DNA from: an uncultured Bacteroidota bacterium
GTDB lineage: Bacteria > Bacteroidota > Bacteroidia > Flavobacteriales > Flavobacteriaceae
Assembly (NCBI GenBank): GCA_902622595.1
Contig: CACNQM010000003.1
Coordinates: forward strand, 124,001 to 188,000
DNA: 64,000 bases
Reading direction: 5' to 3'
Position 1 is the stretch's first letter. Every line of letters begins with the position of its first letter. Below the pieces are notes generated by a model that was not told the origin of the DNA, searched no databases, and saw nothing but the letters and a program-made list of their open reading frames with translations. Below, in pieces: positions 1 through 64,000 of this stretch. The position numbers and the translations under genes were made by a program.

Positions 1-1
1 A

Positions 2-160
2 ATTGCTCATAGACTTTCAACAATCGAATCAGCAGATAAAATTATCTACATGGAAAATGGAAAAATATTAGAGTCTGGAAATCATAAACAGCTTTTAAGT
101 ATTTCCAACGGAAAGTTCAAAAAACTATATGAAGAACAATTTGTCGAAGAATTAGTTTAA
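2..160 (+). CDS. ABC transporter ATP-binding/permease protein, C-terminal fragment (5' end outside window)
   Basis: Open frame from the window edge reads [32 protein letters not shown], the ABC H-loop and C-terminal region of an exporter NBD; TAA at 158-160. Confidence 0.85.
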
Positions 161-973
161 TTTTTTTAAAAGATTTATGCATTGTAATGCCTCTTTTGCA
201 TCATGAACTCTTAAAATATTTGCTCCTCTTTCTAATGCTAAAATGTTCAGTGCAGTAGTACCATTTAAAGATTCTTCGGGAGTAATACTTAGAGTCTTAT
301 ATATCATAGATTTTCTGGATAAACCAACTATTATCGGTTTATTAAGAGACTGGAATGACTCTAGTTCTTTTAATATTTTGAAATTATCATCAATAGATTT
401 ACCAAATCCAAATCCTGGATCTATTATGATATTATTAAAACCTGATTCTTGAAGTTTTTGAATTTTAGTTTTTAAAAATATTTGAATCGATTTGATGACA
501 TTATCATATTCTGGATTTTCCTGCATATTTTCTGGATCACCCAGCATGTGCATTAATATATATCCTGAATTATAATCTTTAACGACGTTAAAAATATTTG
601 AATCATATCTCCCTGCGCTTATATCATTAACTATTGAGAAACCTCTTGATAAGGCAAATTCGGCTACATTTGAGTTATAAGTGTCAATTGATAAATGAAT
701 ATTTCTAAAATTATTAGGTAGCTCAATTATATAATCTGATACTATATCAAGTTCTTTTTTTGGATCTATCAATTTAGATCCTGGCTTTGAGCTAGCAGCC
801 CCAATATCAATTATTTCAGCTCCATTTGAAATCAAATTGGAAATTTGAGCATTTACCTTGTCAATTGAATCATATTTTCCTCCGTCATAAAAAGAATCTT
901 GGGATAGATTTATAATTCCCATAATTTTTTTTGTATGTAAATCAAGGATTTTTCCGTTACAATTTAATGTCAT
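152..973 (-). CDS. folP: Dihydropteroate synthase
   Basis: [45 protein letters not shown] motifs of DHPS. Confidence 0.95.
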
Positions 974-1012
974 ACTTTTAACTACTTTTCCAAATTTATA
1001 TTAAAATCTAAT

Positions 1013-1549
1013 ATGGAAGATACAAAGGAACAATATCATAATGTAATAAGTAAATCAAGGGAGATTTTTATTCATAAAAATGCTGATTATGGATCATCAT
1101 GGAGAGTTTTAAGAATAATTTCATTGGTCGATCAGATTAATATTAAAGCTCAAAGAATTAGAAATCTTCAAAATAATATTGCTAATAAAATTGACGAGGA
1201 TCAAATTGCTGAGTTTTATGGAATTATTAATTACTCTATCATGGCGCTTATTCAAATTGAAAAAGGTATTGTGGATGAGCCAGATTTAGATGCAGATGAA
1301 ATAATTAAACTTTATGATAAGAATGTGAACGAAACTTTCGAATTAATGCTAAATAAAAATCATGACTATGGAGAAGCTTGGAGAGAAATGGAAATTGTAA
1401 GTCTTACAGATTTAATTATACAAAAAATATATAGAATGAAAAGTATATTAAAGAATGACGGAAAGACTAATGTAAGTGAGGGAATTGATGCAAATTTTCA
1501 GGATATCTTAAATTATTCAGTTTTTGCTCAAATTTTACTAAAAGAATAA
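1013..1549 (+). CDS. DUF1599 / Nmad1-type protein with internal duplication
   Basis: Two copies of a KNxDYGxxWRxxxIxSLxDxIxxKxxR motif. Confidence 0.75.
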   Translation: MEDTKEQYHNVISKSREIFIHKNADYGSSWRVLRIISLVDQINIKAQRIRNLQNNIANKIDEDQIAEFYGIINYSIMALIQIEKGIVDEPDLDADEIIKLYDKNVNETFELMLNKNHDYGEAWREMEIVSLTDLIIQKIYRMKSILKNDGKTNVSEGIDANFQDILNYSVFAQILLKE

Positions 1550-1552
1550 AAA

Positions 1553-2221
1553 ATGAAACAAAAAATTATAATTGGTAATTGGAAAAACTATTTAGGTCAC
1601 AAAGAATCAGTTTCCCTTGCTCACTCATTATCAGAACTTGTTACCAAAGATAGAACTAGAGTTATGGTATCTCCTAACCATCTTTATTTAAATGAAGTAA
1701 ATCAAATTTTAAGCACTACAAATATTGAAGTTATATCTCAAAATTTAACTTCTGCTGAATCAAAATCAGATACTGGAGGAATTACACTAAAAAATCTCAA
1801 GGAAATTAATATTAATAGGTCTTTAGTTGCTCATTCAGAGACAAGGATAAGAGAGAAAAATCCACAAAGTATTCTTTTAGAAATTATACCAATTGGTTTT
1901 CCGTTTGTTCTCTGTTTTGAAGAGATTAAACAAATACCTTTTAATACATTAAATGATGATTTTGAAATTATTCTAGCATACGAGCCTATTTGGGCTATAG
2001 GAACTGGTGAAACTGCTTCAATAGGTCATATTAACGAAATTCATTCAGATGTTAAATCAAAGTTGTCTAAATTAGGTTTAAATATCCCAATACTTTATGG
2101 TGGTAGTGTAAACCCATCAAATTGTAAAGAAATTTTAGCTTCAGACAACGTTGACGGAGTTCTAGTTGGCGGTGCTTCCACTAAGTATGATCTTTTCAAA
2201 GAAATAGTTAATTCTATTTAA
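1553..2221 (+). CDS. tpiA: Triosephosphate isomerase (short, divergent)
   Basis: GNWKN, VAHSETR, AYEPIWAIGTG, LYGGSVNPSN motifs; 222 aa. Confidence 0.9.
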   Translation: MKQKIIIGNWKNYLGHKESVSLAHSLSELVTKDRTRVMVSPNHLYLNEVNQILSTTNIEVISQNLTSAESKSDTGGITLKNLKEININRSLVAHSETRIREKNPQSILLEIIPIGFPFVLCFEEIKQIPFNTLNDDFEIILAYEPIWAIGTGETASIGHINEIHSDVKSKLSKLGLNIPILYGGSVNPSNCKEILASDNVDGVLVGGASTKYDLFKEIVNSI

Positions 2222-2270
2222 CAATTATTTGTGAATCTTCCTTGGGTTATAAAAGTATATTTGCATTGTT

Positions 2271-2825
2271 ATGTTGAGACTTTTATTAACTTCAATTCTT
2301 TTAACTATGAGTTTAACTTTAAGTGCACAAACTTCTGTGGATAATTCTATACATCAATTTAAGGTAGCTGATATTTATGGAAATATCTTCGACTTTTCTA
2401 AACTTAAAGGCAAAAAGATTATGATAGTTAATACGGCTTCAAAATGTGGTCTAACTTATCAGTATGAAGCTCTTCAAGAACTTTACTCTCAATACAAAGA
2501 CTTTAATTTTATGATTGTCGGTTTTCCGTCCAACGACTTTCTTTGGCAGGAACCGGGTAATAATGAAGATATTATTGAATTTTGTGAGGAGAATTATGGA
2601 GTAACCTTTCCAATGATGAGTAAAATTACAGTTAAAGGTTCAAAAAAACATCCTATATATCAATTCTTAACGCAGAAATCAAAAAATAAATTTAAAGATT
2701 CTCGTGTCACTTGGAATTTTCAGAAATATCTTATAAATACAGATGGTAAAATTGAAAAAATTATTTCTCCAAGGACTAGACCAGATTCCCAAGAAATTGT
2801 ATCTTGGATAACTGATGGCCAATAA
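2271..2825 (+). CDS. Glutathione-peroxidase-family thiol peroxidase with signal peptide
   Basis: NTASKCGLT, GFPSNDFLWQEPG, NYGVTFPM, VTWNFQKYLI motifs; hydrophobic N-terminus ending LSAQ. Confidence 0.9.
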   Translation: MLRLLLTSILLTMSLTLSAQTSVDNSIHQFKVADIYGNIFDFSKLKGKKIMIVNTASKCGLTYQYEALQELYSQYKDFNFMIVGFPSNDFLWQEPGNNEDIIEFCEENYGVTFPMMSKITVKGSKKHPIYQFLTQKSKNKFKDSRVTWNFQKYLINTDGKIEKIISPRTRPDSQEIVSWITDGQ

Positions 2826-3972
2826 GAATAAATTCTCTACTAGATGCGTTCATGAAGGTGAAATTAAGGATACTATGTATCAGGGAATAGTATCACCTTT
2901 ATTCATGTCAACTACTTATCCTTGGTTTGGCGGAGATTCAGAAAAGAAACCATACCCAAGGTATTTTAATACACCAAATCAAGAGTTTTTATCAAAAAAA
3001 ATTGCCTCACTCGAAAATGGGGAGAAAGCACTTATTTTTACGTCTGGTATGGCTGCTATCAGTACATCAATAATGTCAAATGTCAAAACTGGTGATCACA
3101 TTATTTTTCAAAATGATTTATATGGAGGTACAAGAAATTTCATTCAAACTGAATTTGATAAATTTGGAATCCAATATTCGTTCACTGGAGGTCTAAACCC
3201 TGAAGACTTTTCTGCTCAAATTAAAAAAAATACCGTTGGAATTTATATTGAGACTCCGAGTAATCCTCTTCTTAAGATAGTTGATTTAAAATCAGTGTCT
3301 TCAATAGCGAAAAAAAATGGTATTTGGACTATGATTGATAATACCTTTGCAAGCCCTGTTAATCAAAATCCAATTGATCATGGAATTGATATAGTTATTC
3401 ATAGTGCAACTAAATATCTTGGTGGTCATAGTGATATCTCCGCAGGTGCTGTAATTAGTACTGAAGAAAAAATTGAAAATATTCTCAATTCAGCAAAAAA
3501 CTTTGGTGGAAATCTTAGTGATTATACAGTATGGCTATTGGAGAGGAGTATGAAAACTCTCTTAGTTAGAGTTAAACAGCAAACCGAAAATGCTAAAATA
3601 CTAGCTAAAATGTTAGACGATCATAAAAATATTTCAAAAGTTTATTATCCAGGTTTACAGTCTCATCCATCTCATTCAATTGCAAAGGAACAAATGAATG
3701 ATTTTGGTGCTATGATGTCTTTTGACCTGAACGAGAATATCGATGTTTACACTTTTCTAAAATCTCTTAATATAATCAAACCAGGGATGAGTCTAGCTGG
3801 TGTTGAGACAACTGTTAACTTCCCAATGAAAACATCTCATGGGCTTATGACTCAACAGGAAAGAGATATTCAGGGAATAGGGGATAAACTCATTAGATTA
3901 TCGGCAGGTATTGAATCGCATGAAGACCTTTATGAAGATCTTGTTCAAGCAATAAATTCATCTATTAAATGA
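2815..3972 (+). CDS. Cys/Met metabolism PLP-dependent enzyme (cystathionine gamma-synthase/lyase family)
   Basis: IYIETPSNPLLKIVDL, DNTFASP, HSATKYLGGHSD motifs. Confidence 0.9.
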   Translation: MANKNKFSTRCVHEGEIKDTMYQGIVSPLFMSTTYPWFGGDSEKKPYPRYFNTPNQEFLSKKIASLENGEKALIFTSGMAAISTSIMSNVKTGDHIIFQNDLYGGTRNFIQTEFDKFGIQYSFTGGLNPEDFSAQIKKNTVGIYIETPSNPLLKIVDLKSVSSIAKKNGIWTMIDNTFASPVNQNPIDHGIDIVIHSATKYLGGHSDISAGAVISTEEKIENILNSAKNFGGNLSDYTVWLLERSMKTLLVRVKQQTENAKILAKMLDDHKNISKVYYPGLQSHPSHSIAKEQMNDFGAMMSFDLNENIDVYTFLKSLNIIKPGMSLAGVETTVNFPMKTSHGLMTQQERDIQGIGDKLIRLSAGIESHEDLYEDLVQAINSSIK

Positions 3973-4682
3973 AAACAGATATTTTAGCATTTGGTGCTCA
4001 TCCTGACGATGTTGAAATGGGATGTGGTGGTACGATCGCTAAATCAACTGCATCAGGTAAAACCGTAGGTATTATTGATCTTACAAGGGGAGAATTAGGT
4101 ACTAACGGTACTCCAGAGTTAAGAGATAAAGAAGCTAACTCTGCATCTAAAATAATTGGTGCAAAGTTTAGAATTAATCTTGGTTTTCAAGATGGATTTA
4201 TTTTTAATAATAAAGAAAACCAAATTGAAATCATCAAAGTAATAAGACAATTTAGGCCTGATATTATCCTTTCCCCAACTCAAATTGATAGACACTCTGA
4301 TCATGGTAAAGCTTCTGATTTAATTTATGAAGCAGCTTTTTTGAGTGGTCTTTCAAAATTAGAAACCAAACATGACGATAAGGTCCAAGAACCTTGGAGG
4401 CCAAGGATAAACTTAAACTATCAGCAATGGAATGATTTTAAGCCTGATGTCCTAATTGATATATCAGAGTTTATTGAAGTTAAGAAAGAAGCTATTTTGG
4501 CTTTTCAAAGTCAAGTTCTTAAAGACTCAAATTCAAAGTCTACAAAGATTAATTCAGAAAACTTCATCGAGAGTATAAAATATAGAGCTAAAAACTATGG
4601 CAGGCTAATTGACAAAGAGTATGCTGAAGCTTTTCAGTCAAGAAAAAATATTGCAGTAAATAATATCTTTGATTTACTTTAA
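3969..4682 (+). CDS. bshB1: Bacillithiol biosynthesis deacetylase BshB1 (LmbE-like)
   Basis: DILAFGAHPDDVEMGCGGTIAK, DLTRGELGTNGTPELRDKEA, HSDHGKA motifs. Confidence 0.9.
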   Translation: MKTDILAFGAHPDDVEMGCGGTIAKSTASGKTVGIIDLTRGELGTNGTPELRDKEANSASKIIGAKFRINLGFQDGFIFNNKENQIEIIKVIRQFRPDIILSPTQIDRHSDHGKASDLIYEAAFLSGLSKLETKHDDKVQEPWRPRINLNYQQWNDFKPDVLIDISEFIEVKKEAILAFQSQVLKDSNSKSTKINSENFIESIKYRAKNYGRLIDKEYAEAFQSRKNIAVNNIFDLL

Positions 4683-4720
4683 TTTTTTCAAATTTCCTTT
4701 AATATAATTTTCAAAAACTC

Positions 4721-4728
4721 TATTTTTG
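4721..4728 (+). promoter_or_regulatory. Putative Bacteroidota -7 box (TATTTTTG) for tRNA-His
   Basis: TAnnTTTG match about 10 nt upstream of the tRNA 5' end. Confidence 0.5.
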
Positions 4729-4738
4729 CCACCTAAAT

Positions 4739-4813
4739 GGTGGTTGTAGTTCAGTTGGTTAGAACGCCTGATTGTGGTTCAGGAGGTCGCCGGTTCGAAT
4801 CCGGTCTTCCACC
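4739..4813 (+). tRNA. tRNA-His(GTG)
   Basis: Cloverleaf by eye: GTTC/GAAC D-stem, CCTGA-TTGTGGT-TCAGG anticodon arm, GCCGG-TTCGAAT-CCGGT T-arm, G at -1; CCA not encoded. Confidence 0.9.
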
Positions 4814-4844
4814 CAAGTTAACCGTTACATTACACTTTTAAAAT

Positions 4845-4876
4845 AAGCCCTTCAGCTAATGAGGGGTTTTTTCTTT
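4845..4876 (+). terminator. Rho-independent terminator downstream of tRNA-His
   Basis: AAGCCCTTCA-GCTAA-TGAGGGGTTT hairpin (with two G-U) followed by a T-rich run. Confidence 0.75.
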
Positions 4877-4892
4877 ACTATTAAATAGAAAA

Positions 4893-5159
4893 TTACATTG
4901 ATAAAGGTTCAAAAGAATATCTTGTTGGAACAAAATTATGTTCTTTAAAGATTTGCTGAGTGGATGGCTTAGCTAACCATTCTTTAAGCTTTAATGGGTT
5001 TACATCAAAAAAAAGTTCTAGGACATTTTGATTATCAATTTTACAAAAAATACATTTTGAAGAATCACACCAGTCAGAAAACTCAGATTTTAAATTTTCA
5101 TACCCATTTATTTTAAAATCATCTGCATCATTACAACTAGCTGTTAGCATTAGGTTCAT
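4893..5159 (-). CDS. Small hypothetical protein (88 aa)
   Basis: ORF fills the gap between the tRNA-His terminator and the M14 peptidase; no family recognised. Confidence 0.5.
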   Translation of the reverse strand: MNLMLTASCNDADDFKINGYENLKSEFSDWCDSSKCIFCKIDNQNVLELFFDVNPLKLKEWLAKPSTQQIFKEHNFVPTRYSFEPLSM

Positions 5160-5244
5160 ATAATTATATTTAGGTTATTCAGAGTTAAATTTATACAAAT
5201 ATTAGTGAGACTAAAATAGGGGTTTTTTCTTTAACTTTACTGAT

Positions 5245-7755
5245 ATGAAAAAGATTCTATTATTATACTTACTATTTATAGGTTCATTGTTTTCTCAAGA
5301 TTATTATTTTGAAAAATATGCTCCATTTGATGAAAATATTAAATCACCAGAAGAATTTTTAGGATACCCTATCGGTGAAATGCATACCAGGCACGATTTA
5401 ATTGTTTCATATATGGAATATTTGTCTGACGTTTCAGATAAAGCTGATATGTTCTCTTTTGCAACATCTTATGAAGGAAGAAAGTTAATATACTTAATCA
5501 TTAGTTCACCAGAGAAAATTCAAAATATAGAAAACATTAGGAATGAACATATATCTTATATAGACCCTGATAATGAAAATTATAATAGTTCTGAAAAGCC
5601 TAAAAAGTTTCCTGTTATAATTAATCTTTCATATAGTATACATGGAAATGAACCTTCAACATCAGAAGCTGCAATGCTAACAGCTTATACATTAGTTAGT
5701 TCAAAAACAGAAGTAATTAAAAATTATTTAGAAAACTCTATAGTGCTTATAGACCCCGTTTCAAATCCAGATGGAAGAGATAGACATACTCAGTGGGTGA
5801 ATAGTTATAAAGCTTCACCATTGGTAGATGATCCTCAAGATGCAGAACACAATGAGTATTGGCCGGGAGGTAGAGTCAACCACTATTGGTTTGACTTAAA
5901 TAGAGATTTATTATTTGGTATCCATCCGGAGACTAGAGGAAAGCTAAATTTTCATCATAGTTGGTATCCAAATGTAACTGTGGATTTCCACGAAATGGGT
6001 ACTAATAGTACATTTATGTTTGTTCCGTGGAAGTCTTATGCAATTAAAGATCCAATAATTCCTCAAGAAAATGAATATTTTTGGTCACTTTTTGGTCAAT
6101 ATTTTTCGAAAGGTCTTGATGAAATAGGTTCACTATATTTTACAAAAGAGTTATTCGATAAGACATATCCTGGCTACAGTTCATCATACGCTGATCTTAT
6201 GGGTGGTATTGGAATGTTGTTTGAACAAGCCAGTTCAAGAGGTCATCTACAAGAAAACCAATTTGGTAAGTTAACTTTTCCTTTTACAATATTAAATCAA
6301 TATGTTTCAAGCATGAATACAATTAAGGCTTCGGTTGCAATGAAGGATGAATTAAAAAAATATCAACAAAATTTTTTTCCATCTGCGCTCACAGAAGCTG
6401 ACAAAAAAAGAATTAAAGGCTACTCATTTGAAATGGGTAAGGATAGGAATAAAACTAAAGCATTTATTAATAAATTGAAGATGCATAATATTAAAGTTCA
6501 AAGGGATAAAAACAATTTCTTTGTTCCAACTAAACAAAAGAATTATAGAGTTGTAAGATCTATTTTTGAGACAGATAAAGAGTTTATTGATAGTGTTTTT
6601 TATGATGCATCCGCATGGTCAGTTGCAAATTTTTATGATATTGACTATGTACCTTCGTCTAAGAATTTTGAAGGAACCTTGATTAAAAATTTAGATGACT
6701 TATTTAATACTAATTCGTTTGATAAGTCAAACTATGCATATTTAATCAATTCAGTTGACTATAATATTCCTGCAGTAATTAATTCTTTACTTAATTCTAA
6801 AATCAAGGTTTCTACTGCTTTAAAGCCATTCAGAATTAATACGAGTAATGGATTAGAATCATTTGATAATGGATCACTTGTTATAACTGTTAGTATACAG
6901 GATATAGAATCTGATATGTTATTTGAAAAACTTAAATCTATTCAAAAAGATTTTGATGTTAATATTTATTCAGTTACATCTGGTCTAAGCTCTAGCGGTA
7001 TTGATCTTGGAAGTGGATATGTATCACCAATTAAAAAGCAAAAAGCAATGATGCTAGTGGGAACTGGAGTAAATGCATATGAAGCTGGTGAGGTCTGGCA
7101 TCTTCTAGATCAAAGAGTTGGCATGCCTATTTCTAAAATACCGATTAGAAATTTTGATAGAATCTCATTAGATAAATACTCATCAATGGTAATTGTTTCT
7201 GGTAATTATAAATTTAATGATATTCAAATACAGAAAATCAAGGATTGGGCTAGCAGAGGTAATACAATAGTCTCTATTGGTTCAGGTTCAAAGTTTCTGA
7301 TTGATAATAAAATTGTAAAAGAGGAGATACTTAAGCCAGAAAATGATCCTAATAAAGATTTATTTCTTCCATACGTTGATGCAACAAATAATAAAGGTAA
7401 AGAACAGATTGGTGGAATTATTTTAAGAACAAATGTAGATTTAACTCATCCATTAGCATTTGGATTAGAAGATGCAAATTTACCAGTATATAAAAATAAT
7501 ACTATATGGATTAAACCTTCTAAAAACAATTATTCGTCTGTAGTAAGATATACAGAGGATCCTTTAATTGACGGATTTATTACTGATAAAAATTATGAAA
7601 AAATTAAGTCTACAGTTTCATTATTAGTTTCTAAAATTGGTAAAGGTCGAGCAATAATGTTCTCTGATAATCCAAATTTCAGAGGAACGTGGTATGGTAC
7701 AAATAGATTATTTCTAAATGCATTATTTCTTGGAGATAAGATAAGCATCCCTTAA
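5245..7755 (+). CDS. Secreted M14-family zinc carboxypeptidase
   Basis: Signal peptide; SIHGNEPSTSEA, DPVSNPDGRDRH, TVDFHEMGTN, GIGMLFEQASSRG. Confidence 0.88.
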   Translation: MKKILLLYLLFIGSLFSQDYYFEKYAPFDENIKSPEEFLGYPIGEMHTRHDLIVSYMEYLSDVSDKADMFSFATSYEGRKLIYLIISSPEKIQNIENIRNEHISYIDPDNENYNSSEKPKKFPVIINLSYSIHGNEPSTSEAAMLTAYTLVSSKTEVIKNYLENSIVLIDPVSNPDGRDRHTQWVNSYKASPLVDDPQDAEHNEYWPGGRVNHYWFDLNRDLLFGIHPETRGKLNFHHSWYPNVTVDFHEMGTNSTFMFVPWKSYAIKDPIIPQENEYFWSLFGQYFSKGLDEIGSLYFTKELFDKTYPGYSSSYADLMGGIGMLFEQASSRGHLQENQFGKLTFPFTILNQYVSSMNTIKASVAMKDELKKYQQNFFPSALTEADKKRIKGYSFEMGKDRNKTKAFINKLKMHNIKVQRDKNNFFVPTKQKNYRVVRSIFETDKEFIDSVFYDASAWSVANFYDIDYVPSSKNFEGTLIKNLDDLFNTNSFDKSNYAYLINSVDYNIPAVINSLLNSKIKVSTALKPFRINTSNGLESFDNGSLVITVSIQDIESDMLFEKLKSIQKDFDVNIYSVTSGLSSSGIDLGSGYVSPIKKQKAMMLVGTGVNAYEAGEVWHLLDQRVGMPISKIPIRNFDRISLDKYSSMVIVSGNYKFNDIQIQKIKDWASRGNTIVSIGSGSKFLIDNKIVKEEILKPENDPNKDLFLPYVDATNNKGKEQIGGIILRTNVDLTHPLAFGLEDANLPVYKNNTIWIKPSKNNYSSVVRYTEDPLIDGFITDKNYEKIKSTVSLLVSKIGKGRAIMFSDNPNFRGTWYGTNRLFLNALFLGDKISIP

Positions 7756-7849
7756 TGAAATGTATTTAGAGAAAAAGAGTCCTGAGAATCTTCAAAAGTA
7801 CTTGATTGTTAATTCTCAAGTGAAAAAGTTTCCAATCAAACTAAAAAAC

Positions 7850-8875
7850 CTAATATTGGTCAACTTCTATTTTTTCATCCATATTGGCAATTTCCCAAGC
7901 AGTGTGAAAGATTAATCTTGTTCTTTTAGTAAGTAGGTCATACCTTATCTTCTCAGCAGTGTCAGAAGGTTGGTGATAGTCTTCATGAGTTCCACTAAAA
8001 TAAAATATTACAGGTATATTATTTTTTGCAAAGTGCCAGTGATCACTTCTTTCATAAAATCTGTTAGGATCATCCCATGCATTGAACCTATAATCTAATT
8101 CAAGGTTTACAGTTCTATCATTAACCTCTTCAGAAGTTTTATGAAGCATTGTACTAAGTCTGTCTGTTCCTATTAAATATATGTACTCATCATTATTTGA
8201 GTTTCTAGTTGGGTCTGTTCTTCCAATCATATCAAGATTCAAATTTGTAATTGTATCATCAAGTGGATACAATGGGTTCTCTGAATAATATTTTGAACCA
8301 AGCAGCCCTTTTTCTTCAGCAGAGACATGAAGAATAACAATAGATCTTTTTGGTCTGTTTCCGTCTAATTCTGCAAGCTTAAATGCTTCTGCAATCTCTA
8401 ATAAAGCCATAGATCCGGACCCATCATCATCTGCTCCATTAAAAATCTCACCATTTTCAGTCCCAACATGATCAAGATGAGCAGTAAGAACAATATATTC
8501 ATTTGGGTAAGTATCTCCTTCAATTATTGCAGCAACGTTCTCTGTTTTGACCCAATCAATATTATCTTCATTTATATTATCAGGTCTTGTCACTTGTCTG
8601 CTCTGAAAGTCAACTAAAAATTTTTGAAAGTAATCTTCTGTATTTTCTGCTTTTATAATGTTATTTGATTTATAGAAGTCCCTGATAAATTCAACTGCCA
8701 GCTTTTGTCCTGGCTCACCTGTATTTCTCCCTTCAAATTTGTCAGAAGAGAACTCATAGATTAGATCAGATAATTCTTCCGAGGTAATTGTTTCAGCATA
8801 CTTGTCAGAAGCATTTTCTTGAGAGCAACCAACTGAGAGAGCTAAAATTAACAGTAGAGTATTAAACTTTTTCAT
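7850..8875 (-). CDS. M28-family peptidase, lipoprotein
   Basis: Lipobox ALSVGCS; LTAHLDHVG, NGADDDGSGSMALLE, HVSAEEKGLLGS, ERSDHWHFAK. Confidence 0.92.
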   Translation of the reverse strand: MKKFNTLLLILALSVGCSQENASDKYAETITSEELSDLIYEFSSDKFEGRNTGEPGQKLAVEFIRDFYKSNNIIKAENTEDYFQKFLVDFQSRQVTRPDNINEDNIDWVKTENVAAIIEGDTYPNEYIVLTAHLDHVGTENGEIFNGADDDGSGSMALLEIAEAFKLAELDGNRPKRSIVILHVSAEEKGLLGSKYYSENPLYPLDDTITNLNLDMIGRTDPTRNSNNDEYIYLIGTDRLSTMLHKTSEEVNDRTVNLELDYRFNAWDDPNRFYERSDHWHFAKNNIPVIFYFSGTHEDYHQPSDTAEKIRYDLLTKRTRLIFHTAWEIANMDEKIEVDQY

Positions 8876-9641
8876 AATTATTTTTTCTTTGTTTTATTTC
8901 ATTTTCAATACCATCCCATAATGATATTCTGGCAAGTAGGGCTTCTTTTGATATCGAACTCGACTCGGATATCTTCTTGGCGTCATTGTTACATAAATAA
9001 GACAACATTTCCATTGACATTGGTCCATGCATATCACCATCTACCTCAATATGTCTTTTAAAGTAATAAATTAATTTGTTTAAGTCATTATTTTTAGCAT
9101 TTATTCCTTCAATCAATGGGATAAACATATCAGGAATCAAATCCTCTCTACCAAATGTAAATACTGAAGCAACTTCATGAATATTACCTCTTTTAATTAC
9201 GGAGAATGTAAATTTTAAAAAATTCTTTACGTATTCTTTAATATCTAATTTGTCAATATCCTCTTCAATTGACTCGAGTTTATTTAGTGAGTTGATATTA
9301 TTTAGAATTTCATCAGTGTCAAGCCCAAATTCTTGAATTGAGTTTATATACATTTCAAAATGAGACATTGGGTTAGCATTTTGGTCTTCATCTGTTTCTT
9401 CTCCTGCAACAATTTCATTAATTAATTTTGCTGTAGTGTTATTTTCGCTTGGGAACCATGGAAGTGAAGTTGAGGTTAATTTAATTTGAAGAAACTTCAA
9501 AAGAGACATGAAATCCCATACTGCATAAACATGTGCACTTGAGAAAATTTTTAGATCTTCAACATCTTTAATATTATTGTATAAAGAGTGATTTCTAAGT
9601 TTATCTTTTAATGGTTCAAGTTCTTGGGCAATATTATTCAT
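8862..9641 (-). CDS. DUF3050 domain protein (heme-oxygenase-like fold)
   Basis: FSSAHVYAVWDFMSLLKFLQ, SHFEMY, YFKRHIEVDGDMHGPMSMEML. Confidence 0.75.
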   Translation of the reverse strand: MNNIAQELEPLKDKLRNHSLYNNIKDVEDLKIFSSAHVYAVWDFMSLLKFLQIKLTSTSLPWFPSENNTTAKLINEIVAGEETDEDQNANPMSHFEMYINSIQEFGLDTDEILNNINSLNKLESIEEDIDKLDIKEYVKNFLKFTFSVIKRGNIHEVASVFTFGREDLIPDMFIPLIEGINAKNNDLNKLIYYFKRHIEVDGDMHGPMSMEMLSYLCNNDAKKISESSSISKEALLARISLWDGIENEIKQRKNNYEKV

Positions 9642-9687
9642 TCGAAGTATTTTGGCCTCAAATATAAATAATAATTAAATTCAACGA

Positions 9688-10272
9688 ATGGATCAAATAT
9701 TATTGTTTTTTATATCATCATTAGCACTCACCATGATGCCTGGTCCAGATATCTTATTTGTTATTAATCAGAGCCTTGAAGATAGAAGATCAGGACTTTT
9801 AGTTGCATTTGGGTTATGTTCTGGTCTAATTGTCCACACTCTAGTATTAGCATTTGGGTTGTCAGCTATTATTGAGCAAAATAATAATGTAATTATATTC
9901 TTCAAATACTTTGGGTCTGCTTATCTATTTTATTTAGCTTTTCAAGAATTTAAAAAAAATAGGGCAATAAATGTTAGACAGAAAGAAAACTTTTATTTAA
10001 GAGGAGTTTTTATGAATCTAATAAACCCAAAAGTGCTAATTTTCTTTTTGGCATATTTCCCCAATTTTCTTTTTTCAGATACTATTTCTACATCATATCA
10101 ATTTATTATTCTTGGAGCTATATTTATATTACAAGCATTAATAATATTTGCAATGGTTTCACTTACATCTAATAGATTAATCTCAATATTAAATGTTGAT
10201 GCTAATAATAAAAAAATAGTTTATTTAAAGTCATTTATTTTTGTTTTAATAGGTATGTCAATCCTGCTTTAG
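9688..10272 (+). CDS. LysE/RhtB-family amino-acid exporter
   Basis: MMPGPDILFVINQSLEDRRSGLLVAFGLCSGLIVHT; multiple hydrophobic segments. Confidence 0.9.
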   Translation: MDQILLFFISSLALTMMPGPDILFVINQSLEDRRSGLLVAFGLCSGLIVHTLVLAFGLSAIIEQNNNVIIFFKYFGSAYLFYLAFQEFKKNRAINVRQKENFYLRGVFMNLINPKVLIFFLAYFPNFLFSDTISTSYQFIILGAIFILQALIIFAMVSLTSNRLISILNVDANNKKIVYLKSFIFVLIGMSILL

Positions 10273-10291
10273 CATAGTATATTTTAATTTG

Positions 10292-10299
10292 TATATTTG
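10292..10299 (+). promoter_or_regulatory. Putative -7 box (TATATTTG) upstream of guaB
   Basis: TAnnTTTG match 29 nt upstream of the ATG. Confidence 0.45.
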
Positions 10300-10328
10300 C
10301 ATGCAATTAGTTTATAATTAATTGCGCT

Positions 10329-11804
10329 ATGATAAAATCTAAATTTGTTGGAGAGGGGTTAACTTACGAGGATGTTCTTCTTGTCCCTGCTTTTTCAAAA
10401 ATTCTTCCTTCAGATGTTTCGCTTCAAACAAGATTCAGTAAGAACATAAACTTGAATGTTCCAATTGTTTCAGCTGCTATGGATACTGTTACCGAGAGTA
10501 AAATGGCAATTGCTATTGCCAGTGAAGGTGGTATTGGCGTTATCCATAAAAATATGTCCATAGAAGATCAAGCAAATGAGGTTAGATTAGTTAAGAGAGC
10601 AGAATCAGGGATGATAATTGATCCTGTTACATTAGACTCGGATTCATTGGTTATTGATGCTAAAAATTCTATGAAAAAGTATAAAATTGGAGGTATTCCA
10701 ATTGTTTCAAAAACAGGAAAATTAGTTGGAATAGTAACCAATCGGGATTTAAGATTTGAAAAAGATAACTTAAAAAAATTATCACAGGTTATGACTAATA
10801 AAAATTTAATTACGGCTAAGGCGGGTACATCTATGTCACAGGCCGAAGAAATTCTTCAAACTTATAAGATTGAAAAATTACCAGTTGTTGATGAAAGAGG
10901 AATACTTATTGGTCTTATCACATTTAGGGATATTAACAAACACTCAGAGAAACCAACTTCAAATAAAGATAAACTTGGTAGATTAATGGTAGCAGCAGCG
11001 ATTGGAACAGATAAAGATTTTAAAAAAAGAGCTGAACATTTAATTAAATCAGGAGTTGATGCACTTGTAGTTGACACTGCCCATGCCCATTCTAGTAAGG
11101 TGGGAGATGTTCTGAAAGTCTTAAAGGACAAATTTAATGGAGTTGATATTGTAGTTGGGAACATTGCAACTGCAGATGCAGCAAATTATTTGAAGGATAA
11201 TGGTGCGGATGGTATAAAGGTTGGTATTGGTCCAGGTTCAATATGTACAACAAGAGTAGTTGCAGGTGTAGGCTACCCTCAGTTATCTGCAGTTTTAGAA
11301 GTATCAAGTGCATTAAAAGATTCAAAAATACCTTTGATTGCTGATGGTGGTATAAGATATACCGGAGATATTTCAAAGGCTATTGCAGCAGGAGCTGATT
11401 CTGTTATGCTTGGATCTCTTTTAGCTGGTACTGAAGAATCACCTGGAGAAACTATTATTTATGATGGTAGAAAATTTAAGACTTACAGAGGTATGGGGTC
11501 TGTTGAGGCTATGCAAAAAGGAAGTAAGGATAGGTATTTTCAATCAGAAAAATCAGATAAGAAAAAATTAGTACCTGAGGGGATAGTTGGAAGAGTACCA
11601 TACAAAGGACAGCTAAATGAAAGTATACATCAATTTATTGGTGGCCTTAGATCTGGTATGGGTTATTGTGGAACAAAAGATATACCTTCATTAAAAAAAT
11701 CTTCAAAATTTGTCAAGATTACTGGTTCCGGAATTAGAGAGAGTCATCCTCACAATGTTTCAATTACAAAAGAGGCCCCTAACTATAGCCCACCAAAAAT
11801 ATAA
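10329..11804 (+). CDS. guaB: IMP dehydrogenase
   Basis: [15 protein letters not shown] pair, [30 protein letters not shown]. Confidence 0.98.
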
Positions 11805-11806
11805 CT

Positions 11807-12646
11807 TTGAAAAGACTAATTATAACAACATTGTTATGCCTTTTTTTAGAAAGTTGCTCAAACTTTTCTAATAATGATTCTAATAATCTCGTAGCCAGGG
11901 CTGGGGAAAACTTTTTATATGAAGATGATCTACCTAATTATGTATCAAGTGATGACAGTTTAATTAAAATTTCAAATTTTATTGAAACCTGGGCAAAAGA
12001 AAAAGTTTTATATGATTTATCGATCATTAATTTGTCACAATCTAAAAGAGCTGAAATTGACGAGCTCATCAATAATTATAGAGTTGATCTATATATTAAC
12101 TCCTACAAAGATTTAATAGTAAACTCTAGAATTGATTCTATAGTGACAAATGAGCAAATAGACTCATTTTACACTATGAATTCAAACAATTTTAAGCTTA
12201 ATGAAAATCTTGTAAAATACAGATATATAAAGGTTCCTGATGATAATATTAATATTAATAGAATAAGAAGATACATTGTACGTATGGGTGAACAAGATAG
12301 ATACTTTTTAGATTCACTAAATTTTCAATTTGCAGATCTAAAACTTGACGATTCAATTTGGTTTACTGAAAGAGATGTCATTGCTTCAATCAATTTTATA
12401 AATCAAAATAATAAGTCTAAATATTTCATAAAAGATAGACTATTTACTGTAGATGAGTTTAACTATACTAATTTTTTTATAATTGATGACATGTTAAAAT
12501 CAGGAAATATTCCACCAAAATCTTATCTTTATGATAGAATTAAGTCAACAATTATAAATCAAAGAAAATTAGAAATTCTTAAGAGTATAAATAAAGAAAT
12601 TTTAAATGATGCACTTAAATCAAGGAAATATGAAGTTTATAAATAG
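11807..12646 (+). CDS. Hypothetical lipoprotein, possible PPIase-like/SurA-associated chaperone
   Basis: Lipobox FLESCS; starts TTG 2 nt after guaB stop and overlaps the SurA-like gene. Confidence 0.65.
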   Translation: MKRLIITTLLCLFLESCSNFSNNDSNNLVARAGENFLYEDDLPNYVSSDDSLIKISNFIETWAKEKVLYDLSIINLSQSKRAEIDELINNYRVDLYINSYKDLIVNSRIDSIVTNEQIDSFYTMNSNNFKLNENLVKYRYIKVPDDNININRIRRYIVRMGEQDRYFLDSLNFQFADLKLDDSIWFTERDVIASINFINQNNKSKYFIKDRLFTVDEFNYTNFFIIDDMLKSGNIPPKSYLYDRIKSTIINQRKLEILKSINKEILNDALKSRKYEVYK

Positions 12647-13976
12647 TCTATTATTTTTATTAATTTTTCAGTTTTCATTTACACAGGAAAAAATTAAAGT
12701 TGATGGAATATCATCAGTAGTTGGTGATTTTATAATACTGGACTCTGATATTGATAAAGTTTTAATTGATATGGAATCTCAAGGTCTTTCTACCAGAGGT
12801 GTTTCAAAATGTCAGCTTTTAGGTAAACTAATGGAAGATAAACTTTATGCTCATCATGCAATTCAAGACAGTCTTGAACTATCAGATAATGAAATTTATG
12901 ATTATGTTGACAGACAGCTTGAGTATTTTACAGAACAGCTCGGTGGAATTGAAAAAGTATTAGAATTTTATAATAAAAGAGATGAGCTTTCATTTAGAGA
13001 CGAACTTTTTGAAATAAATAAGACTCAAAGACTATCTGAGATGATGCAAGAATCAATCGTAGAAAAAGTAGAGATTACTCCAGAGGAAGTAAGACAGTTT
13101 TTTCAAGCTATTCCAAAAATAGATCTACCAGTATTTGGTACTGAGCTAGAAATTGCTCAGATTGTTGTTGAGCCAAAAGTGTCTGAAGAAGAAAATCAAA
13201 GAATTGTTGATCAACTTAAATTATTTAGAGAGGATATCCTTGAAGGTGGAATGAGTTTTGCTTCAAAGGCTTTACTTTATTCGCAAGATCCTGGTTCTAG
13301 AAGCAAGGGTGGAAAGTATACACTAAATAGGAAGAAACCTAGGATGGCAAAAGAATTTAGAGATGTTGCCTTTAGTTTAAGAGAAGGTGAAATATCTCAA
13401 CCATTTAGAACTGAATTTGGATGGCACATCTTAGCTGTTGATAATATTAGAGGTCAAGAAATTGACATTCGTCATATTTTATTAATTCCAAAAATTTCTG
13501 ACGATGAATTAAAATCAGCAAAAGAGAAAATTGATAATATTAGAGATAGAATATCTTCTGGTGAAATTACTTTTGCAGATGCAGCTTTAAGATTCTCAGA
13601 TGAAAAGCAAACTAGATTGAATGGGGGAGTACTAATTAATCCAACTACCAATGATACAAGATTTGAGTTAACAAAAATGGATCCATTATTATATTCACAA
13701 GTAAAGGACCTTAATGATAATGAGATGAGTATGCCTCTTTTAGATAACTCTGACAATAGTGTCTCAAAATATAAAATTTTAAAAATTTCAAATAGGTTTG
13801 ACGAGCATGTTGCGGACTTCTCTAAAGATTATGTAAAAATTAAAGAGCTTGCTCTCACTGAAAAACAACTTAAGACAATTAAGAAGTGGATGGAAGAAAA
13901 AATAACTGACACATTTATCAATGTAAACCCTGATAGTAGCTACTGTAACTTCGCTTATAATTGGAAAAAAGAATAA
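12606..13976 (+). CDS. SurA-like periplasmic peptidylprolyl isomerase (two parvulin domains); start probably 12630
   Basis: ELEIAQIVVEPK...GWHILAVDN and IDIRHILLIPK repeats; signal peptide MKFINSLLFLLIFQFSFTQ begins at 12630. Confidence 0.9.
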   Translation: MMHLNQGNMKFINSLLFLLIFQFSFTQEKIKVDGISSVVGDFIILDSDIDKVLIDMESQGLSTRGVSKCQLLGKLMEDKLYAHHAIQDSLELSDNEIYDYVDRQLEYFTEQLGGIEKVLEFYNKRDELSFRDELFEINKTQRLSEMMQESIVEKVEITPEEVRQFFQAIPKIDLPVFGTELEIAQIVVEPKVSEEENQRIVDQLKLFREDILEGGMSFASKALLYSQDPGSRSKGGKYTLNRKKPRMAKEFRDVAFSLREGEISQPFRTEFGWHILAVDNIRGQEIDIRHILLIPKISDDELKSAKEKIDNIRDRISSGEITFADAALRFSDEKQTRLNGGVLINPTTNDTRFELTKMDPLLYSQVKDLNDNEMSMPLLDNSDNSVSKYKILKISNRFDEHVADFSKDYVKIKELALTEKQLKTIKKWMEEKITDTFINVNPDSSYCNFAYNWKKE

Positions 13977-14420
13977 CTATTTAAAATATTTCCAAGGGAC
14001 TATTAGCATTCCAAAACACTCTCCGCCATCTTTATTTATATTTTTATGATGAATTTTATGTGCTCTTCTTACACCTCTAGCATACTTATTGTCAATATTT
14101 CTTAAAAATTTAAATCTTTGGTGAATAAAAACATCATGAACGATAAAATAAGCTAATCCGTAAAGCCCTATTCCTATTGCAATTGGTAGTCCAAGCCAAA
14201 AGCCTTGTCCCCACATAATAACAAAACTTACACTTAAAAAAGCATAGAAAAAAAAGAAAAGATCATTTCTCTCAAACCATGATTTATGATCTTTTTTGTG
14301 ATGATCTTTATGAAGAATCCAAAGTGGTCCGTGCATAATATACTTATGGTTAAACCAAGCTGTAAACTCGGTTACAATAAATGTTATTATGAGAGTAAAA
14401 ATCCAAATAATTATATCCAT
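13977..14420 (-). CDS. crtZ: Beta-carotene hydroxylase (fatty acid hydroxylase family)
   Basis: FNHKYIMHGPLWILHKDHHKKD, YFIVHDVFIHQRF, RAHKIHHK His boxes. Confidence 0.92.
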   Translation of the reverse strand: MDIIIWIFTLIITFIVTEFTAWFNHKYIMHGPLWILHKDHHKKDHKSWFERNDLFFFFYAFLSVSFVIMWGQGFWLGLPIAIGIGLYGLAYFIVHDVFIHQRFKFLRNIDNKYARGVRRAHKIHHKNINKDGGECFGMLIVPWKYFK

Positions 14421-15259
14421 TGAATAAGATTTAATTGATATTTAACATATGATCTCGCAATTACAACAAACTTTTGGAAGTTATGAATTCTAACTCTTTT
14501 TTTAACAATATTTTCAGATGAAATTCTTTTTAACTTTTTTAATAGTTTAAAATAATATCTGTAAGCAATGTATACTGCAAACTTTGAATTTTTTGGAAGT
14601 CTTACAATACCTTTAATGGCATTTTTAAAATCTTCTTCAATTTCAGATATTATCTCTCTTTTTGACTCTTCATTAAAATTATTCATATCTACATTTGGAA
14701 AATATACCCTATTTAAAATTTTGGAATCATCTTTCAAGTCTCTTAAAAAATTTACTTTTTGAAACGCTGAACCTAATGATATCGCAAAAGGACTAAGTTC
14801 ATTATACTTTTTCTCAGATCCGTTAACAAATACTTTTAGACACATTAATCCCACTACATCAGCTGAACCATATATATACTTTTTATACTCTTCAACCGAA
14901 TCATATTCTTTTTTTTCTAAATCCATTTTCATACTATCTAAAAAAGAACTAATAAGATTTTTAGGAATAGAGTATTTATTAACAGTAAACTGAAACGAAT
15001 TAAGAATTGGGTTTAGACTTATTTTATTATCTATACTTCTCCACAATTCCTTCTCAAACTCGCTAAGTAATTCTTTCTTTGGAAACTCATGAAATGTATC
15101 AACAATTTCATCAGCAAGTCTGACAAACCCATATATATTAAAAATATCTTGTCTAATAGATTTTGAAAGAAGATTACTTGAGAAATAAAATGATGTACTA
15201 TATCTTTTTATCACTAATTTACTAGAGTCACTTGATACCTTATCAAAAATTGATTTCAT
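14411..15259 (-). CDS. crtB: Phytoene/squalene synthase
   Basis: YGFVRLADEIVDTF, YIYGSADVVGLMCLKVF, FQKVNFLRDLKDD. Confidence 0.95.
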   Translation of the reverse strand: MKSIFDKVSSDSSKLVIKRYSTSFYFSSNLLSKSIRQDIFNIYGFVRLADEIVDTFHEFPKKELLSEFEKELWRSIDNKISLNPILNSFQFTVNKYSIPKNLISSFLDSMKMDLEKKEYDSVEEYKKYIYGSADVVGLMCLKVFVNGSEKKYNELSPFAISLGSAFQKVNFLRDLKDDSKILNRVYFPNVDMNNFNEESKREIISEIEEDFKNAIKGIVRLPKNSKFAVYIAYRYYFKLLKKLKRISSENIVKKRVRIHNFQKFVVIARSYVKYQLNLIQWI

Positions 15260-15294
15260 AATACAAAAATAACTAAAAAGAGTAAATCAATTCA

Positions 15295-15302
15295 TATCTT
15301 TG
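15295..15302 (+). promoter_or_regulatory. Putative -7 box (TATCTTTG), 4 nt upstream of ATG
   Basis: TAnnTTTG match. Confidence 0.45.
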
Positions 15303-15306
15303 ATTT

Positions 15307-16098
15307 ATGGAAAAAACTTTATTGTATCATTACACGTCACTTTCACACCTTATTGAAATTTTTAAAACAGGTAAATTACTTACTTCACAGACTGAAAAGA
15401 TGCTTAAAGTAAAAAAACCAGGTCTTTGGTTTACTACTAACTCTAAATGGGAATATTCAGCATTTAAAAGGTTCAATGATGGTAAAAAGGAATTTGATTT
15501 AAATACTCCTGAGGAATTTGAAAAATATATTGGTTGTGCAAGACTAGTGACCAACTTAAATTCTCTATTTGTAACTTTTGCTAAGTATAAGCATAAATCT
15601 AAGGTCAATCCTTTATTATGGGATAAAATGGCTGAGATTGGTAAATCAAAAGGAGCGAATCCAACTGAATGGTATGCAACATTCAGTCCAATGAGTATTA
15701 ATAACCTTGATATAGAAGTTTATGAGGGGGGTGAATGGTTTAAATTAAAAAAAGAAAATGGAGAATTTGACTCAGACCTTTTTAACAGGAGTCTTGAAAA
15801 AACTTTTGTTTTCAAGAAAGGAAAAGAGATGGAAGAAAAGATGATAAAAGAAGTCGAATTAAATAAAGAGAAAGATAATCTAAATATTGAAAAACCAATT
15901 GAGGAGAAAGTTGAGCCAGTGGTTGAGGAGAAAGCTGAGCCAGTGGTTGAGGAGAAAGCTGAGCCGGTGGTTGAGGAGAAAGTTAAGCCAGTAGTAGATG
16001 AGAAATCTGATGAATTGATTGAGGATAAAAAGAAATTAGAGACAGCAAAATCAAAAGGGATATTATCTAGAGTTAGGAATTTCATTAAAAGAAAATAA
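15307..16098 (+). CDS. Uncharacterised ART-like domain protein with acidic repeat tail and basic C-terminus
   Basis: LYHYTSLSHLIEIFKTGKLL...PGLWFTTNSKWEYSAF...GANPTEWYATFSPM...VYEGGEWFKL; VEPVVEEK repeats; RVRNFIKRK end. Confidence 0.6.
   Translation: MEKTLLYHYTSLSHLIEIFKTGKLLTSQTEKMLKVKKPGLWFTTNSKWEYSAFKRFNDGKKEFDLNTPEEFEKYIGCARLVTNLNSLFVTFAKYKHKSKVNPLLWDKMAEIGKSKGANPTEWYATFSPMSINNLDIEVYEGGEWFKLKKENGEFDSDLFNRSLEKTFVFKKGKEMEEKMIKEVELNKEKDNLNIEKPIEEKVEPVVEEKAEPVVEEKAEPVVEEKVKPVVDEKSDELIEDKKKLETAKSKGILSRVRNFIKRK
15910..16005 (+). repeat. In-frame 24-bp tandem repeat, 4 copies (last degenerate)
   Basis: GTTGAGCCAGTGGTTGAGGAGAAA-like unit at 15910, 15934, 15958, 15982, encoding (V/A)EPVVEEK. 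Confidence 0.95.
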
Positions 16099-16134
16099 AA
16101 AAGTACTCTAATTAAAATTCACTTCAGTTAACAT

Positions 16135-17424
16135 TTATTCACCAGGCCTTGGAATTTTATAATTACCATAAATATCTGGCTTAATTGGTGGTTCTGAATT
16201 CCATGTTAAATTATTTGGAACCAAATTATCATTTATCTTTAAAACATCATTTAATTTTATAACCTTTCCTGTGTAGGTTGCCATTCTACCCATTATTGAA
16301 GCTAAATTAGATCTTACTGCATAATCTGAATTATCAATTTGATCACCTTGTCGAATTGATTTAAATAATAAATCATGCTCAATTTGATATGGTGACTTAT
16401 CATCAATAGGATCGTATTCATATATTATGTTGCCTTTATGATCAGTTATATTTACTATTCCTGAATCATCAAGATTAACAATTCCTTTAGTGCCTATTAA
16501 TTTCTCATTTACTTCGTAGAATGTGCCAGGTTGATGTCTACACTGACTATGAATAGTTGCGCCATTTTTATACTTAAATTCGACGTAATGATGATCAAAA
16601 ATATGACCATATTTTTTGCCTTTTCTTATTTCTCTGCCCCCCATTCCTTGAGCCGAAATAGGATAATCACCAATAAACCAATTTGCTACATCAATATTAT
16701 GGATGTGTTGTTCCACAATATGATCACCACAAAGCCAGTTAAAATAATACCAATTTCTCATTTGATATTCGAGTTCTGATTGATTTTTTTCTCTTTCCTT
16801 TACCCATACTCCACGCGAGTTCCATTTTACAATTCCAGAGGTTATCTTACCTACCATTCCCCTTTTTACCTGTTTAAACGTATTAATATAACTTGGCTGA
16901 TATCTTCTTTGTAGTCCAACTACAACATTTAATTTTTTTTTCTTAACTATTTTTGCTGATTCAATAAATCTTTTTATACCTGAGATATCTGTTGCTACTG
17001 GTTTTTCGACAAAAACATGTTTTGAAGAATTAACTGCATATTCAAAATGCTGAGGTCTAAACCCTGGTGGTGTAGCTAGTATAACTACATCTGCATTATC
17101 GATTGTTTTTTTATAACCGTCAAAACCGGTGAAACAATTTTCATTTTTAACTCGAATCTTTGAGGTTCCTTTAAACTCATTTTTTAAATTATTGAGACTA
17201 CTCTCAATTTTATCTTCAAAAACATCACACATAGAGATAAGCTCAATATTATCGTCAGCATTAAGAGCATTTATAACTGCACCAGTTCCTCTTCCTCCGC
17301 AACCAACAAGAGATAATTTAATTTTATCATTATAAATATTCTTTTTGGATTTAAGTGTGTATCCAGGTAAAATAAATGCTGAGGATAACAAAGATGAGAA
17401 TTTAATAAAATTTCTTCGTTTCAT
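16135..17424 (-). CDS. Gfo/Idh/MocA-family oxidoreductase, exported (Tat-like leader)
   Basis: MKRRNFIKFSSLLSSAF leader; LVGCGGRGTGAVINAL, VFVEKPVATD. Confidence 0.9.
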   Translation of the reverse strand: MKRRNFIKFSSLLSSAFILPGYTLKSKKNIYNDKIKLSLVGCGGRGTGAVINALNADDNIELISMCDVFEDKIESSLNNLKNEFKGTSKIRVKNENCFTGFDGYKKTIDNADVVILATPPGFRPQHFEYAVNSSKHVFVEKPVATDISGIKRFIESAKIVKKKKLNVVVGLQRRYQPSYINTFKQVKRGMVGKITSGIVKWNSRGVWVKEREKNQSELEYQMRNWYYFNWLCGDHIVEQHIHNIDVANWFIGDYPISAQGMGGREIRKGKKYGHIFDHHYVEFKYKNGATIHSQCRHQPGTFYEVNEKLIGTKGIVNLDDSGIVNITDHKGNIIYEYDPIDDKSPYQIEHDLLFKSIRQGDQIDNSDYAVRSNLASIMGRMATYTGKVIKLNDVLKINDNLVPNNLTWNSEPPIKPDIYGNYKIPRPGE

Positions 17425-17440
17425 AACCTAAATATATTAA

Positions 17441-18394
17441 TTATTTAATCCAATATGCTTCAATATCCTCAATATTAGGAGTATTGTAAGGTCTAACTAC
17501 TCTAAAACCAAGAAATTGGGCATTTGTATGCCACCATCTACTTTTTGGAAACTGTGGGTCTCTTCTCTTCCAGCTTTTCTCTGAAGGTATTCTTTTATAA
17601 CTTTGTAAATCTTCAGCACTATCCTTCCATGAACCACCTCTAACAACTCTAGGATATTCACTAGTAGGCCTATTGAAAGGGTTGTTGATTATAGTATCCT
17701 TTAAATTTAGATATGCATCTTCAATGTACTGATCAAGTGTCCACTCAGAAACATTTCCATGCATATCATGTAATCCAAATTTGTTAGGAAGCTTTTGTCC
17801 AACCCTTTGATATTTTCCATTACTATTTTTTTCATACCAAGCATACTTTGTTAATGAATCAATTGAATTTCCAAAATGATATAAACTATCTGAGCCAGCC
17901 CTAGCAGCATACTCCCATTCAGCTTCGGTTGGCAGCCTATAGTAATTTCCAGTCATTGCTGTCAACCACTCACAGAACTTTGAGGCAGTTAATTGAGTCA
18001 TAGAGATTGCGGGATATCCTTCGACACCCATACCAAAAGACATATCAACATACGGGGCAGTGGCACCCGAGACAGCATCTACATCGACATTTATCTCGTG
18101 TTTATAACTCTTTCTTACTTGAAGAGAGTCAATTTCTCTAGATAAAAAAAGATTAAATATATCCCATGTTATTTCATACTTTGCCATCCAAAATGGACTT
18201 ATTTTAATATTTTGAGATGAAGTTTCATGATCCCCTGAGTCATCTTTACCCATTTTAAATATACCGCCTTCAATTGCAATCATTTCTATATTATAATCAA
18301 TTTTAGAAATGAGCTGATTATAATCTTCAAAATTATCATCCTGAGCTTGTGTATAAAAACAGAGTAAAAAAATAATTACATAAAGATTCTTCAT
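17441..18394 (-). CDS. Formylglycine-generating-enzyme (SUMF1/PvdO) family protein, secreted
   Basis: GGIFKMGKDDSGDHE, YRLPTEAEWEYAARAG, LHDMHGNVSEWTLD, RVVRGGSWKD. Confidence 0.9.
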   Translation of the reverse strand: MKNLYVIIFLLCFYTQAQDDNFEDYNQLISKIDYNIEMIAIEGGIFKMGKDDSGDHETSSQNIKISPFWMAKYEITWDIFNLFLSREIDSLQVRKSYKHEINVDVDAVSGATAPYVDMSFGMGVEGYPAISMTQLTASKFCEWLTAMTGNYYRLPTEAEWEYAARAGSDSLYHFGNSIDSLTKYAWYEKNSNGKYQRVGQKLPNKFGLHDMHGNVSEWTLDQYIEDAYLNLKDTIINNPFNRPTSEYPRVVRGGSWKDSAEDLQSYKRIPSEKSWKRRDPQFPKSRWWHTNAQFLGFRVVRPYNTPNIEDIEAYWIK

Positions 18395-18483
18395 ATGTAA
18401 AGACTATATAAAATTAAAAAAACTTTTAATTATAAATTTAGATCAAAAAATAATTAAGTGATAATTTATTTGGAAGGAAAATG

Positions 18484-18567
18484 TGCCTACGACTGGACTC
18501 GAACCAGCACGAGAATAATCTCACTACCCCCTCAAGGTAGCGTGTATACCAATTTCACCACGTAGGC
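18484..18567 (-). tRNA. tRNA-Leu(GAG)
   Basis: Reverse complement GCCTACGTGGTGAAATTGG...CTACC-TTGAGGG-GGTAG...GGTTCGAGTCC...CGTAGGC; long variable arm. Confidence 0.93.
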
Positions 18568-18581
18568 TAAAAATAGGGTAG

Positions 18582-18654
18582 TGACCTGGCTGGGGCTCGA
18601 ACCCAGGACCCTCTCCTTAAAAGGGAGATGCTCTACCAACTGAGCTACCAGGTC
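18582..18654 (-). tRNA. tRNA-Lys(TTT)
   Basis: Reverse complement GACCTGGTAGCTCAGTTGGTAGAGC...TCTCC-CTTTTAA-GGAGA...GGTTCGAGCCC...CCAGGTC. Confidence 0.95.
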
Positions 18655-18711
18655 TGAAAAAGATGTCAAATATACATTGAAATATTGATTATTCAATGAT
18701 GTTTTTTATTA

Positions 18712-18719
18712 TAAATTTG
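18712..18719 (+). promoter_or_regulatory. Putative -7 box (TAAATTTG), 5 nt upstream of aroK ATG
   Basis: TAnnTTTG match. Confidence 0.5.
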
Positions 18720-18724
18720 TTAAT

Positions 18725-19258
18725 ATGAATAAAACTATTAAGACAATTTTTTTAACTGGTTACATGGGAGCAGGTAAGACTTTAATTGGTAAATCCTTAT
18801 CAAAAAAAATTAATTATAAGTTTTATGATTTGGATAGTTATATAGAGACTAAAGAGGGCAAAAAAGTTTCTGATATATTTAATCAAAAAAATGAAGTTTA
18901 TTTTAGAAAAATTGAGAATAAATATCTTGATCAGTTATCATCTAAAAACGAAAAAAAAATAATTTCAACTGGAGGAGGAACTCCCTGTTTTAAAAATAAT
19001 CTAAATTTAATTCAAGATACTCCTGATTCATTATCCATATATCTGAAAGCAAATGTTAATACATTAGTTGAAAGATTAAAAAATTCTATTACCAAACGAC
19101 CGCTAATTTTACATTTAAAAAATGATCAGGAATTAAGAGATTTCATAACAAAGCATTTATTTGAAAGAAGCTTCTACTATGAAAAATCAGATATTAAAAT
19201 CAAAACTGATGATTTAGAATTAAGTAACATTGTAAAGTTGATTAGTGAACTAGTTTAA
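18725..19258 (+). CDS. aroK: Shikimate kinase
   Basis: LTGYMGAGKTLIGKSL, FYDLDSYIE, ISTGGGTPC. Confidence 0.95.
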   Translation: MNKTIKTIFLTGYMGAGKTLIGKSLSKKINYKFYDLDSYIETKEGKKVSDIFNQKNEVYFRKIENKYLDQLSSKNEKKIISTGGGTPCFKNNLNLIQDTPDSLSIYLKANVNTLVERLKNSITKRPLILHLKNDQELRDFITKHLFERSFYYEKSDIKIKTDDLELSNIVKLISELV

Positions 19259-19756
19259 ATAAACTGTAAATTCTTCATTTTTATTGACTTTTACATCAAC
19301 ATGCTCATTTACAGACGTAGACAAGTTCAGTCCTGAAAAATCAATTTTAACTGGAAATAAAGAATGATCTCTATTAATCATCACAGCTGTCTTAATCTTA
19401 AAAGGGTCTAGTGACATTAGTCCACTTATTATAAGTTGTAGAGTCTTTGCAGATTGGGATACATCGCTTACAATTATTACTGATTTACTATTTACAGTAA
19501 AATCCTTTTCAAACTTCAAATGATTTAATGAATATAAATCAATTTCAACACCAACCATTTCAAAATCAATTTCCGAGTGTTCACTAATTAAATTGATAAT
19601 TTTTTTTGCAATAATTTTTCCATTTTTAGATACCCCAAAAAAAATAAGTTTCTTTTGATCAATGTTATCCTCAAGAATTTCAAGACTAATTCTCTTTATC
19701 TTGTTTTCAACATCATGATGATCCAAAATAATATTTTTATAATTATCTTTTTTCAT
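19250..19756 (-). CDS. Phosphoribosyltransferase-family protein (PRPP loop degenerate)
   Basis: Fold pattern IIVSDVSQSAKTL, KTAVMINRDHSLFPVKIDFSGLNLSTSVNEHV resembling PRTases found beside aroK in Flavobacteriia. Confidence 0.7.
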   Translation of the reverse strand: MKKDNYKNIILDHHDVENKIKRISLEILEDNIDQKKLIFFGVSKNGKIIAKKIINLISEHSEIDFEMVGVEIDLYSLNHLKFEKDFTVNSKSVIIVSDVSQSAKTLQLIISGLMSLDPFKIKTAVMINRDHSLFPVKIDFSGLNLSTSVNEHVDVKVNKNEEFTVYLN

Positions 19757-19808
19757 ATTAAATACAATATTACATTAATAAAGTAATGTTGTATATTCAC
19801 ACTAAATT

Positions 19809-20684
19809 ATGAAGAAAAAACTACTTTTTCTTATTCCTTTGTTCTTGATATTAACTCATTGTAAAAAAGATGATGACGATCCAGAGTATGTTATAAGAGA
19901 ATATAGTGACCAAGTTAATGTTGATCATCAACTTATTGAGGACTACTTAAGAACTCATACATTTAATTATGATGATTTTAATAATCAAGCTAATATTGAT
20001 GTTAAAATTGATACTCTAACTGATTCAAATTCAACCAAGAAATCATTGTACGAACTATCTAATGTTAAGACTATTGACGTGATTGACTCAAATGGTGAAA
20101 ATGTTAGTCATAATTTATATTATATAATAGCTAGAGAAGGACTAAATGAAAAACCATCTGTGGCAGACTCTGTTTATATTTCATATCGTGGACTTTTAAC
20201 AGATGGATATGTTTTTGATAAAAGAAAATTTCCTATCTGGTTTGACCTTGCTGTTTCTTTAGAAGGATTTAGAGAGGGTATATCAGAGCTCAAAACTGGA
20301 AACTTTTCTGAAAATTCAGATGGTACAATTTCCTATAATTCTTTTGGAGTAGGTATATTTTTTATTCCCTCTGGAATAGCTTATTTTGAGAATACTACCG
20401 CAGGGATCCCAGAATATTCCCCACTAATTTTTTCAGTAAAATTAATGACTTACACACCAACTGATCATGACAATGATGGCATACTTTCAATAGATGAAGA
20501 TATAGATGGCGACGGAAAACCTTTTAGAGATGACACAGATGGCGATAATTTGTGGAATATGTATGACGTTGATGATGACAATGATGGTATATTAACTGTC
20601 AACGAAATTGATAAAAATAGTGACAATGTCGTAGATGATTCTGATAATGATGGAACCCCAGATTACTTAGATCCTGATAATTAA
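19809..20684 (+). CDS. FKBP-type peptidylprolyl isomerase lipoprotein with TSP3-like Asp-rich repeats
   Basis: Lipobox ILTHC; DSVYISYRGLLTDGYVFD; DHDNDGILSIDEDIDGDGKP...DNDGTPDYLDPDN. Confidence 0.85.
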   Translation: MKKKLLFLIPLFLILTHCKKDDDDPEYVIREYSDQVNVDHQLIEDYLRTHTFNYDDFNNQANIDVKIDTLTDSNSTKKSLYELSNVKTIDVIDSNGENVSHNLYYIIAREGLNEKPSVADSVYISYRGLLTDGYVFDKRKFPIWFDLAVSLEGFREGISELKTGNFSENSDGTISYNSFGVGIFFIPSGIAYFENTTAGIPEYSPLIFSVKLMTYTPTDHDNDGILSIDEDIDGDGKPFRDDTDGDNLWNMYDVDDDNDGILTVNEIDKNSDNVVDDSDNDGTPDYLDPDN

Positions 20685-21355
20685 TCTTTTTTCTTAAAAA
20701 GATCATACGGAATGTCATATGATATATTTAGCGATAATTTATTTGTTGTAGTATCTATGTTTGCATTATCGATGTCAATACCATTTGCGTTTATTATTAA
20801 TAACTCATTGTTGTTAAGCCCCCGCTCGTATCTTAAACCTACACTAAAAGATTTAACTTTTACTCTAGTACCAAGTAAAAGACTTAAATTATATTTATCT
20901 TCGATTTCTTCAAGATCAAAGTTACTAGAGTTTGATAGGTTGTATTTAAAGGTAGGACCAGCAAATATGCTAATTGGTCCAAGGACTTTATATCCAAATA
21001 TAATTGGAACCTGAATATCTGTTGACTTGTAAGTATGTTCAGCAATATTAATAGATTCACTTAAAATATTAGTGTTATTGTTTGCACTTGTAAAAGCAGT
21101 GCCATTCTTTGACTTAGAAAAGATTAAATTAATTTCTGGCCTAATATAAAAGGTGATTAGGTCTATTTCTGTAAATAGACCAAGTTGAAAACCTGTTGAA
21201 TTTTTTAAATCAAGATCGTAATCATCAATTTTTGTTTTTATATTTTCAATAGATCCAAAATTATCATCATTTAATCCAAAATTTACTCCCAGGTTTCCCT
21301 GAGCAAATATTGAGCTGGAGGGTATTAAAAACAATAAAATTAATATTCTCATCAA
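20681..21355 (-). CDS. PorT-family outer-membrane beta-barrel protein
   Basis: Signal peptide; LGVNFGLNDDNF, repeated amphipathic strands, VGLRYERGL. Confidence 0.75.
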   Translation of the reverse strand: MMRILILLFLIPSSSIFAQGNLGVNFGLNDDNFGSIENIKTKIDDYDLDLKNSTGFQLGLFTEIDLITFYIRPEINLIFSKSKNGTAFTSANNNTNILSESINIAEHTYKSTDIQVPIIFGYKVLGPISIFAGPTFKYNLSNSSNFDLEEIEDKYNLSLLLGTRVKVKSFSVGLRYERGLNNNELLIINANGIDIDNANIDTTTNKLSLNISYDIPYDLFKKKD

Positions 21356-22308
21356 ACTTTTCTCTTTATTACCTTGATAACAGCATCGTATATTGAGTTC
21401 ATGTTCAGTCCATATTTATTCATAAGTTCAATAGGAGTTCCAGACTCTCCAAATGTGTCATTAGTCCCAACAAATTCCTGAGGATATGGAGCTTTAGATG
21501 TAAGAAGCCTGGCAATACTCTCACCGAGTCCACCGAAGATGTTATGCTCCTCAGCAGACACTATACAACCTGTTTTATTTACAGAATTAAGAATTAAATC
21601 CTCATCAAGTGGTTTTATAGTATGAATATTAATTATTTCAGCATTTATGCCATTTTTTTCTAATTTCTCTGCAGCCTGTATTGCTTCCCAAACTAAATGA
21701 CCAGTTGCAACAATAGTCACATCGTTACCCTTGTTTAACATTACACCTTTTCCAATTTGGAATTTATCTGATGGATTTGTAAAATTTGCAACTTTTGGTC
21801 GACCGAATCTTAAGTAAACTGGTCCATCAAAATTACAAATTTCCAGCGTAGCAGATTTTGTTTGATTGAAATCACAAGTGTTAATTACGGTCATACCTGG
21901 AAGCATTTTCATTAAACCAATATCCTCTAAAATTTGATGAGTTGCACCATCTTCCCCCAATGTTATTCCGGCATGAGAGGCGCAAATTTTTACATTTTTA
22001 TTTGAATATGCAATTGATTGTCTAATTTGATCATAAACTCTACCTGTTGAAAAATTTGCAAAAGTACCAGTATAAGGAATTTTTCCACCAGTAGCCAATC
22101 CTGCAGCAAGCCCCATCATATTTGCTTCTGCTATACCAACTTGAAAAAACCTTTCAGGGTTTTCATTAGCAAAAGAATTCATTTTAAGAGAACCTGTTAA
22201 ATCAGCACAGAGTGCTACAACTTCGCTATTATTTCTTCCAAGTTCTGTAAGACCCTCGCCAAAGCCTGACCTAGTATCTTTATCACCCTGATTAATAAAT
22301 TTTTTCAT
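21352..22308 (-). CDS. Transketolase, C-terminal subunit
   Basis: ALCADLTGSLKMNSF, GIAEANMMGLAAGLA, FANFSTGRVYDQIRQSIAYS. Confidence 0.95.
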   Translation of the reverse strand: MKKFINQGDKDTRSGFGEGLTELGRNNSEVVALCADLTGSLKMNSFANENPERFFQVGIAEANMMGLAAGLATGGKIPYTGTFANFSTGRVYDQIRQSIAYSNKNVKICASHAGITLGEDGATHQILEDIGLMKMLPGMTVINTCDFNQTKSATLEICNFDGPVYLRFGRPKVANFTNPSDKFQIGKGVMLNKGNDVTIVATGHLVWEAIQAAEKLEKNGINAEIINIHTIKPLDEDLILNSVNKTGCIVSAEEHNIFGGLGESIARLLTSKAPYPQEFVGTNDTFGESGTPIELMNKYGLNMNSIYDAVIKVIKRKV

Positions 22309-22309
22309 A

Positions 22310-23137
22310 TTAATAATCTCCTAAAGTTTCAGGATTTTGTTTTAACGCCTCTTTAAGTTGTTCATCATTTGGAGCCACTCCGTGCCATTTGTGGGTATGC
22401 ATCATAAAATCGACTCCATTTCCCATAATTGTTTTCATTAGTATGGCAATTGGCCTACCTCTCATACTATTTTTTTTGGCTTTACTGAGTGTTTTGTGAA
22501 CATCATTTAAGGAGTTCCCGTTTTCAATTTCAAGAACTTCCCAATTGAACGACTCGAGCTTTAATTTTAGATTACCAATATCTAAAACATCTTCAGTTGA
22601 TCCGTCAATCTGCTGACCATTGAGATCAATTGTTACAATTATATTATCAACTTTATTTGCAGATGCGAACATAAAAGCTTCCCAGTTTTGTCCTTCTTGA
22701 AGTTCACCATCACCTGTTAAAACATAGACAAGTGAACTATCGCTATTTAATTTTTTTGAAAGAGCAACTCCAATACCAACTGATAATCCTTGTCCAAGTG
22801 AGCCAGATGAAATATTAACTCCCGGTAAGTTGTCATGATTTGTTGGATGACCTTGAAGTCTTGAGTTAATTTTTCTAAAAGTTTTAAGCTCTTTTGTTTC
22901 AAAATATCCTGCTCTTGCCAAAGTGCTATAATATACAGGTGAAATATGTCCATTTGACAAAATAAACATGTCTTTTGAGTTTCTATCAAGACCATGATCC
23001 ATTATTCCATTGTAAAGTGTCACAAAAAACTCAACACATCCAAGAGAGCCACCAGGATGGCCTGAATTGACAGCATGAACCATTCTCAATATGTCTCTTC
23101 TTGTTTGGATAACCAACTTATCTAGGTTCTTGCTCAT
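22310..23137 (-). CDS. Transketolase, N-terminal (TPP-binding) subunit
   Basis: VNSGHPGGSLG, VLTGDGELQEGQNWEAFMFA, DLNGQQIDG. Confidence 0.95.
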   Translation of the reverse strand: MSKNLDKLVIQTRRDILRMVHAVNSGHPGGSLGCVEFFVTLYNGIMDHGLDRNSKDMFILSNGHISPVYYSTLARAGYFETKELKTFRKINSRLQGHPTNHDNLPGVNISSGSLGQGLSVGIGVALSKKLNSDSSLVYVLTGDGELQEGQNWEAFMFASANKVDNIIVTIDLNGQQIDGSTEDVLDIGNLKLKLESFNWEVLEIENGNSLNDVHKTLSKAKKNSMRGRPIAILMKTIMGNGVDFMMHTHKWHGVAPNDEQLKEALKQNPETLGDY

Positions 23138-23218
23138 GTAAATGTAAAAGTATGATTAAACTATCATTAACAAAATTCTTTTTATCATAAATTATATATA
23201 AATAATTAACAATCCATT

Positions 23219-24319
23219 TTGGATATTAATTACTTTATTAATTTTGAGATGATGAAGATTATAGATAAATATATAATCAAAAAATATCTTAGTACTTTTT
23301 TTGTAATGTTTGGCCTATTTATTCCTATAGGAATTATGGTAGATTTTGCTGAAAAAATTGATAAATTTAGGGAGAATGAGGTGCCAGCTAATCTAATTCT
23401 TAGTTATTACACAGACTTTGTTTGGTATTTTGGAAGTCAACTATATCCTGTATTTCTTTTTCTTGCAGTAATCTTTTTTACTTCCAGGCTTGCAAATAAT
23501 ACTGAAATAACTGCAATTTTATCATCTGGTCTTTCTTTTCAAAGATTTGCAAAACCGTATTTTATTTCAGCCTCAGTTATAGTATTGTTTTCTCTTTTCT
23601 CAGGAATGTTCATTGTGCCAAAATCTAACCAAAACTTCAACGAATTTATATCTGAATATATTAAATCTGAAAATAAAAGAAACACATCAAGACTTTTCAA
23701 ACAAATCAACGAAAACGAATATATATACGCCAGTAGTTATGATCCTTCCAGAAAAAGAGCATTGAATTTTACATTAGAGAACTTTGATGGAAATATATTA
23801 AAGCACAAAATTTCTGCTACTACTATCAGATGGGATGATTCAATTCTTAGACTTACAAATTATGTTAAAAGGCAAATTATAGATGATAAAGAATATGTAC
23901 AAAGAGCCACAAGAAAAGACACAATACTTGATTTTGATATTGATGATCTTGCTCCTTTAAATTATGTTGCAGAAACACTAAATTTTTTTGAATTAAATAG
24001 ACTTATTAAGTATGAAAAAAGAGCAGGTTCTCCTTTAATAAACTCTCATTTATTAGTTCGTCATAAAAGGTATACTACCCCATTATCATGCTTTATCCTT
24101 ACTTTAATTGCATTATCAGTTTCTTCATTTAAAAGAAGAGGTGGGATAGGAAGTAATCTTGCAATAGGTGTTTCTCTAGGTTTCTTATTTATTTTTTTAG
24201 ATAAAATATTTAGTGTCTTGGTGATAAAGTCAAATTTTTCACCTGCAATTGCCTCTTGGGGAATTCTATTAATTTTTTTAACGATCGCAATCTTTCTTTT
24301 AAAAAAGGCTATAAGATAG
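23219..24319 (+). CDS. LptF/LptG-family permease; start probably near 23249
   Basis: KIIDKYIIKKYLSTFFVMFGLF; TM topology of the YjgP/YjgQ family. Confidence 0.88.
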   Translation: MDINYFINFEMMKIIDKYIIKKYLSTFFVMFGLFIPIGIMVDFAEKIDKFRENEVPANLILSYYTDFVWYFGSQLYPVFLFLAVIFFTSRLANNTEITAILSSGLSFQRFAKPYFISASVIVLFSLFSGMFIVPKSNQNFNEFISEYIKSENKRNTSRLFKQINENEYIYASSYDPSRKRALNFTLENFDGNILKHKISATTIRWDDSILRLTNYVKRQIIDDKEYVQRATRKDTILDFDIDDLAPLNYVAETLNFFELNRLIKYEKRAGSPLINSHLLVRHKRYTTPLSCFILTLIALSVSSFKRRGGIGSNLAIGVSLGFLFIFLDKIFSVLVIKSNFSPAIASWGILLIFLTIAIFLLKKAIR

Positions 24320-24355
24320 ATTAATAATTAAACTATATTTACATAAATTTTAGAT

Positions 24356-25309
24356 ATGGAGTTTTTAGATTTTGAAGTTCCAATTAAAGAAATTTTAGAT
24401 CAAATTGATAAGTGCAAGTCTATTGAGAATGAATCAGATGTAGATATTACCAAAACCTATAATCTTCTTCAAAAAAAGCTAGTTGAAACAAAAAAAGATA
24501 TTTATGAAAACTTATCTGCATGGCAAAGAGTTCAGCTATCAAGGCATCCAAATAGACCATATACTTTAGACTATATTAAAAATATTTGTGGAGATTCATT
24601 TTTGGAACTACATGGAGATAGAAATGTAAGTGATGACAAGGCCATGATTGGAGGTCTTGGAAAAATAGATAATCAGTCTTTTATGTTTATTGGTACACAA
24701 AAAGGTTACAATACAAAAACTAGACAATTTAGAAATTTTGGCATGGCAAAACCTGAAGGTTATAGAAAAGCGCTAAGGTTAATGAGGCAAGCTGAAAAAT
24801 TCAATATTCCGATTGTTACCTTAATAGACACTCCTGGAGCTTATCCAGGACAAGATGCTGAGGAAAGAGGACAAGGTGAAGCTATAGCTAGAAATATTTA
24901 TGAAATGATGAATATTAAAGTCCCTATAATTAATATAATTATTGGTGAAGGTGCGTCTGGTGGAGCACTAGGTATTGGAGTAGGAGATAAGATACTAATG
25001 CTTGAAAACACATGGTATTCAGTAATATCTCCTGAGTCATGCTCATCTATATTATGGAGAAGTTGGGACCACAAAGAGGAAGCTGCTGAGGCACTTAAAT
25101 TGACTGCTAATGATATGCTTAAAAATAAGCTCATTGATAAGATTATTAATGAACCACTTGGTGGAGCCCACTATGATCCAAATGAAACTTTTAAATCGGT
25201 AAAAGAAAACATTTTATTATTTCATAAAAAAATTAAGTCTTTATCAAAAAATAAAATGATCAACATTCGTAGAAAAAAGTTTACCAAAATTGGAAATTTT
25301 AGAGGCTAG
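24356..25309 (+). CDS. accA: Acetyl-CoA carboxylase carboxyltransferase subunit alpha
   Basis: [59 protein letters not shown]. Confidence 0.97.
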
Positions 25310-25421
25310 TTTTGGGTATTAACATTTTTTGATACTTATCAACAATTCTCTTGTTTAAAAATATTTTGATTTCACTAACGATTTGTGAATTTTAAAATTT
25401 CATTTTCCATACATTTACTAA

Positions 25422-26924
25422 ATGGAGAATAGGAACCCCCTTAAAATATACGAAAATAATAATTCTTCAATTGTAAATCTATCTGATGGGAAGATTCCAC
25501 CTCAGGCAATTGATCTTGAAGAAGCTGTTATTGGGGCAATGCTTATAGATGAAAAAGGGGTTAACGAAATAATAGAAATTTTATCTCCTGAAGTTTTCTA
25601 CAAAAAATCTCATCAACTCATATATGAATCTATTGAAAGGTTATTTAGGGAATCTGAGCCAATTGATTTATTAACCGTTTCTGCTGACCTAAAAAAAAAT
25701 AAAAATTTTGAAGCTGTTGGTGGAGATTTTTATTTGATAAACTTATCACAGAAAGTATCATCATCTGCTCATATAGAGTTTCACTCAAGAATTATACTTC
25801 AAAAATATATTCAGAGAAAATTGATTACTATTTCAAATGAAATCATTCAAAAATCCTATGACGAAACATCAGATGTCATGGATTTACTTGATGAAGCAGA
25901 GTCCAAACTATATGATGTTGCTCAAGGGAACCTAAGAGGAACAAGTGAAACAGCTCAAACTCTTGTTCTTAAAGCTAAGAAAAGAATTGAGGAAATTGAA
26001 AAAAGAGAAGGAGCCTTAAGTGGAATTTCAACAGGTTTTGAAAAACTTGACAAATTAACTTCAGGTTGGCAACCTAGTGATTTAGTAATTATTGCTGCTA
26101 GGCCAGGAATGGGGAAAACTGCCCTTGCTCTATCAATGGCAAGAAATATATCCGTCAAACAGAATATACCTGTTGCATTTTTCTCTCTTGAGATGTCATC
26201 AGTTCAACTTATAACAAGATTAATTTCATCAGAAACTGGGCTTGTTTCTGATAAACTTAGAACAGGTAAATTAGCAGAACATGAATGGCAACAATTAAAT
26301 ATTAAAGTATCAGATCTTGAATCTGCTCCTTTATATATTGATGATAGTCCATCCTTGACAATTTTTGAATTAAGAGCAAAAGCAAGAAGGCTTGCATCCT
26401 CTCATGGTATAAAATTGATAATCATTGATTATCTGCAATTAATGAATATTGGCTCATCTAATAAAGTTGGTAATAGAGAGCAAGAAATTTCAACAATTTC
26501 AAGAAACCTTAAAGCGCTTGCCAAAGAGCTCGATATTCCTGTAATTGCTTTATCACAACTATCCAGGGCAGTTGAGACAAGAGGAGGAACTAAAAGACCA
26601 ATTCTATCTGACCTCAGAGAATCTGGAGCTATTGAGCAAGATGCAGATATTGTTTCTTTTTTGTATAGACCAGAATATTATGGAATAAATGAGTGGGATG
26701 ATGAAATGAAGACTCCTTCTGAGGGACAGGGAGAATTTATTGTAGCTAAGCATAGAAATGGTGCTCTGGATTCTATTAAACTGAAGTTTATAGCAAATCT
26801 CGGAAAGTTTGAAGACCTAGGCGGATTCGATTCCTCATTTGAATTTCAATCTAAGCTTAATCCTGACAATAAATTAAGTGACTTTAGTGAACCTTCAGAC
26901 AAGGATGATGATATTCCATTTTAA
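25422..26924 (+). CDS. dnaB: Replicative DNA helicase
   Basis: PPQAIDLEEAVIGAML, IIAARPGMGKTALALSMA, IIIDYLQLM, LSDLRESGAIEQDADIV. Confidence 0.98.
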   Translation: MENRNPLKIYENNNSSIVNLSDGKIPPQAIDLEEAVIGAMLIDEKGVNEIIEILSPEVFYKKSHQLIYESIERLFRESEPIDLLTVSADLKKNKNFEAVGGDFYLINLSQKVSSSAHIEFHSRIILQKYIQRKLITISNEIIQKSYDETSDVMDLLDEAESKLYDVAQGNLRGTSETAQTLVLKAKKRIEEIEKREGALSGISTGFEKLDKLTSGWQPSDLVIIAARPGMGKTALALSMARNISVKQNIPVAFFSLEMSSVQLITRLISSETGLVSDKLRTGKLAEHEWQQLNIKVSDLESAPLYIDDSPSLTIFELRAKARRLASSHGIKLIIIDYLQLMNIGSSNKVGNREQEISTISRNLKALAKELDIPVIALSQLSRAVETRGGTKRPILSDLRESGAIEQDADIVSFLYRPEYYGINEWDDEMKTPSEGQGEFIVAKHRNGALDSIKLKFIANLGKFEDLGGFDSSFEFQSKLNPDNKLSDFSEPSDKDDDIPF

Positions 26925-26943
26925 CAATACTAAAGTTTTATGC

Positions 26944-26971
26944 AAAAAAAAAGCCCGTTGAGGGCTTTTTT
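26944..26971. terminator. Bidirectional Rho-independent terminator between dnaB and csp
   Basis: A-run AAGCCC-GTTGA-GGGCTT T-run. Confidence 0.85.
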
Positions 26972-26987
26972 ATGATGTAATAGGGGG

Positions 26988-27182
26988 TTAAGAAATAATT
27001 TTTACATTAATTGCATTTAACCCTTTATTACCTTCTTTTAATTCAAATTCTACTTTATCTCCCTCTGTAATACTGTCAATAAGACCTGTAACATGAACGA
27101 AGTGCTCAGTATCCGAATCATCTTCTTTAATGAAACCATAACCTTTGGCATTGTTGAAGAATTTTACTAATCCTGTACTCAT
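26988..27182 (-). CDS. Cold-shock domain protein
   Basis: GLVKFFNNAKGYGFIKEDDSDTEHFVHVTGL. Confidence 0.96.
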   Translation of the reverse strand: MSTGLVKFFNNAKGYGFIKEDDSDTEHFVHVTGLIDSITEGDKVEFELKEGNKGLNAINVKIIS

Positions 27183-27250
27183 ATAATTTTTTTAATAATT
27201 GTAGCGAAAATACTCTAATATTTTTACAAACCAATTGTATTTAGAATTAA

Positions 27251-28331
27251 TTAACGTTTTAATAAAAAAGACTTCAGTAATTCGCTAATATCTCCATTTA
27301 AAATATTTTCAGTATTACCAGATTCAAAACCAGTTCTCACATCTTTAACAACTTTATATGGGTGAAGAACATAATTTCTTATTTGAGATCCCCATTCAAT
27401 TTTCTTTTTGGAGTCCTGAATTTTCTTTTTTTCTTTATTATTTTTTTGGATCTCAATCTCATATAGCTGAGATTTTAATAACATTAAAGCTTTTTCTTTG
27501 TTATCAAGTTGTGATCTGGTTTCAGAATTTACTACAGTAATACCTGTTGGTTTATGTTTAAGTCTTACGGCTGTTTCTAATTTGTTAACACTTTGACCTC
27601 CAGCACCACCTGACCTCATTGTTTCCCATTCAAGGTCTGATGAAGCAATATTTATTTCAATTGTATCATCAACAAGAGGATAAACATAAACAGATGCAAA
27701 AGATGTATGTCTTTTAGCATTACTATCGAAAGGAGAAATTCTAACAAGACGATGCACACCATTTTCTCCTTTGAGCCATCCAAATGCAAAATCACCATCA
27801 ATTTGAATAGTAGCTGTTTTAATGCCGGCAACATCTCCTGATTGATTATTCAACTCTTTAATCTTAAAATTATTTTTTTCTCCCCACATTAAATACATTC
27901 TTAAAAGCATTTCAGCCCAATCACATGATTCTGTTCCTCCAGCTCCAGCAGTAATCTGAAGAATTGCGCTCATGGAGTCTTCCTTTTTATTAAGCATCAT
28001 TTTAAACTCTAAATCTTCTAATGTATCAATCAACTCTTCGTAAGATATATTTATCTCATCTTCAGATATTTCTTTGTTTGCAAGGAAATCACCAAGAACA
28101 ATAACATCATCATATTTTGAGTTTAGATTTTTAAAATCGACTAATTGTTTCTTAATAAACTGTATATTTTTAACAGTTTGTTGAGCTGTTTTAGGATCTG
28201 ACCAGAAATCTGCACTTGAGGCTTTCTCCTCAAGAACTTGAAGCCTTTTTTCTTTTGACTCAACGTCAAAGATACCCCCTTAACGTATCAATACGTTTCT
28301 TAATGACTTTGATATTTTCTTTTGAAAACAT
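27251..28331 (-). CDS. prfB: Peptide chain release factor 2, with programmed +1 frameshift
   Basis: 0-frame [21 protein letters not shown] then AGGGGGTATCTTTGAC slippery site (in-frame TGA at 28266-28268) then +1 frame [10 protein letters not shown]...; GGAGGQ motif. Confidence 0.96.
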
Positions 28332-28347
28332 GCTTTAAATTAATTAT

Positions 28348-30756
28348 ATGGATTCAAAAAAAAAAATTATATTTCTAAAAATATTGATTATGAATAAAAC
28401 TCTTTTGCTTTTAATTCTTACACCTATTTATTTGTTTTCTCAAATAGATGATTTTCAAGGTTTTATGGACTTTTCTTATGATAATGATTCAGGTAAAATA
28501 ATTTTAAATATAGAAGATTTAGATAAAGAATTTCTATACATTAATTCTCTAAGTAGGGGGGTTGGGAATAATGACTTAGGTCTTGATAGAGGTCAACTTG
28601 GAAACTCCAGAATTGTTTACTTTACTAAAAGGGGTAATAAAATTTTATTAATTCAACCAAACCTTAAATACATTTCAAACTCAGAAAATAATCTTGAAAA
28701 TAAAGCAGTAGATGAGGCTTTTGCTAGATCTGTTTTATTTGGATTTGATATAATTAAACAATCAAAAAAATCATTTCAAGTTGATCTAACACCCTTTTTG
28801 ATTAATGATGTTTATGGTGTTGCCGAAAGGATCAAAGCTACTAACTCTGGCTCATATTCTCTAAACAAATCTATGTCAGCAATTGATTTAGATAGAACAA
28901 AAGCTTTTCCTAAAAATATTGAGTTTGATGTTTTGTTAACTTTTACAGGTAACCCTTCTGGTAATCTAGTAAGAAGTGTTACTCCAACTCCCTCAAATTT
29001 GACTGTTAATCAACACCATTCATTTGTTGAGCTTCCAGATGATAATTACAAAATGAGAAAATTTGATCCTAGAAGTGGAAGCAACCCATTCATTGTTTAT
29101 GACTATTCTACTCCTATAGATGACAAACTTGAGCAAAGATTCATTGTAAGACACAGGCTTAATAAGAAATTTCCAGATAGAGAATTAAGTGAACCAATTC
29201 AACCAATTATATACTACATTGATAATGGAACGCCAGAGCCTGTTAAGAGTGCTCTTATTGAAGGAGGTAATTGGTGGAATCAAGCTTTTGAAAAAGCTGG
29301 ATACAAAGATGCATTTAGAATTGAAGTTCTACCTGAAAATGCTGATCCTATGGATGTTAGATACAATTTAATTCAATGGATTCATAGGTCAACAAGAGGA
29401 TGGAGTTATGGAGCAAGCGTTATTGACCCCAGAACTGGAGAAATTATAAAAGGTCAGGTAAGCTTAGGTAGTCTCAGAGTTAGACAAGACTATATGATTT
29501 TAAGTGGGCTAATTGATGATCCTCTTAGTCAAGAGAATAAGAATTTAATTGAAGAAAAATCATTAGATAGGATTAAACAACTTTCTGCTCATGAAATTGG
29601 ACATACTTTAGGATTTGCTCATAACTTTTTTTCCAGTGTAAATAATAGATCTTCTGTAATGGACTATCCTCATCCTAAAATTGATTTAATAAATGGGTCA
29701 ATTAATATTGACAATGCTTATTCGAAAGATATTGGGCCATGGGATATAGTAAGTGTAAAATATGCGTATTCAGATTTTTCAAAAAATCAAGATGAAAATA
29801 TAGAACTAAACAAAATTATTGAGGATGCAGAAAAAGAAGGTCTATATTTTTTAAGTGACTCTGATTCTAGGCCTGTAGGAAGTGCTAGCCCATATTCTCA
29901 TTTATGGGATAATGGTTCTTTACCATACCAAGAACTTGAAAAATTACTAGAGATAAGAAAAATTGCTTTAAAAAATTTAGATTTAGAAAACCTTGAATAT
30001 GGTGAGGCATACGATAGGATTGAAGATATTCTGGTTCCAATTTATATGTTACACAGGTATCAAATTGAAGCGGCAGCTAAAGCAATAGGTGGTCTAGATT
30101 ATCTCTATTATGTGAAAAACAATAACAATTATAAAGTGAAACCAGTAGACAAGGATCTCCAAATAAAATCCTTAAAATCACTGCTTAAAGTTTTATCACC
30201 AGAAAATTTGGTGTTGCCTAATAACCTAATAAACATATTAACACCTAGATCATTTAGAAATCCTAGGACCAGAGAAAATTTTGTTTCAAAGACAGGGGTC
30301 ACTTTTGATTATATAAATGCATCAAGCTCTATCATTAACCATACTATGAACTTTCTATTAAACTCAGAGAGATTAAATAGAGTAAACCAACAAAATATGT
30401 TTGGAGAGACTATTCTTACTTTAGATGATTATCTGAAGACAATTAGTAGTTTTATTTTTAATACTAGAAAAATGAACGAATATGAATCATTTTTAAATAA
30501 TAATACATCATCTTTGTTTTTGGATCATCTATTTATGGCTTTTAATAACATCAATACCGATGATTTATCTAAATCGATTATTTTGTCAAATATTAAGTAC
30601 TTATCAATGAAACTAAAGTCTAATCCTAATATTTATAATGATTTTTTAGTAAACAAGATTGATGAATTTATTATTAATCCGAATAAATATGTACCTGTTA
30701 GCAAATCAAAAATTCCAGATGGCTCTCCTATTGGAGATTTTTCATGTGATTACTAG
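28348..30756 (+). CDS. Zinc-dependent metalloprotease (DUF5117/DUF4953-type); start possibly 28390
   Basis: [19 protein letters not shown] zinc motif; signal peptide [18 protein letters not shown] begins at 28390. Confidence 0.88.
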
Positions 30757-30766
30757 TTTTTTTCTT

Positions 30767-30774
30767 TAAATTTG
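30767..30774 (+). promoter_or_regulatory. Putative -7 box (TAAATTTG) upstream of the cysteine-synthase-like gene
   Basis: TAnnTTTG match 20 nt upstream of the ATG. Confidence 0.45.
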
Positions 30775-30794
30775 CACCTTATTCTTTTGATCTA

Positions 30795-31835
30795 ATGTCT
30801 AGAGACAATAAAGCTTACAATAATATTTTAGAACTTATTGGTAATACACCTCTTATAAGACTTAATAAAATTTGTGATGGCTTTCCTGGCAAATACTTTA
30901 CAAAATATGAGGGATACAATCCAGGTCATTCGAATAAAGATCGTATTGCTCTACATATTCTAAATCAAGCAGAGAAAAAAAAGATATTAAAAAAAGGGAG
31001 TACTATTATTGAAACTACCTCTGGTAATACAGGTTTTAGCCTAGCTATGGTATCTCTTTTGAAAGGTTATAAATGCATACTTGCTGTTAGTTCCAAAGCA
31101 TCAAAGGATAAAATCAATATGTTGAAGTGTCTTGGAGCAGAAATTTATGTATGCCCTTCAAATGTTCCATCAGACGATCCTAGATCATATTATGAAGTTG
31201 CTAAAAAATTAAATAATGAAATAGAAGATTCAGTATATATTAACCAATATTTTAATGACTTAAATGTTCAAGCTCATTATGAAACTACAGGTCCTGAAAT
31301 ATGGAAGCAAACAGATGGCGATATAACTCACTTGATTGCTTGTAGTGGTACTGGGGGTACAATTTCTGGAATTGGTAGGTACCTAAAAGAACAAAATAAA
31401 AACATAAAAATTATAGGTGTCGATGCTTATGGCTCTATATTAAAAAAATATCATGAGACTGGTGAAATTGATAAAAATGAAATTTATTCATATAGAATTG
31501 AAGGTCTTGGTAAAAACATAGTACCCTCAGCTACTGATTTCAAAATTATTGATAAGTTTGTTAAAGTTACAGATTCAGACAGTGCTTATATGTCAAGAGA
31601 AATTACCTTAAAAGAAGGCCTATTCGTTGGATATACATCTGGAGCTGCATTTCAAGCAGTCAATATACTTAATGATGAAAATGAATTTAATGATGATAGT
31701 TGTGTAGTTATTGTTTTTCCTGATCACGGATCTAGGTATCTCTCTAAAATCTATTCAGATGAGTGGATGAATAATCAAGGATTTTATGATAGAAGTTTTT
31801 ATCAACCAAAAAAGAATACAATTAATTATATTTGA
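30795..31835 (+). CDS. PLP-dependent cysteine-synthase-family enzyme, candidate cysteate synthase
   Basis: [58 protein letters not shown]. Confidence 0.85.
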
Positions 31836-33096
31836 GATTATGCAAGATTTATTTGATAAAATATATAAAAATAAAGGTCCATTAGGAAAATGGGCTTCAA
31901 TAGCTGAGGGTTATTTTGCTTTTCCAAAGTTAGAAGGACCTATATCAAATCGAATGAAATTTAATGACAAGGAAGTTATAACTTGGAGTGTAAATGATTA
32001 TTTAGGTTTAGCTAATCATCCTGAAGTAAGACAAGTTGATGCTGAAGCTGCAAAAGCCTATGGGAGTGCATATCCAATGGGAGCAAGACTAATGTCAGGC
32101 CATACAAAGTATCATGAAAAGTTAGAATCTGAACTTGCAAAATTTACTTCTAAGGAATCTGCATATCTCCTTAATTTTGGCTATCAAGGAATACTCTCAA
32201 CTATTGATTCTTTAGTATCTAAAAATGATATTATAGTCTATGACATTGATGCCCACGCATGTATTGTTGATGGTGTAAGACTCCATTTAGGAAAAAGGTT
32301 TACTTACCAGCACAATGACATGAAAAGTCTCGAAAAAAATCTTGAAAGAGCAACTAAAATGGCAGAACAAACAGGCGGAGGTATATTAGTTATTTCCGAG
32401 GGCGTTTTTGGGATGAGGGGTGAACAAGGAAAACTAAAAGAAATTGTCCAACTTAAAAATAAATTTAAGTTTAGACTGCTTGTTGACGACGCTCATGGTT
32501 TTGGAACTCTCGGAAAAACTGGTGCAGGAACCGGTGAAGAGCAGGGTATTCAAGATCAAATAGATGTTTACTTTGCCACATTTGCAAAATCAATGGCCTC
32601 TACTGGTGCCTTTATTTCTGGAGATAAAGAAATAATAGGTTTTCTTAGATATAATATGCGATCACAAATGTTTGCAAAATCTCTTCAAATTCAATTAGTA
32701 ATAGGGGCTTTAAAACGTTTAGAATTACTTCAGACAAAACCCGAATTGAAAGATAAATTATGGGAAAATGTAAATATGCTTCAAACTGGATTAAAGAAAA
32801 GAGGATTTGATATTGGTTCTACACAAAGCTGTGTAACTCCAGTTTATTTGGAGGGAAGTGTTCCTGAGGCAATGGCATTAGTTCGTGACCTAAGAGAAAA
32901 TTACCAAATATTTTGTTCCATTGTTGTTTATCCTGTAATTCCTAAGGGATTAATACTCCTTAGATTAATTCCTACATCATCTCATAATGAGAATGATATT
33001 AATGAGACACTTGATGCTTTTGCCTCAATAAGGGAAAAATTAAAAAAAGGAGTTTATAAGATTGCCTCTAAAGGTGTTGAAGAAGAGGTAAACTAG
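31786..33096 (+). CDS. Alpha-oxoamine synthase family PLP enzyme (serine/cysteate acyltransferase-like); start probably 31840
   Basis: [65 protein letters not shown]. Confidence 0.88.
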
Positions 33097-34214
33097 TCGT
33101 TTAACATAACTGGCATTACCAACATTGTTATTGATTCTTTGACGTTATTGTCATCATTAACTGGTCTAATTATACCTGCTCTATTAGGATGTGACATTGA
33201 TAGAGTTATTATTTCTGAATCTAAATTGTTAAGCATTTCAATTAAAAATTTAGAATTGAATCCAATCTGCATATCATCTCCTGAATATTGACACTCTAGG
33301 TTTTCGTCGGCTTTATTGCTAAAATCAAAGTCCTCAGCACTTATATTTAGTAGGGAACCTGCAATTTTAAGTTTGATTTGATTTGTTGTTTTATTAGAAA
33401 ATATACTAACTCTCCTAACAGAATTTAAAAATAATTGCCTGTCAATTGTTAATACATTAGGGTTTTCTTTTGGGATAACAGCCTCATAGTTTGGAAATTT
33501 TCCATCAATCAATCTACATGTTATTGATGATTTTCCAAATGTAAATTTTGCATTTGAATCATTGTGTTGAATTGTTAGGTCCAAATCTTCAGCTTGAAGA
33601 ATTCCTTTTAAAATTTGTAGAGGCTTTTTAGGAATAATAAATTCAGATACATTATTGGCAGTATATTCTGATGTTTCAAATTTAACTAGCTTGTGCGCAT
33701 CTGTTGCTACAAACTTAAGGGAGTCACTGTTAAACTGAAAAAAAACTCCGCTCATAACTGGTCTTAAATCGTCAGTTCCCGAAGCAAAAATAGTTGAGTT
33801 TATAGCATTACCAAGATAAACGCTATTTAATATCGTTTCGTGAGCATCAAGTATTTCAACTTGTTTAGGAAATTCTTCTCCCTCAAGATATGCAAGAGAG
33901 TATTTACCATTACTTGCGCTAATTTCAATGGTATTATTTTCTGTCTTTATGAAGGTCAAGGGTTGTTCTGAAAATGTCTTAAGAATATCAGTTAAAAGTT
34001 TTGCAGAGACTGCTATTTTATCATTGGAAGTTGATTCAATATCAATTTGGCTTGTCATTGTAGACTCGAGGTCAGATGAACTTATGGTAAGTTTATTCTT
34101 GTCAACTTCAAATAAAAAGTTGTCAAGTATTGGGATCGTATTTGATGAATTTATAACTCCACTTAAAGTTTGAAGTTCTTTATATAAAATGGAGGATGAA
34201 ACAATAAATTTCAT
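33093..34214 (-). CDS. dnaN: DNA polymerase III beta (sliding clamp)
   Basis: NTIPILDNFLFEV, FASGTDDLRPVMSGVFFQF, ATDAHKLVKF, IGFNSKFLIEML. Confidence 0.97.
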   Translation of the reverse strand: MKFIVSSSILYKELQTLSGVINSSNTIPILDNFLFEVDKNKLTISSSDLESTMTSQIDIESTSNDKIAVSAKLLTDILKTFSEQPLTFIKTENNTIEISASNGKYSLAYLEGEEFPKQVEILDAHETILNSVYLGNAINSTIFASGTDDLRPVMSGVFFQFNSDSLKFVATDAHKLVKFETSEYTANNVSEFIIPKKPLQILKGILQAEDLDLTIQHNDSNAKFTFGKSSITCRLIDGKFPNYEAVIPKENPNVLTIDRQLFLNSVRRVSIFSNKTTNQIKLKIAGSLLNISAEDFDFSNKADENLECQYSGDDMQIGFNSKFLIEMLNNLDSEIITLSMSHPNRAGIIRPVNDDNNVKESITMLVMPVMLND

Positions 34215-34292
34215 ATGCTTTTTTTCAAATATATCTAAATGAAACTATTTTTCTTACAATTAATAACAAAAGTTATCTAAAAAATACAAACA

Positions 34293-35120
34293 CTAAAATT
34301 GCACACTTACTACATCTCTATAATTCAGTCCAAAGAGAGTGCTAGCACTTCCAACTGTTTGAGGGTTGCTTCTGTATATGCAAAGCTGTAAATACCCAAG
34401 ATTATTAAATATGGCAATCTTCTTACCATCTTCTTCTCTATCTTTTTTTTCAAGACTAAAGTCTATTGCATCTGAGTAATTTTTATAAACTTTTGAAAAT
34501 TTGACATTTCTTGCATTAATAATAAAAGGCCTTGTCTTTGATATTTCTTTAAATAATTTTTCTGTGATATTTGTTACAACATTCCCATAATTATCAATAT
34601 AAATAACACTACCTAATATTTGATTGATTTCTTTATTAATAACAGGTCTTAAATTTGTAATTTCTTTGATTTTCTCTATTTCAGTTCCAACAACATTTAA
34701 TGGGCCTGACCTTTTTATATGAGATGCAACTTTAACAAATAATTCATCAGCAGAAATATTATTATTATAATTACTGTGTATGTTAATTTCCACAATTTGA
34801 TCGGGTTTTTTGTCTCTAAAAATTAAAGAGAATACACCATTATCTGCCCCTATAAAAAAACATCCCTCGTACATAATTGCAATATGTCTGTTTTCAGGTG
34901 TTAGTTCTGAATCTACACTTAAAATATGTATTGTTCCCTTTGGAAAATCTCTGAATGCGCCCTCAAGAACATATCCAGCTTCAGAAAGATTAAATGGACT
35001 TATATCATGGCTAATATCAACTATTCTGATATTATCTATATTGCTGATTAATTTTGCTTTTAGAGAACTTACTGAATAGTCTTTGTTTCCATAATCAGTA
35101 GTTAATGTTATGATAGCCAT
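34293..35120 (-). CDS. SAM hydrolase / SAM hydroxide adenosyltransferase (DUF62)
   Basis: ITLTTDYGNKDYSVSSLKAKL, IVDISHDISPFN, GADNGVFSL, YIDNYGNVVTNI. Confidence 0.93.
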   Translation of the reverse strand: MAIITLTTDYGNKDYSVSSLKAKLISNIDNIRIVDISHDISPFNLSEAGYVLEGAFRDFPKGTIHILSVDSELTPENRHIAIMYEGCFFIGADNGVFSLIFRDKKPDQIVEINIHSNYNNNISADELFVKVASHIKRSGPLNVVGTEIEKIKEITNLRPVINKEINQILGSVIYIDNYGNVVTNITEKLFKEISKTRPFIINARNVKFSKVYKNYSDAIDFSLEKKDREEDGKKIAIFNNLGYLQLCIYRSNPQTVGSASTLFGLNYRDVVSVQF

Positions 35121-35197
35121 TTAATTGATAAACTTTACAAAATTTATGTAAATTTGAATCAAATAATCTACTATAACAAATTTTTAAATACAATCTA

Positions 35198-36121
35198 TTG
35201 AGTGACCTTCAATTTGAGTTAACAGATGTTGATCCACAGTATTTTTTTTCTAGAGATAACCTAAACTCTTTAAAATCAAGTTTTCCTAAGATTAAATTAG
35301 TTCAGAGAGGACAAACTATTAAAGCTCTTGGAGATAAAAATGAATTAAAAAAATTTGATAAAAAATTTAGAAGTCTTTTAAATTATTATTCAGAGTTTAA
35401 CTCAATGGATCCCAATGTTATTAATGATATAGTTGTAAAAGATATCAAGTTTAATGGTGAAAAACCCTCCTTAATTTTACATGGAATATCTGGAAAACCA
35501 ATTTTAGCTAAAACTGTTAATCAAAAAAAACTTAATGACTCAATTGAAACAAATGATTTAATATTTGCGGTTGGACCAGCTGGTACTGGAAAAACATACA
35601 CCGGTGTCGCTATGGCTGTTAAAGCTTTAAAAGAAAAAGAAATAAAAAAAATTATCTTAACAAGACCTGCTGTTGAAGCTGGTGAAAATCTTGGATATCT
35701 TCCAGGAGATTTAAAAGAGAAATTAGATCCTTATATGCAACCACTGTATGATGCATTAACTGATATGATTCCTCGAAATAAACTTGAAAAATTTTTAGAA
35801 GATCGCACTATTGAAATTGCTCCTCTAGCTTTTATGAGAGGTAGAACCCTTGACAATGCTTTTGTTATTCTTGACGAAGCTCAAAATACGACACCTGCTC
35901 AGATGAAAATGTTTCTAACGAGAATGGGTATGAATGCTAAATTTATGGTAACAGGTGATCCAGGACAAGTAGATTTACCAAAAAAGGAGAATTCTGGATT
36001 AAGAGAAGCTATTAAAATTTTATCTAATAAGAGGGGGATTAAAATTATTTATCTTGATGATAAAGATGTAATAAGACACCCAATAGTAAAAAAAGTTATT
36101 GATGCTTATAATAATGTTTAA
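35198..36121 (+). CDS. phoH: PhoH-family ATPase (TTG start)
   Basis: FAVGPAGTGKTYTGVAMAV, LTRPAVEAGENLGYLPGDLKEK, ILDEAQNTTPAQMKMFLTRMG. Confidence 0.95.
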   Translation: MSDLQFELTDVDPQYFFSRDNLNSLKSSFPKIKLVQRGQTIKALGDKNELKKFDKKFRSLLNYYSEFNSMDPNVINDIVVKDIKFNGEKPSLILHGISGKPILAKTVNQKKLNDSIETNDLIFAVGPAGTGKTYTGVAMAVKALKEKEIKKIILTRPAVEAGENLGYLPGDLKEKLDPYMQPLYDALTDMIPRNKLEKFLEDRTIEIAPLAFMRGRTLDNAFVILDEAQNTTPAQMKMFLTRMGMNAKFMVTGDPGQVDLPKKENSGLREAIKILSNKRGIKIIYLDDKDVIRHPIVKKVIDAYNNV

Positions 36122-36132
36122 AAAGATAGCTA

Positions 36133-37077
36133 GTGAATAGTGTCTACAAAACAGACTTTAGTTTTCCAGGTCAAACCTCTAAATATCAAGGAAAAGTAAG
36201 AGATGTATATACAATCAAGGATGACATTCTAGTAATTATTGCTTCCGATAGGATATCTGCATTTGATATAGTTATGCCCAAGTCCGTTCCATATAAAGGG
36301 CAAGTGCTTAATCAAATATCAATTGAAATGTTAGACTCCACAAAAGACATAATTGATAATTGGTTAATTTCCTCACCTGACCCAAATGTTTCAATAGGGC
36401 ATAAGTTAAAACCTATTAAAATTGAGATGGTGATAAGAGGCTATTTGAGTGGTCATGCTGATAGACTATATAAGTCAGGTGCACGAAGCATATGCGGTGT
36501 TAAGATGCCTGACGGTCTTGTTTCTAATCAAAAATTTGATGAACCAATAATTACACCAAGTACAAAAGCTGACTTTGGTCATGATGAAGACATATCAAAA
36601 TCTGATATATTGAAAAAAAATATTTTATCAATTGATCAGTATGAGGAGGTTGAAAAAATTACTCATAAATTATTTCAAAGAGGTTCTAAAATTGCTGAAG
36701 AAAGAGGGCTGATTCTAGTAGACACAAAATATGAATTCGGATATGATAATAAAAATAGATTATATCTAATTGATGAAATTCATACTCCAGATTCTTCTAG
36801 ATATTTTTATATTGATGGTTATAAAGAAGCTGTTAATAAAGGAATACCACCTAAACAACTTTCCAAAGAGTTTTTTAGACAATGGTTAATTAATAATGAT
36901 TTTCAAGGAAAAGAAAATCAAGATTTACCAGAAATAACTGATAAAATTGTTGATGATGTTTCTAATAGATATATTGAATTATTTAATTTAATAACTGGAA
37001 ATACCTTTGAGCCAAGAAAATCAGATAATATATTAAAAGAAATAGAAGGTAATATTATAGAGTTTTTATCTACTTAA
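36133..37077 (+). CDS. purC: Phosphoribosylaminoimidazolesuccinocarboxamide synthase
   Basis: GKVRDVYTI, ASDRISAFDIVMP, EMVIRGYLSGHA, DTKYEFG, DEIHTPDSSR. Confidence 0.96.
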   Translation: MNSVYKTDFSFPGQTSKYQGKVRDVYTIKDDILVIIASDRISAFDIVMPKSVPYKGQVLNQISIEMLDSTKDIIDNWLISSPDPNVSIGHKLKPIKIEMVIRGYLSGHADRLYKSGARSICGVKMPDGLVSNQKFDEPIITPSTKADFGHDEDISKSDILKKNILSIDQYEEVEKITHKLFQRGSKIAEERGLILVDTKYEFGYDNKNRLYLIDEIHTPDSSRYFYIDGYKEAVNKGIPPKQLSKEFFRQWLINNDFQGKENQDLPEITDKIVDDVSNRYIELFNLITGNTFEPRKSDNILKEIEGNIIEFLST

Positions 37078-38590
37078 ATTCAGAGGAAAGTATACCAACA
37101 AAACTTTCAATTCCCTTTATATAATTAATTAATTTAATATTTTCATTGGGACTATGTTGATTGTTATCCTTATTAACAGTAGGTACACCAACTGCAGGAA
37201 TATTTAAAACATTAACAAATGGAGAAATAGGAACAGAACCACCACTAGTTCTTCTAAGAACAGGTTCTACTCCAAATGTATTTGTAAGTGCTTTAGATAG
37301 CCACTTGCCAAGATCACTATCTATATCAGTTCTAAATGCAGGGTATGATACTGTAGAGTTAAATTTTACAATTTTATCATATTTCATTCTTTCTGCCTTT
37401 GAAGGTTCATGGTCGAGTACTATGTAGCCTAAATTTTTAATATGATTTTTAATTAAATCATGAAGTCTATATCCATCAGATTCGATAACAAGTCTTACAT
37501 CAATTTCAGCAATACACTCTGATGGGACAATTGTTCTTACTTCATCTTCTACCCAACCAGCTTTAATCCCTCTCACATTTAATGAAGGGTACTGAATGGC
37601 CTCTTGATATGAATTTCCAACAGATTCAGGTTTTTTAAACTGCATTTTATCAATCATGCTTTCTTCATCATCAGGTACATTATCTAAATATTTTTTCACT
37701 TGATCTGATATAGTAATTCCATCATAGTATCCTTTTATCTTTACAACCCCATTCTCATCTTTCATAGATGATAATATATCTGACATTCTAAAGACGGGAT
37801 TAGGCGCGTAATTACCAAAATGTCCACTATGTTGAGGTACAATTGGTCCATATGTTTTTAAAGTAATTGATGATATTCCTCTATTTCCAAAATTTAAAGT
37901 AGGAAGGTCTGATACATGTTGAGGACCATCAAATATTAATAATGCATCACTTTTAAGAATGGAACTGTGTTTCTTTACTGCTTCAGGTAGGCTAGGTGAA
38001 CCTTTTTCCTCCTCAAAATCCATAACTAGCTTTAAATTTAATTTTTGATTAATATTATTAGAGTTCATAAATTTTAATGCTTGAATAAGCATCATTACTG
38101 GACCCTTAGCATCTGAAGAGGCCCTAGCAAATATTCTAATGTCCTTGTCCTCTATAGTTTTATAATCTATATCAGCTATTTTATTTGAATCATAATCAAT
38201 AAAACTTTCATTATCTTTTATTTTATAAACAGGAATAAAGGGATTTTCTTGATTCCATTTTTTTGGATCTACAGGCTGTCCATCAAGGTGCATATAAATA
38301 AGCACAGTTTTATAATCATCACTAATATGTTTAGATGCTAATAAAAGAGGGATAGTTTTTGTTTCAAGCCTGTTAACCTTAAAATCAAGTGATTTAAACT
38401 TATTCTCGGTCCAATCAATTAACTCATATATGTCAGATTCAAAGTTTGCATCATTTGGATAAGACAGAAACTCAATAAATTCATCAATATTATCAATTCC
38501 TTGTTTAAAAATTTCATTCTTGTATTCTCTTTGACTAAAAAGTGAGATAGATGTGAACAATAATATAATTGTAAGTTTAAATATTTTCAT
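37070..38590 (-). CDS. M20-family peptidase, secreted (copy 2 of tandem pair)
   Basis: ARASSDAKGPVMMLIQAL, MDFEEEKGSPSL, RRTSGGSVPISPFVNVL; signal peptide. Confidence 0.92.
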   Translation of the reverse strand: MKIFKLTIILLFTSISLFSQREYKNEIFKQGIDNIDEFIEFLSYPNDANFESDIYELIDWTENKFKSLDFKVNRLETKTIPLLLASKHISDDYKTVLIYMHLDGQPVDPKKWNQENPFIPVYKIKDNESFIDYDSNKIADIDYKTIEDKDIRIFARASSDAKGPVMMLIQALKFMNSNNINQKLNLKLVMDFEEEKGSPSLPEAVKKHSSILKSDALLIFDGPQHVSDLPTLNFGNRGISSITLKTYGPIVPQHSGHFGNYAPNPVFRMSDILSSMKDENGVVKIKGYYDGITISDQVKKYLDNVPDDEESMIDKMQFKKPESVGNSYQEAIQYPSLNVRGIKAGWVEDEVRTIVPSECIAEIDVRLVIESDGYRLHDLIKNHIKNLGYIVLDHEPSKAERMKYDKIVKFNSTVSYPAFRTDIDSDLGKWLSKALTNTFGVEPVLRRTSGGSVPISPFVNVLNIPAVGVPTVNKDNNQHSPNENIKLINYIKGIESFVGILSSEFK

Positions 38591-38637
38591 TTTTTATTTT
38601 TTAAAGATGGATTCAGAGTGCTTAAATTTACAAAGCA

Positions 38638-40155
38638 TTAGAAATTATCAGTTAAAATACCTAAATAGGTTTGAATTCCAGTAATATAATTTTCAATCTT
38701 GATATTTTCGTTAGGGCTGTGCTGATTATTATCTTGATTTACTGTTGGAACTGTAACAGCAGGAATTCCCAAAGTGTTTACAAATGGTGATATTGGTACT
38801 GATCCACCACTAGTTCTCTTTCTAACAGGTTCTGTATTAAATGTATTCTTTAATGATTTTACCAGCCACTTACCAATATCAGAATTTATATCAGTTCTAA
38901 ATGCATCATAATCAAAAGTTGATATAAATGTCACAATTTTATTATATTTTAATCTCTCCTCCTTTGTTGGCCTTCTATCCATTATAACATATCCTAAATC
39001 TTTAATATGTTTTTTAATTAGATTATGAAGCCTTTTAGGATCAGACTCTAATACAAGTCTTACATCAATTTCAGCTATACACTCAGATGGAACAATTGTT
39101 CTTACTTCCTCTCTAACCCATCCAGATTCAATTCCCCTTACATTTAATGAAGGGTACTGAATTGATTCTTGATAATTTGAACCAACATTATCAAAAGTAT
39201 TGAATTGCATATCTTCCATCATTTTTTTTTCATCATCGGGAACTCCTGCTAATATTGCCTGAGTTTCTTTATCAAGTGTTACTCCATCATAAAAGCCCTC
39301 TATTACAACTCTTCCATCTTTATCTTTCATTGATGAAAGAATCTCAGACATTCTAAAGACGGGATTTGGAGCGTAATTGCCAAAATGTCCGCTGTGTTGA
39401 GGTACAATTGGTCCATAAGTAATTAACCTTATATCAGATATTCCTCTAGCACCAAAAGTTAATGTGGGTAAATTAGATGGGTGTTTAGGACCATCAAATA
39501 TGAATAGTGCGTCACTTTTTAATTTTGAAGAATATTTTTTGACTGCAGCTGCAAGATTCGGTGAACTAATCTCTTCTTCAAAATCCATTATAACTTTAAT
39601 ATTATACTTTAATTCAATATCATTTCTCCTCATTATCTCAAGAGCACTTAACATCATCATTACTGGTCCTTTAGCGTCAGATGATGATCTAGCAAAAATT
39701 CTTAGGTCCTTTTCTAAAATATCTTTCATAGAAATACCCTTTAATATTTCCCAATCGACTATCTCATATTTTTCATTTATTTTTTCTTTTAATACAGCTC
39801 TGTATGGATCCTGTTGCTCCCATTTTGAATTATCAACTGGTTGCCCATCAAATTGAAGGTATATTAAAATAGTCTTTGCTTTTTCAGAAATAATTTTAGA
39901 TGCTAACAGAAGAGGTAATTCAGGTGTTTCAAGTCTTTCTACATCAAAACCATATTTTTTAAAATTATCTATACCCCATTTAATTAATGGCTCCATTTCC
40001 GATTTATAATTAGCATCATTTTTAATTAATAGAAAATCTCTGAATTCATTTATGCTTTCAATACCAATGTTAAATGACTGATTTTTATAATCTATTTGTG
40101 AGAATATATATGTACTGTTAATGATGATAAGTATTGTAAAAATTAATTTTTTCAT
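38638..40155 (-). CDS. M20-family peptidase, secreted (copy 1 of tandem pair)
   Basis: ARSSSDAKGPVMMMLSAL, MDFEEEISSPNL, KRTSGGSVPISPFVNTL; signal peptide. Confidence 0.92.
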   Translation of the reverse strand: MKKLIFTILIIINSTYIFSQIDYKNQSFNIGIESINEFRDFLLIKNDANYKSEMEPLIKWGIDNFKKYGFDVERLETPELPLLLASKIISEKAKTILIYLQFDGQPVDNSKWEQQDPYRAVLKEKINEKYEIVDWEILKGISMKDILEKDLRIFARSSSDAKGPVMMMLSALEIMRRNDIELKYNIKVIMDFEEEISSPNLAAAVKKYSSKLKSDALFIFDGPKHPSNLPTLTFGARGISDIRLITYGPIVPQHSGHFGNYAPNPVFRMSEILSSMKDKDGRVVIEGFYDGVTLDKETQAILAGVPDDEKKMMEDMQFNTFDNVGSNYQESIQYPSLNVRGIESGWVREEVRTIVPSECIAEIDVRLVLESDPKRLHNLIKKHIKDLGYVIMDRRPTKEERLKYNKIVTFISTFDYDAFRTDINSDIGKWLVKSLKNTFNTEPVRKRTSGGSVPISPFVNTLGIPAVTVPTVNQDNNQHSPNENIKIENYITGIQTYLGILTDNF

Positions 40156-41057
40156 TTTTGTAAAATTTTATTGATGTTATCTGTTATGTTTTTACTCATA
40201 TCTATTTTTTTAGCATCAGAATATTTTTTGTTCCAAGTTATTTGTCTTTTGGCATAATTTCTGGTATTCTGTTTAATTTTTTCTATTGCCTCTTCATAAG
40301 ATATTTTATTTTCAAAATAATTAATAAATTCCTTATATCCAACAGTATTCAAGGTATTTAAATATTTAAATTCTTTTAAAAGGTATACCTCATTTTCTAA
40401 ACCATTCTTAATCATTATATCTACTCTTTTATCAATTTTAGAATATAGAATTTGTCTTTCACAGTTAAGAATTATGACTTCATTGCTAAAGGTCCTTTCC
40501 TTATTATCAGCTTTTCTAAAAGAAGTAAAACTTTTACCAGAGGTTTCAATTACCTCTAGTGCCCTAATGAGTCTGCGTGAATTATTTTTATCAACTTTAT
40601 CATAATATTCTGGGTCGAGTTTCTTTAATTTTTCCTGTAAATATTCAATTCCATTTTCTATGTACTTTTTATTAATCATTTTCTTTATATCTATTGGAAT
40701 AGATGGAAATTTGTCAATACCATACAATATTGAGTCTGCATAAAGACCTGAACCCCCCACAAGAATTAAATTATCATAATTTAAAAAAAGACTATTTATT
40801 AGATTAATAGCATCCTTTTCAAATTTTCCAACATTATAATCATCATGAATACTTTTATTATGAATAAAATGATGTTTAATGGTATCTAATTGTTTCCTAG
40901 ATGGTGGAGAAGTACCAATTTTAAGTTCTTTGAAAAACTGTCTTGAATCGCAGGAAATAATTTCAGTATTTAACTTTTTAGCAATAGCAATGCTTAACTC
41001 TGTTTTACCAACTCCAGTTGGCCCAGCAATATAAATTAACTTTTTACTTGTCATCAT
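40152..41057 (-). CDS. miaA: tRNA dimethylallyltransferase
   Basis: YIAGPTGVGKTELSIAIAKKLNTEIISCDSRQFF, NSRRLIRALEVIETSGKSF, KRQITWNKK. Confidence 0.96.
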   Translation of the reverse strand: MMTSKKLIYIAGPTGVGKTELSIAIAKKLNTEIISCDSRQFFKELKIGTSPPSRKQLDTIKHHFIHNKSIHDDYNVGKFEKDAINLINSLFLNYDNLILVGGSGLYADSILYGIDKFPSIPIDIKKMINKKYIENGIEYLQEKLKKLDPEYYDKVDKNNSRRLIRALEVIETSGKSFTSFRKADNKERTFSNEVIILNCERQILYSKIDKRVDIMIKNGLENEVYLLKEFKYLNTLNTVGYKEFINYFENKISYEEAIEKIKQNTRNYAKRQITWNKKYSDAKKIDMSKNITDNINKILQK

Positions 41058-41865
41058 CTAAGTGAGAACCACATTGATGACAGAATATAGCATTGTCTTT
41101 GTGTTTATCACATAAACATTCAGCACAAACTCTTGTATTAACATCTACTTTTTTTCTACTTTGAACCATTTCTGCAGAGATTATACCAGTTGGTACAGCT
41201 ATTATTCCATAACCTAATATCATCAAAACTGATGCAAGAAACTTACCTAAACCAGTTAATGGGACAATATCTCCATAACCAACTGTAGAAATTGTGCTTA
41301 TACACCAATAAATGCTTTCTGGGATATTATTGAATCCTGCTTGAGGTCCTTCTATAATGTACATTAGCGTACCAAACAATATGCACATTATCAAAACAAA
41401 AAGAAGAAATATTATAATTTTTGCTCTGCTAACAAGTAGTGATCTATATAAAAAGTTTGATTCCCCAATATATCTAGATATGTGAAGAACTCTAAATATC
41501 CTAAGTATTCTCAAAGCTCTAATTGCCATCATGGTTTCTAGTTGAGCACCTATAAATATCAGTGATACATATTTAGGGATGGTTGCGAGTAAGTCAATTA
41601 CTCCATAAAAGCTAAATATATATTTACTTGGATGATGAATTGAAATAATTCTAAGAATATACTCAACAGTAAATAATATTGTTATTGTCCACTCTGCAAT
41701 ATTTAAAATGTTATAGTATTTTTCGTTAATCCATCCAACAGTCTCAAGAGCAACAAGTGCTACACTTATAATTATTACTATAATAAGTAATATATCAAAT
41801 GCCTTACCTGCAGGAGTATCTGCCTCATAAATTATATCATGTATTTTCTGACGAGTTTTATTCAA
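41044..41865 (-). CDS. Voltage-gated-like potassium channel with C-terminal zinc-ribbon
   Basis: RALRILRIFRVLHISRY S4-like, ISTVGYGDIVP filter, C-terminal CAEC...CHQC. Confidence 0.9.
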   Translation of the reverse strand: MNKTRQKIHDIIYEADTPAGKAFDILLIIVIIISVALVALETVGWINEKYYNILNIAEWTITILFTVEYILRIISIHHPSKYIFSFYGVIDLLATIPKYVSLIFIGAQLETMMAIRALRILRIFRVLHISRYIGESNFLYRSLLVSRAKIIIFLLFVLIMCILFGTLMYIIEGPQAGFNNIPESIYWCISTISTVGYGDIVPLTGLGKFLASVLMILGYGIIAVPTGIISAEMVQSRKKVDVNTRVCAECLCDKHKDNAIFCHQCGSHLDDDK

Positions 41866-41868
41866 TGC

Positions 41869-42984
41869 CTAAAATTTATATATTTCGTCCAAAGTTAGTA
41901 GTTTTTTATATCTCTTTTCAGAAATTACTCTATATACATAGTTTTTTACTTTTTTACATTCGTCAACTTTGACCACTCTTGAATTTAATTTTTTCTCGGT
42001 GTTTATATTGTTAAAAAGGTCAAAATAACCATATCCAAGAACTTTCTCATTTTTTAATAGAATGAATCCTTTCTCATCATCTTTTTTTCCAGAAAATGTA
42101 ATTATGAAGTTTTTTTTATCATAAACAATTTGTGGGATATCAATTTTGTAAAATAACTTTGGATCAATATTGTTATTAATCTTAGGTTTTAAAGATTTTA
42201 TTTCGTGAATAGCCTTTAAAATTGCGATTTCAATATTGCCAGTTTTATGGACTTTAATAGATTTAAAATTATTTTGAACATACTTTGGGATAAACTTTTT
42301 ACTTGTAAATAGCTTTATAACTTTATTTTTAATGTCCTTGCTATAATCAATATAAATCAATTTCTTATTTTTATTGTAGATGTAAAATACTCCAGTTGTA
42401 TTATCTAAAGTTTCAATTATGTTTTTAAATATTGAACTTATACTTTCACCCGGAAACTCAACTATGCTTCTTTTAATAATTTCTTGATTAATATCCTTTT
42501 CAATTAAAATTTTCAGAAGTTCAACAGTTGCAAGTGCGTCTCCACTAGCTCTGTGACGGTCTTTTAAAGGTATTCCGAGACTTCTAGATAATCTTCCGAG
42601 TTTATAAGAATCCTGTTCTGGTAGTAATTCTTGAGATAATATTACCGTGCATAAGGACTTCATTGAGAACTCAAATCCAAGTCTTTTAAATTCTAACTGA
42701 AGAATTCTATAATCAAATTGAGCATTATGAGCAACAAGAATCGATTCAGATGTTATCTCAATAATTCTCTTTGCAACTTCTTGAAACTTTGGTGCTGACT
42801 GAACCATATCAGAGGTAATTCCAGTAAGTTTTTCAACATAGGGATGAATATCTCTTTGTGGATTAACGAGACTAATAAATTGATCAGTTATGTATACTCC
42901 ATCAAACTTATATGCTGCAACTTCAATAATTGATTCCTCATTAAATTTCCCACCAGTAGTTTCTAAATCAATAATTGTATACAT
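41869..42984 (-). CDS. PolIII-epsilon-like 3'-5' exonuclease with C-terminal GIY-YIG-like domain
   Basis: YTIIDLETTGGKFNEESIIEVAA, VAHNAQFDYRIL, HRASGDALATVELL; C-terminal TTGVFYIYNKNKKLIYIDYSKDIKNKV. Confidence 0.9.
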   Translation of the reverse strand: MYTIIDLETTGGKFNEESIIEVAAYKFDGVYITDQFISLVNPQRDIHPYVEKLTGITSDMVQSAPKFQEVAKRIIEITSESILVAHNAQFDYRILQLEFKRLGFEFSMKSLCTVILSQELLPEQDSYKLGRLSRSLGIPLKDRHRASGDALATVELLKILIEKDINQEIIKRSIVEFPGESISSIFKNIIETLDNTTGVFYIYNKNKKLIYIDYSKDIKNKVIKLFTSKKFIPKYVQNNFKSIKVHKTGNIEIAILKAIHEIKSLKPKINNNIDPKLFYKIDIPQIVYDKKNFIITFSGKKDDEKGFILLKNEKVLGYGYFDLFNNINTEKKLNSRVVKVDECKKVKNYVYRVISEKRYKKLLTLDEIYKF

Positions 42985-43634
42985 TAATAATTTCTTTTAC
43001 CAAAAATTTTACTCCCAATTCTAATCATATTTGAACCATTTTTTAGTGCAATATTATAATCATCGCTCATTCCTATTGATAGAACTTTAAATTTAGGATC
43101 AATTGAGGCCATTTCATCATAAATTCTCTTAATCATTTTGAATTCCTTATCAATTAATTCAATATCATTAGTGAATGTAGCCATTCCCATTAAACCAATA
43201 ATATTTATGTTCTCGTATGTTCCCAAGCTTTTGTAAAAGTGTCTGAAATCTTCTATTTTAAGTCCAAATTTTGAATCTTCTTTCGAAATTTTAATTTGTA
43301 TAAGACAATTAATTATTCTTTCCTCTTTTTTAGCCTGCTTATCAATTTCTTTTGCTAATGATATTCTATCTAATGAATGAATTAGGTTAATAAACCTTGC
43401 TATATATTTTACTTTATTCTTTTGAAGATGACCAATCATGTGCCATTCAATGTCATCTGGTAATTTACTTTGCTTATCTACAATTTCTTGGACTCTATTT
43501 TCTCCAAATTTCAATTGTCCATAATTATATGCCTCCTTTATTTCCTTTATGGTTCTGGTCTTGGAGACAGCTATTAAATCTGCCTTATCCAATATCTCAT
43601 TTTTAATATTTGAAATTTGCTGTTCTATACTCAT
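42984..43634 (-). CDS. YggS-family pyridoxal-phosphate homeostasis protein
   Basis: LIAVSKTRTIKEIKEAY, FGENRVQEIVDK, WHMIGHLQKNKVKYI, LSIGMSDDYNIALKNGSNMIRIG. Confidence 0.95.
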   Translation of the reverse strand: MSIEQQISNIKNEILDKADLIAVSKTRTIKEIKEAYNYGQLKFGENRVQEIVDKQSKLPDDIEWHMIGHLQKNKVKYIARFINLIHSLDRISLAKEIDKQAKKEERIINCLIQIKISKEDSKFGLKIEDFRHFYKSLGTYENINIIGLMGMATFTNDIELIDKEFKMIKRIYDEMASIDPKFKVLSIGMSDDYNIALKNGSNMIRIGSKIFGKRNY

Positions 43635-44587
43635 AATTGGCGCATTATCTCCTCTGCAACTTCAAGAGCTTTGATACCATCATTTAAGCTTACTTTTGAA
43701 TCACTATTAAATTTAATTGATTCATAAAAGTCATTAAGTTCAGCTTCTATAGAATTTATACTTTGAACTTCAGGGTTTTCAAAGAAAATAACTTTTTCTT
43801 CACCTAAATTATTTTTAACAATTAGGGAGTTTTCTGCTTCACCTTTATGCTTATCTCTAATTTTTACCACTTGAAACTCTTTCTCTAAAAAATTTATTGA
43901 TATGTATGCATCTTCTTGAAAAATTCTAGTTTTTCTCATTTTTTTTAAAGAAATTCTGCTTGACGTTAAATTTGCAATACATCCATCTTCAAATTCTATT
44001 CTAGCATTTGCAATGTCAGGAGTTGAGCTAATTATAGAGACACCTGATGCATCTATTCTTTTGACGTTTGACTTATTAATACTTAATATTATATCTATAT
44101 CGTGGATCATTAGATCCATAATAACAGAAACATCAGTTCCTCTAGGATTAAAGTCAGATAGTCTATGAGATTCAATAAATTTTGGATTCTTAATAAATTC
44201 CCTACATGAAATAAATGCCTCGTTATACCTTTCAACAAAACCAACTTGACCAATTATACCTTTTTCCATAGCCATAGTTTCGATTACCTTGGCTTCATTA
44301 GAATCGTTTGTTAGTGGCTTTTCAACAAATATATGTTTCCCTTTATCTATACATTCTTTTGCAATTTCAAAATGTGTAGTTGTAGGAGAGACAATCACAG
44401 CTGCATCAATCTTCTCGATTAATAAATGAAGTTCTTTAAAGAAAAAATAGCCTTTTTCTTGTGATAGTTTCTCAGAATTAAATACATCCGTATCATAAAA
44501 ACCTATAAGTTCAAAATCTGACTTATTCAATATGTTTAAATGGATCTTTCCAAGGTGTCCTGCACCTATTACTCCAACCTTAATCAT
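43631..44587 (-). CDS. Gfo/Idh/MocA-family oxidoreductase
   Basis: VGVIGAGHLGKIHLNIL, GKHIFVEKPLT. Confidence 0.93.
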   Translation of the reverse strand: MIKVGVIGAGHLGKIHLNILNKSDFELIGFYDTDVFNSEKLSQEKGYFFFKELHLLIEKIDAAVIVSPTTTHFEIAKECIDKGKHIFVEKPLTNDSNEAKVIETMAMEKGIIGQVGFVERYNEAFISCREFIKNPKFIESHRLSDFNPRGTDVSVIMDLMIHDIDIILSINKSNVKRIDASGVSIISSTPDIANARIEFEDGCIANLTSSRISLKKMRKTRIFQEDAYISINFLEKEFQVVKIRDKHKGEAENSLIVKNNLGEEKVIFFENPEVQSINSIEAELNDFYESIKFNSDSKVSLNDGIKALEVAEEIMRQL

Positions 44588-44609
44588 ATGCTAAAAATAC
44601 AATCTTCTT

Positions 44610-45287
44610 TTGGAATTTTCGACTATTAATTTAATATTAGTGAATGTGGAAGATAACTTTAAATTTCATGGTAGAAGAAGACTATTAGCCCTGGAACTAA
44701 AAAAGAAGGGAATTGTCAATAAACAAATAATTAAGTCAATTGAGAGTGTTCCTCGACATTTATTTGTTGATCCTGGTTTATCTGAGCAAGCATATGTAGA
44801 CAAGGCTTTACCAATTGAATCTAATCAAACTATCTCGCAGCCCTATACAGTTGCTTTCCAGACTCAATTATTAAATCCTGTCAGTGGTGAAAAAATTTTA
44901 GAAATTGGAACAGGATCTGGATACCAAACTTCAATTTTATGTTTTCTTAAAACAGATGTGTATACTATCGAAAGAAATCACAATTTATTTAGATCAACTA
45001 CCAAACTATTTAATAGGCTAAATATTAATCCAGTTAGATTTAAATATGGAGATGGATATAAGGGATTGATAGATGATTCCCCATTTGACGGAATTTTAAT
45101 TACAGCAGGCTCCCAAAATGTTCCAGAGGATTTACTAAAACAGCTTAAGGTAGGAGGGAGGATGGTAGTACCAATTGGAAAAAAAATACAGGTTATGACT
45201 AAAATTACCAGAATTAGTATTAATGATTTTAAAAAAGAGACTTTTGGTAATTTTAAGTTTGTTCCAATGCTGAAAGAAAAAGATTAG
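44610..45287 (+). CDS. pcm: Protein-L-isoaspartate O-methyltransferase; real start probably GTG at 44640
   Basis: SVPRHLFVD, YVDKALPIESNQTISQPYTVAFQT, LEIGTGSGYQT. Confidence 0.94.
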   Translation: MEFSTINLILVNVEDNFKFHGRRRLLALELKKKGIVNKQIIKSIESVPRHLFVDPGLSEQAYVDKALPIESNQTISQPYTVAFQTQLLNPVSGEKILEIGTGSGYQTSILCFLKTDVYTIERNHNLFRSTTKLFNRLNINPVRFKYGDGYKGLIDDSPFDGILITAGSQNVPEDLLKQLKVGGRMVVPIGKKIQVMTKITRISINDFKKETFGNFKFVPMLKEKD

Positions 45288-45742
45288 TTATTGAAATTTT
45301 TCTTAATTCTCTTTAAACTAATTTTACTTTCTCTGTCTTTTATTACATTTCTCTTATCAAACTCTCTTTTTCCTTTTGCAACTGAAACATTGAGTTTTGC
45401 AATTCCTTTTTTACTTATGAACAGTGATAATGCTACAACAGTAATTCCAGCATCCTTGACTTGTTTTTGAATCTTTTTTAATTCTTGTTTATTTAATAAT
45501 AATTTTCTTCTTCTCTTAGGATTATAGTCTCTTTCATTTGAATTTTTATATTCATCAACATGCATATTTACAACAAAAAGCTCATCACCATTAAACTCAC
45601 AATATGAGTTATTTAAAGAAGCTTTAGCATTTCTAATAGATTTAATTTCATTACCAGTTAAAACAATACCACACGTATATTTATCTAACAATGAATAATC
45701 ATATTTAGCTTTCTTGTTATTTATGTTTATCGAATTATTCAC
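45284..45742 (-). CDS. smpB: SsrA-binding protein
   Basis: NNKKAKYDYSLLDKYTCGIVLTGNEIKSIRNAKASL, AKGKREFDKR. Confidence 0.96.
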   Translation of the reverse strand: MNNSININNKKAKYDYSLLDKYTCGIVLTGNEIKSIRNAKASLNNSYCEFNGDELFVVNMHVDEYKNSNERDYNPKRRRKLLLNKQELKKIQKQVKDAGITVVALSLFISKKGIAKLNVSVAKGKREFDKRNVIKDRESKISLKRIKKNFNN

Positions 45743-45847
45743 TATGTAAAATTACAAATAAGAATTGTTTATAACTAGTTGATTTATATAATAGAAAACA
45801 AATAAAGTCGAGTTCCTATTTTATTAATTTAGCATTTTATAAATAAC

Positions 45848-47122
45848 ATGAACAATCAAGATCAAATCTTTAGTCTTATTAAAGAAGAAAAAAATAGACA
45901 GCTAGGTGGATTAGAACTAATAGCGTCTGAAAATTTTACTAGTGATAATGTAATGAAAGCAACAGGATCAATTCTCACTAATAAATATGCAGAAGGTTAT
46001 CCTGGAAAACGATACTATGGTGGGTGTGAGGTTGTAGATAAAATTGAGAATGTTGCTATTGATCGTCTGAAGACACTCTTTAACGTTGAATATGCAAATG
46101 TTCAGCCTCATTCGGGTTCACAGGCCAATACAGCAGTATTTGATGCTTTTTTGAAACCTGGAGATAAAATTCTTGGTCTTGATTTAGCACATGGCGGACA
46201 TCTAACTCATGGATCAAATGTTAATTTTTCAGGTAAAATTTATAATTCAAGTTTTTATGGAGTTACTAATGAAGGAATTTTTGATTACAATGAAATTCTG
46301 GAGAGAGCAAAAGAAGCCAAGCCAAATCTAATAATAGTTGGAGCTTCAGCCTACTCAAGAGACATTGACTTTTCAAAGTTTAGAGATATAGCAGACGAAG
46401 TTGGCGCATTTCTTCATGCAGATATTGCTCATCCGTCAGGATTAATTGCAAAAGGTTTTCTTAGTGACCCTGTTCCACATTGTCACGTAATTACCTCCAC
46501 AACACATAAGACACTTAGAGGCCCAAGAGGAGGTATAATAATGATGGGTAAAGATTTTGATAATCCATTTGATTTAAAATTAAAAAATGGAAATTTAAAA
46601 AAAATGTCTTCGGTTTTAGATTCCGCTATATTTCCAGGTAATCAAGGAGGTCCTCTAGAACATGTAATAGCAGCTAAAGCAATTGCCTTTGGAGAAGCTC
46701 TTGAACCTCAATTTGAAAAATATATTAATCAAGTCATCTCCAATGCATCAAGATTATCAGAGAACTTGACTAATCTTGGTTACAATATAGTTTCAGGTGG
46801 AACAGATAATCATCTTCTTCTAATTGATTTAAGTAATAAAAATATATCTGGTAAAGATGCTGAGAGAGTCTTGGGTCTATCAAATATTACAGTAAATAAA
46901 AATATGGTTCCTTTTGACGATAAATCTCCTTTTGTAACAAGTGGAATTAGAATTGGTACACCTGCAATTACAACAAGAGGCCTAATTGAAAGTGACATGG
47001 ATTTTGTTGCAGAATCTATTGATGCATCTATACTTAATAGTGAAAATAATGAAATATTGGCTGATATAAGCAATAGAGTTGAATCTTACATGATCGATAG
47101 ACCTTTATTCTCAACTATTTAG
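45848..47122 (+). CDS. glyA: Serine hydroxymethyltransferase
   Basis: [70 protein letters not shown]. Confidence 0.98.
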
Positions 47123-48128
47123 AAACTACTTCAACTTCAAAAAGTTTATCCCAATTTTTCCCAGTAACGAAAATTTTTCCATCAAAATATGCTATACCAT
47201 TCATTACATCCAGATCAGGTTTTTGTGTAACTCTATCTCGTATTCCAGAAAAATCTATTACTTTCTCTACTGCACCATTCAATGGATTAATTACAATTAC
47301 AACATCACGATTAAATTGATATGTATTAGCATATATTTTTCCATCTATGTATTCTAATTCATTAATATTCTTAATTTTTGATCTATTTGTTAATACTTCA
47401 ATAAATCTTATTTCCTCAAGAGTCTCAGGATCCAAAATCCAGATTTTATTTGTTCCATCTGATTTATAGATAAAACTTCCATCATTACATAAACCCCATC
47501 CCTCTTTACTTTTTCCATAATCAAAGTTTCCAATTTTATTAAAATCTAAATCATAAATGAATCCAATATTATTTTTCCAAGTAAGTTGATAAATTTTGTC
47601 ATTAATAATAGTAAGACCCTCTCCAAAATACTCGTAGTCAAGCTTAACAATATTTAGTATTTCCCCACTTTTATAATCTGATTTTCTTAAAGTTGATTTA
47701 CCATTTAATCCAGTACTTTCATACAATTGGTTGTTGTAAAATTCAAGCCCTTGGGTGTATGCATTTTTATCATGTTTATATTCAGTAATTACTTTATATG
47801 TCATTATCTCAGGTTCAATATTAGAATAAATATCAAATTTTTGATTAATCGAAATTATCTCGTTATTTGAGAATATTTTAGCAGCTACATTATTTTCTCC
47901 GACTTTGTAATCAACTAATTTTACTTCGTTTGAGACTAATTTATCATTTAAGTAATATTCAATAGAATCGATAATATTGTTATTAGTTGAAATAATATTA
48001 ATAGAGATCTTATCATCAATCAAAATTTTGTCACCTGAAGATTTAATCTGTATTTTAAATCCACTACTTGGATCTGGATTACAGTTTAGTATTAACAAAA
48101 AGAAGAAAAAAATAATACTATGTTTCAT
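47115..48128 (-). CDS. Glutaminyl-peptide cyclotransferase (plant/bacterial type), lipoprotein
   Basis: Lipobox [48 protein letters not shown]. Confidence 0.92.
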
Positions 48129-48162
48129 GAATTAAATTTATTACTAATATATTTAATAAATA

Positions 48163-48954
48163 ATGAGTAAAGTAATATTAATTACGGGAACATCATCAGG
48201 TTTTGGCAAATCAATTGCTGAAAAGCTTCACTCTCAAGGTTATACTGTAATTGGCACATCAAGAAACGCAGATAAAATAAATTCTGCTTTCAAGACTATG
48301 AAGCTTGACATAAATAATTATGAAATGTCAAAGAATTTAATTGATAACATTATTAATTTATATGGTAAAATTGACATACTAATAAATAATGCTGGGATAA
48401 ATATTACAGGCCCTATTGAAACTGCTAATATGTCAGATATTAAAAAAGTTTTTGATACAAATTTTTTTAGTCATGTAAATATGATCCAAAAAGTTCTCCC
48501 TAATATGCGATCAAATAATAAAGGATTAATAATAAATATTACATCAATAGCTGGATATTTGGGTTTACCATACTGGGGAACATATTGTGCTTCAAAGTCC
48601 TCTTTCAATATTATTGCTGAAAGTCTTAACATTGAACTTAAAAAATATAATGTTGATGTAGTTAATATTTCACCTGGAGATTATAAAACTGAAATATCTT
48701 TAAATCGAGTTGATAGGCTTGAAAGTGCCTCTCCTTATTATAATGAATACAAAAATGTTATAAATAGTGTTAACAGTAAGATGAAACATGGAAGAGATCC
48801 AAATGAGGTTGCTGAGTTGGTATCAAAAATTATTAATGAAAAAAATCCTAAAATTAATTACCTTGTGGGTGGATTTCTCGAAAAAAAAATCACTTTGAAA
48901 AGTTTACTTTCCGACAAAATTTTTCAAAAAATAATAATGAAACTATATAACTAA
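48163..48954 (+). CDS. Short-chain dehydrogenase/reductase
   Basis: ITGTSSGFGKSIAEKL, INNAGI, YCASKSSF. Confidence 0.93.
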   Translation: MSKVILITGTSSGFGKSIAEKLHSQGYTVIGTSRNADKINSAFKTMKLDINNYEMSKNLIDNIINLYGKIDILINNAGINITGPIETANMSDIKKVFDTNFFSHVNMIQKVLPNMRSNNKGLIINITSIAGYLGLPYWGTYCASKSSFNIIAESLNIELKKYNVDVVNISPGDYKTEISLNRVDRLESASPYYNEYKNVINSVNSKMKHGRDPNEVAELVSKIINEKNPKINYLVGGFLEKKITLKSLLSDKIFQKIIMKLYN

Positions 48955-48959
48955 ATATT

Positions 48960-49613
48960 ATGAAATTTTTTATTGACACAGCAAACCTAGATCAAATAAA
49001 AGAAGCTCAAGATATGGGAATTCTTGATGGTGTTACTACAAACCCATCTTTGATGGCCAAGGAAGGTATAACAGGTGAAAAAAATATTATTGATCACTAT
49101 CTTAAAATATGTGACATAGTCGATGGTGATGTATCTGCTGAGGTAATTTCAGTAAATTATGACGGAATCATTGAAGAAGGAGAAGCTTTGGCATCCCTTC
49201 ATAAACAAATTGTTATTAAGATTCCCATGATAGAAGATGGTGTAAAAGCCATTAGATATTTTAGTGACAAAGGATTAAAAACTAATTGCACATTAATATT
49301 TTCATCTGGTCAAGCATTGTTAGCTGCTAAGGCTGGTGCTAAATATGTTTCACCTTTTATAGGGAGGCTTGATGATATTTCCACTGATGGTTTAGACCTT
49401 ATATCTGACATAAGAGATATTTATGATAATTATGCTTATAAGACAGAAATTTTAGCTGCATCTATAAGACATACTATGCATATAATTGATTGTGCCAAAA
49501 TAGGAGCAGATGTTATAACTAGTCCTATTTCTGCTATTAAAGGGCTGTTGAAACATCCATTAACAGATATTGGTTTAGCTAAGTTTTTAAGTGACCATAA
49601 AAAAGGAAACTAA
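48960..49613 (+). CDS. Transaldolase / fructose-6-phosphate aldolase-like
   Basis: MKFFIDTANLDQIKEAQDMGILDGVTTNPSLMAKEG, VIKIPM, SPFIGRLDD. Confidence 0.93.
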   Translation: MKFFIDTANLDQIKEAQDMGILDGVTTNPSLMAKEGITGEKNIIDHYLKICDIVDGDVSAEVISVNYDGIIEEGEALASLHKQIVIKIPMIEDGVKAIRYFSDKGLKTNCTLIFSSGQALLAAKAGAKYVSPFIGRLDDISTDGLDLISDIRDIYDNYAYKTEILAASIRHTMHIIDCAKIGADVITSPISAIKGLLKHPLTDIGLAKFLSDHKKGN

Positions 49614-51013
49614 TTTTCTTTTAAAATATTTTCAATTTCGTTAGTAAAAAGATTACTAAATCCATCTATAATTTTTACTTTTTGATCAGTTATAATTGTC
49701 TTATTTAAATATGTTAATACCCAATCCTTGCTTGAACTTTCAAAGTCCTTAAATGAAAATTGGTTTGATAAGTCAAGATTTAATATATTTTGAGCTTGAC
49801 TAACCATATCTGTATATGGCTGAATACATATACCTACAAATCTATAATCTGGAAATTGCAATTTTAATTCCTCCACTCTTCTTATTGTCCTTCTATAATG
49901 ATTCATTTGGGTTTGAGACCAAAAATAAATTAAGGATTTTGAACCTTTTAATTCACTTAAACTGGATTTAGTAGATCCTTCAAAGTCAATAATTTCAATA
50001 TCTGGAAGTGAATTTCCTTTTTTCATTTTTTCTATGTCCCTGTAGAGTTTTGTTATTTCATTCAAATATTGTTCTGATGAGTTTACATAAGTATAATAAT
50101 CAATAAACTCATCATGAAAATCATTATTTTTAAAATTTAGTATTTCCTCAATAGCTGTGGCTCTAGCTAGATTATTTTTTAATAGTTGATCGGTAATTTT
50201 AGAATCAATAATTAAAAGTTTTTTAATATTAAAATCTGTATTATTTTTTTCATAGAAATATACTTTTCCGCTATCTAATGTTTTTTCATTAAAATAGTTC
50301 ATTAAATATGTTATGTAGGGCTCAAAGAGTGATAAATCAGAATCATTTAAGTCCATTCTTTCCCTGTAACTAAAATATTCTTCTCTCTCTGAATTTTTCC
50401 AGTTTCTACCTCTCAATAAGGCATACCTTTCAAGTTTGTTAAAATAATTATATTTTATACTTGCTTTTGTAATGTTTCTTGCAAGTCTTTTTTGATCAGC
50501 ACTCTTATTAAAAAGTTCCCATATCTTATTTTTTTCCTCTATAAGTGAGTCAATTGCTTTCCTGAATATTTTACTCTCTTGTGAATATATTTCAGATATA
50601 TATCCTGTTTCTGAATCATCCAATATAGACATATCAACTAAAAAGTTATTTTTGGATGATCCTTTTCCACTAAATGTTAATGATTCTTTGAAATCTTCAA
50701 CATTTACTCTAATCCAAAGACTATCACCGTTTTCAACTATAATATTTTGATTCTCTGGAACGTGTTCAATTCTATAAATTCCTGGTTTAATATCATGAAT
50801 TTTTTTAAAAAATTTATTTTGTGAATCTAACTGAATTGAATCAATTTTTATATTATTAAAATAGAAGTTTACATAATTTGAAGATGGGTTTATAATTTCT
50901 CCACCAAGAAAAAAACTATCATTTTGATTATCCTCACTACATGAGATTAGGAAAATTGAAATAATAACAGGTATAATTAGTTTTAGAAATTTCAACTTAC
51001 TATTTTTGCGCAT
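49610..51013 (-). CDS. Lipoprotein with C-terminal thioredoxin-like (TlpA-type) domain lacking CxxC
   Basis: Lipobox FLISCS; DUF4369-like beta N-terminus; SLSELKGSKSLIYFWSQTQMNHYRRTIRRVEEL. Confidence 0.75.
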   Translation of the reverse strand: MRKNSKLKFLKLIIPVIISIFLISCSEDNQNDSFFLGGEIINPSSNYVNFYFNNIKIDSIQLDSQNKFFKKIHDIKPGIYRIEHVPENQNIIVENGDSLWIRVNVEDFKESLTFSGKGSSKNNFLVDMSILDDSETGYISEIYSQESKIFRKAIDSLIEEKNKIWELFNKSADQKRLARNITKASIKYNYFNKLERYALLRGRNWKNSEREEYFSYRERMDLNDSDLSLFEPYITYLMNYFNEKTLDSGKVYFYEKNNTDFNIKKLLIIDSKITDQLLKNNLARATAIEEILNFKNNDFHDEFIDYYTYVNSSEQYLNEITKLYRDIEKMKKGNSLPDIEIIDFEGSTKSSLSELKGSKSLIYFWSQTQMNHYRRTIRRVEELKLQFPDYRFVGICIQPYTDMVSQAQNILNLDLSNQFSFKDFESSSKDWVLTYLNKTIITDQKVKIIDGFSNLFTNEIENILKEN

Positions 51014-52640
51014 ATTTATGTTATCAGTATCTAATTTATCGCTTCAATTTGGAAAAAGAATATTATTTGATGAAGTAAATATAACTTTTTCTCCTGGAAA
51101 TTGTTATGGTATTATTGGAGCCAATGGTGCTGGGAAGTCTACTTTTTTAAAAATTTTATCAAAAGATCTTGAGCCTAATACTGGTTCGGTTTTTCTAGAG
51201 CCAGGTAAGAGATTATCTGTGCTCGAGCAAAATCATAACAGATATGATGAAAATACAGTTATTGAGACAGTAATACTTGGAAATCAAAAACTTTTTGAAC
51301 TGAAAAGCGAAATAGACTCTATTTATGCTAAAGAAGATTTCTCTGATAAAGATGCAGATAGAGTGGGAGAGCTTCAGGCGACTTTTGAAGAAATGAATGG
51401 ATGGAATGCAGATGCAGACGCTGCTTTTTTACTTTCAAGCCTAGGAATTTCAGAGGAGATTCACCATAACTCAATGAATGATATTGACCAAAAGGTAAAA
51501 GTGAAAGTTTTATTAGCACAATGTCTATTTGGTAATCCTGATGTTTTAATTATGGATGAGCCAACAAATGATTTAGACTATAGTACTGTTGAGTGGCTTA
51601 CAAATTTTATCAATGAATTTGAAAATACTGTAATTGTTGTTTCTCACGACAGGTTTTTTCTAGACGCTGTATGTACTCATACTTCTGATATTGATTTTAG
51701 TAAAATCAATCATTTTTCGGGCAATTATACTTTCTGGCAGCAATCAAGTGAACTAGCTTCTAAGCAAAAATTACAGCAAAATAAAAAGGCCGAGGAAAAG
51801 AAGAAAGAATTACAAGAATTTATATCTAGATTCTCTGCCAATGTTGCTAAATCTAAACAAGCAACAGCAAGAAAAAAGATGATTGAGAAACTTAATATCG
51901 AAGAGATAAAGCCATCTAGTAGAAGATACCCTGCAATAATCTTTGAGCAAGAAAGAGAAGCTGGTGATCAAATTCTTGAACTTAAGTCTATTTCATATGA
52001 AAAGGATGGGGATGTTTATTTTGGTAATATAAGCTTTAATCTAAATAAAGGTGAAAAGGTTCTTATATTATCTAAAAATTCAAGATCAATTAATTTATTC
52101 TATGATTGTATTTCTGGAAACTTAGAACAAACATCAGGGTCATATAATTGGGGAGTTACAACTACTTCAGGATATTTACCAATGGATAATAATTCATTTT
52201 TTGAGAAAAATATTTCTCTTGTTGATTGGCTTAGACAATGGTCAAACAGTGAAGAGGAAAGGGAGGAATTATTCATAAGGAGTTTTCTTGGAAGAATGCT
52301 CTTTAGTGGAGACGAAGCTTTAAAATCATGTGATGTTCTTTCTGGAGGTGAAAAGGTTAGATGTATGCTGTCCAAAATTATGATGGGAAAACCTAATGTA
52401 CTCCTAATTGATGAACCCACAAACCATCTTGATCTAGAATCAATAACCGCTTTTAATAATTCACTGATTAATTTTAAAGGTACCGTTCTTCTTAGTACTA
52501 ATGATAGAGCTTTTGCTGATTCTGTTGCAAACCGTATCATTGAGATAACACCAAATGGTATTATAGATAGTTACCTTACTTTTAGTGAATATATTGTTGA
52601 TGAAAAAGTAATAACTCAAAGAGAAAAACTTTATAATTAG
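51006..52640 (+). CDS. ABC-F family ATPase; start probably 51018
   Basis: Two NBDs: GIIGANGAGKSTFLKIL...DEPTNDLDYSTVEWL and LSGGEKVRCMLSKIMMGKPNVLLIDEPTNHLDLESI. Confidence 0.96.
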   Translation: MRIFMLSVSNLSLQFGKRILFDEVNITFSPGNCYGIIGANGAGKSTFLKILSKDLEPNTGSVFLEPGKRLSVLEQNHNRYDENTVIETVILGNQKLFELKSEIDSIYAKEDFSDKDADRVGELQATFEEMNGWNADADAAFLLSSLGISEEIHHNSMNDIDQKVKVKVLLAQCLFGNPDVLIMDEPTNDLDYSTVEWLTNFINEFENTVIVVSHDRFFLDAVCTHTSDIDFSKINHFSGNYTFWQQSSELASKQKLQQNKKAEEKKKELQEFISRFSANVAKSKQATARKKMIEKLNIEEIKPSSRRYPAIIFEQEREAGDQILELKSISYEKDGDVYFGNISFNLNKGEKVLILSKNSRSINLFYDCISGNLEQTSGSYNWGVTTTSGYLPMDNNSFFEKNISLVDWLRQWSNSEEEREELFIRSFLGRMLFSGDEALKSCDVLSGGEKVRCMLSKIMMGKPNVLLIDEPTNHLDLESITAFNNSLINFKGTVLLSTNDRAFADSVANRIIEITPNGIIDSYLTFSEYIVDEKVITQREKLYN

Positions 52641-52641
52641 T

Positions 52642-55050
52642 TTATTTATCTCTAATAATTGCTCCAAGTTTTGATTTAAAAGAATCTGCAAACTTTGCCA
52701 TAACTCTATCAATTATCTTGTCTGTTAGAGTTTTTTTTGAATCATTAAAGGTAAAACTAACAGCAAAAGATTTTTTCTTATCTCCAATATTTTTTCCTTT
52801 ATATTCATCAAAAAGATTAACATCTTTAAGAATTTTACTTTCTAAATTGTATGCAATTGTCTTTATGTCTTCAAATTTTACATGATCATCTAAAATCATT
52901 GATATATCTCTTCTAGATGATGGAAATTTTGATAATTCTTTAAACTTATTGTTGAAGTTTTTAGGTCTTATTTTATCTAAATCTAAATTCAAAATATGAA
53001 CTTTATCATCAATAGAGAAGGCCTCTGTATATTCTTTATCAAGCTCACCAATAAAACCAATATTTCTTTTATTTGATATTAAATTTAATTTGAATTCAAA
53101 CATATTATCTTGATCAATTTCGTATTTATAATTTGAGATATTTAGATTTTCTAATAGGCTGTCAGAAATCCCTTTTAGATAATAAAAGTTATTTTCTGTG
53201 TAATCTGTTATCCAATTTTCATTAAATACATTTCCTATAATTGCAACATTTAGTCTTTTATTCTCAAATTGATCATCTTTAATAACACGATAGTTGTTTC
53301 CAATCTCAAAAAGCTTTAGATTTTTATTTTGCCTATTGTAATTATGTTTAATAGTATCAAGTACACCTGGTATAAGAGAAATTCTAAGATTTGATAATTC
53401 AGTCCCTTGAGGATTTAATATTTTCACAGGTGTATTTCCATATTTATCGTTTACTGATGGAGAACAGATAGAATTATTTATAATTTCATTAAACCCATTT
53501 CCTACAAGAGTTTGACTAATAATATTTTCAATTACATTAATACTATTTTTACCAATTTCCGGAATAGACATAGAAATTTTAGTACTAGTACTAATATTAT
53601 CATATCCATATACTCTAAGTACTTCCTCAATTACATCTATTTCTCTGGAGACATCATGTCGATAGTTTGGTGCAATGATATTTATCCCATCTTCTGAAAT
53701 ACCGTTGATTTTAAAATCAAGTGAGTTTAGAATTTGTGTAATAGTTTCATTGTTAATTTTTTGACCTGACACATGTTCAATTTTTTCATATCTCAAATAA
53801 ATATCTTTTTTTTCTAACTTCAGATTATCCTCCGAAAACACTTCTGAGATAATACAATCAGGGTTATCTTCTTTAATTAGGTTTGCAGCTCTTTTTAAAG
53901 CATAAATAACTTTTTCTGGATCAACTCCTCTTTCGTATCTATATGATGCATCAGTAAAAAGTTGATGTCTTTTTGATGATTTACGAATTGTTACAGAATC
54001 AAAAATAGCTGACTCTAAAAATAAATTTTTTGTTGAGTTTGATACTCCTGAGTCTAAACCACCATAAATTCCAGCAAGACATAGTGGCTTGTTTTCAGAG
54101 CAAATCATCAAATCATCTTTGCTTAGCTCAATTATTTCATCATCTAAAGTCTTAAATTTAGTTCCAGTTTTTAAGGATTTAATATTAATATTACTTAATT
54201 CATCAAAGTCAAATGCGTGAAGTGGTTGTCCTATTTCATGCATTACAAAATTTGTTATGTCTACTATATTATTAATTGGTTTTAAACCAATTGATTTTAA
54301 TTTATTTTGAATACTTTTTGAAGACTTTGTGACTTTTATATCTTTAATAATAATACCTGAGTAAAAAGGACATTTATGTTTATCTTTTACTATTAGGTCA
54401 AAATCCTCCTCAATATTTACTGATTCAAAAGAACTAATTGATGGAAGATTAATTCTACTTTTAATGGATTTATAATCATAATATGCTTTTAAGTCTCTTG
54501 CTACACCAAAATGTGACATAGCGTCACATCTGTTAGGTGTTAAGGCAATTTCAATAATACTATCACTATTAACATTAAATATATTATTTAAAGGAGTGCC
54601 AGGTTTAATTTTTTTATCTAAAACCATAATGCCGTCGTGTGAATCACCTAATCCAATTTCATCCTCGGCACATACCATTCCATTACTAACAACACCTCTA
54701 ATTTTTGACTTTTTTATTTTTATTTCATCCCCTTCATTTGTATATATTTTTGATCCAACAACTGCAACAGGGACCATTTGCCCTTTTTCTATATTTGGTG
54801 CACCACAAACTATTTCTGATATTTGGTTATTTCCAAGATCAATTGAAGTTAACTTCAATCTATCAGCATTTGGATGTTTAACACATTCAATTACTTTTCC
54901 AGCAATAACTCCCTCTAGACCTCCTTTTATAGATTCAAATGATTCAATTTTTTCTACTTCTAATCCTAAATTTGTTAAAATCTCAGATATTTCGACTGGG
55001 TTTGAGTCAGTTTGAACGTATTCTTTAAGCCAGTTTATCGATATTTTCAC
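52642..55050 (-). CDS. pheT: Phenylalanyl-tRNA synthetase beta subunit
   Basis: MKISINWLKEYV, VCGAPNIEKGQMVPVA, B3/B4, B5 and FDX-ACB segments. Confidence 0.98.
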   Translation of the reverse strand: MKISINWLKEYVQTDSNPVEISEILTNLGLEVEKIESFESIKGGLEGVIAGKVIECVKHPNADRLKLTSIDLGNNQISEIVCGAPNIEKGQMVPVAVVGSKIYTNEGDEIKIKKSKIRGVVSNGMVCAEDEIGLGDSHDGIMVLDKKIKPGTPLNNIFNVNSDSIIEIALTPNRCDAMSHFGVARDLKAYYDYKSIKSRINLPSISSFESVNIEEDFDLIVKDKHKCPFYSGIIIKDIKVTKSSKSIQNKLKSIGLKPINNIVDITNFVMHEIGQPLHAFDFDELSNINIKSLKTGTKFKTLDDEIIELSKDDLMICSENKPLCLAGIYGGLDSGVSNSTKNLFLESAIFDSVTIRKSSKRHQLFTDASYRYERGVDPEKVIYALKRAANLIKEDNPDCIISEVFSEDNLKLEKKDIYLRYEKIEHVSGQKINNETITQILNSLDFKINGISEDGINIIAPNYRHDVSREIDVIEEVLRVYGYDNISTSTKISMSIPEIGKNSINVIENIISQTLVGNGFNEIINNSICSPSVNDKYGNTPVKILNPQGTELSNLRISLIPGVLDTIKHNYNRQNKNLKLFEIGNNYRVIKDDQFENKRLNVAIIGNVFNENWITDYTENNFYYLKGISDSLLENLNISNYKYEIDQDNMFEFKLNLISNKRNIGFIGELDKEYTEAFSIDDKVHILNLDLDKIRPKNFNNKFKELSKFPSSRRDISMILDDHVKFEDIKTIAYNLESKILKDVNLFDEYKGKNIGDKKKSFAVSFTFNDSKKTLTDKIIDRVMAKFADSFKSKLGAIIRDK

Positions 55051-55080
55051 GGGATTATTTTATATAACAAATATACTTAA

Positions 55081-57186
55081 TCAACTAATATATCTCCATA
55101 AATTCTTGGAATTTGAAGAATTGAATATTTCATCTCTTATTGGTAAATTTTCATTTTTATTAAGTCTTGGATCAGTTTTTAATATTTTAATTGCTGAATT
55201 ACGAGCATTATTTAGTATATCTGTATCATATACAATATCTGCTAGCTTAAATCTTAACATTCCGCTCTGTCGAGTTCCAAGTAAATCTCCTGGACCTCTT
55301 AATTTTAGGTCCACTTCTGCTAGTTTAAATCCATCACTTACTTTGACCATTGTTTCAATTCTTAGTTTTGAATCCTCGGATAATTTATCTTTTGTCATTA
55401 AAACACAATAACTTTCATCATTACCTCTACCAACTCTACCTCTTAATTGGTGTAATTGTGATAATCCAAATCTTTCAGCACTTTCTATAACCATTACAGA
55501 AGCATTTGGCACATTCACTCCGACTTCAATTACTGTGGTAGAAACTAATATTTGAGTTTCTTGGTTGATAAATCTTTTCATTTCATAGTCCTTATCTTTT
55601 GCTTTCATTTTTCCATGTACAATACTTACCTGGAAATCTGGTCTGGGGAATTCTCTAACAATGCTTTCATAACCATCCATTAAATCCTTATAGTCTAATT
55701 TTTCTGATTCATTTATTAGAGGGTAAACTAAATAAACCTGTCTTCCTTTTTTAATTTGATCCTTTAAAAATTTAAATACACTCAGTCTATTTCTATCATA
55801 TTTATGTACTGTCTTTGTAGTTATTCTTCCAGGGGGGAGTTCCTTGATATATGATATGTCTAGATCTCCATATAAACTCATTGCAAGAGTTCTTGGAATT
55901 GGAGTTGCAGTCATCACTAATATATGAGGAGCAGGATTATTCTTTTTCCAAAGTTTGGCTCTTTGTGCAACACCAAATCTATGCTGTTCATCTATTATAC
56001 TTAGTCCTAAATTTTTAAACTTAACAACATCCTCTAATATTGCATGTGTCCCTACTAAAATATTTGTTTTACCACTTATAAGATTAGAGTGAATTAAATT
56101 TCTTTCTCTTGTTTTTGAGGAGCCAGTCAGAAGATCAACCTTGACATCGTAATCAATTAATAATTCACTTAGTGATTTAAAATGTTGATTTGCAAGAATT
56201 TCAGTAGGAGCAAGAATGCATGACTGAAAACCATTGTCTATTGCAATTAGCATTACCATCAATGAAACTATGGTCTTTCCTGAACCAACATCACCTTGTA
56301 GTAACCTATTCATCTGTTTACCATTAAGAAAATCATTCCTTATCTCCTTAATGACTTTTTTTTGGTCGCCGGTTAATTCAAAAGGTAAAGAATTCTTGTA
56401 AAATTCATTTAAATTATTACCAACTTTTTCAAATTTAAAACCATTTAATTTTTGAATTCTGTCATTCTTTGTAAGCTGAAATCCTAATTGATTAAAAAAT
56501 AACTCTTCAAATTTTAATCTTTTTGTAGATTCAGTCAGTAATTCTTGTGATTCAGGCAGGTGAATATTAACAATTGCTTTATATCTATTAATAAGATTAT
56601 ACTCTTGTAGAATAGATGATGAAAGATTTTCTTTAATATGATTTTGTGTTGAGTTTAAAACATTGTAGATTATTTTGATAAAATATTTTTGAGTAACTCC
56701 TTCATTTACAAGTCTTTCTGTTGATGAGTAGATACCATGTAATCTTCGAGGAACATTTCTATCAAAATTAGATTTAGATTTTATTTCAGGGTGAGCAATC
56801 GATGGCTTATTTCCGAACCATGTGACCTTTCCATACACTACATATTCATCATTAATATTTAATGATTCCTCAACCCAATTAAATCCTCTATACCATATCA
56901 AATCAATTTTTCCAGAATTATCATAGAACTCACAATTAAGTCTATCTCGATAACGGACTTTTGTTCTTCTTATACTTTTAATTTTTCCAATTATTTGAAC
57001 TTCTGATTGGTTCTTTGGTATTTCCTCAATTTTATAGAATCTAGATCTATCTATATACCTAAATGGATAGAAATCTATAAGATCTTTTACTGATTTTAGG
57101 TTTAATTCTTCACCAAGTAATTTAGATCTAGCAGGTCCTACACCTTTAACAAATTCAATCGATTGATTTAAAAAATCAGTATTCAC
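55081..57186 (-). CDS. recG: ATP-dependent DNA helicase RecG
   Basis: LQGDVGSGKTIVSL, DEQHRFGVAQRAKL, MTATPIPRTLAMSLYGDLD, QLRGRVGRG. Confidence 0.98.
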   Translation of the reverse strand: MNTDFLNQSIEFVKGVGPARSKLLGEELNLKSVKDLIDFYPFRYIDRSRFYKIEEIPKNQSEVQIIGKIKSIRRTKVRYRDRLNCEFYDNSGKIDLIWYRGFNWVEESLNINDEYVVYGKVTWFGNKPSIAHPEIKSKSNFDRNVPRRLHGIYSSTERLVNEGVTQKYFIKIIYNVLNSTQNHIKENLSSSILQEYNLINRYKAIVNIHLPESQELLTESTKRLKFEELFFNQLGFQLTKNDRIQKLNGFKFEKVGNNLNEFYKNSLPFELTGDQKKVIKEIRNDFLNGKQMNRLLQGDVGSGKTIVSLMVMLIAIDNGFQSCILAPTEILANQHFKSLSELLIDYDVKVDLLTGSSKTRERNLIHSNLISGKTNILVGTHAILEDVVKFKNLGLSIIDEQHRFGVAQRAKLWKKNNPAPHILVMTATPIPRTLAMSLYGDLDISYIKELPPGRITTKTVHKYDRNRLSVFKFLKDQIKKGRQVYLVYPLINESEKLDYKDLMDGYESIVREFPRPDFQVSIVHGKMKAKDKDYEMKRFINQETQILVSTTVIEVGVNVPNASVMVIESAERFGLSQLHQLRGRVGRGNDESYCVLMTKDKLSEDSKLRIETMVKVSDGFKLAEVDLKLRGPGDLLGTRQSGMLRFKLADIVYDTDILNNARNSAIKILKTDPRLNKNENLPIRDEIFNSSNSKNLWRYIS

Positions 57187-57297
57187 TACCTTTAAAATCT
57201 AATGCAAAAAAGGGCTAATGATAAATTCTTCATAAGTATTGTTTTAATATGTGATTTATCCGTAATTAAAATTCATTAATTACTTAAATTTATAACA

Positions 57298-59538
57298 ATG
57301 TTAGAAGATAACAAATCTTACCTTAAAGATCTTAATGAAGCTCAATTAAATGCTGTCCTTAAAACAGACGGTCCTTCAATGGTAATAGCTGGTGCAGGCT
57401 CAGGAAAAACTAGAGTATTAACTTATAAAATTGTTCACCTTGTTGAAAACGGGGTTGATCCCTTTGAAATTTTAGCTCTCACATTCACTAATAAGGCTGC
57501 AAGAGAAATGAAATTAAGAATTTCGTCAATGATAGGGGAGAGTGAGTCTAAAAATATATGGATGGGTACATTCCATTCAGTTTTTGCTAAAATTTTAAGA
57601 TTTGAAGCCCATAAGATTGGTTTTACCTCTGATTTTACTATTTATGATACTCAGGACTCTGAGAGACTAATATCATCTATAATCAAAGAAAAAGCCTTAG
57701 ATAAAGATGTATACAGGCCAAAATCAATTAGAAATAGGATTTCCTCATTGAAAAATAATTTTATAACAGTAAATGGATACTTTGCAAATAATGAGCTAGT
57801 TGAATCTGATAATTTATCGAGAAAACCTGAGACTGGAAATATATACAAAGAATACAGCGAAAGGTTAATTAAGTCAAACTCAATGGATTTTGATGACTTA
57901 CTAATGAAAACAAATGAGTTGTTAAATAATTACCCAGAAGTATTGGCAAAATACCAAGAGAAATTTAAATATATTTTAGTAGATGAGTATCAGGATACTA
58001 ACAACTCACAATATTTAATAGTAAAATCTCTATCTGATAAGTATCAAAACATATGTGTGGTTGGAGATGATGCTCAAAGTATTTACTCATTTAGGGGTGC
58101 AAATATTAATAACATAATAAATTTTAGAAATGATTATGATGAAGTTGAAGTTTTTAGACTTGAGCAAAATTATAGATCTACAAAAAATATTGTTAATGCA
58201 GCGAACTCTGTAATTAATCATAATAAAAATAAAATTGATAAAGAAGTTTGGACTGATAATGATTTTGGAGACAGGGTAGAGGTAAGAGCTAACGAGTCTG
58301 ACATAGCAGAGGCTAGAAGCCTATGTCAAAAGATAGTCTCTCTAAATAATACTAATTTTTCAAATATTGCAATTCTTTACAGGACAAATGCCCAATCTAG
58401 ACCAATTGAAGACTCATTAAGATTAAACAAGATTCCTTATCAAATTTTTGGTGGAGTTTCTTTCTATAACAGAAAGGAAATTAAAGATGTTCTAGCATAT
58501 TTAAGGCTAATTGTTAATAGTAGTGACGAGGAAAGCCTAAAAAGAATAATAAATTACCCTGCAAGGGGAATTGGACAGGTTACAATAAATAAAATCATTT
58601 TAGCAGCTAAAAAGTATGATTTAACATTATATGAAACTATTCAAAAAAATAATGAGCTTTCAATTGGTCTTTCTAACTCAGTCTTAATTAAACTACAAAA
58701 CTTTATAGATCTAATAGATGTTTTTAAGATTCAAAATCAAAAATTGAATGCATTTAATTTAACTAAAGAAGTTATCGAAAAAGTAAAGATAATAGATGAA
58801 CTAAAAAAAGATGATTCTCCTGAAGGAATATCAAGAGTAGAAAATGTTCAGGAATTATTAAATGGTATTAGAGATTTTATTGAAGATCAAAAGGAACTTG
58901 TAGATTCTAATGATAAATTATCTGAATTCTTATCTACAGTATCTCTCTCAACCGACTTTGATATAGAGAATGAAGATCAAGATAAAGTATCTTTAATGAC
59001 TTTACATCTGTCCAAAGGTCTAGAATTTAAACATGTATTTATTGTAGGACTAGAGGAAGACTTATTCCCCTCTGCTTTAAGCTATAATACTAGATCAGAA
59101 TTAGAAGAGGAAAGAAGATTATTTTATGTTGGAATAACAAGAGCCAAAGAAAATCTTTATTTGTCATATGCAAATTCAAGATATAGGTGGGGGAAATTAA
59201 TTTATTGTGAAGAAAGTAGATTTTTAAATGAGATAGACAAAGAATATTTAAAAATTATTGAATCAACACCTTCTAAAACAACCTTTGAAGATTCGTCAAT
59301 AAAAAAGATAATCTACAATTCAAAGTCTGCACTAAAAAGACTACCAAAGACCTCAGAATCTTTATCTTCTATTAAGATAAATGTATCTGAGGGAGATAAT
59401 GTTTCACATGAAAAATTCGGTATTGGTGAAATTATTAAGATTGAGGGCAGTGGCAATGACTCCAAGGCTACAGTTAATTTTAAAAAATTTGGACTAAAAA
59501 ATTTACTTCTTAGATTTGCTAAACTAAATAAAGTATAA
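57298..59538 (+). CDS. UvrD/PcrA-type superfamily I helicase
   Basis: LNEAQLNAVLKTDGPSMVIAGAGSGKTRVLTYKI, VDEYQDTNNSQY, GDDAQSIYSFRGA, LMTLHLSKGLEFKHVF. Confidence 0.97.
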   Translation: MLEDNKSYLKDLNEAQLNAVLKTDGPSMVIAGAGSGKTRVLTYKIVHLVENGVDPFEILALTFTNKAAREMKLRISSMIGESESKNIWMGTFHSVFAKILRFEAHKIGFTSDFTIYDTQDSERLISSIIKEKALDKDVYRPKSIRNRISSLKNNFITVNGYFANNELVESDNLSRKPETGNIYKEYSERLIKSNSMDFDDLLMKTNELLNNYPEVLAKYQEKFKYILVDEYQDTNNSQYLIVKSLSDKYQNICVVGDDAQSIYSFRGANINNIINFRNDYDEVEVFRLEQNYRSTKNIVNAANSVINHNKNKIDKEVWTDNDFGDRVEVRANESDIAEARSLCQKIVSLNNTNFSNIAILYRTNAQSRPIEDSLRLNKIPYQIFGGVSFYNRKEIKDVLAYLRLIVNSSDEESLKRIINYPARGIGQVTINKIILAAKKYDLTLYETIQKNNELSIGLSNSVLIKLQNFIDLIDVFKIQNQKLNAFNLTKEVIEKVKIIDELKKDDSPEGISRVENVQELLNGIRDFIEDQKELVDSNDKLSEFLSTVSLSTDFDIENEDQDKVSLMTLHLSKGLEFKHVFIVGLEEDLFPSALSYNTRSELEEERRLFYVGITRAKENLYLSYANSRYRWGKLIYCEESRFLNEIDKEYLKIIESTPSKTTFEDSSIKKIIYNSKSALKRLPKTSESLSSIKINVSEGDNVSHEKFGIGEIIKIEGSGNDSKATVNFKKFGLKNLLLRFAKLNKV

Positions 59539-59571
59539 AAAAAAAGCATAACTTTAGTTATGCTTTTTTTT
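59538..59571. terminator. Bidirectional Rho-independent terminator between the helicase and OmpA genes
   Basis: AAAAGCATAAC-TTTA-GTTATGCTTTT hairpin with T-run. Confidence 0.88.
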
Positions 59572-59589
59572 AACTAATTAATATTTTAC

Positions 59590-60513
59590 TTAGTCAGGCT
59601 TGTTGTCAGAGCTTATAGTATCACTCGGACCAGTAGCAGGAACATTCATGCTCATTCCTTCCTCAATTAGTTTAGTAAATTGATCAAGCTTTGGAAGAAC
59701 AACTATCCTAGTTCTTCTATTAACAGCTCTTGTAACTGAAGAATCATTATCAGCTATTGGCATGTAGAAACTTCTTCCAGCGGCTACTAATTTAGTAGGG
59801 TCCACACCATAACTATTTTGAAGAATTCTTACGACCGAAGTTGCTCTTTTCACAGATAAATCCCAGTTGTCAACAACACCAGGTATAGTTTCAGCAGCTT
59901 TTTCTTGATCTATCGGCATGTTGTCTGTGTGACCCTCAACCATAAATTCAAGATCAGGCTTGTCGCTTATCACTTTTGCGATTTTTTCTAGAACAGCTCT
60001 AGCTCTTGTTGTTACAGTGAAGCTTCCACTATTGAAAAGTAGTTTATCTGATATAGATACATATACCACACCTTTTTCAACGTTAATTTCAATATCATCA
60101 TCACTAAGAGTACCTAAAGAACTCTTAAAGCTTTGAACTAATGCTAATGTAACAGAATCTCTTTTAGTAACAGCATCCTGCATTCTAGTAATGATTAGAT
60201 CTTTTTCTTTAATACTTTCAAGAGATCTTTCAAGATTTTCAGCACCTTTTTGAGTAAGGGTTGTTAAATTTCCAATGTTGTCAATTAAATCTTGATTGTT
60301 AGCTCTTAAAAATTTGTTTTGCTCAGATAATGCAGCTAAACGCTCTGATGTTGCAGAAAGTTGAGTTTCTGTAGCACCAAGTTTGGCAGTTGCGCTATCT
60401 AATAATTCCTTTGTATTTTGTTGAAGACTTTCTAAGTCAGAGTACTTCTTTTGAGAAACACATGAAGACAAAAGTAAACCTACAACACCTAAGATTATTA
60501 TATTCTTTTTCAT
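59590..60513 (-). CDS. OmpA-family lipoprotein
   Basis: Lipobox LLSSC; coiled-coil; MVEGHTDNMPID...WDLSVKRATSVVRIL...GRSFYMPIADNDS...NRRTRIVVLPK. Confidence 0.95.
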   Translation of the reverse strand: MKKNIIILGVVGLLLSSCVSQKKYSDLESLQQNTKELLDSATAKLGATETQLSATSERLAALSEQNKFLRANNQDLIDNIGNLTTLTQKGAENLERSLESIKEKDLIITRMQDAVTKRDSVTLALVQSFKSSLGTLSDDDIEINVEKGVVYVSISDKLLFNSGSFTVTTRARAVLEKIAKVISDKPDLEFMVEGHTDNMPIDQEKAAETIPGVVDNWDLSVKRATSVVRILQNSYGVDPTKLVAAGRSFYMPIADNDSSVTRAVNRRTRIVVLPKLDQFTKLIEEGMSMNVPATGPSDTISSDNKPD

Positions 60514-60576
60514 TTCAAAAATATTGGTTATTAATTAGTCAGGTACAAACTTAATATTTTTAACTAAAATATAGTA

Positions 60577-61560
60577 CTACAATTGAAAGAATTTTTTCTT
60601 TCCTTGAACAAAGTATTTGTATACTATACTATTGATTTTGAAATAATTAGACTTAATTTTACCATTATTTCTCTTACTTAATAAGCTTCTAAGCACTAAA
60701 TAATAGTGGAAATGAGCCTTGTAAATTGACATGAAATGGTATATTTTTCCACTAAAAATAAATCTTAATGAAGAAAGAATATCCATTATTAATCTGATTA
60801 AAAGTGTACTTAAAAGACTTTTTAATGGTAAGTTTTTTGTAAGCATTAATAATGAGTTTCTATAGTTAAGAAATGTTTTTTTTGAATCCTTTTTAATAGT
60901 AGCTGCACCTAAGTGATATATTTTTGAAGATGAAACTAGATGTGTTTTATATCCATGATTAAATGCTCTCCAGCAAAAATCAATTTCCTCCATGTGTGCG
61001 AAAAAAGATTTATCAAATCCTCCTAACTCATTAAAGATCTTTTTTGACAAAAACATGCACGCTCCTGATGACCAAAAAATTTCTTCATCTTTATATTGAT
61101 TTTTATCTTCTTCGATAGTTTCAAATATTCTACCTCTACAATAAGGATATCCATATTTATCAATATAACCACCAGCCGCTCCAGCGTACTCGAAGTGTGA
61201 TTTTTTATTAATGTCTAGTATTTTTGGTTGAATAATTAAATCTGGAGAATTATTGAGTTTTTTTACTATTGGTTTTAACCAGTCTTTGGTAACCTCCACA
61301 TCATTATTTATAATACAAATGATTTCTTCTTTAACTTTTAGTATTCCACGATTATAGCCTTCTGCAAAGCCATAATTTTTATCAAGATTAATAATATTTA
61401 CTTCACTATAATTATTTCTTACGTAGGAAACAGATTCATCTTCAGAATTATTATCTATAAGATAAATATTATGATCAACTGAATTTTGAATTAAAACTTT
61501 TAAATATTTTTTTAAAAGCTCAAAACCATTCCAGTTTATTACAACGATTCCTATTCTCAT
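60577..61560 (-). CDS. Family-2 glycosyltransferase
   Basis: GIVVINWNGFELLKKYL, INNDVEVTKDWL, GACMFLSKKIFNELGGFDKSFFAHMEEIDFCWRA. Confidence 0.94.
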   Translation of the reverse strand: MRIGIVVINWNGFELLKKYLKVLIQNSVDHNIYLIDNNSEDESVSYVRNNYSEVNIINLDKNYGFAEGYNRGILKVKEEIICIINNDVEVTKDWLKPIVKKLNNSPDLIIQPKILDINKKSHFEYAGAAGGYIDKYGYPYCRGRIFETIEEDKNQYKDEEIFWSSGACMFLSKKIFNELGGFDKSFFAHMEEIDFCWRAFNHGYKTHLVSSSKIYHLGAATIKKDSKKTFLNYRNSLLMLTKNLPLKSLLSTLLIRLIMDILSSLRFIFSGKIYHFMSIYKAHFHYYLVLRSLLSKRNNGKIKSNYFKINSIVYKYFVQGKKKFFQL

Positions 61561-62000
61561 TTTTTATAACTAATTAAATCCTCTTTTTGCTTGTAAATTT
61601 TTTCATCTTCATCAAATTCAAAATAAAAATGTCTTAGACCGTTGGTAACTATCACATGCTTACTCTTTAACTCCAAATTATATCTCATAACTTGATCAAA
61701 ATGTTCTTTAGTTAAACTTACATCATAGGATTTGCATTCAACCAATATTTTGATATCTCCTGATGAATCATATACAACAATGTCATATCTTTTTGGTACC
61801 TTGTTAATATAAAATACTTTCTCACAATTAATTAAAGATTTTGGATAGTTTTTTTCTAAAATGTAAGATATAAAGTTTTGTCTTACCCATTCTTCTGGGG
61901 TTAAGATAATCCACTTCTTTCTAATTTGATCAAAAATGATAGTAATATTATTTTCTTTTTTAATTTTAAATTCAAATAAAGGTAGATTTAGCTTTCTCAC
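61557..62000 (-). CDS. Stand-alone HsdR N-terminal-like / PD-(D/E)XK protein
   Basis: KRYDIVVYDSSGDIKILVECKSYDV: D...ECK core. Confidence 0.8.
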   Translation of the reverse strand: MRKLNLPLFEFKIKKENNITIIFDQIRKKWIILTPEEWVRQNFISYILEKNYPKSLINCEKVFYINKVPKRYDIVVYDSSGDIKILVECKSYDVSLTKEHFDQVMRYNLELKSKHVIVTNGLRHFYFEFDEDEKIYKQKEDLISYKK

Positions 62001-62009
62001 AGTTTAATA

Positions 62010-63020
62010 ATGTCAGAATATAACAAATTAATTAATGATATAAATAATAGAAAATTTTCACCTATATATTTAATTCATGGGCAAGAAAATTATTTTTCAG
62101 ATAAAATCATTAAACATTTGATCTCAAATGTTATTAATGAGGATTCTGTAGACTTTGATTTAAAAAAAATTTATGGAAAAAAATCAGATGTAAATCAAGA
62201 AAGTGAAGTAATTGATTTTATAAAAAGATTCCCATTAAGTGGTGACTACAATCTAGCTGTAGTTAAAGACTCAAAAAACCTATCAAATGATTTTAACAAT
62301 ATCATTTCATATCTAGAAAATCTTAATTCTAAATCAATCCTTGTATTAGCTTTTAATGAAAATATTGATAAAAGGAAAAAAATCTATAAATCCTCTCAAA
62401 AGAATGGGGTTGTCTTTGAATCAAAAAAGATCTACGAGAATCAAGTATACAAGTGGATTGAAGACCAATGTGCATTAATGTCACTTAATCTCCATCCAAA
62501 TTCAATTAAGATTATATCTGATTTTACTGGTAACGACTTATCGCAAATTGACAATGAGTTAGAAAAGTTAAAACTAAACTCCAAAAAAGAACAAATTATC
62601 ACCCCAGATGAAGTTGAAAATATAATAGGTTTTAGTAAAGAATATAATTTTTTTGAACTCACCAAAGTTATTGGTAAAAATGATTTGAACAAAACACTTG
62701 AAATTGTGTCATACATGAGTAAAAACAGCAAAAGATATCCAGTTCCACTAATAGTTGCTACTGTTTACTCTTTTTTTAACAAGCTATTCGTTTATCATTC
62801 AATTAATAATAAAAAAGAGGCATCTAAAATCTTGGGAATTAATCCTTATTTTATTGAAGAATATCATCAAGCTTCAGCATTTTATCCAATGAAAAGAATA
62901 TCTAAAATATTTGATTATCTATTAGAGGCAGATAAGAGGTCAAAAGGAATTAATTTTGATGCAACTAATAGTGAAGCTATTTTGAATGATTTAGTCTATA
63001 AGATTTTTACTATAACCTAA
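62010..63020 (+). CDS. holA: DNA polymerase III delta subunit
   Basis: PIYLIHGQENYFSDKII, LVLAFNENIDKRKK, GNDLSQIDNELEKL, NFFELTKVIGKND. Confidence 0.93.
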   Translation: MSEYNKLINDINNRKFSPIYLIHGQENYFSDKIIKHLISNVINEDSVDFDLKKIYGKKSDVNQESEVIDFIKRFPLSGDYNLAVVKDSKNLSNDFNNIISYLENLNSKSILVLAFNENIDKRKKIYKSSQKNGVVFESKKIYENQVYKWIEDQCALMSLNLHPNSIKIISDFTGNDLSQIDNELEKLKLNSKKEQIITPDEVENIIGFSKEYNFFELTKVIGKNDLNKTLEIVSYMSKNSKRYPVPLIVATVYSFFNKLFVYHSINNKKEASKILGINPYFIEEYHQASAFYPMKRISKIFDYLLEADKRSKGINFDATNSEAILNDLVYKIFTIT

Positions 63021-64000
63021 AATAATTCTTTGTATTTTTCTGGGTCAGACTCTCTCATTATTGAGTAAATTCTTTCAAAAATATCTTCAAATGAAGGTTT
63101 ACTCGCATAATCTCCATCGGATCCATAAGGAGGCCTATGATCTTTTGCAGTTAAAAGAGAAGGCTCACTATCCAGGTACTTATAGATATTTTGGTTTTCA
63201 AGTAATTCTTGAAGAATATAACTTGAGCATCCACCGGGCACATCTTCATCAATTATGATAAGTCTGTTGGTTTTTATTATGCTTTTTGAAATTTCCTTTT
63301 TTATATCAAAAGGAATTAAACTTTGAACATCTATTACCTCACAGCTTATTCCATATTTTTCAATTTCTTCAGCTACATTAATTACAATATTGAATGTAGA
63401 TCCGTAAGATACAAGGGTAATATCGGTACCTTCTTTAAGAATTTCAATTTCACCAATTGGAGTTTTAAATTCACCATAATTACTAGGTAGCTGCTCTTTA
63501 GTTCTATAACCGTTTAATGGCTCAATTACTACAGCTGGTTGGTCAATATCTAAAAGTGAATTATAAAATCCTGCAGCTTTTGTCATATTTCTTGGAGTAA
63601 GAATAAAGATGCCTCTTAAAAAGGAAATCATTCCGCCAAGTGGAGACCCTGAATGCCAAATTCCTTCAAGTCTGTGTCCTCTTGTTCTTACAATAAGTGG
63701 GGCTTTTTGACCTCCATGTGTTCTGTAGGTTAATGTGCCTAGATCATCACTAAGGATCTGAAGAGCATACAATATATAGTCTAAATATTGAATTTCAGCA
63801 ATAGGTCTTAAACCCCTCATAGACATTCCTATCCCTTGACCTACAATAGTTGATTCTCTAATACTAGTGTCAAAAACTCTATTCATACCATGTTTTTTTT
63901 GAAGACCTTCTAAACCTTGGTTAACATCACCTATTTTACCTACATCCTCACCAAAAATGAAAATTTTAGAATTATTTTCTAAAAGCTTATCAAAATTATC
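63017..64000 (-). CDS. 2-oxoacid dehydrogenase E1 beta region (TPP-dependent), 5' end outside window
   Basis: Frame open to window edge: FIFGEDVGKIGDVNQGLEGLQKKHGMNRVFDTSIRESTIVGQGIGMSMRGLRPIAEIQY; VPGGCSSYI; PYGSDGDYASKP. Confidence 0.93.
   Translation of the reverse strand, partial: DNFDKLLENNSKIFIFGEDVGKIGDVNQGLEGLQKKHGMNRVFDTSIRESTIVGQGIGMSMRGLRPIAEIQYLDYILYALQILSDDLGTLTYRTHGGQKAPLIVRTRGHRLEGIWHSGSPLGGMISFLRGIFILTPRNMTKAAGFYNSLLDIDQPAVVIEPLNGYRTKEQLPSNYGEFKTPIGEIEILKEGTDITLVSYGSTFNIVINVAEEIEKYGISCEVIDVQSLIPFDIKKEISKSIIKTNRLIIIDEDVPGGCSSYILQELLENQNIYKYLDSEPSLLTAKDHRPPYGSDGDYASKPSFEDIFERIYSIMRESDPEKYKELF

What the first reader, a model, noticed from the sequence alone, without database searches (positions are those of the whole stretch)
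15307..16098. Candidate ADP-ribosyltransferase-like protein in chromosomal, non-phage context
N-terminal LYHYTSLSHLIEIFKTGKLL followed by PGLWFTTNSKWE resembles the H-[YF]-T start and following strand of small ART-fold enzymes (DarT/Tpt1-like), and GANPTEWYATFSPM...YEGGEW matches a recurring uncharacterised bacterial family I recognise only by pattern. The tail is a charged repeat ending in a basic RVRNFIKRK segment, so the enzyme-like head may be tethered. Best single-gene novelty candidate in the window.
Basis: inference. Interest (0 to 1): 0.6.

Follow-up and report, generated by a model that had tools for sequence, protein, structure and literature searches.

The report
Rare ART-fold protein beside crtB
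A small protein that probably has the fold of NAD-using ADP-ribosyltransferases, from a family otherwise rare and found in phages, plasmids and anti-phage gene clusters, has become a fixed, strongly conserved gene next to a pigment gene in a whole genus of tiny marine bacteria, where it also carries a charged, repeat-built tail that may anchor it.

Summary
The 263-aa ORF (15307-16098 +) is real: its 172-aa head evolves under strong purifying selection (pN/pS 0.085). It belongs to a family with no Pfam, NCBIfam or PADLOC model. AlphaFold2 models of the window head (pLDDT 81) and a distant Kordia homologue (pLDDT 86) share a fold, and Foldseek matches are mostly ADP-ribosyltransferase (ART) folds: DarT, PltA, pertussis S1, KptA, CC0527, TreX, Arr. 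Single matches are weak (best E 0.005, TM 0.35-0.5), so the ART fold is likely, not proven. H8/T10, W41 and E121 line up by motif with DarT's H13/T15, Y71 and E160; E121 is D or N in a few relatives. DarT and KptA models do not match; no antitoxin-like neighbour or macrodomain was found. Relatives are very rare and mobile: a phage, Vibrio plasmids, Kordia beside McrBC, Thiomargarita beside GmrSD/HEPN. Throughout the marine genus MED-G11 the gene is core, divergent from crtB across 44-49 bp, and only there has a tail: a charged 24-bp-repeat linker of variable length plus a conserved basic C-terminus (KSKGIFSxVKSxFKRK). Best reading: a domesticated, non-toxic, probably tethered ART-like enzyme. 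Substrate unknown; NAD+ use untested.

The parts
15307..15822 (+). Head domain (residues 1-172), predicted ART-like fold; invariant H8-Y9-T10, W41, A52, R79, P119, W122, W144; E121 conserved as E/D, N in the phage homologue
   Evidence: ORF; family alignment and column counts; AlphaFold2 pLDDT 81; Foldseek
15328..15336 (+). H-Y-T motif (residues 8-10) on predicted first strand; by motif equals H13/T15 of DarT, which bind the adenine-side ribose
   Evidence: invariant in 15/15 rows; strand 5-10; DarT roles from PMC9967889; equivalence is inference
15418..15474 (+). PGLWFTTNSKWEYSAFKRF motif (residues 38-56); W41 on predicted second strand, candidate for the nicotinamide-stacking aromatic
   Evidence: W41 and A52 invariant, residue 48 always aromatic, E49 14/15, K54 K/R; strand 40-43; role inferred
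15661..15687 (+). P-T-E-W-Y-A-T-F-S (residues 119-127); E121 is the candidate catalytic Glu just before a strand, followed by P..I..L.IEV much as in DarT
   Evidence: P119 and W122 invariant, E121 E in 12, D in 2, N in 1 of 15; strand 122-125; equivalence to DarT E160 inferred by motif
15823..16044 (+). Charged low-complexity linker (residues 173-246), present only in the MED-G11 genus, variable in length
   Evidence: tail 56-123 aa including the C-terminus in ten complete congeners; absent from Kordia, Vibrio and phage homologues
15899..16010 (+). 24-bp in-frame tandem repeat (about 4.7 copies, 8-aa unit) inside the linker
   Evidence: Tandem Repeats Finder score 168; congener assemblies break across it and resume on another contig
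16045..16095 (+). Conserved basic C-terminus (residues 247-263, AKSKGILSRVRNFIKRK), candidate anchor
   Evidence: alignment of ten congeners, consensus KSKGIFSxVKSxFKRK; hydrophobic moment 0.44-0.55, reached by 7-18% of shuffles; no convincing second copy in own genome
15260..15306 (.). 47-bp divergent intergenic region shared with crtB; TATCTTTG ends 4 bp before the ATG on the + strand and TATTTTTG lies close to the crtB start on the - strand
   Evidence: TAAATCAATTCATATCTTTG-type block conserved in nearly all congeners; reading as near-leaderless Bacteroidota promoters is inference
14411..15259 (-). Neighbour: phytoene synthase-like gene (crtB), divergent; arrangement conserved in all congeners with enough flank
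   Evidence: name from sequence reading, not from a profile search

Best explanation
The protein is a member of a rare, unnamed family with an ADP-ribosyltransferase-like fold, of the type that uses an H-(aromatic)-[E/D] pocket (closest in layout to the H-Y-[EDQ] clade and DarT). The ancestor of the MED-G11 genus gained it from the mobile/defence gene pool and made it a standing cellular gene beside crtB. It most likely binds NAD+ through H8/T10 and W41, cleaves it with the help of E121, and transfers ADP-ribose to a cellular target (protein, nucleic acid or small molecule, unknown). In this genus the head is followed by a long charged repeat linker and a basic end that probably ties it to the inner membrane face or to nucleic acid, so its substrate is probably local to that place. 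Shown: family, conservation, synteny, tail anatomy. Supported by models: ART-like fold. Inferred: acquisition route, NAD+ use, tether, substrate, any link to carotenoid synthesis.
For: Two models of distant members agree in fold and retrieve mostly ART structures: DarT E 0.005 prob 0.97, EcPltA, pertussis S1, KptA, CC0527; TreTu, TreX, cholera toxin A, pierisin, Arr. BFVD top hits are Bacillus phage G proteins, E 1e-5, prob 1, from a phage with at least 10 ARTs (PMC9503650). H8, T10, W41 invariant and E121 E/D in 14 of 15 rows, matching DarT H13/T15, Y71, E160 (PMC9967889) by motif. Core status and purifying selection; conserved divergent crtB arrangement. Defence or mobile context of relatives: Kordia 20 bp after mcrC with type I R upstream, Thiomargarita before GmrSD_N and HEPN, plasmids and a phage. 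No antitoxin-like conserved neighbour, no macrodomain in the assembly. Basic C-terminus conserved while the linker length varies.
Against: No Foldseek PDB match at E <= 0.001 and TM-scores are only 0.35-0.5; the Kordia model's matches are weaker (E 0.06 and above). Profile-profile comparison with DarT and KptA finds only the HYT..L..I..G stretch. The canonical Tyr, and DarT's R51, have no clear counterpart; the phage homologue has N at the Glu position. The amphipathic moment of the tail is not significant against shuffles. NAD+ binding is untested. The defence link rests on two contexts.
Confidence: 0.5

Rival explanations
1. ART fold without catalysis: the head is a non-enzymatic binder of NAD+, ADP-ribose or nucleotides, acting as a sensor or scaffold attached through the tail.
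For: E121 is replaced by N in the phage homologue and by D in two others; the canonical second-motif Tyr is missing; ART-superfamily clades differ in their catalytic residues (PMC9503650).
Against: H8, T10, W41, R79 and an acidic residue at 121 are kept in nearly all members over very large distances, which suggests an active pocket.
Confidence: 0.22
2. A still-active anti-phage defence component (abortive NADase or nucleic-acid ART) that MED-G11 keeps in its core genome.
For: Relatives lie beside McrBC with type I restriction (Kordia) and GmrSD/HEPN (Thiomargarita), and in a phage and plasmids.
Against: Defence genes are usually patchy, but this one is universal, syntenic and under the same selection as metabolic genes; no defence genes seen around it in the window; no PADLOC match.
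Confidence: 0.12
3. A free-standing toxin of a toxin-antitoxin pair (DarT-like).
For: Best PDB fold match of the window head is DarT.
Against: No PF14487 match in the genome, no conserved partner gene beside it: crtB is divergent and the downstream gene differs between congeners; no macrodomain in the 86%-complete assembly.
Confidence: 0.04
4. Not an ART: a different small alpha/beta fold that Foldseek relates to ARTs by chance.
For: No match below E 0.001 in the PDB, TM 0.35-0.5; some flavin reductase folds appear lower in the lists.
Against: Most of the better-scoring matches of two models are ARTs of several clades; the order of motif positions (H-x-T, aromatic strand, E before P..I.V) fits the ART core.
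Confidence: 0.12

Closest known systems
DarT (PF14487, DNA thymidine ADP-ribosyltransferase)
   Same: Top PDB fold match; YH-x-T start, aromatic on the second strand, A/P-x-E-[FW] followed by P and I.V, by motif comparison with DarT loci
   Different: No Pfam match, no clear R51 counterpart, no DarG or macrodomain, extra tail, core gene instead of patchy toxin
KptA/Tpt1 (PF01885, RNA 2'-phosphotransferase)
   Same: LYH-x-T....I...G start and an S....TA motif after the second strand; weak fold match 9ld4
   Different: No Pfam match, no N-terminal extra domain, second-motif His absent; profile match limited to 23 columns
CC0527 family (2o0q, 2jqn; small uncharacterised ART-like proteins)
   Same: Similar small size; fold match in both models, TM 0.35-0.45 by query and 0.43-0.56 by target
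   Different: No sequence or Pfam match
Rhs-toxin ARTs TreX/TreTu and rifamycin Arr
   Same: Small ART domains found as fold matches; TreX TM 0.51-0.57
   Different: No delivery domain, immunity gene or secretion context seen here; no sequence match

Membership tests
ART superfamily (fold) | Split beta-sheet ART core | tested here: inconclusive
   Two AlphaFold2 models, matches mostly ART but best E 0.005 and TM 0.35-0.5
ART superfamily (H-Y-[EDQ] clade) | His on first strand | tested here: met
   H8 (with T10) invariant in 15/15 rows, on predicted strand 5-10
ART superfamily (H-Y-[EDQ] clade) | Tyr (aromatic) of the second motif | tested here: inconclusive
   No conserved Tyr; W41 invariant and residue 48 always W/F/Y
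ART superfamily (H-Y-[EDQ] clade) | E/D/Q at start of the later strand | tested here: inconclusive
   E121 is E in 12, D in 2, N in 1 of 15 rows; position relative to the fold judged by motif and predicted strand 122-125, not by superposition
ART superfamily | NAD+ binding and ADP-ribosyl transfer | not testable with these tools
   needs biochemistry
DarT (PF14487) | Match to the family model | tested here: not met
   No Pfam hit for the protein up to E 10; no PF14487 match in own genome
DarT (PF14487) | Adjacent DarG macrodomain antitoxin | tested here: not met
   No macrodomain in the assembly, 85.7% complete; neighbours are not antitoxin-like
KptA/Tpt1 (PF01885) | Match to the family model | tested here: not met
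The unnamed HYT / WFSTNxxWExTAxK / NPxEW family | Full-length homology of the head with shared invariant residues | tested here: met
   tblastn E 3e-9 to Vibrio plasmids over 87% of the head; 30-33% identity to Kordia, L031, L032 and Vibrio members

The most novel reading that the evidence does not exclude
A new ART clade with an H-W-[E/D] pocket, recruited from the defence/mobile gene pool into housekeeping in a streamlined marine genus, where it acts as a constitutive, tail-tethered ADP-ribosyltransferase tied by a shared divergent promoter to carotenoid (membrane pigment) synthesis.
Probability: 0.15. Interest if true: 0.72.

Novelty: new variant of a known kind. Interest (0 to 1): 0.42.

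Why it matters
It defines a protein family that none of the searched model libraries hold, and gives it a likely fold and candidate active site. The MED-G11 case would be an example of a conflict-system enzyme turned into a core cellular gene of very small marine genomes, and it makes one question testable: does a non-pathogenic bacterium use ADP-ribosylation at a fixed cell location as ordinary regulation?

Tried and rejected
Pfam, NCBIfam and PADLOC for the protein (Pfam and PADLOC also for several relatives): nothing. PHROG hits only to the first 28 residues or near noise. PDB sequence searches: one hit at E 0.89 (8akp, residues 122-175) that the family profile did not confirm. Family alignment A1 was too divergent for pattern scans. 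Viral contigs: A2 and the Vibrio protein found nothing, the phage protein found one 98% relative. Profile-profile against DarT and KptA: weak, N-terminal only; DarT against KptA is equally weak with the same small alignments, so the test has little power. Toxin-antitoxin reading rejected (no partner, no macrodomain). Contig breaks in the gene as a sign of DNA switching: rejected, since the missing C-terminal part starts another contig and the gap is the tandem repeat. Copies of the C-terminal motif elsewhere in the genome: none convincing; the better extra hit runs antisense through an AMP-ligase-like gene. Papers linking ARTs with carotenoid synthesis in flavobacteria: none found.

Full report
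Observation. The ORF at 15307-16098 (+, 263 aa) and all quoted motifs are present. It is a real gene: 18 of 24 congeneric genomes besides its own carry it with 74-97% identical heads. Their completeness values add up to 18.25, so the count is what universal presence would give. Head pN/pS against the window copy is 0.085 (median of 14), like crtB 0.104, crtZ 0.081 and surA 0.093.

Family. Pfam, NCBIfam and PADLOC have no model that matches. tblastn finds distant homologues on Vibrio, Photobacterium and Cupriavidus replicons and in Pseudomonas phage phiAH14b; genome scans add Kordia algicida, two further Bacteroidota assemblies, Vibrio hepatarius and Thiomargarita and one more Flavobacteriaceae genome. 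It is rare: 3 of 203 genera in the family-wide sample, one of them only a partial match with stop codons; 1 genome besides the window's own in a 393-genome phylum sample; none besides the centre in 370 genomes of the Vibrio class. Over 15 aligned rows H8, Y9, T10, I18, W41, A52, R79, P119, W122 and W144 never change; residue 48 is always aromatic; E49 is E (D once); E121 is E in 12, D in 2, N in 1.

Fold. AlphaFold2 gave pLDDT 81 and pTM 0.79 for the window head, and pLDDT 86 and pTM 0.79 for the Kordia protein, with the same order of elements. These lists are dominated by ARTs of different clades, although no match reaches E 0.001 and TM-scores are 0.35-0.5. In BFVD the five best hits are Bacillus phage G proteins (E 1e-5 to 8e-5); that phage is reported to encode at least 10 ARTs (PMC9503650), though I did not check that these five are among them.

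Active site, by motif. In Thermus DarT, H13/T15 contact the adenine-side ribose, Y71 stacks on nicotinamide, and R51 and E160 are needed for the reaction (PMC9967889). DarT loci from this phylum show YHIxH..., PFYF and QAEFL......P...V...V. The window protein has LYHYT, GLWF and TEWYATFSPMSINNLDIEV, so H8/T10, W41 and E121 are the natural equivalents. R51 has no clear counterpart. Profile-profile comparison found only the N-terminal stretch against DarT and KptA, but it found no more than that between DarT and KptA themselves with the same small alignments, so it neither supports nor excludes kinship.

Genus-specific form. In every congener locus with enough flank the gene starts 44-49 bp from crtB, divergently, with crtZ and surA-like genes beyond; the downstream side is variable before aroK (gene names from reading the sequences). 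The intergenic block TAAATCAATTCATATCTTTG is nearly invariant except in the most distant congener; TATCTTTG fits the Bacteroidota TAnnTTTG element (general knowledge) and would start transcription at or just before the ATG. The tail occurs only in this genus: a 24-bp in-frame tandem array, total tail length 56-123 aa, and a conserved end KSKGIFSxVKSxFKRK. The end is basic with hydrophobic positions spaced as in an amphipathic helix, but 7-18% of shuffles reach the same moment, so membrane binding is a suggestion only.

Context elsewhere. Kordia: 20 bp after an mcrC gene, with mcrB-like and type I restriction R genes upstream; Thiomargarita: before GmrSD_N and HEPN genes. Others sit on plasmids or in a phage early region. 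This points to a mobile, conflict-related pool from which MED-G11 took its copy before the genus diversified; the genus stem is long. The direction and source of transfer are inference.

Mechanism. Best supported: a non-toxic, constitutive ART-like enzyme held at one place by its tail. Steps shown: gene, family, selection, synteny, tail. Supported by models: fold. Inferred: NAD+ use, tether, substrate. Rivals are a catalytically silent NAD+/ADP-ribose binder, a resident defence enzyme, a toxin, or a non-ART fold; see the rival list.

Verdict. A new family-level variant of a known kind, in an unusual role. Interest is moderate because activity and substrate are unknown.

Noticed in passing
15899-16010: The 24-bp tandem array in the gene's tail breaks assemblies: in 8 of 20 congener loci the contig ends inside this gene, and in three genomes the C-terminal part starts another contig (G013:C7, G016:C8, G009:C1).
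   Followed up: yes
16099-18724: The interval between this gene and aroK differs between congeners: Gfo/Idh plus a formylglycine-enzyme-like gene here, a 576-aa coiled-coil-like protein in L045, a lipoprotein-like gene in L041, nothing in others; it looks like an insertion hotspot.
   Followed up: partly
18725-19258: The shikimate kinase-like gene is far less conserved in the genus (pN/pS 0.28, 67% aa identity) than its neighbours.
   Followed up: no
15260-15306: Both divergent starts have a TAnnTTTG-like element a few bases before the ATG, suggesting near-leaderless transcripts for crtB and this gene.
   Followed up: partly
L030:4559-6444: In Kordia algicida a homologue follows mcrC by 20 bp in a type I restriction/McrBC cluster; possibly an unrecognised accessory gene of a restriction locus.
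   Followed up: partly
L028:1501-1761: In genome G203 the family profile matches a stretch with two in-frame stop codons (E 2e-6), perhaps a decayed copy or a chance match.
   Followed up: no
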